From positions 1-35,530 of the IMG/VR virus record IMGVR_UViG_3300000385_000014: a stretch of DNA of 35,530 bases; one strand, given 5' to 3'. Below the pieces are notes generated by a model. It saw only the letters and a list, made by a program, of their open reading frames with translations. It was not told the DNA's origin and ran no database searches. Numbering within the stretch: the first letter of the stretch is position 1; each line of letters begins with the position of its first letter. Of the stretch, positions 1 to 35,530 are shown piece by piece. The position numbers were made by a program, and so were the translations under genes. Source of the stretch: a virus.

Positions 1-636
1 ATGTACGTCAATTCTGTTATCAACGTCACTTATAAGCCTAGTGTTACGGACAAATCTTCACCTGCGCTGAGAAGAGAGATAATCGATCGTATTGTACAGT
101 ACAACAATACTAATTTGAATGACTTTAATGTTGCGCTAAGGCAATCTAGCCTATCTGCATTTATTGATGCTACAGATCCTTCGATACTCGGCACGGATAT
201 TGTATCTAAGCCCATTATTGAATATATTCCCAGCATTGGTACTTTCCAAAATCCTTCTTTTTCATTCAATACTCAATTGACAGTACCTTACGCGCTTGAT
301 ACGACACGAGGATTCAATAACTACAACTCAGCTGTTACTACAACAGTATTCACGCTCGAAGGCACAGAGGTTCGTTTGATAGATAATGGTGTAGGTGAGA
401 TGATAGCGGTTACGGCTGATCAAGGATCTAGATCCGTATTCAAGCGAGAAGTCGGTACAATTGACTACACGACAGGAAGAATCGCTTTATCGAACTTCAA
501 AGTCGATGCATATAGAGGAGACGCTATTCAATTTATAGCAACAACTCAAAACAAAGATATTGTTTCTCCAAAAGACAGAATTTTAATTATAAGAGAACAA
601 GATCTCACAGTAACGGTAACTCCAAACTCGGTATAA
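1..636 (+). CDS. 6: Baseplate wedge protein gp6-like, C-terminal part (5' end outside window)
   Basis: The reading frame is open from the first base, and the ATG there is probably an internal methionine, so this is read as the C-terminal 211 residues of a larger protein. The segment (YVNSVINVTYKP, then an ALRREI helix, then VALRQSSLSAFIDATDPSI and SKPIIEY) resembles the C-terminal region of T4-like gp6, the wedge protein that forms the inner iris of the baseplate. A beta-rich tail follows (GTIDYTTGRIALSNF). The next genes continue the T4 order 6-7-8, which supports the call. The stop codon lies three bases before the next start. The family call comes from recognised pattern and gene order; no alignment was run. 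Upstream sequence would settle whether the ATG at base 1 is the true start. Confidence 0.72.
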   Translation: MYVNSVINVTYKPSVTDKSSPALRREIIDRIVQYNNTNLNDFNVALRQSSLSAFIDATDPSILGTDIVSKPIIEYIPSIGTFQNPSFSFNTQLTVPYALDTTRGFNNYNSAVTTTVFTLEGTEVRLIDNGVGEMIAVTADQGSRSVFKREVGTIDYTTGRIALSNFKVDAYRGDAIQFIATTQNKDIVSPKDRILIIREQDLTVTVTPNSV

Positions 637-639
637 GTC

Positions 640-3264
640 ATGTTGAACACAAGAGATTTCACATACACTAATATACCATCGCAGTTTCCTATACACTATC
701 GAGAGGAAGGTTCTCCTTTAATTCAGTTTGTTCAGCAGTACTACAAGTGGTTAGAAGAAAGAAACGACAGAAATTTCGCAAAGATTGGTGATATTGACGC
801 AACATATCAAAGATTTTTATTCTCATTTCGAGAAAAGTATTTAAAAGATTTTCCAATCAATGATAACGTAGACACACGATTTGTCATAAAACATATTAAT
901 GACCTGTACAGGACAAAGGGCTCAGAAGAAGGACTTAGAATTCTATTTCGTTTATTCTTCAATGAAGAGATTGAAGTATTCTATCCTAGCACAGCGATAT
1001 TAAAGCCTTCTGATTCTATCTGGACAACAGATCAATACTTAGAAATGATCCCTGTTGCTAGTTACGAAGATTATCCTATACAAAGAGGAGATACACTTAA
1101 AGGTAATGTATCCGGAGCAACAGCGATAGTCGACCAAGTTATTTTTGTTCTATTTTCAGCTGTGTATACTCCCATTGTTTTTGTGTCAGCACTAGACAAA
1201 GAGTTTACATCAGCCGATTCTATTGAAGTAGATTCATTCGACGGAACAGCTAAATTTCCAGGACGAATTATATCAGGATCGATTATATCAGCTGAGGTTT
1301 TACCAAACGCAAGAGTTTCTGGTCAACAAGTCGGTAAACGAATTAAGTTTATATCAAATGAAGAAGGTGTAGGCGCAACAGGAGTAGTGACGGAAGTTTC
1401 TTCTACGCTTACTGGCAGCGTAAACTTTGAAGTTGTTGACCCCGGATATGGATACATCTTATCTAAAAGCGCAGTCGGAGTTGAAGACCCTAATTTAAAC
1501 GATAAGTTAATTAACGAAGTATTTAAAAGCGATCAAGTTATCGTTTTCAATCAAAGTCAAGTGTTACCTGAGGGAGTGGGATTTGAGTATACAATTTCCG
1601 CTTCTAATGTATTGATAGAACCAGAGTCGACGGAGTTTATTAATCCTTCATCTCCTGTAATACCTTTTAAACCTGACGATATAAGCGAAAACTCTATTGT
1701 ATTCTTAGAAGAGCATAAATTTCCAGCTTTGAATGGAGTCGCTGTTAGGTATGAAAAGGAGAACATAAACACTAGTGATATAACTGGCTTAACAAACAAC
1801 GGAACATACTATTTAATAATTGAAGACTCGTTTACCTTTAAGTTAGCCTCTAGTCTGGAGAATGCTCAAGCGGGAATTTCTATACCATTTTCAACAAGTG
1901 CTGCTGCCGATAACAACTATTTTTTAATTCCTTACGTTCCATTCAACACAGATGAGAGTGGTAATTACATAACGTCTTTGACTGGAGAAGGAACTATAGT
2001 CGAGATTGAAGAATCTTTGATTTACATTAAGACTGTTCCTGAAATCGGAGAACCCACCTCATTTGATGTTATTCCAGATAACGGAAAAGTTACTCTTAAT
2101 ATTTTAAATCAAGAAGGAACGCAAGTCGGTTCGTTTGAAACGACTAGAATTGCTCGCGCAAACAATTCAGCCACTTTTGATTTTGATGTTGAAAACAACG
2201 AAAAAATTTACGCAATATTAGACACTATCGAGCCTTATGTTGGAGTAATTATTGAGTCTGGCGATTACGGAATGAGTGGTGTGGGAGCAGAAAATTTAGG
2301 TACCAGAATAATTGATGCATTCACGATATATGAATTAGAAATAGGCAGAATATCAGATCCTCTATTTGTTACGAATACTGGAAGCAACTACGAAAATGAT
2401 GTAGAAGTCTATATCAAGCAAGAAGAAATTATTCAGTTTGATAAAAGAGATATGATTGTTCGATTCAACACATCCGGTGTATTGATTGAAGCTGGAGATC
2501 TCATGACTCAAACGATTCAAATAGACGACTATGAAGAAGGAATACAAGGAAACGCAGTAAAAATTGATTACGTAACTCAAGCCAGATTTTTAAAACGCGA
2601 TGGTAACGATTTTTACTTCAGACAAGAAAAGTTTTTTGACTTTAATACTGGAACAGCCATCATAGGTACTGCGATAGGAGAAATAGAGGTCGAAATATTG
2701 TCAATACGCAGAGACCCTAATTCTCTTCCTATGGGATTGAACGTTGATATTGACGGACCTGCTAGTTTTGAAACTGGACAAATTAACGCTGTTAGAATCG
2801 ATTCTTCTGGATATAAGTATAAGAATAATGAAATTGTTGATATCTACGGAGAAAACGATGACACACAAAGGCTCGCCACAGCTAGATTAGATGCGACTGG
2901 TGTAGGTAAAGGTCAAGGTCAATGGAAGACTAAGACGTCTTTCTTAAATGAATCTACTAGAGCAATACATGATAATTTCTATTATCAAGAGTATTCATTT
3001 GACATTTCTTCTTCCGTTTCTCCATTCAGGTACGAAACTCTAGTTAATGAAACGGTTCAGGTTGCGGGAACAAAACTGTTCTCTACTCCTCTCATAAATA
3101 GTGAAGTATTAACTCCTTCATCGTTAGACGCAGAAGTTGAAGTTTATGGTCTAGTAGACAACACTGTTATTAAAGAGGATCTACCTATTACCACAATTAC
3201 TACAGAACCAGGAGCTATTCTTTTGGCAACCATCATCGAACTAGAATTTGAATACGTTATTTAA
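640..3264 (+). CDS. Baseplate wedge structural protein in the gp7 position
   Basis: An 874-residue virion protein between gp6 and gp8, the slot held by gp7 in T4 (about 1030 residues). Residues 1-125 form a module I recognise from marine T4-like phages: FPIHYREEGSPLIQFVQQYY, then DID, then KYLKDFP, then KHINDLYRTKGSEEGLRILF and EVFYP. The rest is beta-rich. Around residue 150 there is a GDTLKGNVSGATAIVD motif, and near residues 385-402 a GLTNNGTYYLIIEDSFTFKL motif; both recur as generic structural modules in such phages. No signal peptide or membrane segment is visible. No strong Shine-Dalgarno sequence precedes the ATG, so translation may be coupled to the gp6 stop three bases upstream. True homology to T4 gp7 is inferred from position only; it could be a marine-specific wedge protein. 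Confidence 0.62.
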   Translation: MLNTRDFTYTNIPSQFPIHYREEGSPLIQFVQQYYKWLEERNDRNFAKIGDIDATYQRFLFSFREKYLKDFPINDNVDTRFVIKHINDLYRTKGSEEGLRILFRLFFNEEIEVFYPSTAILKPSDSIWTTDQYLEMIPVASYEDYPIQRGDTLKGNVSGATAIVDQVIFVLFSAVYTPIVFVSALDKEFTSADSIEVDSFDGTAKFPGRIISGSIISAEVLPNARVSGQQVGKRIKFISNEEGVGATGVVTEVSSTLTGSVNFEVVDPGYGYILSKSAVGVEDPNLNDKLINEVFKSDQVIVFNQSQVLPEGVGFEYTISASNVLIEPESTEFINPSSPVIPFKPDDISENSIVFLEEHKFPALNGVAVRYEKENINTSDITGLTNNGTYYLIIEDSFTFKLASSLENAQAGISIPFSTSAAADNNYFLIPYVPFNTDESGNYITSLTGEGTIVEIEESLIYIKTVPEIGEPTSFDVIPDNGKVTLNILNQEGTQVGSFETTRIARANNSATFDFDVENNEKIYAILDTIEPYVGVIIESGDYGMSGVGAENLGTRIIDAFTIYELEIGRISDPLFVTNTGSNYENDVEVYIKQEEIIQFDKRDMIVRFNTSGVLIEAGDLMTQTIQIDDYEEGIQGNAVKIDYVTQARFLKRDGNDFYFRQEKFFDFNTGTAIIGTAIGEIEVEILSIRRDPNSLPMGLNVDIDGPASFETGQINAVRIDSSGYKYKNNEIVDIYGENDDTQRLATARLDATGVGKGQGQWKTKTSFLNESTRAIHDNFYYQEYSFDISSSVSPFRYETLVNETVQVAGTKLFSTPLINSEVLTPSSLDAEVEVYGLVDNTVIKEDLPITTITTEPGAILLATIIELEFEYVI

Positions 3265-3275
3265 AAGGCATAGAA

Positions 3276-5084
3276 ATGGCAAAAATTACAACAGAAAACT
3301 TTAAAGCGGAAACAACGTTAGAGTTATACAATTCGTTTCTAGAGTCGTCAGATACTAATTATTATATCATGGCAAGCGCAACTTCGCCAGAAACAGACAC
3401 CGACGGCAATCCTATTGCGATTTCAAACACTCAAAAATCGACCCGAGAGTTTAAAAAACGAGTAATTTTTGGCAATAGAGTGACTCAAGAAAATCTTCGG
3501 TATATGTTTCCTATTCAGAACTGGGAACAAAATAAAGTTTATGATTCATACGACGACACTAAAGACGTAGAGACTTTGGATATGTTTGTTACCGTTTTAG
3601 ATGGTGCTATTCAAGGAGAGTCCAGTTACAAAGTTTATAAGTGCATTAAGAATAATAACGGTGGTCCATCAACAGAGAATCCAACAACGTCTACAGATAG
3701 TGTTTTAAATAACTTCGAAGGAACTCTTGACGATGGCTATATATGGAAATTCATGTTCGAAGTTATACCATCAGAATATGTAAACTTTGGAACGAATACG
3801 CTTTTGCCTTTGCCATTTCCAGGAGATCCCAATGTTATTGCGGCTGCCAAAGAAGAGGTTTCTGATATTGTTATCGAGAACACAGTATCTGGTCTATTCC
3901 TTTCATATGTAAACACTTCAAGAGCAGATATAGGTGTCAGGATACCCAGCATCTCTGGTATTTCTTCAGTAGAAACGTCAAGCAACATAAAAGAAATTTT
4001 CATTAGTATAACAAGCGACACACTTTCGAATGATGATGCATACAAAAATATGCATTTAGTTAGTCCTACTAAAGGTATTGTCTACGATATTCTAAGCAGT
4101 TCTCTTGTTACCAGTGCTGGTAGCAGTCAAATATCAGTGATAAAATTAGAATTATTTAATCAAGAGTTGCAAGACGAAACTGATCCTATCGTATTGGATC
4201 TTTTAACTCAGACAGACGCGTACAGAATTGTACCTAAAATATTAGTGAGTAAAAGTGAAGGTAAACGAGCAGTTGCGATTGGAGAATTAGATTCTTTAGG
4301 AACGCTAATCGACGTCAATGTAGTTGAAAAAGGTTCAGAGTATAAAACTGCTAAAGCAACCGTTTTAATTCCAGAAAACGCGCAGACGACTACAAACGAC
4401 ACATTTTCGTTAAGGTGCATCGTTTCTCCCAAAGGCGGTCATGGTAGCGATCCAATAAAAGAGATGGCTATGAGTAGATTGGGCGTAGTAACAACAATTA
4501 ATGGAAGGCTAGAAAACATTCCTTCAACTAACACATATTCTCAAGTGGGTCTTGTTAAAGGCGTAGAGTTTAGTAGCATTATTCCTTATCCTCTGGAAAC
4601 TGAAGATGAGTTTGGAAATATACAATATGAAGAAACTCCTATTACAGAATTGCCTAGCACATTTGATAATAGATTACAAGTCGTACTTGAAGGAAATTTA
4701 ACAGCCACCGTTCAAGCTGGTGATATTATAGAGAAAGATGTTTATCGAGGTACGTCTATTATCGAAACTATTTCTGCTGTAGTTCATGAAGTAGAGCTTT
4801 TAGTAGAAGGCAATACCAAGATTTACTTGGTAGACTATGATGGTGATTTTATTGCAAGATTCCATGAGTACAGAGATGGAGCTAACGAACTAGATTATAC
4901 CATAAGAATAAGAGATTCTGAGAGTTTGTCGTTCGAAACCGCACAAATAAATAAGAGTACGAACAGTGTAATATATGGAAATTATAAATCATATTCCGGA
5001 GATATATTGCACTTTGTCGATTTCGAGCCTATTGAGCGGCAAGTAGACAGGCAAGAAAAAATCAAATTTGTTTTCGACTTTTAA
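3276..5084 (+). CDS. 8: Baseplate wedge protein gp8-like
   Basis: A 602-residue homologue of T4 gp8 (334 residues), a wedge subunit joining the gp6 ring to gp7 and gp10. The N-terminus ITTENFKAETTLELYNSF matches the gp8 opening helix pattern. It is followed by RVTQENLRYMFPIQNWEQNK (basic/Trp loop), YKVYKCIKN (residues about 119-126), and GTLDDGYIWKFMFEVIP (about 149-164), the equivalent of the GDGYVWEYLFEIPP region of T4 gp8. The C-terminus IERQVDRQEKIKFVFDF mirrors the T4 ending with its ILFTF strand. The extra ~270 residues lie in the middle and are beta-rich. The leader AAAAGGCATAGAAATG supplies a ribosome site that starts inside the stop codon of the previous gene. The gene lies between the gp7-position protein and the DUF4815 protein. 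Confidence 0.85.
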   Translation: MAKITTENFKAETTLELYNSFLESSDTNYYIMASATSPETDTDGNPIAISNTQKSTREFKKRVIFGNRVTQENLRYMFPIQNWEQNKVYDSYDDTKDVETLDMFVTVLDGAIQGESSYKVYKCIKNNNGGPSTENPTTSTDSVLNNFEGTLDDGYIWKFMFEVIPSEYVNFGTNTLLPLPFPGDPNVIAAAKEEVSDIVIENTVSGLFLSYVNTSRADIGVRIPSISGISSVETSSNIKEIFISITSDTLSNDDAYKNMHLVSPTKGIVYDILSSSLVTSAGSSQISVIKLELFNQELQDETDPIVLDLLTQTDAYRIVPKILVSKSEGKRAVAIGELDSLGTLIDVNVVEKGSEYKTAKATVLIPENAQTTTNDTFSLRCIVSPKGGHGSDPIKEMAMSRLGVVTTINGRLENIPSTNTYSQVGLVKGVEFSSIIPYPLETEDEFGNIQYEETPITELPSTFDNRLQVVLEGNLTATVQAGDIIEKDVYRGTSIIETISAVVHEVELLVEGNTKIYLVDYDGDFIARFHEYRDGANELDYTIRIRDSESLSFETAQINKSTNSVIYGNYKSYSGDILHFVDFEPIERQVDRQEKIKFVFDF

Positions 5085-5098
5085 GGGCATTAAAATAA

Positions 5099-8000
5099 AT
5101 GAGTATCAATACAGATTTAAGCGTCGATCCATACTACGACGATTACGACGAAACCAAACAGTTTAATCGCATACTCTTTCGCCCAGCAAGAGCGGTTCAA
5201 GCGAGAGAGTTAACTCAATTACAAACGATTCTACAGAATCAGATTGAGCGATTTGGTTCAAACGTCTACAAAGAAGGCACCATCATTAATGGTGTCAACT
5301 TGACTTCTCGTAGTGATATTAATTACGTAAAGCTAAAAGATAGCTCAACGTTTACTGATCCGACGCTTTATGTGCCTAAAGCAGACGAAGACAACATTCG
5401 CTATGACCTTATAGGAACTAGCTCAGGACTGCGAGCAGAAATTCTATCTGCTACTCCTGGATTTGAGACTCAAAACCCAGATTTAAAAACGTTTTATATT
5501 AACTATCTGAACACTGGTACTGATGGTCAAAAATTCTTCACCGCAAACGAAATCTTGCGAATTGAAAAGATCACGGACATAATTGAAGAAGGCGTAGTAA
5601 TCAGAACTGAAGTAGAGACGCTTTCAGTTAACCCTGTTGTAGCAAACGTAGATGATCAAATCACAGGAAATTCATTTGGTATATCGTGTGAAGAAGGTGT
5701 CATTTATCAAAAAGGACATTTCATTTTTGTAGAGAACCAGTTTATTGTCGTTTCTAAGTATACGAATGCTCCTAGTGATATATCAGTAGGATTTATTATA
5801 GACGAGTTTTTAAGGAACTCTGACGAAGATTCCAGCCTTCTCGATAACGCTTCGGGATTCAATAATGAAAACGCTCCTGGCGCAGACAGACTTCAATTAG
5901 TGCCTCGATTGGCTGCGTTTGAAACTGGAAGCGAACCGGAAGACTTTTTCACGCTGATTAGATTCGTAGACGGTGAGATATTCAGACTTAGAGATTTGAC
6001 TGAATTTAACGTCATCGGAACGGAAATGGCGAGAAGGACTTACGAAGAGTCTGGAAACTATGTTGTTGAAGGTCTTGGTACTAGACTTGAAGATACAGGT
6101 AGCGGGGTTAATGTTATTGTTGATCCTGGTAAAGCATACGTCTTTGGAAGAGAAGTCCGCAACATATCAGCAAAACGACTGGCCATAGATCCAGAAACTG
6201 CGGTTCAACTGAAACAAGATCAAGTCGTTGGAGTAACTCACGAAGCACATTTCTCTTTTTCAGCGACAGATGGTAGCACACTCGACGACTTCTTGACTGA
6301 CGGTACTCGCTATGCCATGTATAATGCATCCAGTGAAGTGATTGGATACTGCTCTATCTCTTCTTTTAATGCTGGTAAAATATACGCTTACGCTATTCGT
6401 AAAGTCGAAGGTAAAGAAGCTGACGCGGTTGCTAGAATATTTAACACTCCTATTACTAGCCCCTCTCTCGTATTCCCTAATGAAGCAGTGAGAATTTACA
6501 GCACAGGAAAATCCACTCTTAGTTCTATCACTAATACTAAATTCGTCACTAGAGTTAGAGAGAATGCGTCAGGAGGAGCGGTCGGTAATCCAATAACGAT
6601 TGAAGCTGATACTACAACAGGATCTTTCCCATTATCCAATAATATTATAGGTGTAAACTCTGCAAGTCAGATAAAAATACCGACTTCCGTCACGATTGGA
6701 GAAGCTGGCAATATTGAGATTACATTTAACGAAAATCTGGGAGTTGATGGTTGGATATACTACAACATACAGCGATCCGGATTAAATTCAGATAGCGTAA
6801 TCGACGCAGAAGGATATGTGGTATCGTCTTTAGAGTCTAATGTAGTCGAATTAGGCGTTCCAAATGTCGTGAAACTACTTGAAGTTGTAGATATCACTAA
6901 CGGAGAAGACTTAACAGCTAAGTTTAAGTTAGTTAACAATCAAAAAGATTCATATTACGATCTTTCATATCTGAAAGTAAAAGGCGGAGAAACTATAGAC
7001 GGAGTTCGTACTTCATTAAGAGTTAAATTCGTTTACTTCAAGAGAACAACAACAGGCGCTAACGGATATTTAACGATTGATAGTTATGCGAATGTCACTC
7101 GCAAAAATTTAATTCCTAGATATGAAGCAAGAGACAATATCATCTATGATCTCAGAAATTGCTTTGACTTTAGACCATATGCTACTCTTCCTATAGGAAG
7201 CGCTATAAGCCCGTCTTTAGGAGCGTCAAACCCACCTAGGGTAAACATGTCTGCCGATATAAGAATATCTAATTCTATATCTATCGTTCCGAACAGTCAA
7301 ATAATCTGCGATCAAAGCTATTATCTAGCAAGAATCGATAATGTTGTTGTCGATGAGTTTGGTGATTTTCAGTTATTTAAAGGAAGTGCTTCAGATAATC
7401 CCTCTGTTCCAGAACTGAAGCGACTGTATGCTTTATCCAAAGTATATGTTCCTGGCAATCTTTTGTCAACATCTGGAACGAATCCAGTTAAGATCACCGA
7501 TCTTTCAAATAAAAACTATACGATGAAGGATATTGGCAACATTGAAAAGAGAATAGATAGATTAAATGAGGCTGTTTCTCTTAGCTTACTCGAAACACAA
7601 GCGAAAGACTTCTTTGTTGATGATGGTACTGGTAGCAATCGCTTTAAAACTGGTATTCTCGTTGATGCTTGCCGAGATCTCACGATCGCTAGTGTTTTAG
7701 ATCCGGAGTTCAATGCATCTGTCGATAAAACTAGAACTGTCATAACTCCTTCTGTATTCCAATTTCCCATTGACATGAAAGTTTCGACTGAAAACGGAGG
7801 TCTGAACTTTACTCAATATGAAGATATCATTACGATAGGAAACACGGGAACAAACTCGACTGTTTTACAGCAAGAGTTTGCTACACAACAAAGAAATTGC
7901 GTTACTAACTATTACAACTATGCGGGTAGGGCTGACATATTTCCAGCGTTTGATGTGGGGTATGACAACATTACAAATCCAGCTGTTAATGTTGAAGTTG

Positions 8001-10507
8001 ACCTTTCACAATCCCTACTAGATCTCGTAGATAACATACAGACATTTATTCCTTTAACAAGAGAGGAAGAAATATCTAGAGAGACTGAGTTTGAAGGAAT
8101 TAGAAGTAATAGAATATCAATCGAAACTATTCGAAATAGAGTATCGACGCTAACAACGTCTACCACAGTTAATACTCAGAGCGTAGGTAACTTTGTCTCT
8201 GACGTAGCGCTTACTCCCTACGTTCGAAGTCGAGAAGTTAGTATTTTTGTTACGGGATTGCGACCTGGTGCGCAACATTACTTCTTCTTTGAACAACGAT
8301 CTGTAGACCGATTCGTCTATCCTGGCGTTTTGATTGAAGGTGCTACATTTGCTGCTAGAAATGTTCGCAAAAATGGAAACGCTGGAGAACCAGTTGTAGC
8401 AGATGAACTGGGCACAGTTCTTGCTGTATTTGAAATACCGGAAGCCACTTTCTTCACTGGTGTCAATACACTAGAGATTGCTGACGTCTCCGACTATACT
8501 AGCATAAACTCTGCAAGAACTTCTTATGCGAAAGTCGCGTATAGAGCGTATAACTTTGACATTGGCAGAACTGAGCTAAGCGCCACGACGCGTAGCGTAG
8601 ACTTTGATGTTGAGGATGTAATTACTGAAAGAGTTATTCAGAGAGCAGCGCCTGAGCCTGAGCCTGTTCCTGTTCCTCCTGTAGTTGCGCCTGAGCCTGT
8701 TACAGTAGTTCCTGAGCCTGAGCCTGAACCAGCGCCAGCGCCAGAACCTACTCTGCCGACTCTACCGTTTATACCTCAGTTCTTCAGAAGATTTAGAATT
8801 GATCCTATTGCACAAACGTTTATTTTGCGATCTTCTCAAGTTCCAGGATCAAACTCTGCGTATATAAGCGATATCGAAGTCTATTTTGGTAAGAAATCGC
8901 AAACGACAGGCGTAACGCTAGAGATAAGAGAAGTGATTAACGGATATCCTTCTCGAACAGTAGTGCCTTTTGGTAGAAAGCACTTGACGTCAAGTGAGGT
9001 GAATGAAGACTCTATTAGAGGAACAACCGGAACAAGATTCATATTTGACAATCCAGTAAAACTTAATCTAGAAAAAGAATATTGCTTTGTTGTGATACCA
9101 GACGCAAACTCTCCTGATTATTTGATTTGGACAGCTAAGGTTGGTGGAGTTGATGTTAACGAAGGTGTTGCGATCACTAACGATTGGGGCGATGGTGTAA
9201 TGTTCACGTCAACTAACGATAGTGCATGGAAATCTTATCAAGATGAAGACATTAAGTTTAAGATCAATCGCTATAACTTCTCTACAACAGAATCTCATGT
9301 AAACTTTGTTCCCAATAATCCAGAGTTTTTCGAAATCGGTTCTGTCGTAAACACCTTCAGAAACGACGAACTTGTTTACAAGAAAATTTCTGGAGACAAC
9401 ACCGTAATACAGAAAAACATGTCAAAGGGAGATAACTTCTTTATCCTGACAAGTGGAGTTGATACGTTTGATATATCTGATAACCAGTATGTGTTGTTGG
9501 AAACAATTACAAATAAAGTGTTGAGTAGAATCACGTCAACGACTACTCCAGACGGAACAACGGACACTAGATATAATCTAGATACTCCGTGGCCATATGA
9601 TGATGCGCCTGTTACAATAACAGCTGCTGTTGCCGGTAGAGTATCGCTGTTTAATCGTTTTAATCCAACATATCTGCATCTATATGGTAGTTCAGCTACT
9701 GTGACAGGTAATGAAGTATTCCAGGCTAACGATACTATCACAGGTTCTGTATCTGGCGCAAGCGCAGTAATTAGTGGCATTGTGAATAAACAAGTTTCGT
9801 ATTTGCAGCCTCAAATGCTTGTAGATAACACTATCAAGACATCGAGCAAACTAGAGCTATACAGTGGATACGAAACGGTTGACCTCGATCGCGAAATAGA
9901 TCAGAAAGGTAACGCGTATCTGCTAAACAAACCTAGAACAATTAATAGTCTTTCGAATACTATCGTAGACGAAAATTTGGAAGTAGATTTTATACTTAGA
10001 ACATCCCTATCTAATAATGGAGTAGGGGCAACGACTCCTTTACTTGACGCTGAATTGTCAATGTTGAATGTCTATGAGTATAACATCTCAGACGATTCAA
10101 ATAGAACTTCTAAATACGTATCAAAGGAAGTCGTTTTAGAAGAGGGCTTTGAAGCTACAGGATTGAAAGTTTTACTTAGCGCATATCGACCTATCGGCAC
10201 AATGATAGATGTTTATGCTAGATTAGTTTATCCTACTAACATCGATGTACAAACTGATTGGATAGAACTAACTAACCAATATCCTAATTTATACTCGAAT
10301 GTATCAAATACTAGAGATTATAGAGAGTTTGAATACAATCTGCCCGAAGGAGATGAATATAGCACGTTCCAGGTTATGATCGTTATGCGGCATATGACTA
10401 ACGACGAGTTAGATTCAACAGAGACAATAGTGGGACAAGAAGAAGTTAATAGAACGGCTAGTTTATTCCCTCATATTAACGACTATAGAGCGATATCATT
10501 ACTATGA
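5099..10507 (+). CDS. Giant DUF4815 baseplate/tail structural protein (gp10 slot)
   Basis: An 1802-residue protein and the largest gene here. The N-terminus (DPYYDDYDETKQFNRILF, RPARAVQARELTQLQTILQN, QIERFGSNVYKEGTIINGV) is the signature of the DUF4815 family, found in large virion proteins of marine myoviruses next to gp8. A Pro/Glu/Val-rich hinge occupies about residues 1183-1225 and separates the DUF4815 half from a C-terminal half. That half opens with RIDPIAQTFILRSSQ and includes TGVTLEIREVINGYPSRTVV and YCFVVIPDANSPDYLIWTAK, a conserved beta-sandwich-like segment. Near residue 1545 a DTITGSVSGASAVISG motif resembles one in the gp7-position protein. By synteny it fills the gp10 place, where fibres attach, but at three times the length of T4 gp10. 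The stop overlaps the next start (ATGA). An AAGGG ribosome site precedes the ATG. Confidence 0.82.
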   Translation: MSINTDLSVDPYYDDYDETKQFNRILFRPARAVQARELTQLQTILQNQIERFGSNVYKEGTIINGVNLTSRSDINYVKLKDSSTFTDPTLYVPKADEDNIRYDLIGTSSGLRAEILSATPGFETQNPDLKTFYINYLNTGTDGQKFFTANEILRIEKITDIIEEGVVIRTEVETLSVNPVVANVDDQITGNSFGISCEEGVIYQKGHFIFVENQFIVVSKYTNAPSDISVGFIIDEFLRNSDEDSSLLDNASGFNNENAPGADRLQLVPRLAAFETGSEPEDFFTLIRFVDGEIFRLRDLTEFNVIGTEMARRTYEESGNYVVEGLGTRLEDTGSGVNVIVDPGKAYVFGREVRNISAKRLAIDPETAVQLKQDQVVGVTHEAHFSFSATDGSTLDDFLTDGTRYAMYNASSEVIGYCSISSFNAGKIYAYAIRKVEGKEADAVARIFNTPITSPSLVFPNEAVRIYSTGKSTLSSITNTKFVTRVRENASGGAVGNPITIEADTTTGSFPLSNNIIGVNSASQIKIPTSVTIGEAGNIEITFNENLGVDGWIYYNIQRSGLNSDSVIDAEGYVVSSLESNVVELGVPNVVKLLEVVDITNGEDLTAKFKLVNNQKDSYYDLSYLKVKGGETIDGVRTSLRVKFVYFKRTTTGANGYLTIDSYANVTRKNLIPRYEARDNIIYDLRNCFDFRPYATLPIGSAISPSLGASNPPRVNMSADIRISNSISIVPNSQIICDQSYYLARIDNVVVDEFGDFQLFKGSASDNPSVPELKRLYALSKVYVPGNLLSTSGTNPVKITDLSNKNYTMKDIGNIEKRIDRLNEAVSLSLLETQAKDFFVDDGTGSNRFKTGILVDACRDLTIASVLDPEFNASVDKTRTVITPSVFQFPIDMKVSTENGGLNFTQYEDIITIGNTGTNSTVLQQEFATQQRNCVTNYYNYAGRADIFPAFDVGYDNITNPAVNVEVDLSQSLLDLVDNIQTFIPLTREEEISRETEFEGIRSNRISIETIRNRVSTLTTSTTVNTQSVGNFVSDVALTPYVRSREVSIFVTGLRPGAQHYFFFEQRSVDRFVYPGVLIEGATFAARNVRKNGNAGEPVVADELGTVLAVFEIPEATFFTGVNTLEIADVSDYTSINSARTSYAKVAYRAYNFDIGRTELSATTRSVDFDVEDVITERVIQRAAPEPEPVPVPPVVAPEPVTVVPEPEPEPAPAPEPTLPTLPFIPQFFRRFRIDPIAQTFILRSSQVPGSNSAYISDIEVYFGKKSQTTGVTLEIREVINGYPSRTVVPFGRKHLTSSEVNEDSIRGTTGTRFIFDNPVKLNLEKEYCFVVIPDANSPDYLIWTAKVGGVDVNEGVAITNDWGDGVMFTSTNDSAWKSYQDEDIKFKINRYNFSTTESHVNFVPNNPEFFEIGSVVNTFRNDELVYKKISGDNTVIQKNMSKGDNFFILTSGVDTFDISDNQYVLLETITNKVLSRITSTTTPDGTTDTRYNLDTPWPYDDAPVTITAAVAGRVSLFNRFNPTYLHLYGSSATVTGNEVFQANDTITGSVSGASAVISGIVNKQVSYLQPQMLVDNTIKTSSKLELYSGYETVDLDREIDQKGNAYLLNKPRTINSLSNTIVDENLEVDFILRTSLSNNGVGATTPLLDAELSMLNVYEYNISDDSNRTSKYVSKEVVLEEGFEATGLKVLLSAYRPIGTMIDVYARLVYPTNIDVQTDWIELTNQYPNLYSNVSNTRDYREFEYNLPEGDEYSTFQVMIVMRHMTNDELDSTETIVGQEEVNRTASLFPHINDYRAISLL
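8641..8770 (+). repeat. Pro/Glu/Val-rich hinge encoded by CCTGAG/CCTGTT hexamer repeats
   Basis: Within the DUF4815 gene the DNA becomes a run of imperfect hexamers (CCTGAG, CCTGTT, GAACCA, GCGCCA) encoding PEPEPVPVPPVV, PEPV and PEPEPEPAPAPEP over about 43 residues. The two hexamer types sit in small tandem groups, which suggests growth and loss by replication slippage. The encoded stretch should be an extended, rigid-to-flexible linker between two structured halves. All repeat steps are multiples of three, so length changes stay in frame. Confidence 0.85.
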
Positions 10508-10689
10508 ATGACTCCGCCCTAAAAAGAAAGAATGTAGGTCTCGTAAGTCACGACAAAAATGCTCTTTTAGCAGCTAAAGCTAAAAAAGCGCAGGCAGAAA
10601 AGATGAAAACTCTGGAGAAAAAAATAGAATCTATGGAAAAAGAAATACAAAATCTCCGAAGATTAGTAGAGGATCGCCAAAATGTCTAA
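10504..10689 (+). CDS. Small basic coiled-coil protein
   Basis: A 61-residue protein. The first 20 residues are polar and extended (NDSALKRKNVGLVSHDKN). The rest is a strongly helical, highly charged stretch (AAKAKKAQAEKMKTLEKKIE, then SMEKEIQNLRRLVEDRQNV) with a heptad pattern of L/M/I/V positions typical of a dimeric or trimeric coiled coil. It overlaps the DUF4815 gene by 4 bases (ATGA) and the S74 fibre gene by 8 bases, so translation is probably coupled on both sides. I do not recognise a named family. Its place between a baseplate protein and the first fibre, plus the coiled coil, suggests a linker, trimeriser or assembly helper, but that is inference. The tight double overlap and good coding character argue that it is a real gene. 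Confidence 0.7.
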   Translation: MNDSALKRKNVGLVSHDKNALLAAKAKKAQAEKMKTLEKKIESMEKEIQNLRRLVEDRQNV

Positions 10690-11977
10690 GAATATAAGTG
10701 ATGTTGCTGTAACAGATACATTTCAGGTCTGGTTAGACAAGACTAACGAATTGGCGGAGGCTTTTGCGACCACAGTAACACTAGATGAACCTAATATAGG
10801 CAACGTCAGTTTAACTGGAGATTTGTCAATATTACCCATAGAAGATAGCCCTAGTATATTAAATGTCGATCGAATAAAGCACGTTAATACTTTAGAAAAA
10901 GAAATCTTCTTCGATGAAACGTCAATTTATGTCGAAGGAAGAGCAGTTATAGCTAGAAGCATAAACGAAGGTATTCCTGGCATACCAAGAAGATTGGATT
11001 TTATACAAAGAGGCGGAGAAGCTCCTATAACATGGACAGTTGGTCCTGAAGATATTTTTGGTGGAGAAGAAGTCGGTACTCAATATAATCAAAGATTTTC
11101 TATTACAGCTCCAGGATTTATTAGCGATCTCGACGTTTCTTTATACATCGATTTACTCGGTGAAGATCAGACTGCTATTGCAAATGGGAAAAACTTAAAG
11201 CTGTCGAATGACCTATTGCAAAATAATATTGGCGTTAAGGACACTGAAGGCAATGCACTCACTGCTACTAGGTTTCAAACTCCAGTAACGTTATCATTTA
11301 GCGGAGACATAGTAACTCAAAATATACCATTGAGCGGCGACGAATCGGCGATAGACGACGGGTCAGTCAGCATTCCAATTACGTTAAATGGAGGTCAAGT
11401 TGATAAGTGGATTAACGCTAAAACACTAAACTTTACCGGAGACGTTACTGGATCAGCTACCATTAATGGAGATTTAGGCACTAACAACGAAATTGAAGTT
11501 GAAATGACTGTTGTCGACGATGAGCATAATCATGTCATAGGTAATGTTGATGGGCTTACTGATGCGCTTGACGCAAAAGTTAGTGTTGCGGGCGATAGCA
11601 TGACAGGTAACTTGACTGTAGGAAACACTACAAACGGAGTTCGGGTTGGCACTAACGGAACTATCGTAGCAACGGGAGATATCACCGCCTTTGGTAGCTT
11701 CTCAGATATATCACGAAAAGAGAATATTAAAAAAATAGAAAACGCACTTGATAAAATAGAGCAGATTAGTGGATATACATTTAACTACATAGGTGATGAC
11801 ACAAGAGTGTCTGGTGTGATTGCTCAAGAAGTTGAAGAAGTTTTACCAGAAGTAGTTTATGACACCATTGATAACCAAGGCAATGATACGAAAGCAGTTC
11901 GATACGGTAACATGATGGGCTTGATTATTGAAGCAATCAAAGAACTTCGACAAGAAATAGAAACTTTAAAGAATTAA
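10682..11977 (+). CDS. Tail fibre protein with C-terminal S74 intramolecular chaperone/autoprotease domain
   Basis: A 431-residue fibre. The N-terminus (ISDVAVTDTFQVWLDKTNEL) matches the attachment motif of marine myovirus fibres. The middle is repetitive beta structure (LTGDLSI, NFTGDVTGSATINGDLG, VSVAGDSMTGNLTVG). A His-x-His motif (H282, H284; DDEHNHVIG) is of the kind that binds metal in trimeric phage fibres. The C-terminal 91 residues form a Peptidase_S74 domain: SDISRKENIKKI places Ser341 and Lys346 at the family's catalytic dyad spacing, followed by SGYTFNY, GVIAQEVEEVLPEVV, AVRYGNMMGLIIEAIKEL and a final coiled coil. In this family the domain drives trimer folding and is then cut off just before the serine, so cleavage is expected between Phe340 and Ser341. 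It overlaps the upstream coiled-coil gene by 8 bases. Confidence 0.9.
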   Translation: MSKNISDVAVTDTFQVWLDKTNELAEAFATTVTLDEPNIGNVSLTGDLSILPIEDSPSILNVDRIKHVNTLEKEIFFDETSIYVEGRAVIARSINEGIPGIPRRLDFIQRGGEAPITWTVGPEDIFGGEEVGTQYNQRFSITAPGFISDLDVSLYIDLLGEDQTAIANGKNLKLSNDLLQNNIGVKDTEGNALTATRFQTPVTLSFSGDIVTQNIPLSGDESAIDDGSVSIPITLNGGQVDKWINAKTLNFTGDVTGSATINGDLGTNNEIEVEMTVVDDEHNHVIGNVDGLTDALDAKVSVAGDSMTGNLTVGNTTNGVRVGTNGTIVATGDITAFGSFSDISRKENIKKIENALDKIEQISGYTFNYIGDDTRVSGVIAQEVEEVLPEVVYDTIDNQGNDTKAVRYGNMMGLIIEAIKELRQEIETLKN

Positions 11978-11989
11978 GGTCTACTAAAA

Positions 11990-14644
11990 ATGGCAGAAAT
12001 TAAGTTTACAGGGTTACCTCGATTACTAAAAGATAGTATAGCTGATAATGACGTATTTGCTATATCAGATATAGACACAGGAACTTCAAATAAGTATACT
12101 TTTGGTGACTTAAAGAATAAGATTATTGAAGATGGGCTTTCTAATAACGCAACAAACTTAGCCTCTTTAATCACGAATCTAAACTCTTCTTTACCCAATA
12201 ACTTATATGCTACGCGCTTGTGGACAGGCTCTGCTTATGAAGAAGGTTCGTACTACTTAAATTATAACAACTTAAATAACAAGCCTACGCTACCTGTCGA
12301 CTTAGTAGACTTAACAAACGTCAATGGATATCTTAGATACGACTCTTCTACAAATAGTGTTGTTTGGGCAGACGAAGGGATAGGTCTTGGTAATGCTAGA
12401 CTTAGAATCACTACAGATAATATTCCCGAAGGATTTAACACAAATAGCAATAGATATTACACGGATGCTAGAGTAGAAGAATATCTTAACGAAAACTTTT
12501 CTCGATTCTTGAGCGAGAGAAGCCTTTCTTTTGATGAAGGAAACGTAATAGACAGTGTGATTGGCGTTGACGGTACGTTTTTAAACGTAGTATCAGCACA
12601 ATCTAATCAAATATTAGTTAGCGACATTTCTCTTTTAAATAACTTTAGAGCTGGCGACGTTCTTAGAATATACGGCGGTAGCACAGATCAAGATTTGGAT
12701 GAAATAGCAGAGTTCACTGATTATAGCGCGACTCTTAGCAAAGTAGGATTCGGCACTGGCGCAGACACAGTAACGCTTGAATATCAGACCTGTATATATG
12801 ATTATGTTACAGGTAAGATAACAGAGCCTTTGACAGCAGGCTCGATTGGCATTGCTCCCGCACCGCCTGCTACTGACGCTATTCAGTCATTTAGTTCATC
12901 AAACTTTATTACCATGACGTTCAATGGCATACCTGAAAATAAAAGTGTTATCGTCTATAGGAAGCAATCGACTGACCAAAATTTCAAATTGGTTGCTGTA
13001 CTTGGACCTAAAGAAATAGCTGCAGGAGCTTGGGTAGACTATTATGCATTTGATTACACGCAATGGTCTGGCAAAAATGAAGCCGATAATGCATTCTTAG
13101 AAGATTCATTAATACACTTCCCGTTCAATCCCGCATCGACTCCAAGACGAGGGTGGGCAGATACTGTTATATCAGAAAATGGAGTTAGGAATAACGGGAA
13201 CGGAACATTTACGATTACTCTTGAAGACTTTCTTTACGTCAACGTAGATGGACAAACCAGCGCTTGTCAGATATGTCATAACGACACGATCAAGATTCAG
13301 AGTGCGATAGATACCAATTCAGCTTCTGGTTTGAAATCGGTTAGACTAAACGCAAAAACGTATGTCTCAGAAAGACTCACTATACCGAGCGGATTTGGCA
13401 TTGAGGGTACTCCTTCGATCAGCAAGATAGTTCGCCTTCCGTGGACAGGTGGTACAACGGTTGACGCTAAAATGATTAGAGCACAATCTACAGCGAATGC
13501 CAATGGTATTACACTCAGTGGATTTGACTTAGATGGAAATATGCCAAATCAAATTCTCTTTGACGACACGGTTGAAGCTAACAGAAACTACACAATCGAC
13601 TTTGGCGAAACCGCAAACAATATTATTATAGATAAGGTAAGAGTTAATAACGTTATAGGCGGTGGTATTTACATCGATAAGCCTTCTGAATTTAAGATTA
13701 ACACAAGCGAAGTTAGAAACAGCGGAATGAGTGATAGACCAGCCAATCTTTTCTCTCCTTTGATTGCTGGCGGTGGTCAACAAGTCCTTCTTACAACATC
13801 TATATTTGAAAACTTTACCGACTATGTTGACGTTTCGCTAACGGACAAAGGTATGGTTACCAGTAATATTGTGACAAATTGCGGAAGCGGTCTGTTCATT
13901 TACGGTTCAAAGTTCTTTGTTTCTTCTCAGAACATTCTGACTGGTCCTAACAACGAATTTTTGCCAAATCCTGATATTTACAACTCTGTTTATGACTCTG
14001 TTAATATTAGCATCGAATTAAATAGCGAATTCGTTAGTGATGTCTATAAGTATCAAGAAAATGGAATAGATTTTGACCTTACTCAAAATGCTAGAAACAA
14101 TATACAATATGAAATATTTAAATTGAGAAAGTCTAGTGTTTCTGGGCAGGAAACCCTGTATGAAGAAATTACGGGCATACCGATTCAGGATATATCAGAT
14201 GCTAATGTACTTCCTAGTGAAGGATCTTTCCAGTTCAGGATCTTAGAAAGCGGTGTAAACGATTTGATAAACAATTATAACTATGATGCGATGATTGCTC
14301 TCGATAGCGATCACGTCGGTTTAGTTTATAGAGCTTCTTTAGAGGAGTATGTTCTTGCTGGTAACTTTTCAGGAACAACGGTGTCGATTTTAGCGAATGG
14401 AAATGTACAATTCATTGTTCCTGAACCGAAATATTTAAGTGTCGGAGCAAACATTACTATGAACAGAACCTCTTTTTCTTCAACCCTTACTATTGGAACG
14501 ATAGTGAGTCTGTCTTCTGTATCAGGATCAACAGCAGTTACCGTTGAGGCGGATTTTGGTACTATAGATAACTTAGGCGCGGATGATGGTTCAATAAATA
14601 TAGTTAATAAATTTACATTAGCTCAAGGAAGGATACTACAATAA
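11990..14644 (+). CDS. Beta-helix (pectate-lyase-like) tail fibre/spike protein
   Basis: An 884-residue protein. Residues 1-50 (FTGLPRLLKDSIADNDVFAI, then GDLKNKI) form a fibre N-terminal module. Near residues 155-166 there is a YYTDARVEEYL motif common in phage fibres. Residues about 430-650 look like a right-handed parallel beta-helix of the pectate-lyase type: DTIKIQSAIDT, then SERLTIPSGFGIEGT, ITLSGFDLDGN, NIIIDKVRVNNVIGGGIYI and MVTSNIVTNCGSGLFIYGS, with rung-length repeats of T/S/N turns. Such folds in phage adhesins bind or cut surface polysaccharide; no catalytic residues can be assigned from sequence alone. A CQICH sequence (Cys426, Cys429, His430) just before the helix formally matches CXXCH. 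The C-terminal 200 residues are beta-rich and unrecognised. The ribosome site TTAAGGT lies in the 12-base gap after the S74 fibre. Confidence 0.75.
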   Translation: MAEIKFTGLPRLLKDSIADNDVFAISDIDTGTSNKYTFGDLKNKIIEDGLSNNATNLASLITNLNSSLPNNLYATRLWTGSAYEEGSYYLNYNNLNNKPTLPVDLVDLTNVNGYLRYDSSTNSVVWADEGIGLGNARLRITTDNIPEGFNTNSNRYYTDARVEEYLNENFSRFLSERSLSFDEGNVIDSVIGVDGTFLNVVSAQSNQILVSDISLLNNFRAGDVLRIYGGSTDQDLDEIAEFTDYSATLSKVGFGTGADTVTLEYQTCIYDYVTGKITEPLTAGSIGIAPAPPATDAIQSFSSSNFITMTFNGIPENKSVIVYRKQSTDQNFKLVAVLGPKEIAAGAWVDYYAFDYTQWSGKNEADNAFLEDSLIHFPFNPASTPRRGWADTVISENGVRNNGNGTFTITLEDFLYVNVDGQTSACQICHNDTIKIQSAIDTNSASGLKSVRLNAKTYVSERLTIPSGFGIEGTPSISKIVRLPWTGGTTVDAKMIRAQSTANANGITLSGFDLDGNMPNQILFDDTVEANRNYTIDFGETANNIIIDKVRVNNVIGGGIYIDKPSEFKINTSEVRNSGMSDRPANLFSPLIAGGGQQVLLTTSIFENFTDYVDVSLTDKGMVTSNIVTNCGSGLFIYGSKFFVSSQNILTGPNNEFLPNPDIYNSVYDSVNISIELNSEFVSDVYKYQENGIDFDLTQNARNNIQYEIFKLRKSSVSGQETLYEEITGIPIQDISDANVLPSEGSFQFRILESGVNDLINNYNYDAMIALDSDHVGLVYRASLEEYVLAGNFSGTTVSILANGNVQFIVPEPKYLSVGANITMNRTSFSSTLTIGTIVSLSSVSGSTAVTVEADFGTIDNLGADDGSINIVNKFTLAQGRILQ

Positions 14645-14645
14645 C

Positions 14646-17600
14646 ATGACTAGCATTACAAACATTAATAACAACAGCTCGGTTGTTAACGTAGGTCGTA
14701 CTACTCCCGTATCTCCTGGTATTCAGCCTTCTTCTCGCTCAATTCCAGTTGTTGTTGCGTCAGACCAAACCGCTATTCCTGTTGAAGAACAAAACAAAAT
14801 TCAGTCAGAAGTAGCACTTTCTCTACTGGGTATTCCTAGAGCAGAAGTTGCGCTAGGTATTTTCGCTGACGTTAATACATATGATGTTAACCCGACTGAG
14901 TGGTCGTCTTCTCCTTCTACTTGGACTAGTGGTTATGGTACGCGACATATTCCTGCTGAAGCGGGCGCGCTTGTTGAAGCGCCTAGAGATCGAGTAGCCA
15001 TTCTTACGTCAAAGCGATTCTTCCGTTATCAGCCTGGTCGTGTATCTGCGGCTACATTCGGTATCAAAAGTACAATCTCAACCAAAGATTTTGCCAAGAA
15101 CCCGATCATTCGTAAATATGGTATTTACGATAATTTCGACGGATACTATTGGGAAACGCGACAAAGCGGAAGAGGCGATAACTTTGCTGTCATACGTAGA
15201 ACACAGTCGCTTCTAAAGACTCCAAATTCAACATTTGGTCTGACTGGGCAAGCGTTAAGGAAGCCTACTACGTCTAGCGCTTCGGGAGAAGTTGTAACTG
15301 CTCAAGTTGACGATTATCGTACCGTAGGCACTCCTCCTGTCGCTGGAGCAGGCGCATTTTCAAGTTCGACATATATCAAGCAGCGAAATAGAATCATTGA
15401 AAATCGCTTGGACGTTGCTCTAGAAGCGCTCTCGACTAATCTAAGCGCAAAGTGTCAGCGAGATGTGAAATACATCATGGATGCTGTTGGCTATGATATC
15501 ACGCTAGGCACAAACTATAACGCAACATTCCAAGGATTAGCTGAAGCAAACTCTGCAGGATATCCTCTAGCCACAGAAGTTGCTACCGCAATCACTAATA
15601 CCGAAAATGCAATTGTTGCACTTTCTGGTGTAGATAATACAGCCGATACCGCAGTAAATAACTTTTTTACAAGACTCAGAAGTATTGCTATTGACTCAGC
15701 TACACGAGTAGAAGCAGTCTCAGATGCAAACCAAACAGGAAGAATAGCGGCACTGAATAGCGTAACATTCGCGGTGCCTACAGGATTAACTGGCTCAAGA
15801 GTAACTGCAAATAGCACGATAGTAACTGAAAGAGAAAATCTTGCGGTTGACGTCAACCAATTCGTTAGCGAGCTTGCAACCCTTCAAACCCATAATGCGA
15901 ATAAATGTACTAGAGACGTTCTATTTACGCTGAATGCTGTTGCGTATGATATTTTATACGGCGGTAACAGCGCGTCTTGGCAAGCAGCACGATTCTTTAT
16001 GTACAACGGATTTTCGCAAAGCGATAAGACTGCCGACTACATCGCTCAAACCGTAGCTGCTTATGGACAACTGAAGACTTTATTAGACGCCGATCTAGCA
16101 ACAGCTGGAGTAGCTCAACCAGAAAGAACAAAAGCTGGTGAGTTAATTGACTTCATAATCGGCGTAATTCAAAATGTTAATATCGATCACCTACCACCAA
16201 AAGTATACCCAGACACTTCTTGGGCAAACGCTTCTTTGACTACAGCACAAACAGCTATAACTCAAAATAAGCAAGCGATCGCTTCTTCTGTGTCGCCAAT
16301 AACTAATCTTACTGCCAATGATAATAAGTGTTTGCGCGATGTTGATTTTTGGATCGATATGTACCTTCAAGATTTTGAAGCTGGTGGAGATGCGCATACC
16401 GCTCTTAATACGAGAAACTACTCTTCGGCTATACTTGATAACAAAGAAGAAGAAATTGAAACGCACTTCAACGTTAAGACCAAATTGCTTGAGTTGTTTA
16501 CGGGCGAAGGCGTCGATGCAGTATTCTACGATAAGCTGCAAACGCTGACTGAAATTCCCATCGCTTTCTTTAGACAAGCAGCACCACAAACTAATCCTAT
16601 CGCTCCAACTTCGTATGGAAGCAAGGCACAACTCGATACACTATTTGATGCGAGAAAGTATTTTTGGGCATATACAGTAACAGAGTCTGGAACTTACGTT
16701 TATGGAGCTGGTGGAGATGGCACTGACGGCGAAACTGTAACAGATCCTGCGGCAATCGTATACTCTAAAAATGGTATAAGCTATACATTAGCAGAAGTCA
16801 AAGACAAGTGTATTCGCGACGTAGTCTACGTTATTGATGGATACAAAGACGACATCTCTGGCGGCGGTAATTTTGCCACAGCATATAACGCGTCTATGTA
16901 TTATCAAGGATCGGGTCTAGCTATTGACAGTCAAGCGATTTCCGAAAAGACTCGACATGAATCTTTACAAACATTAATAAACGCCGACTTGACGAGTGAC
17001 GGCTATTCAGCTTCAGTTACCTCTAAATTTACTACACTATCGAATTTGATTATTAATAACTTTGATATTGAATCGACAAATATCGCAGAAATTGGTAATC
17101 GTGGAGTTGCAGGAAACTTGGTTGCGCTTCGCGACGGCTTGATAATGGTTCATGCGGCTGTGTACGACCCAGCGCTCCTGAAAGAACAGAAGCGTATTAA
17201 AGCTGCGTTGAGCGCGGACACTAATACGATTACTATCTCAGAAGGGCATGTTACGTTTGGTCAGAGGGTTCGTTATTTTGGCGCAGACAACGGCGGTCTA
17301 CTTAACGGAAAACTCTATCAGGTTAGAAGTGCGATTGGACCAAAAGCGAGCCAATTCACTCTTGTAGATCCCAACGACTCAACTGCGATAGTATCAATAA
17401 CAAGCGACGACAGAAACGCTCGAATTCAAATAGTCAATCCGTTCATTTTCCCTGACGTTTACAATCCCGATACATATAGAGCGGATACTGCGTTCCAAGA
17501 TGTTGTTGGTACTTCTACTCCTGAAGACGCAGACGATCCATTTATAGGTAAAGAAGTTGGATATCAGGGATATGATTATCGCGGTATGATGTTCCCCTAT

Positions 17601-19310
17601 ATGTACACCAGCGACGGATTGTTACCTAAAAACGCAGACGCATATGCTATAGGATATATCGATACTGCGAATCCTCTGCAAACTACGGCAGAAGTTAACG
17701 ACATTAAGAATCAAATTGATAGTGTAAACTTTTCGCCAGAATATATCAACTTTATTAGAGACAACGTTAAACCAGAGTATTGGGGCGTATACGAATATCG
17801 CGTTCCAAGATCTCGCTTCAGCACAGACAAGCTGAATGGTAAAGAAAATAATATAGTTTATAGTGATGTTGCTATTGGTCCTGGCGGTAAAGTTCTTCCT
17901 GGACAATCAGTATTGGGCAACGATGGCTTGAATGCGAAAGATACTAGCCTTTACGATTATGACTTCGGCAAAGTTACCATGCTTAAGATCGAATTCTCAT
18001 GGTATGGCGCTGTTGGTGCTCTATTCTTAGCATATGTTCCAGTAAGTAATGGCGAAGCTAGATGGGTGAGAGTCCATCACCTACGAGCATCTAACCAGTT
18101 GAAGATTTCTTCTCTTGGTAATGCGACTCTACCTATTACGTATGGAGTATTCGGAGGAGGCAGTGAAAATACATTAGGTGACGGCGAAGAAGCAACTCCG
18201 ACCGATTATGGCTATGGTAGAAACAGTCATAACTTAGTTAAATATGGCGCTTCTTATTATATTGACGGCGGCGACAGAGGAACAGTTCGTCTATACAGTC
18301 ACACTAATCCAGGGTTAATACCAGCATACGGCACAAACCACTCATTGGGAGCTCCTACTGTAACAGCACCAGACGATGCGATAGACTTACCTTATATTAC
18401 ATTAGGCGCTGGAATAGATCCTTTATTCTATATGTCTGCTAGACTGAAGACAAACAATAGAATCGATCAAAACATTAGAGTAGAGTGGGTTGATGGTCAG
18501 AAGCTGTATCTTTCTTCAGCACCCTCAGGAACATCTGATTTTACGTTATTGCCTGATCGAGCTAACACGGTATACGGAATTGAGACTAAAGAGAATATTA
18601 TTAGCTCTCTAGGTCAATCAGTTAGAAACCGAGTGCAGGTGTATCCAACTAAACTATCTACGGTTAATGTTAATACTGGAGATGGCGCTAAACCTTGTAG
18701 AATGCGAATGAAGAAAACGCCTCTTTTCCAGACTGACGCTGAAGTTACTGGCACATTTAGTTTGACTGAGTCTTATGAAATTACGGGCGAAAACTTACCG
18801 CTGCCTACAACTTCTGTTGATTATCTAGAGGAAGGCGAATCCGTTTACGGATGGTTTAGAGTCTTTGTTGAAGAAAATCGAACAACTGCTTTCGGTAGAT
18901 TATACAGAGAAGCTGCTGAGTATTACTTTGAGTTAGTGGAGTCGTTTAACGGAACAGTTGAGATTGAGCCTTCTATCAATTTCTTGAAAGACGGACGATT
19001 CAACGCTTCTGGTGTTGCGCTAACCACTGTTACAAAAACCACAGAAGAAAAAGAAGGTTTGAGTTCGGTAGTTATCGCTGACGATTCGCAAGTACCTATT
19101 CCCAGAACAGGTGTCGATGTTGCTACGATTTATTTACAGCAAGGGGGCACTGAGCAAATCGAGCTAAATACATACTATGATTACAACAAAGAATACCTTT
19201 CTTTCCCGCTTACGGATATCGCAGAAAGTCTATACTTCTCTGTAGACATAGACTCCCCGAATACGGAAAGCGTAGGTGTAGGAATAGGTGTAACATGGGA
19301 AGAGCAGTGA
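14646..19310 (+). CDS. Giant tail structural/adhesin protein with four Cys-x-Arg-Asp modules
   Basis: A 1554-residue protein. It begins with the marine phage motif SRSIPVVVASDQTAIPV (about residues 31-47), followed by SEVALSLLGIPRAEVALGIF and FFRYQPGRVSAATFGI (about 124-138). A block of four helical modules follows, headed by KCQRDV (Cys270), KCTRDV (Cys421), KCLRDV (Cys562) and KCIRDV (Cys722), spaced 151, 141 and 160 residues. Then comes a small beta module (HVTFGQRVRYFGADNGGLL). From about residue 1090 the protein resumes a backbone shared with the next gene: VTMLKIEFSWYGAVGALFL, ARWVRVHHLRAS, KYGASYYIDGGDRGT and NRVQVYPTKLS. No enzyme motif is seen. It is probably a trimeric peripheral tail protein. 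The stop of the previous gene is one base away, and AAGGAAGG gives the ribosome site. Confidence 0.7.
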   Translation: MTSITNINNNSSVVNVGRTTPVSPGIQPSSRSIPVVVASDQTAIPVEEQNKIQSEVALSLLGIPRAEVALGIFADVNTYDVNPTEWSSSPSTWTSGYGTRHIPAEAGALVEAPRDRVAILTSKRFFRYQPGRVSAATFGIKSTISTKDFAKNPIIRKYGIYDNFDGYYWETRQSGRGDNFAVIRRTQSLLKTPNSTFGLTGQALRKPTTSSASGEVVTAQVDDYRTVGTPPVAGAGAFSSSTYIKQRNRIIENRLDVALEALSTNLSAKCQRDVKYIMDAVGYDITLGTNYNATFQGLAEANSAGYPLATEVATAITNTENAIVALSGVDNTADTAVNNFFTRLRSIAIDSATRVEAVSDANQTGRIAALNSVTFAVPTGLTGSRVTANSTIVTERENLAVDVNQFVSELATLQTHNANKCTRDVLFTLNAVAYDILYGGNSASWQAARFFMYNGFSQSDKTADYIAQTVAAYGQLKTLLDADLATAGVAQPERTKAGELIDFIIGVIQNVNIDHLPPKVYPDTSWANASLTTAQTAITQNKQAIASSVSPITNLTANDNKCLRDVDFWIDMYLQDFEAGGDAHTALNTRNYSSAILDNKEEEIETHFNVKTKLLELFTGEGVDAVFYDKLQTLTEIPIAFFRQAAPQTNPIAPTSYGSKAQLDTLFDARKYFWAYTVTESGTYVYGAGGDGTDGETVTDPAAIVYSKNGISYTLAEVKDKCIRDVVYVIDGYKDDISGGGNFATAYNASMYYQGSGLAIDSQAISEKTRHESLQTLINADLTSDGYSASVTSKFTTLSNLIINNFDIESTNIAEIGNRGVAGNLVALRDGLIMVHAAVYDPALLKEQKRIKAALSADTNTITISEGHVTFGQRVRYFGADNGGLLNGKLYQVRSAIGPKASQFTLVDPNDSTAIVSITSDDRNARIQIVNPFIFPDVYNPDTYRADTAFQDVVGTSTPEDADDPFIGKEVGYQGYDYRGMMFPYMYTSDGLLPKNADAYAIGYIDTANPLQTTAEVNDIKNQIDSVNFSPEYINFIRDNVKPEYWGVYEYRVPRSRFSTDKLNGKENNIVYSDVAIGPGGKVLPGQSVLGNDGLNAKDTSLYDYDFGKVTMLKIEFSWYGAVGALFLAYVPVSNGEARWVRVHHLRASNQLKISSLGNATLPITYGVFGGGSENTLGDGEEATPTDYGYGRNSHNLVKYGASYYIDGGDRGTVRLYSHTNPGLIPAYGTNHSLGAPTVTAPDDAIDLPYITLGAGIDPLFYMSARLKTNNRIDQNIRVEWVDGQKLYLSSAPSGTSDFTLLPDRANTVYGIETKENIISSLGQSVRNRVQVYPTKLSTVNVNTGDGAKPCRMRMKKTPLFQTDAEVTGTFSLTESYEITGENLPLPTTSVDYLEEGESVYGWFRVFVEENRTTAFGRLYREAAEYYFELVESFNGTVEIEPSINFLKDGRFNASGVALTTVTKTTEEKEGLSSVVIADDSQVPIPRTGVDVATIYLQQGGTEQIELNTYYDYNKEYLSFPLTDIAESLYFSVDIDSPNTESVGVGIGVTWEEQ

Positions 19311-19313
19311 TTT

Positions 19314-22300
19314 ATGTCAAAGCAGATAAAGCTAGGATTTGATAAGGTACCATCTCCTAGCGCAATACAATTTGTTCCACTTTATGATATCGCCACAGGT
19401 ATACCTCTCAGAGATATATCACAACAGATAATTGTCACGCAGATTGAAGGCGCTTTGGACGTCTTCTTTCTGTCTGATAATTCGTCATCTGTTGTTGTTA
19501 ATCAAGATTTAATTGCCGGCTCCATTCCTATCGAAGAGCAATTTCCTCTAGAGTCGGAAGTAAGTTCGACGTTACTTGGCGTTCCTAGAGCAGAAGAACA
19601 ACTGTCTTTATTTTCTGACGTGTCGACTTATGGGCTAGACGACGACAGTTGGGAGTATTTTACATTTGATGGAATTTTTCGTGTTCCAAGTCAATGGTAT
19701 ACACGCAGAAATACTGTTTACGGCAACAGACAAGGCGTCCAATTTTATGAAGGCACGAATGAACAAGCGCTTTATTTAAAAGCATATCCAGTAAACTGGA
19801 CGTTTCCTTTTGGTCCAGGCTGGGAAAGATCAGGAAGATACAACGAAAACATATATCGACAGTATTTGAATTTTATTGTATTAGGTAAAGTTTTTTACAA
19901 ATATTACACAGATCCAAATTTTTTAGGAATATACGACTTTTTCGCAGAGTCTAATTTCATACCTGATTTTATTAAGGTCGTAAACTCTGCTGGAATAGAA
20001 ATCGAAGACTTGGATGTCACATACGGCGGTCCAGGATTCACTTCGTTCGCTGGCGGAAGCAGCTATTATGACGTAGACTATGGTGATGATCTAGATAGAG
20101 CATTCGAACAAATTGAAAAATGGACAGTAGCTTTTCAAGATCTTTTAAATGAGTCTTTGCCAGACCCAAGATCCGTCACAGGACCAGGCGCTCCTCTTTA
20201 TCAACTAGATTTAACTAGAGCAGCAAATGACGCCGAGTCAAATGGACAAATAAGACCTGGGGCGTCGAGTAACGGGATATATACGGGCATTTTACAGAGT
20301 CGAGAAACTTTTAGGTATCAGCCAGGACGTATCAGCGGCTTTACATACGGCATACGATTAAGAAATGATCCAAGAAGTAACGGAAACTTCATCGAGTTTG
20401 GTTGCACAAACGATACAGACCATTATGTTTTTCAGATTAGAGGTTCGCAGTTTAATATTGTAAGAAGAAGTACCATAAAACTTGATGACGATCTTCTCCG
20501 AAGACAAGGTCTTACGCCTGATTTTCAATCAGCGACACCAGTATATCCATTAGGCGGATTCGCATCTACTCCATTATACGAGACAGTTATTCCTAGAGAT
20601 AATTTTAATGGCGACTCTTTAGATGGTAATGGGCCATCGAGATATATCATTTCGTTTGAAGATGTTACCATGTTCAAGATCGAGTTTGGTTGGTATGGCG
20701 CGATTGGAGCAAAGTTTTACGCATATGTACCATTTGGCAATGATGGCGCTAGATGGGTGTTGATTCATACGCTTGTGATTGAAAACGGAATGGGCGAACC
20801 TTGTTTACAGAATCCCAACTTTAGATTCAGATATCTGTTAGGCGTTACTGACACAACTACACTCAGAGAGCCTATTTACGTTTATAAGTACGGGGCTTCA
20901 TATTACATCGACGGCGGCGACGAAGGCACTAAGAAAGTTTTATCTGGCTCTTCTTCACCAAAACAGTTCATCGACTTCACACCAAATATAGGAATTTTCC
21001 CCAAGTCGGTTATGATAAATCAGCTTGGTGAAGAAATACTCAATCGAAAACAAGTTTACCCTACGACGCTCTCTGTTAATTCTACTGAACCATCACGAGT
21101 TAATGTTGTAGAAATTCAAGGTTCTCCGGAAGGGCATCATTATCATTATTCCCCTAGTTTACACAACGGAAGGAACAAGGAAACTCGTGAGATAGATATT
21201 CTTATATCTGAAGACGGTCAACGGGTTCTTACAGACAATGGGGTTTTGGTACCAGAAGATGAAGGCAAGAAAATTGTAGCCGATGGACTGTACAACGTAT
21301 ATATCGGAGAGCCTAATGTTGCGGGCAATTCTGCTCCGATTTTAAGAAGATCTGAATATAATTTAGTTTCTGGAAACATGTCCGAGTTAGTGCGATTGTA
21401 TTCTACATCTGAATCAGTTGACCCTAGAGCAAGAACATTTACCGGAGTCAAGTTAACTGGAACGACTAAGGTTGTCGCTTCAGACATAGGCGTGACCAGC
21501 AACACGATGAAAATACATTTCTTAAATCCTGTCGCGAGAGATTCAGACACGGGTAGACATTTCGCAGATTTCAGAGTAGGAGTTACTCCTCTCAAACCTA
21601 CATTAGGCTCAGTAGAAATAGTAGTAGACGAAGAACAGCAAACAACTGAAACTGTACCAGAAATTCTCTTTGGAGAAGGCGAAAATCAAAGATTATTAAC
21701 TCCTAATGATCCCGAGTTCTTGTCAGTCGACTGGTCGGCATATCAGGAACAAAACGATCTAGACGGCGTAGAAATACAAGAGTGGGACCCTACATACGGT
21801 ATTAAATTTGATATCGATCCTAGATTGCCTAGACCATTAGGAGAAGATTCGGGTGTCATATCGTGTGTTGTTATGAATATACTTACAGTGCCTTACTTTG
21901 TGTCTAAAGTCGAAACAGTTGGTGACGAAATACGACTGTTTGTAAACGGAGGCTCTATAGGAACAGCACCTAGAATAGGGGAGCAATCTGTAGGTATTGC
22001 CGAAATAGGAATAAACAATCTACCATCTGGTATCAAGATATTATCAGAGCCTGTTCAAACTACCACAAACGAAGAATATGTTGTGGTAGACGCTGATCCA
22101 ACACAGCACCCAAATTATAACGAAAATGATCCAAGAATACAACTAAGATCGATAAGATTAACGGATAACTTCCAAGTAGATTCTTTTGATGATGACGGAG
22201 TTCCTCTATTCGACTATAAGAATATAATCGCAGAAAGAACGCTACAGTATAATATTAAGCCATTGTATCCTGTGTTTATGATGAATGATGGGGCAAGAAT

Positions 22301-22724
22301 AAATAACATCGTTATTGAAGAAATTACTACTGAAACGAACTATAGCCATACTCCAAATTGGCTCAGCGTTCCTGATAGCGATACGACAGGAGACGGAAAT
22401 TTTGACAATAATGTAATCAAGTTTAGTGGAGGAAGTTCATTAGCAAATGCTCCAGCAAATTTTGTTTCTGTTGATAGACTATCTTCGGTTAGATTAGACA
22501 CTCAAACTCAACAGCCTCTGCGACCAGGAACTTCTATTTACAGTTTGTTTGTAGACGGCGGTTCAACGGAAAGAATAGACTTGAGCAATATCTTTAATTA
22601 CGACAGAAAAACTATCGCGACAGGATTATATAATAACAGAGCCACTTTCTTTACGTCGACGCCTCTCGACAACAATTTTATTGGCGACTCTGAAATCTCT
22701 CTGACTCTTGAGGAACAAAACTAA
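19314..22724 (+). CDS. Large tail structural protein, short paralogue of the preceding gene
   Basis: An 1136-residue protein whose backbone parallels the preceding gene: SEVSSTLLGVPRAEEQLSLF, ETFRYQPGRISGFTYGI (about residues 331-347), VTMFKIEFGWYGAIGAKFY (about 451-469), ARWVLIHTL, YKYGASYYIDGGDEGT (about 524-539) and NRKQVYPTTLSV. Only about 115 residues separate the FRYQPGR and VTMFKIEF motifs, against about 985 in the preceding protein, because the Cys-x-Arg-Asp block is absent. A GHHYHYSPS motif (His609, His611) is a potential metal site. The C-terminal half is beta-rich and has no clear counterpart. The start lies 3 bases after the previous stop with an AAGAG-type ribosome site. The stop overlaps the next start by one base (TAATG). 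The virion structural role is inferred from the shared backbone and the neighbourhood. Confidence 0.7.
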   Translation: MSKQIKLGFDKVPSPSAIQFVPLYDIATGIPLRDISQQIIVTQIEGALDVFFLSDNSSSVVVNQDLIAGSIPIEEQFPLESEVSSTLLGVPRAEEQLSLFSDVSTYGLDDDSWEYFTFDGIFRVPSQWYTRRNTVYGNRQGVQFYEGTNEQALYLKAYPVNWTFPFGPGWERSGRYNENIYRQYLNFIVLGKVFYKYYTDPNFLGIYDFFAESNFIPDFIKVVNSAGIEIEDLDVTYGGPGFTSFAGGSSYYDVDYGDDLDRAFEQIEKWTVAFQDLLNESLPDPRSVTGPGAPLYQLDLTRAANDAESNGQIRPGASSNGIYTGILQSRETFRYQPGRISGFTYGIRLRNDPRSNGNFIEFGCTNDTDHYVFQIRGSQFNIVRRSTIKLDDDLLRRQGLTPDFQSATPVYPLGGFASTPLYETVIPRDNFNGDSLDGNGPSRYIISFEDVTMFKIEFGWYGAIGAKFYAYVPFGNDGARWVLIHTLVIENGMGEPCLQNPNFRFRYLLGVTDTTTLREPIYVYKYGASYYIDGGDEGTKKVLSGSSSPKQFIDFTPNIGIFPKSVMINQLGEEILNRKQVYPTTLSVNSTEPSRVNVVEIQGSPEGHHYHYSPSLHNGRNKETREIDILISEDGQRVLTDNGVLVPEDEGKKIVADGLYNVYIGEPNVAGNSAPILRRSEYNLVSGNMSELVRLYSTSESVDPRARTFTGVKLTGTTKVVASDIGVTSNTMKIHFLNPVARDSDTGRHFADFRVGVTPLKPTLGSVEIVVDEEQQTTETVPEILFGEGENQRLLTPNDPEFLSVDWSAYQEQNDLDGVEIQEWDPTYGIKFDIDPRLPRPLGEDSGVISCVVMNILTVPYFVSKVETVGDEIRLFVNGGSIGTAPRIGEQSVGIAEIGINNLPSGIKILSEPVQTTTNEEYVVVDADPTQHPNYNENDPRIQLRSIRLTDNFQVDSFDDDGVPLFDYKNIIAERTLQYNIKPLYPVFMMNDGARINNIVIEEITTETNYSHTPNWLSVPDSDTTGDGNFDNNVIKFSGGSSLANAPANFVSVDRLSSVRLDTQTQQPLRPGTSIYSLFVDGGSTERIDLSNIFNYDRKTIATGLYNNRATFFTSTPLDNNFIGDSEISLTLEEQN

Positions 22725-25207
22725 TGGCAGAATTCATTTTTGGTCTCAATACAGAAAAGAGTTTTGCTGACGTTGTAAATCCAACAGAAGCGCTTTTAAA
22801 CTTGGGCGTTGATACTAGAGACGTTGATATTATAAGACCTTTGCCCGACCTCGGATTGTCACGAAACGATCTTAAGACCTTGTCTGGTCTAGATTTTGAT
22901 ATAAAAAAAGAAGCGATTTCAATTAGCGCTGACTTGAGCGAAAGCATTCAGTTAATAGAAGATAGTGCATCGGTTCGTAATCCCATACCTTTTGATTTAA
23001 TTGTTGATAATGCACTTCAGGCAGGTTCGTTTAAGTACAAATATTTGGATTATACTGAGACTGATTTAAATAATCTGATTAAGGGCGCTGATATATCTAC
23101 GTCAAGACTGTCTTCTTGGTCTTCTTTTGACAGTCCACCCACTTCAACTTCTCCCATTTTTTATGGCGGAGATTTAATCGTTAATCCTTCTGGCACTGGT
23201 AGATCTCAGCTTAGAATAACAGGTCTCGATTTTACCGATGAACCTGTTGGTAGAAAATATTCGGCTGAAGTGCCTACACATTTAATCACGCTTAATATCG
23301 GAGGTGTAGACAAACAATTCTATGCGATGCAAGGTATCCCAATTGAGTTTGAGGGATTCTTCAGAAACGGCACAGTTAGGCATAGGGTTGACTCCTTTGC
23401 TCCTGGTATTCTGCCCACTTGGGAAATCGAAAACTTAGATGACGGCAGACTGACAGTATTCGAAGATCAAGGCTTAAACTTGATGTCCAGCAACGCAGTT
23501 TCGATATCAGACTTTAAAGCTAGAGAGCGAAAACTTAGATTTTACTACCCACCGAATAACATCAAGGAGTTGAATGTTAGCGGTATCAGCGCGACGCAGT
23601 TGCCAAACGATATATTACCTGAGCTTACGCACTATTACTTCACGAGTAATTTGATTCAAGATCTACCAAACTTAGCAGTAATTACGCCAAAGTTGAGCGT
23701 AGTCGATATGTCTCGTAATGCGCTGTATTCTGGTGTCGACACAGAAGCAAACGTGGAGCTGAATAAACTTCCCACTTCTATCACTAGAATAGAAGCAAAT
23801 TACTGTTTTCGAGATAGTACGCGAATCGATTTAAGTAGTTATACTAATTTAGTAAGGCTGGGAATTTTTGGTACCTATAGCGGAACCTACATGAGAGACA
23901 GTGGACCTACTCCGGCTGTAAATTCAAGCACAATAGAATCATATTCAATATATGGGCATCTTTATGGTAGACTAGACAGAAGTGTAGCCGATGCTCCAAA
24001 CTTAAGTTATATTAACATACAATACAACAACATAACTTCTATGTTAGATGACGATGGTGTGACTCCAATCGAAATAGCTTTTCAATCAGAAAACCTTACT
24101 CAGTTTTATTCGCTTTCAAACTCACATAATATAATTGATTTTTCTGGTCAACAAAATTTAAGAGTCTATTTTCATCGATATAGCCGAGGACTATTTTCAC
24201 CTAATCCTGGTAGCGCCAGTATAACTGGAAAATTCAATAATATGCCAGCGCTCGATTATGTAAATTTTTATGCTTGTGATGCTAGAGGCGATATAACTAA
24301 CGAATTCTCTAATTTACCCGCATTAAGAGTGATAGACCTTAGATATAGTAGAGTTCATGGTCGTATAGCAAACAGTAGTTTTTTTGGCACAGAGAATTTG
24401 AGATATTTAAGGCTTGCTGGTGCTGCTGGTGGAGAAGACGGCAGAACTTTAGGGCAAATTGACAATGGTTCTGGCGGTACTACAAACGTCACTAACTTCT
24501 TTGAAGAAGATTGTTTTAAAACGACCCTAGGCATGTTTGATATAATTGTAATATCGAATAGAGTCGTAACGGGAGAACTACCAGATCTCACAGAAAACCG
24601 GAGATTATGGAGACTTTACGTTGCGGCTACTGGGCTTTCTGGTGGGTTAGCTAAACAAAACGGGTTTAGTTCAAACGTCAATTTAAGATATCTATACTTA
24701 CACGCAAATCAAATTGAAGAGCCTGTGCCGCAAATAAATTCAAATACGGTTTATAGAATTTACTTGTATGGGAATAGGCTGTACGGTCGAATGTTACCTT
24801 ATGCTTGCCCATCGGCATCTCACATATATATGCAAAATAATAATATTGGGTTAAACTCAAGCGGCGTCGAAGATCCAAACTTAGGAGCAATACCCGACTT
24901 CTCAGCTTGTAGAAATCTTAGAGAATTGAACTTAGGTAATAATTATTTTACTGGATATACTCCTGGGGCATTTAGATCAATAACTCTCATTAGAAATATA
25001 AATTTAAGCAACAATAATATAAGCAGAGTTGATGCGTTTAACATTTTAGCTGATTTAGTTACTAACTGGGAAACAAACAACAGAAGTGGCGTCATAGTTA
25101 ATCTTACGGGTAACGGTAAATTTACTGAAGGTGATATTCTTGCGGACGAAATATATGGCGGATACTTAACCTTTTTAAGAACAGCTGGCTGGAGTATATC
25201 AATCTAA
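22724..25207 (+). CDS. Leucine-rich-repeat tail/adhesin protein
   Basis: An 827-residue protein. The N-terminus (FADVVNPTEALLNLG, then RNDLKTLSGLDF) resembles that of the reverse-strand gene nearby and may be a virion-docking module. From about residue 275 to 805 the sequence is a series of irregular leucine-rich repeats: LNVSGISATQLPND, LSVVDMSRNALYSG, LRVIDLRYSRVHGRI, LRYLRLAGAAGG, LRYLYLHANQIEEPVPQI, IYLYGNRLYGRMLPY, IYMQNNNIG, LRELNLGNNYFTGYTPGAF and INLSNNNISRVDAFN. It ends with a cap-like YLTFLRTAGWSISI. The repeats are roughly 20-27 residues long, carry the LxxLxLxxN pattern, and should form a solenoid that binds protein or glycan ligands. Its place among fibre genes suggests a receptor-binding role, which is inference. 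The gene overlaps both neighbours by one base (TAATG). Confidence 0.75.
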   Translation: MAEFIFGLNTEKSFADVVNPTEALLNLGVDTRDVDIIRPLPDLGLSRNDLKTLSGLDFDIKKEAISISADLSESIQLIEDSASVRNPIPFDLIVDNALQAGSFKYKYLDYTETDLNNLIKGADISTSRLSSWSSFDSPPTSTSPIFYGGDLIVNPSGTGRSQLRITGLDFTDEPVGRKYSAEVPTHLITLNIGGVDKQFYAMQGIPIEFEGFFRNGTVRHRVDSFAPGILPTWEIENLDDGRLTVFEDQGLNLMSSNAVSISDFKARERKLRFYYPPNNIKELNVSGISATQLPNDILPELTHYYFTSNLIQDLPNLAVITPKLSVVDMSRNALYSGVDTEANVELNKLPTSITRIEANYCFRDSTRIDLSSYTNLVRLGIFGTYSGTYMRDSGPTPAVNSSTIESYSIYGHLYGRLDRSVADAPNLSYINIQYNNITSMLDDDGVTPIEIAFQSENLTQFYSLSNSHNIIDFSGQQNLRVYFHRYSRGLFSPNPGSASITGKFNNMPALDYVNFYACDARGDITNEFSNLPALRVIDLRYSRVHGRIANSSFFGTENLRYLRLAGAAGGEDGRTLGQIDNGSGGTTNVTNFFEEDCFKTTLGMFDIIVISNRVVTGELPDLTENRRLWRLYVAATGLSGGLAKQNGFSSNVNLRYLYLHANQIEEPVPQINSNTVYRIYLYGNRLYGRMLPYACPSASHIYMQNNNIGLNSSGVEDPNLGAIPDFSACRNLRELNLGNNYFTGYTPGAFRSITLIRNINLSNNNISRVDAFNILADLVTNWETNNRSGVIVNLTGNGKFTEGDILADEIYGGYLTFLRTAGWSISI

Positions 25208-26481
25208 TGGCTAGAGGATTCGTAATAGACTTAAATCTGTCCGAGATGGACAGCAGAAACAAAGACTCTCTCGCGCTTAATAACTTAGGAGGAGCGGGAA
25301 CTTCAAGCGCTTTGTCGTTGCTCATAAACAATACCAGCAACGAAAGCGTCATGAAAAATAGCAGAAGCTATAATATCACAAATATTGAAAGGACCGGAAA
25401 TCAGCTATTCTTTAGATTTGGAGTTCCCATAGATTTTAGAGTTGGGAATTTAATCAATATCACTGGCGTAACTCCAGCTGAATATAATTTAGTTGACGCT
25501 AGGGTCTCTGTAATTGGAACAGACTTCTTTGTGGTTGATGTTACGAGCGAAGACGTCTTTCCAGCATACGTCAGCGGAGGTGTTGCCGAAGGTTCAGATT
25601 TTATTACGGAAACTATCTTCAAAACAGTAGTGGGACAGGGGACATTTCCTACAACACTATTCTCAAGAAGAAATGACGAACAAGTCGTCTTTTCTAACAA
25701 CACTAGAGTTACAGTTACAACAACAGATTCTGAAAGTCAATATGTAGTTATAGATTCTGATGGAGTAGATAGCTTTCAATTATCAATCGAGACACCCTTT
25801 GGATTATATAATACTGTTAACTTTCCTAACCCAAGTGATATTATCTCTATAACAAGAAAAGACGAGGTTACTTTAGAAAATATTTCTAATCTAAATCCAT
25901 TTAGGTTATCAACTATAGCAAATAATCGTAACCAAGGTCCGTCTGGCGGCGGAGGTGAATTTGGCGATGGTGGGGTATTAGGAGTATCAGGAATTGATGC
26001 CGGAGATTTGATTCCTATTACAGATAGATCTACGTTACAAGAGATATTTTCAGGAATTAGTAATAATATAGACTTGTATAGTTTTAGAAGAAGGCGTTCA
26101 GTGGTCGTCGACGAAGACGCGTTCTACGACTTACCTATAACCTTTGATGGTGCCCTGGCTATAACTAATACGAGTGAAATCGATATAACTACAGAGGGCT
26201 CTCCTGGTATTTTTATATACAACGGCAGCGATTCTGTTAGAGCATTCTCAGATAATAGTAACCCATGGAGCGATACTGTCGTGGGTAGCGGTTACACAAC
26301 AACTCAATCTACAGTAGCAACAGTTAGGACACTTCAGGCAACAAGACCTAACTTTGAGGACTTAAACGTAGTTGTAGAAAGTGGAGATGCGTTAAACGAG
26401 TATACACACAAAATACCAATTCGCGTGGAAGACGGCACTGGTGAGAGGACATATTTCTTGCTAGCCAAATTAGTCAATTAG
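25207..26481 (+). CDS. Phage structural protein with Gly-rich hinge
   Basis: A 424-residue protein. The N-terminus (VIDLNLSEMDSRNKDSLALN, then NLGGAG) has the conserved Leu/Asn-rich docking pattern of marine myovirus tail proteins. Residues about 70-110 hold a small beta module (RVGNLINITGVTPAEYNLV) like those that sense boundary segments in other virion proteins. A glycine hinge (GPSGGGGEFGDGGVLGVSG, about residues 242-260) separates it from a C-terminal domain with SRRRRS-like basic residues (FRRRRSVVVDED) and a final strand RTYFLLAKLVN. No enzyme signature was recognised. The end overlaps the opposite-strand gene by 12 bases, so the two transcripts converge. The function beyond virion structure is unknown. 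Confidence 0.6.
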   Translation: MARGFVIDLNLSEMDSRNKDSLALNNLGGAGTSSALSLLINNTSNESVMKNSRSYNITNIERTGNQLFFRFGVPIDFRVGNLINITGVTPAEYNLVDARVSVIGTDFFVVDVTSEDVFPAYVSGGVAEGSDFITETIFKTVVGQGTFPTTLFSRRNDEQVVFSNNTRVTVTTTDSESQYVVIDSDGVDSFQLSIETPFGLYNTVNFPNPSDIISITRKDEVTLENISNLNPFRLSTIANNRNQGPSGGGGEFGDGGVLGVSGIDAGDLIPITDRSTLQEIFSGISNNIDLYSFRRRRSVVVDEDAFYDLPITFDGALAITNTSEIDITTEGSPGIFIYNGSDSVRAFSDNSNPWSDTVVGSGYTTTQSTVATVRTLQATRPNFEDLNVVVESGDALNEYTHKIPIRVEDGTGERTYFLLAKLVN

Positions 26482-26488
26482 TAATTTG
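26466..26488. repeat. Inverted repeat across the convergent stop codons
   Basis: CAAATTA and TAATTTG form a perfect 7-base inverted repeat with a 9-base loop, centred on the tail-to-tail overlap of the two convergent genes. It could form a hairpin in either transcript. The stem has only one G:C pair per arm and no T-run follows on either strand, so it is a poor intrinsic terminator. It may be chance or a weak processing or pausing site. Confidence 0.35.
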
Positions 26489-28773
26489 TAAGTCTTTCCA
26501 CCAGAAGTCACGCTAAGAGTTTCGGTATAGTTATTTCCAGCTCCTAGTTGAACAGCTTCTCCTGCGTTTAAATCGACTTTCAATTCTTTTATAGACAGAG
26601 TATTAGCGTCTATTCCCGCGTTTCCTGTAGCTGTATTAGTTTCCAATCCTGTGGCTGTACCGACAAAAGGAGGAGCTGTATCTAATGCAACTACACATAT
26701 CTCTCTGTTTGTGTTATCGGGAGAAATCGTGACAGTAGAGCCGAGAGGTATTATAGCAAGAATATTGTTTGTTAGCGTTATAGTATTGCCAGAAATAGAA
26801 GATACTGTAGTTCCTGAGGGTATAGGTCCAGCAAATTGCACATATGAACCAATTGCTATATTATTAACATCATCTAACGTGATTTGATTTTGCCCATTCG
26901 CGGCGTCTACGCTCACTCGCTTACCGAAAACGCCTTGACAAAAAACGTCTTTACTTCTATCTTCTAGTCCTTTGTCTCGATAAATCGCTAATGTGCGTCC
27001 GGTATTTTGCGGAAATGGCGTTGATGATACTGCAGGTCCTTCATCATAAAGCGGAGAAAGTTCTATCGTAGCTACGCCAGAACCCAAACTTACTGACGCC
27101 ACTCTATATGTGGGCAAACTCGCGTCGTCTGCTATAACGATATGATTTACCTGAATATCTTCTACAGAACTCCCCTCTAACTTTGCGTTAACTACCGGAT
27201 TACTCGCAGAAAACCGCGTTATATCGTAAATTCCTACTATTCCTTTGTATCCAAAAAATACTCCGCCTTCAAGGTAGTTCTCTGCTACTCCTTCACCACG
27301 CATCGCAGCAGGCAGATCATCAACCCGTTCGAACCACGCTTCGAATAAATTAGCATTTAATACGTCAGAAATCTGAACGTACTCGTTGTTTCTTACAAAA
27401 TAATCTCCCCTTTCTAGCCCAGAGAATAAAGAAATGTCGTTAGCGTATTTTCCCTTTCCGGCATATCTCATGCCAGATCCTGATGTTGCTATGCCTTTGA
27501 ATCTATCGCTAGCAACAACTGGAGGATCATAGTCGATCAATATTGAGTTGTCTACAGTAAACGAGGCAGAACTCTCTCTGTTCCATGGGTCTAACTTTCT
27601 TTTGTAAAAATATTCTATCGATAAAGGATTAGGATCTGCTCTAAAAGCAGGGTTTTCAGTATAAAAAAAGTAATATGGAATATAAGTCGATACTGTACTA
27701 TAACTGATAGCGAAATATTTATTAGCGTAATCTATTATATTTGGGTCGGCAGGCTCTGGCCACCAAAGCGTCATTCTGATGTGCAGTTTATCAGAGTAAA
27801 AACTATCAGCCACTCTATATCGAGTTACCAAAGAACTCTCGTCAGATCCTATAGTGTTTTGTAATCTAAGCGTGATGTTTGAGCTTAAAATTCCGCTTGC
27901 ATCTCTACTGAGTAGAATTGTACCATATGTTGCGCTCACTTCATCGATTACAAGAGGTTCTCCATCGACAGGAACGCCGTTTATGTGCGTTATAGTATCT
28001 CTAGAAGATATGGAAGACAAGTCGTTTGTGTCAGTAAACGTTACTGATAGTCCGTCAGTTGTTATAGATATATCTCCAATGGAGACTTCTCGTATTTCAT
28101 CATAGATTGACGTTAGCATCGTCCAGTTATTGTCGTCATTATAATCAATTTCAATTAGAAATAGCCCCGTCCCAATAGCGGCGTATAAATGGCTGTTAGT
28201 TCTAGCAGAAAGAGCCATATACCCTTCCCACTGCACCAGACCAAATGAATCCTGAAACGTATCAAATATTTTATCGTTAAATTGGAATATGCCCTGATCC
28301 CAGAAATTAAATTCTTCAGTGGCAGCGAGAGGCTGAGATATTAGATAATCTCCTGTCAATTGAGTAGCGGAATCGCCTCTTGCTTTTATTTCAGCTTGAG
28401 ATCTAACAGCGAAAGAAGGATAAAACTTGGCGTTTATGCCGTCTCCGCCTCTCAAAAATGGAGGATCTCCTGTGAAAACTTTAGCGTTTTCGACATTATC
28501 TTTAAGGGTAACAAATGGTGTAATGGGTCTAACGGCTCGATTAATATCCGTATATTCGGTAGTCTGTCCGATCAGTTCTTCTAGATTTTCTGTCGTAACT
28601 CTTTCGTTACGCAGTCCCTCAATTGCTTTGAGATCATCTGGCGTGAAACTTTCTTCATCGGAAGGAACTAAATCGTTGAGTAGATTTTTTAAAGACTCAT
28701 AAGGATCATCAACGTCAGATAAATTTCTATCACGTCTCAGTCCAATACTACTATATTTTGGTCTTAAAGCCAT
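26470..28773 (-). CDS. Reverse-strand phage structural protein
   Basis: A 767-residue protein and the only gene on the minus strand. Its N-terminus (ALRPKYSSIGLRRDRNLSDV, then DDPYESLKNLLNDLV, then FTPDDLKAIEGLRNERVT) is of the type that opens many tail proteins of marine T4-like phages. A segment around residues 108-250 (GGDGINAKFYPSF, FWDQGIFQF, LVQWEGYMALSARTNSHLYA, IGTGLFLIEIDYNDDNNWT) loosely resembles a PA14-like carbohydrate-binding beta barrel; this is tentative. Later parts are beta-rich (NTITLTNNILAIIPLGSTVT), and the C-terminus ends YTETLSVTSGGKTYKLLID, similar to the end of the convergent neighbour. Start chosen: ATG at 28773, with a GAGGG site ten bases upstream (28784-28788 on this strand). 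A late promoter on this strand lies at 28802-28809. Its long coding frame and family-type N-terminus show it is a real gene rather than a shadow. Confidence 0.78.
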   Translation of the reverse strand: MALRPKYSSIGLRRDRNLSDVDDPYESLKNLLNDLVPSDEESFTPDDLKAIEGLRNERVTTENLEELIGQTTEYTDINRAVRPITPFVTLKDNVENAKVFTGDPPFLRGGDGINAKFYPSFAVRSQAEIKARGDSATQLTGDYLISQPLAATEEFNFWDQGIFQFNDKIFDTFQDSFGLVQWEGYMALSARTNSHLYAAIGTGLFLIEIDYNDDNNWTMLTSIYDEIREVSIGDISITTDGLSVTFTDTNDLSSISSRDTITHINGVPVDGEPLVIDEVSATYGTILLSRDASGILSSNITLRLQNTIGSDESSLVTRYRVADSFYSDKLHIRMTLWWPEPADPNIIDYANKYFAISYSTVSTYIPYYFFYTENPAFRADPNPLSIEYFYKRKLDPWNRESSASFTVDNSILIDYDPPVVASDRFKGIATSGSGMRYAGKGKYANDISLFSGLERGDYFVRNNEYVQISDVLNANLFEAWFERVDDLPAAMRGEGVAENYLEGGVFFGYKGIVGIYDITRFSASNPVVNAKLEGSSVEDIQVNHIVIADDASLPTYRVASVSLGSGVATIELSPLYDEGPAVSSTPFPQNTGRTLAIYRDKGLEDRSKDVFCQGVFGKRVSVDAANGQNQITLDDVNNIAIGSYVQFAGPIPSGTTVSSISGNTITLTNNILAIIPLGSTVTISPDNTNREICVVALDTAPPFVGTATGLETNTATGNAGIDANTLSIKELKVDLNAGEAVQLGAGNNYTETLSVTSGGKTYKLLID

Positions 28774-28801
28774 AATCCAGCTACCCTCGGTTCGTTGTTT
28801 G

Positions 28802-28809
28802 TATTTATA
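28802..28809 (-). promoter_or_regulatory. T4-type late promoter, minus-strand copy
   Basis: Read on the minus strand this is TATAAATA, the exact -10 element of T4 late promoters recognised by the phage gp55 sigma factor. Its downstream end lies 28 bases before the ATG of the reverse gene at 28773, leaving room for a start about six bases later and the GAGGG ribosome site. It shares two bases with the plus-strand copy. Confidence 0.75.
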
Positions 28810-28815
28810 TAAATA
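28808..28815 (+). promoter_or_regulatory. T4-type late promoter, plus-strand copy
   Basis: TATAAATA on the plus strand, a perfect match to the T4 late consensus. Transcription should begin about 28821, giving a leader of roughly 28 bases with a GGAG ribosome site at 28839-28842, six bases before the ATG at 28849. With the minus copy it makes the 14-base palindrome TATTTATATAAATA (28802-28815) in the only divergent gene junction of the window. Confidence 0.8.
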
Positions 28816-28848
28816 ATTGCATAACTATAACTATATTTGGAGATTCGA

Positions 28849-29181
28849 ATGGCAATCAAAGCAAATCTTACAATCGATCAAGGAACTGACTTTGTAGTCA
28901 CGATTGACGTTGAAGATTTCAACGATGTTCCATTTGACTTAACTGGCTATAGCGTTGCTGCTCAAATGCGTAAGAATTATGCAGCCACATCAGCTATTAC
29001 GTTTGACGCCCGACAGCTTGGTGCTGCTGGGCAAATTGTACTAGAGTTGACTTCAACGCAAACTTCTGATATAGAGCCAGGACGTTACTTGTATGATGTC
29101 GAAATAACAGATCAAATTGGAAAGATTACACGCGTGATTGAAGGTATTGCAACAGTCACCCCAGGAATCACGAGGATCTAA
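28849..29181 (+). CDS. Small conserved virion protein, beta-sandwich type
   Basis: A 110-residue protein. Start chosen at ATG 28849 rather than the in-frame TTG at 28837, because GGAG at 28839-28842 is correctly spaced for the ATG and MAIKANLTIDQGTDF is the usual family opening. The pattern ANLTIDQGTDFVVTIDV, then VPFDLTGYSVAAQMRKNY, QIVLELTSTQTSDIEPGRYL, YDVEI and RVIEGIATVTPGITR is recognised from small structural proteins of marine T4-like phages. It resembles the N-terminal fold of baseplate/upper-fibre proteins such as the BppU type (inference). It is the first gene downstream of the plus-strand late promoter. The next gene starts directly after its stop. Confidence 0.75.
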   Translation: MAIKANLTIDQGTDFVVTIDVEDFNDVPFDLTGYSVAAQMRKNYAATSAITFDARQLGAAGQIVLELTSTQTSDIEPGRYLYDVEITDQIGKITRVIEGIATVTPGITRI

Positions 29182-29394
29182 ATGAACATCAAGGCTAAGT
29201 TAACACCACAAAAAAATATCCAAGTAACAAGAGTCGCCCAAACACAATCTCAAACTATAAGTATATATAATATAGAAGAAATGAATCTGCAAGACTTGAG
29301 TGATGGTGACGTTCTTGTTTGGGACGATACTAACGAATATTTTAATGCACAAAAATTGCTAGATAAACAAGAACTCAATGGAGGGGAATACTAA
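29182..29394 (+). CDS. Small hypothetical phage protein
   Basis: A 70-residue protein, polar, with no membrane segment. The N-terminal part is beta-like and rich in Gln and Thr (TPQKNIQVTRVAQTQSQTIS). The C-terminal part, LQDLSDGDVLVWDDTNEYFN, resembles the short 'DGDVLVWD...' segment that recurs in phage fibre proteins. It begins immediately after the stop of the previous gene with a GAGG site and ends with a TAATG overlap onto the fibre gene, so it is co-translated between two virion proteins. I do not recognise a named family. A fibre-accessory or connector role is a guess from position. Confidence 0.6.
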   Translation: MNIKAKLTPQKNIQVTRVAQTQSQTISIYNIEEMNLQDLSDGDVLVWDDTNEYFNAQKLLDKQELNGGEY

Positions 29395-30896
29395 TGGCTT
29401 CACTCATTAGAATAAGAAGATCTGGTGCGAATGGTGCGCCATCAGCACTAGCGCAAGGTGAAATCGCATACTCGTACTTAGGAGGAGATCTAAGTAACGG
29501 CGGCGATCGTCTTTATATTGGTACTGGCGCAGAAACCAACGGAGAAGCTGCATCGATTGATGTTATCGGTGGTAAGTATTTTACCGATATGCTCGATCAT
29601 ACGAAAGGCGTTCTTACTGCAAGCAGCGCTATAGTAGTTGACAGTAACTCAAAAATCGATCAATTACTTATCGATAATCTACAACTCGATGGTAATACGC
29701 TTTCAATAACAGAAGCAAACGGCAATCTTATACTGGCGCCAAATGGCACTGGTCATATTGACGCTTCTACCAGCCTGATTAAAAATGTAGTCGATCCGGT
29801 TGATAATCAAGATGCGGCTACTAAAAATTATGTAGAAACTCGAATTTCAGACGTACAGTCTGGGCAGATAGAGAGTTTACCTCTATTAATATCTGACGCA
29901 GAAACCACTCCTGGTACCGATACTATCAACATCGGTGGACCTGGAGCCGAGACGTTAGTATTCGAGGGTCAAAATGGCGTAACAACAACAGTAGCAGACG
30001 GAACTAGTACTGTTGTAATTGGTCTTACTGTTGATCTAAGCCCAACAGCTGACGTAGAATTCGGCACAGTAACTACAGGATCTCTTTTAACAGACGTCAT
30101 TGACTCAGAAATTGTTCAGACTGTTACTGGAACAGACTTTGAATTTAGCGCAGTAGCAGGAACAATCACGTCAACAGCACAAGATCTAAGCGTATTCACG
30201 GTAGGCGACACGATTACCATATCAGGAGCTTCTGGCGCTAACAATAATGTTTCTGGAGTAATCTCTGCGGTTACGGCAGATACTATTACTTTGGTAAACG
30301 GAACTGAACTACTTACTACAGTAAATGATACCGGAACAACAATAACCCTGACGTCAGCGCTCGATTATCTTGACATTCGTCACGAGCGCGTTAAATTCAA
30401 GACGCTAGCAAATCAAGCTGGTAGAGTTGTTGTTACTGCAGCCGACGGTCAAATTGTCACTGACGCGCAGCTTACATACGATACCGCTAATGACGTTTTA
30501 TCGGTTGGGACATTAACGGTTGATGGCGACGCTTCTGCTCCCGTTATAACAACAACAGCAGGAAATCTTGAATTATCTTCTGCTGGCGGCACTGTTACAA
30601 TTAGTGGTGATTTAACTGTTACGGGCAATACTACTACATTGTCGACTCAAGATCTTCTTGTAGAAGATAACGTTGTTGTTCTTAATTCTAGCCTAACAAC
30701 AGGCGACAACGCCGCTGCTACTCCTGCGGTAAGCGGTATTAGTGTAACACTTTCTTCTGATGCAGCTGAATTGAATTACGCAAACATTCTTTGGGATAAT
30801 GCAGCACAGACGTTTAAGTTCGCTACAGCAGGGACAGAAACTGGAACTACAAATGTTGCTACAATAGAAGCTGTTATTGATGGTGGTACTTACTAA
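29394..30896 (+). CDS. Tail fibre-like structural protein
   Basis: A 500-residue protein. Its N-terminus (ASLIRIRRSGANGAPSALAQ, then GEIAYSYLGG, then DRLYIGTGAE) is the hallmark opening of abundant fibre-like virion proteins in marine T4-like phages. Then follow KIDQLLIDNLQLDGNTLSIT, LAPNGTGHIDAS and VDPVDNQDAATKNYVETRI, a fibre junction motif. The C-terminal half has TGNT-type beta repeats (GTVTISGDLTVTGNTTTLST) and VEDNVVVLNSSLTTGD. A segment near residues 260-315 (FTVGDTITISGASGANNNVS, then TADTITLVNGTELL) looks like an inserted small beta module. A strong GGAGGGG site precedes the ATG. The gene ends a transcription unit: hairpins follow the stop. Confidence 0.8.
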   Translation: MASLIRIRRSGANGAPSALAQGEIAYSYLGGDLSNGGDRLYIGTGAETNGEAASIDVIGGKYFTDMLDHTKGVLTASSAIVVDSNSKIDQLLIDNLQLDGNTLSITEANGNLILAPNGTGHIDASTSLIKNVVDPVDNQDAATKNYVETRISDVQSGQIESLPLLISDAETTPGTDTINIGGPGAETLVFEGQNGVTTTVADGTSTVVIGLTVDLSPTADVEFGTVTTGSLLTDVIDSEIVQTVTGTDFEFSAVAGTITSTAQDLSVFTVGDTITISGASGANNNVSGVISAVTADTITLVNGTELLTTVNDTGTTITLTSALDYLDIRHERVKFKTLANQAGRVVVTAADGQIVTDAQLTYDTANDVLSVGTLTVDGDASAPVITTTAGNLELSSAGGTVTISGDLTVTGNTTTLSTQDLLVEDNVVVLNSSLTTGDNAAATPAVSGISVTLSSDAAELNYANILWDNAAQTFKFATAGTETGTTNVATIEAVIDGGTY

Positions 30897-30907
30897 GATA
30901 CTGTAAT

Positions 30908-30931
30908 CCTATGTTCTAAATAGAACTAAGG
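30908..30931. repeat. Imperfect inverted repeat after the fibre gene
   Basis: Eleven-base arms CCTATGTTCTA and TAGAACTAAGG pair except for two central mismatches, with a two-base AA spacer. The perfect inner part is GTTCTA-AA-TAGAAC. It lies 12 bases after the stop and is not followed by T residues. It may be an RNA 3'-end stabiliser or a protein site. No family match is claimed. Confidence 0.5.
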
Positions 30932-30938
30932 TTACCCT

Positions 30939-30984
30939 AATGCGTCGATAATGTTTATATAAACTAGACGCATTTTATCTTTTT
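30939..30984 (+). terminator. Probable intrinsic terminator
   Basis: An 8-base perfect stem AATGCGTC (30939-30946) / GACGCATT (30967-30974) encloses a second 12-base palindrome, GTTTATATAAAC (30953-30964). It is followed by a T-rich tail (TTTTATCTTTTT, 30973-30984). It lies 42 bases after the fibre stop codon. The inner palindrome shares the 10-base core TTTATATAAA with the double late promoter at 28802-28815, so it may also work as a weak promoter for the next gene (TATAAACT instead of TATAAATA). Confidence 0.65.
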
Positions 30985-30985
30985 G

Positions 30986-30997
30986 CGCTATATAGCG
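30986..30997. repeat. 12-base perfect palindrome upstream of the beta-helix gene
   Basis: CGCTATATAGCG is a perfect palindrome lying between the terminator tail and the GAGG ribosome site (31012-31015) of the gene that starts at 31020. It could be an operator, or part of the leader hairpin of a transcript starting near 30970. The role is unknown. Confidence 0.4.
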
Positions 30998-31019
30998 ATT
31001 ATACCTTGTGTGAGGATAT

Positions 31020-34000
31020 ATGTCAACCATTAAATTAAAAAGAAGTGCTGTACCTGGAAAATCACCGACTGTAGAAAATCTAGAGACTGGTGAGCTAGCG
31101 ATAAACACCTATGATGGTAAACTTTTTACTAAGCGAGAGCAATCGTTTTTTGATGATGCCCTCCAAGAAAACGTTTCTCTTGAAGAAATTGTTGAGTTTT
31201 CGTCTAAGATACCTGTTGAAAACACTATCTATGTACAGAAAGCAGGAAATGACCGTAATAGCGGGGAAAGCTGGGACGGAGCATACCTGACGATAGAAAA
31301 GGCTGTTGAAGCCGCAGCTGCAAGAAACCAACTAACGCTGATCAAAGTTGGTCCTGGCGAGTATACGACTCGCGGTCACATCGACGTTCCAGATAATACC
31401 GTTATTCAAGGCGTACACCGAGCGGTATTCATTCGACCAGAGCCTGGATACGAAGAAAGAAACGTATTTCGTATTGGATCGGGCTGTTTCGTTGAAGGCT
31501 TCGTATTTGAGAACTTTCGTCTAGATAATCTCGATAATCCTAGCGAAGGATTTGCTATTTGTTTTCGTCCTGGTGCTCGCATTACGCGAGTACCTTATGC
31601 GCATAAAATTGCTGTTCGTACCCCTCCCTATTGGACAACAATTGCGCCGCCTTTAGATAGAGACAACGCAAATCCACTTGTTGGACGAGGAGCAGGCGTA
31701 GTTCTTGCTGACGCAGCTGTTCTTGATCCAGACTCAGTATTCCCTAACATCATGGCATGGGGTGCTACGCCTGTTACGCACAACGGTATAGGCTATTGCG
31801 CAAAGAATGGTGGTTTGATCAACGCGATTAACGCGATTAGTATCTGGTGCCACAAACACTTCCTTGCGATTGATGGTGGATCGATCGTCCTTTCAGCGTG
31901 TTCTACTCAGTTTGGAGACTACACACTTGTCTCTCAAGGAACAAGAGATCTTATCATTCCCACTGAAGTTGACGTTCCCTTAACCATTAATACAGCTGCT
32001 TCTACAGCGATTACTGATAACGCAACTACTATAGCGACGAATGTTGTATCTGCGCTTGAAACAAATGGCTTCACAACTAACTGGCCAAGTGACGGATCTT
32101 ATCAAGCATTAACGCAACGCGATACTGGACTGCTCACCCAAGCGCTTGGATGGGTTCTGGAGACAGGCGATGAAAAGCCAATGCTTGATTATGCCAAGGG
32201 ATTCTTTACTGTCACAGGCGAGCGAGCGTTTAAATCACTTGACTATAACTATGACAAGTGTTACAGAGATACTCAGCTGATCACAGAAGCGGTAGCTTAC
32301 GATATAGCATTCGGATCAAACTACCGAAGCATTAATGCTGCGCTTTCTTACTATCGAGCAAATGCTAGTGAAGTTGTCACGACTCAACTGTCAAATACGC
32401 TTGCTGGTATCACAAAGCAAAAAGAAATTATTGCTGACTACTTAACGGGCACTTCACTTACTCGATCTAACGCTCTGTTTGACGAGATTCTGGACATCGT
32501 AGAAAACGGAACAGGAGCAGCTGACGCATATGTTTATCCTGATCCTACTGCTTATGATGCTGGATTCAGAGAAGGTCGTCGCCTAGTTCTCGCAAACAAA
32601 ACGTTTATTCAAGATGAAATTGATGCGTGGATTGCAGACCAAATTGCTACAGAGACTGCTCCTTTCACAGCTGGATTCACTTACGATGCTGCGGCTTGTA
32701 GAAAAGACGTTGGTCTTATTATAGACGCTCTGATATACGACTTAACGTATGGAGGCAATTTAGAGACGTATAACGCCGCTGTAGCGTATTTTGTGGGCGC
32801 TACGTCACAACTAGGCGCTGGTGAAAAAGACGCTACAATCGCTGCCTACGGACGCCTCAAAGCTATTCTAGGAGATATTCCACAAGCAATACCAATAACT
32901 AAATCTTCAGGAAATACAGCGACTCAAGACGTATCTTCTCCTCCAGGTAGTGCAGATTCTGCAACGTTTGCGCAAGATCGAATTCAAGAAATTGTCGATA
33001 CAATTCAAAGCGATGGCACTCCTCCGACTAAGATTCAGCCTAGTCTGACTTGGCCAGCTGACGAATTCACTATTTCGTATAACGAACTTATCACAAACAC
33101 CGCCGATATCGCAGACGGAGTTTTAGATTATCTCAGTACGATTGAGACAGGCTATAACTTTGATAAGTGCTATCGTGATGTTAAACTGATTAATGAGGCT
33201 ATCGCATACGACACGCTCTTTAATTCTAATGTTAGAAGTATTAACGCAGCACTAGCCTACTATAGAGCAAATGCAAGCAAAGTTCTAACTGAACAGAAAG
33301 CAGTAACTATACAAGCTATTGAGCGCCAGCGCCAATATGTAGAGGCTTTACCTACTCCGGCTTCAGATTCGTTTAATCGTATTAGCGCACTCTTTGATGA
33401 AATTTTAGATATACTAAACAACGGCGAAGCAGCTGCTGACGCTTATCTTCTATCAGACCCAACTGGATACGATGACGGGTTATTCCACGCTCGTCGGTTA
33501 ATTACTGCGAACAAGACGTTTATTCAGGACGAGATTGATGCTTGGATTGAAGATCAAATCGCAGGAAATATTGCTCCGTTTGTTGGCTTTACTTATACTG
33601 GAGATAGAGCGACTAAGTGTAGAAGAGATATCGGTATTATTATTGAGGCGCTTCGTTACGATTTGACATACGGTGGTAATCTAGAGACTTATAATGCTGC
33701 TATAGCATACTTTGTTGGAACGACTGCTCAATATGGCGTTGGCGAGAAGCTGCCCACACTAGCTGCTCTAGCGCACTTGAAGTCTGTAGTTTCAGATGTT
33801 ATAGCTAGGACGGCAATAACTCCTTCGACAAATAACGTTACTCCGCAGGACACGTCCGGAGTCGCTGGAGGAGATGCTGCGGCAATCGCGTTCGCAGAAG
33901 CAAGAATAGAAAGTATCAGAACTACAATCACAGAAAATGGCGAAGCGCCATCCAAGATTCTACCTGATACGACTTGGCCTCTACAAGAGTTTCAAGATAC

Positions 34001-34502
34001 GTTTGCTTTGATTAACACTAACACCGACGTTGTAGCGAAAGACGTTCTTCGCGACATTAACGTTGATAATAAGACGCTATTTGGCGCATTCTTATTTGCT
34101 TGGGAAAATATACGCGATCAAATTAAAGCGCTAAATAATGTAGACGCTACAGCAGATACAATGATTGACAACTTATTCGCTGCTTTGTTTGATACGCTAA
34201 TAAACCCAAGCAAAACAGCACAATCGTCACTCATTACAGCTGTTGGGCATACTTGGACAGGTATTCTAGCTGGTGTAGCACTAACGAAGATACCACCTGC
34301 AGGTAACCAAGCCACGATTACAGAAAGTTTACTTGAACTTGATAGTGGGCTGGTTATTGCGAGTGGTCAGGATGACGAAGGTTCAGCCTTGTTTATTGGT
34401 GGTATGCAAATTAACGCGGATACTGGAGAACTTACTGGACCACCTTTTGAAACTGCTGTGAATAGAATTGCGACAAGAACAGCTATTGCAAGGAGCTTTT
34501 AA
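31020..34502 (+). CDS. Beta-helix tail adhesin with duplicated Cys-x-Arg-Asp modules
   Basis: An 1160-residue protein. Residues 1-40 (STIKLKRSAVPGKSPTVENL, then ETGELAINTYDGKLFTKR) are the classical marine phage fibre N-terminus. Residues about 70-306 resemble the pectate-lyase-like beta-helix of DUF1565 type (IYVQKAGNDRNSGESWDGAY, then TLIKVGPGEYTTRGHIDVPD, then NTVIQGVHRAVFIRP), with a Cys-His-Lys-His motif (His278, His280). Four helical modules follow: CYRD (Cys414), CRKD (Cys560), CYRD (Cys717) and CRRD (Cys867). They alternate as A-B-A'-B', so about 305 residues are duplicated. The C-terminus is unrelated (GSALFIGGMQINADTGEL). A GAGG site lies four bases before the ATG. No enzyme residues are assigned. 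It is probably a host-surface-binding virion protein, by inference. Confidence 0.75.
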   Translation: MSTIKLKRSAVPGKSPTVENLETGELAINTYDGKLFTKREQSFFDDALQENVSLEEIVEFSSKIPVENTIYVQKAGNDRNSGESWDGAYLTIEKAVEAAAARNQLTLIKVGPGEYTTRGHIDVPDNTVIQGVHRAVFIRPEPGYEERNVFRIGSGCFVEGFVFENFRLDNLDNPSEGFAICFRPGARITRVPYAHKIAVRTPPYWTTIAPPLDRDNANPLVGRGAGVVLADAAVLDPDSVFPNIMAWGATPVTHNGIGYCAKNGGLINAINAISIWCHKHFLAIDGGSIVLSACSTQFGDYTLVSQGTRDLIIPTEVDVPLTINTAASTAITDNATTIATNVVSALETNGFTTNWPSDGSYQALTQRDTGLLTQALGWVLETGDEKPMLDYAKGFFTVTGERAFKSLDYNYDKCYRDTQLITEAVAYDIAFGSNYRSINAALSYYRANASEVVTTQLSNTLAGITKQKEIIADYLTGTSLTRSNALFDEILDIVENGTGAADAYVYPDPTAYDAGFREGRRLVLANKTFIQDEIDAWIADQIATETAPFTAGFTYDAAACRKDVGLIIDALIYDLTYGGNLETYNAAVAYFVGATSQLGAGEKDATIAAYGRLKAILGDIPQAIPITKSSGNTATQDVSSPPGSADSATFAQDRIQEIVDTIQSDGTPPTKIQPSLTWPADEFTISYNELITNTADIADGVLDYLSTIETGYNFDKCYRDVKLINEAIAYDTLFNSNVRSINAALAYYRANASKVLTEQKAVTIQAIERQRQYVEALPTPASDSFNRISALFDEILDILNNGEAAADAYLLSDPTGYDDGLFHARRLITANKTFIQDEIDAWIEDQIAGNIAPFVGFTYTGDRATKCRRDIGIIIEALRYDLTYGGNLETYNAAIAYFVGTTAQYGVGEKLPTLAALAHLKSVVSDVIARTAITPSTNNVTPQDTSGVAGGDAAAIAFAEARIESIRTTITENGEAPSKILPDTTWPLQEFQDTFALINTNTDVVAKDVLRDINVDNKTLFGAFLFAWENIRDQIKALNNVDATADTMIDNLFAALFDTLINPSKTAQSSLITAVGHTWTGILAGVALTKIPPAGNQATITESLLELDSGLVIASGQDDEGSALFIGGMQINADTGELTGPPFETAVNRIATRTAIARSF
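32259..34070 (+). repeat. Two-unit tandem duplication inside the adhesin gene
   Basis: Unit 1 (32259-33167) and unit 2 (33168 to about 34070) encode about 303 residues each. Both contain the same ordered landmarks: CYRD, NAALxYYRANAS, DEILDI, NKTFIQDEIDAWI, a second Cys module with DLTYGGNLETYNAA, and a TWPxxEF segment. The protein identity is obvious by eye, while the DNA has diverged mostly at third positions, so the duplication is old and kept by selection. Confidence 0.85.
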
Positions 34503-34505
34503 ACC

Positions 34506-34973
34506 ATGGCTAGAATTACATGCCGTACCCCATCGACAGGTAAAGCGTTACGAGTTACTAGGGCTAACGTTCCGACCTCGTTCACTAGTCTCATTGATGC
34601 GCCAGATTTTTCTGTTCCCGATACGTCAGTAAAGTTTGCGGAACGAGATCCTACAGACGATGGTCGAGCAATTCGTCCTGGCGAAATCTTCTTTCTCTCA
34701 CCTCTAGCTGCGTATAATAAAGATGCAGCAAATACGCGATGGATTGAAGTTAGACTCGTTTCAGAAGACGGTGTGACAATTGAGTTTGCGAGGGCTGAAG
34801 TTCCTGCTAACGATACTGCGTATATTCCTTTACAAGGTCGAAGTTTATTTAAGAGAGACCCAAACGCTGCTCTAGGAGATAGGGTTGAGATTCGAGCAGA
34901 AGCTGATAATACGTTCGACGTTTGGTCTGCGGTTGAAGAGAAACTCTCGAATGAACACATCGGAGTAGTGTAA
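34506..34973 (+). CDS. Conserved virion structural protein
   Basis: A 155-residue protein recognised as a small structural protein of marine T4-like phages. It opens with ARITCRTPSTGKALRVTRAN and contains GEIFFLSPLAAYNKDAANTR, then WIEVRLVSEDGVTIEFARAE, VPANDTAYIPLQGRSLFKRD and GDRVEIRAEADNTFDVWSAV. The alternating strands and loop lengths suggest a single beta-sandwich. It lies 3 bases after the adhesin gene with an AAGGAGC ribosome site (about 34490-34497), and 3 bases before the next fibre gene, so all three are probably co-expressed. No membrane or signal segment is seen. The exact virion location is unknown. Confidence 0.75.
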   Translation: MARITCRTPSTGKALRVTRANVPTSFTSLIDAPDFSVPDTSVKFAERDPTDDGRAIRPGEIFFLSPLAAYNKDAANTRWIEVRLVSEDGVTIEFARAEVPANDTAYIPLQGRSLFKRDPNAALGDRVEIRAEADNTFDVWSAVEEKLSNEHIGVV

Positions 34974-34976
34974 GCA

Positions 34977-35530
34977 ATGGCTAAGTTATTATCTGATAGA
35001 GTCAAGAAAACTTCCCCTCTTGACGTACCTGCTGACCGATATCAGTTTATCAAGCTATCAGACGTTGAGCCGGACTTAGGCGCACCTGTAACTAGCCTTG
35101 CGTTTCTTTCTTCTGACGATCAAGGTGTAAGAAGCTGGTATAATCTAGGCGCTGGGCTTGCGCTTGACGGCTCTGATATTATTGTCGATGAAGATACGGT
35201 ATTTGTCGACACAACAGGGTTTAATAACTCTACAGCAAATAATCTTCAGCAAGTATTGACTGATCTTGATTCTGCGCTTAGTAATCCGGTAATAACTTCA
35301 GACGCCACATTAGTTGGCACAGGAAATACCGCAGATCCATTAGGCGTTAATCCCGCGCTTTCTATCACGTCAATTACAGTCGACACCGCTGATATCAATG
35401 GCAATTCAACGGTTGACGGTACACTAGACGTCACTGGTAATACGACTGTAGTCGGAACTTTTGATGTAACAGGCGACACTTCTGTTGATGGTACGCTTCA
35501 AGTAACGTCTAGTGTTGATATGGTCAGCCC
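34977..35530 (+). CDS. Tail fibre-like protein, N-terminal part (3' end outside window)
   Basis: Translating from the ATG at 34977 gives at least 184 residues with no stop before the window ends. It begins AKLLSDRVKKTSPLDVPADR, then YQFIKLSDVEPDLG, VTSLAFLSSDDQGVRSWYNL and GFNNSTANNLQQVLTDLDSA. It then enters TGNT-type beta repeats (NSTVDGTLDVTGNTTVVGTF, DVTGDTSVDGTLQVTSSVD) like the C-terminal half of the fibre gene at 29394. Such repeats form triple-beta fibre shafts in many phage tail fibres. GGAG at 34962-34965 is the likely ribosome site. The rest of the shaft and any receptor-binding tip lie outside the window. Confidence 0.75.
   Translation, partial: MAKLLSDRVKKTSPLDVPADRYQFIKLSDVEPDLGAPVTSLAFLSSDDQGVRSWYNLGAGLALDGSDIIVDEDTVFVDTTGFNNSTANNLQQVLTDLDSALSNPVITSDATLVGTGNTADPLGVNPALSITSITVDTADINGNSTVDGTLDVTGNTTVVGTFDVTGDTSVDGTLQVTSSVDMVS

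Follow-up and report, generated by a model that had tools for sequence, protein, structure and literature searches.

The late promoters of phage T4 are built on an octamer numbered −13 to −6 (PMC1524935), and the polarity of their activation is set by the nicked strand via gp45 (PMC2988020). In the cyanophages S-PM2 and Syn9, the late motif NATAAATA has been reported as single sites (PMC2984593), and late-promoter prediction in pelagimyophages was reported to be unsuccessful (PMC7029224). Bacterial bidirectional promoters, described by Warman, Grainger and colleagues, are defined by starts lying 7–25 bp apart (PMC10268837). A symmetric element of two such octamers is found once in T4, where the 12-bp palindrome TATTTATAAATA has its single genome copy between the divergent late genes 26 and 51. 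Our literature search, which was thin on subscription journals, returned no publication that treats this palindrome as a class, and T4's two sites are probably already contained in published promoter lists.

Here we analyze a 14-bp palindrome, TATTTATATAAATA, at positions 28802–28815 of a 35,530-base stretch of DNA, which is referred to in its entirety as the window. The window is a T4-like fragment, a 35.5-kb virus record that encodes gp6- and gp8-type wedge proteins and fibre proteins. We estimate a probability of about 0.86 that the palindrome is a bidirectional gp55-type late promoter, in which two octamers share their TATA/TA end. Observed are the sequence itself, its location, the conservation of both orientations, and the presence of gp55 in the sister genome G002; from these we infer transcription in both directions, mutual exclusion, and the start positions.

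A check of the window sequence shows that the palindrome is its own reverse complement. The octamer TATAAATA occurs exactly twice in the window, once per strand and both times within the palindrome (plus strand, 28808–28815; minus strand, 28802–28809), and an exact search of the whole window returned no further copy. The two octamers overlap by two bases at their TATA/TA ends; they can sit back to back and share bases because their first bases, TATA, are self-complementary. The surrounding gap between the divergent genes is 75 bp long and AT-rich, and constitutes the sole minus-to-plus switch among the long ORFs of the window. Within it, the palindrome lies 28 nt from the minus start codon (28773), which belongs to a structural-looking gene, and 33 nt from the plus start codon (28849) of a tail fibre assembly gene, distances that match those of other late octamers in T4-like genomes. 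The initial annotation had described both the self-complementary element with an octamer in each direction and its position in the only divergent junction, and both descriptions hold. By its symmetry, with one octamer per strand, the sequence corresponds to the symmetric −10 element of a bidirectional promoter, and a promoter scan of the window returned no sigma-70-type site of at least 9/12 with its −10 inside the palindrome, as suits a T4-type late promoter, for which a −35 element is dispensable. T4 numbering would place the RNA starts at 28821 (plus) and 28796 (minus), 25 bp apart, with predicted leaders of 28 nt on the plus side and 23 nt on the minus side; for the 12-bp form, the same numbering predicts divergent starts 23 bp apart.

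The minus-strand gene (26470–28773) encodes P0001, a beta-rich protein of 767 residues from an unnamed family. P0001 has no match in Pfam, PHROGs, PDB sequences or isolate phages, and neither a distant homologue of P0001 nor the window DNA matched any isolate phage, so that the comparison rests on IMG/VR. A single-sequence scan of IMG/VR also returned nothing, and a family alignment was needed to recover 59 related loci, all on uncultured virus contigs. The ends of the family are conserved, with the motifs K-Y-x-x-F/I-G-L-R-A/R-D and NTAPPFxGT. The predicted model is beta-rich and of moderate confidence (mean pLDDT 67.9), and P0001 is structural-looking; in fold searches its matches, phage tail-tip proteins and other beta-rich ones, all had low TM-scores, and because these matches are weak we claim no function.

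The plus-strand operon begins with P0002 (28849–29181), a member of the L-shaped tail fibre assembly family (phrog_3304/phrog_1084), followed by a small gene (29182–29394, phrog_13853) and a gene for a 500-residue protein (29394–30896, phrog_15769). It probably ends at a terminator-like plus-strand hairpin at 30940–30984 (ATGCGTC...GACGCAT, with GTTTATATAAAC inside and TTTTATCTTTTT after it). This hairpin was read by eye and was omitted by the terminator scan, which allows loops of 3–8, since its loop is long. On the minus strand, at 30998–31026, lies a sigma-70 promoter with a 12/12 match (TTGACA-17-TATAAT), whose −35 overlaps the start codon of a fibre gene at 31020; RNA from it would run antisense through the fibre-assembly operon toward P0001. 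The site is conserved at 11–12/12 at the homologous MSTIKLKRS gene start in L002, L015, L020, L023, L276, L280, L281, L282 and L285, and most relatives with the site carry a GCTATATAGC-type palindrome at the expected RNA start.

The junction was compared in a first set of 44 loci of the plus-strand gene and, after two family alignments, in 103 non-redundant loci. At most of the 44, a (T/C)ATAAATA octamer lies ~25–35 nt upstream of the start, and TATTTATAAATA, a 12-bp palindrome whose two octamers share four bases, is present at every locus with a divergent neighbor. In the set of 103, a palindrome occurs at 28 of 30 divergent loci (TATTTATAAATA at 26 and TATTTATATAAATA at 2, the 14-bp form being held by the window and L280) and at 1 of 72 co-directional loci, with one further locus unclear. 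The corresponding Fisher p of ~1e-21 is overstated because the loci share ancestry, most of the divergent ones descending from one ancestral junction and not being independent. Co-directional relatives keep the forward octamer and lose the symmetry. The element is fixed while the flanks and the proteins diverge: in an alignment of 17 junctions with identities below 80%, the central 12 columns carry 1.65 bits per column versus 0.65 for the flanks, and the relatives of P0001 in the family alignment are only 24–32% identical to the window protein. In the records of nine relatives the 12-mer occurs exactly once each, always upstream of the fibre-assembly gene, and the reversed control motif has zero occurrences. 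P0001 relatives with a different divergent partner (NIGRIA; proteins beginning MAVELVNIGRIA) also keep both orientations, as a spaced inverted pair with gaps of 3–6 bp, as in TATTTATC-6 bp-GATAAATA or its variant with a 3-bp spacer. Octamer overlap among the relatives is thus 4 bp (in most), 2 bp, or none. An extended one-directional consensus, with TATT preceding TATAAATA, was rejected, as co-directional relatives do not have the TATT.

The two divergent loci without the reverse element are L336 and L403, whose minus-side neighbors are one FabF-like ORF and one 90-codon ORF, perhaps spurious. The minus-strand ORF of L336, of 373 residues, starts 86 bp to the left of the fibre-assembly gene in a divergent arrangement that has no reverse late octamer; we take it to be a beta-ketoacyl synthase-like (FabF-type) gene on a T4-like contig. 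The single co-directional locus with a palindrome is L016, a locus that looks like a relict, the divergent gene having been lost up to the palindrome's left edge. There the palindrome directly adjoins unrelated DNA (7774–7963) that includes a long inverted repeat, GATACTAAGAT...ATCTTAGTATC, as if an exchange had happened at this point, and no tRNA accounts for the region to the left of the palindrome.

The same octamer, gp55 and related palindromes are found in other T4-like phages. We counted 32 copies of TATAAATA in the T4 genome, equal to the number of perfect-consensus late-promoter sites in a review of T4 (PMC2988020), and in the 80 bp preceding genes the octamer is strand-biased (copies on the gene's own versus the opposite strand: 21/7 in T4, 14/4 in G002, 25/4 in G004). 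A gp55 homologue was found in nine T4-like genomes, including G002 (83143–83703), and not in the window, a 35-kb genome fragment. Like T4 26/51, two further palindromes are cases independent of the window junction. The pelagiphage Mosig has one TATTTATATAAATA, at 60971, between genes 60954(−) and 60990(+). S-CAM7 has one 12-mer, at 37297, which precedes a tail collar fibre gene on the minus strand by 21 nt; the neighboring plus-strand gene is 238 nt away. At the 26/51 junction of RB49 the exact T4 palindrome is not retained, and a genome search of S-PM2 and Syn9 returned no 12-bp palindromic pair. A second compact layout at short divergent junctions has octamers face to face, with offsets of −14 to −24 in gaps of 47–70 bp: in T4 at 77349/77364 (4/53) and 112021/112035 (inh/segE), in RB49 at 64544 and 101242, in Mosig at 101419, and in G007 at 45324. 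RNAs from the closest of these pairs would have overlapping 5′ ends. A pure packing rule, by which gap length fixes the offset, was discarded: gaps of ~70 bp give +4 in G002 and −19 in RB49.

The promoter reading of the initial annotation is supported by these comparisons. It agrees with the strand bias of the octamer and with the gp55 of G002; nearly every relative that has this divergent pair retains late elements in both directions; and retention of a single orientation among relatives, the outcome it had named as speaking against its reading, was looked for and not found. Its statement that T4 late promoters are normally one-directional is contradicted by the 26/51 palindrome and by the interleaved 4/53 promoters of T4 itself. 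Since T4 has the same type of palindrome, the device in the window is not exceptional. The points that count against the promoter reading are the window itself, a fragment in which no gp55 was found and no TATAAATA elsewhere could corroborate the consensus for its own genome, the common ancestry of most divergent loci, the missing reverse element in L336 and L403, the palindrome without a divergent gene in L016, and the loss in RB49.

As a bidirectional late promoter, the palindrome could work as follows. Late in the infection cycle, TATAAATA would be recognized in either orientation by the RNA polymerase of the host, equipped with gp55 as phage sigma factor and assisted by gp33 and the sliding clamp gp45, one polymerase at a time on the 14-bp site. 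Leftward RNA would start at ~28796 and run into the P0001 gene, and rightward RNA would start at ~28821 and run into the tail-fibre-assembly operon, placing both under common late control from a 75-bp gap. RNA polymerase has a footprint that far exceeds 25 bp, so only a single orientation would be occupied at once. Given that the promoter is symmetric and that gp45 activation takes its polarity from the nicked strand, the clamp orientation left by replication could choose the direction of transcription. We consider this last idea quite unlikely; if true, P0001 and the fibre-assembly operon would be transcribed in turn, according to which way the replication fork passes.

The alternative that survives best, although we regard it as unlikely, is the competitive switch proposed in the initial annotation, here taken to mean that the overlap itself is under selection and that exclusion between two polymerases determines how strongly P0001 is expressed relative to the fibre-assembly operon. 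The octamers do overlap at 28 of 28 palindrome-bearing divergent loci, leaving no room for two polymerases, but the overlap varies from 4 bp to 2 bp to none in relatives with the NIGRIA partner, and divergent late junctions of T4-like phages also have face-to-face octamers. The bidirectional promoters of E. coli compete once one direction is activated, but only when that activation is strong, and no competition is seen at basal activity (PMC12825309); here neither a regulator nor unequal strength is known. Because both directions are conserved but the overlap is variable, selection, as judged from the alignments, seems to act on the presence of both directions.

A one-directional late promoter in an accidental palindrome is in our view very unlikely. 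P0001 would then be transcribed from another site, such as the minus-strand sigma-70 promoter at 31026–30998. That promoter is a perfect consensus aimed at P0001, albeit 2.2 kb off, and L016 has the palindrome in the absence of a divergent gene. However, the palindrome is missing from 71 of 72 co-directional loci and present at all divergent loci but two, the reverse octamer is conserved where the flanks are not, and a search for the sigma-70 site came up empty in several palindrome-bearing relatives (some with short flanks).

Less probable still is an operator bound by a dimeric regulator instead of a promoter. AT-rich palindromes of 12–14 bp are common operators and the dyad symmetry is perfect, but each half is an exact T4 late octamer, co-directional relatives lose the symmetry and keep the octamer, the half-to-half spacing varies by 2 to 10 bp, unlike in a rigid dimer site, and the same sequence is found in other T4-like phages beside unrelated genes.

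The weakest explanation, a chance AT-rich sequence, draws on the bare 14-mer, which across IMG/VR at large lies at divergent junctions in 24/120 cases versus 23/120 for a reversed control, but it is next to negligible given an element conserved in relatives and present in a single copy per genome at the junction. In view of this equal share, the 14-mer by itself does not count as evidence of function and was dropped as such; conservation among relatives, as seen in the aligned sequences, does. Of the 35 distinct palindrome cases in the T4-like set, 29 lie at divergent junctions and 3 more at sequence edges, as classified by one greedy ORF caller that filed L392 and S-CAM7 as co-directional, although L392 on closer look and S-CAM7 in its deposited annotation are divergent; the reversed control motifs occur once altogether. 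Within the window, TATAAATA alone is not enriched (2 observed versus 3.8 expected), and the probability that a palindrome like the one here, 12 or 14 bp long, arises in the 75-bp gap is ~0.0007 under an order-1 model of the gap.

The window palindrome is real and conserved, but the same arrangement is present in many marine relatives and in T4. T4-like phages thus appear to have repeatedly fitted two late operons into one short gap by means of a shared symmetric octamer. Together with T4 26/51, these loci form a natural, conserved set of perfectly symmetric late promoters that can be used without engineering, and that allows tests of how direction is chosen, of polymerase exclusion and of the polarity that gp45 gives to activation. 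In uncultured T4-like phages, the palindrome would also flag an unnamed structural-type family and the point where a late operon starts.

Among known systems, the cyanophage motif NATAAATA (PMC2984593) resembles the window element in its octamer core and its position before late genes. Bacterial bidirectional promoters (PMC10268837, PMC12825309) likewise have a symmetric −10 serving both strands, with a single polymerase per element at once, and the predicted 25 bp between starts in the window compares with their defining 7–25 bp. They differ in using sigma-70 and TATAAT, whereas the window would use gp55, a fixed octamer and clamp activation; in the window, moreover, the palindrome is conserved and without mismatch, and a protein gene lies on each side as the product. 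T4 4/53 (77337–77385) also has two late promoters in a short divergent gap, only one of which would be occupied at once, but its octamers face each other with an offset of −15 and overlapping transcripts are expected, whereas those of the window stand back to back. The closest counterpart is T4 26/51 (NC_000866, 116428–116479), which, like the window, has a single-copy palindrome of back-to-back TATAAATA octamers; in T4, the divergent late genes on its two sides encode baseplate proteins and are separated by 50 bp. The T4 junction differs in its overlap of 4 bases (2 in the window), in an additional minus-strand GATAAATA, in octamer-to-start leaders of 17 and 21 nt, and in genes unrelated to those of the window.
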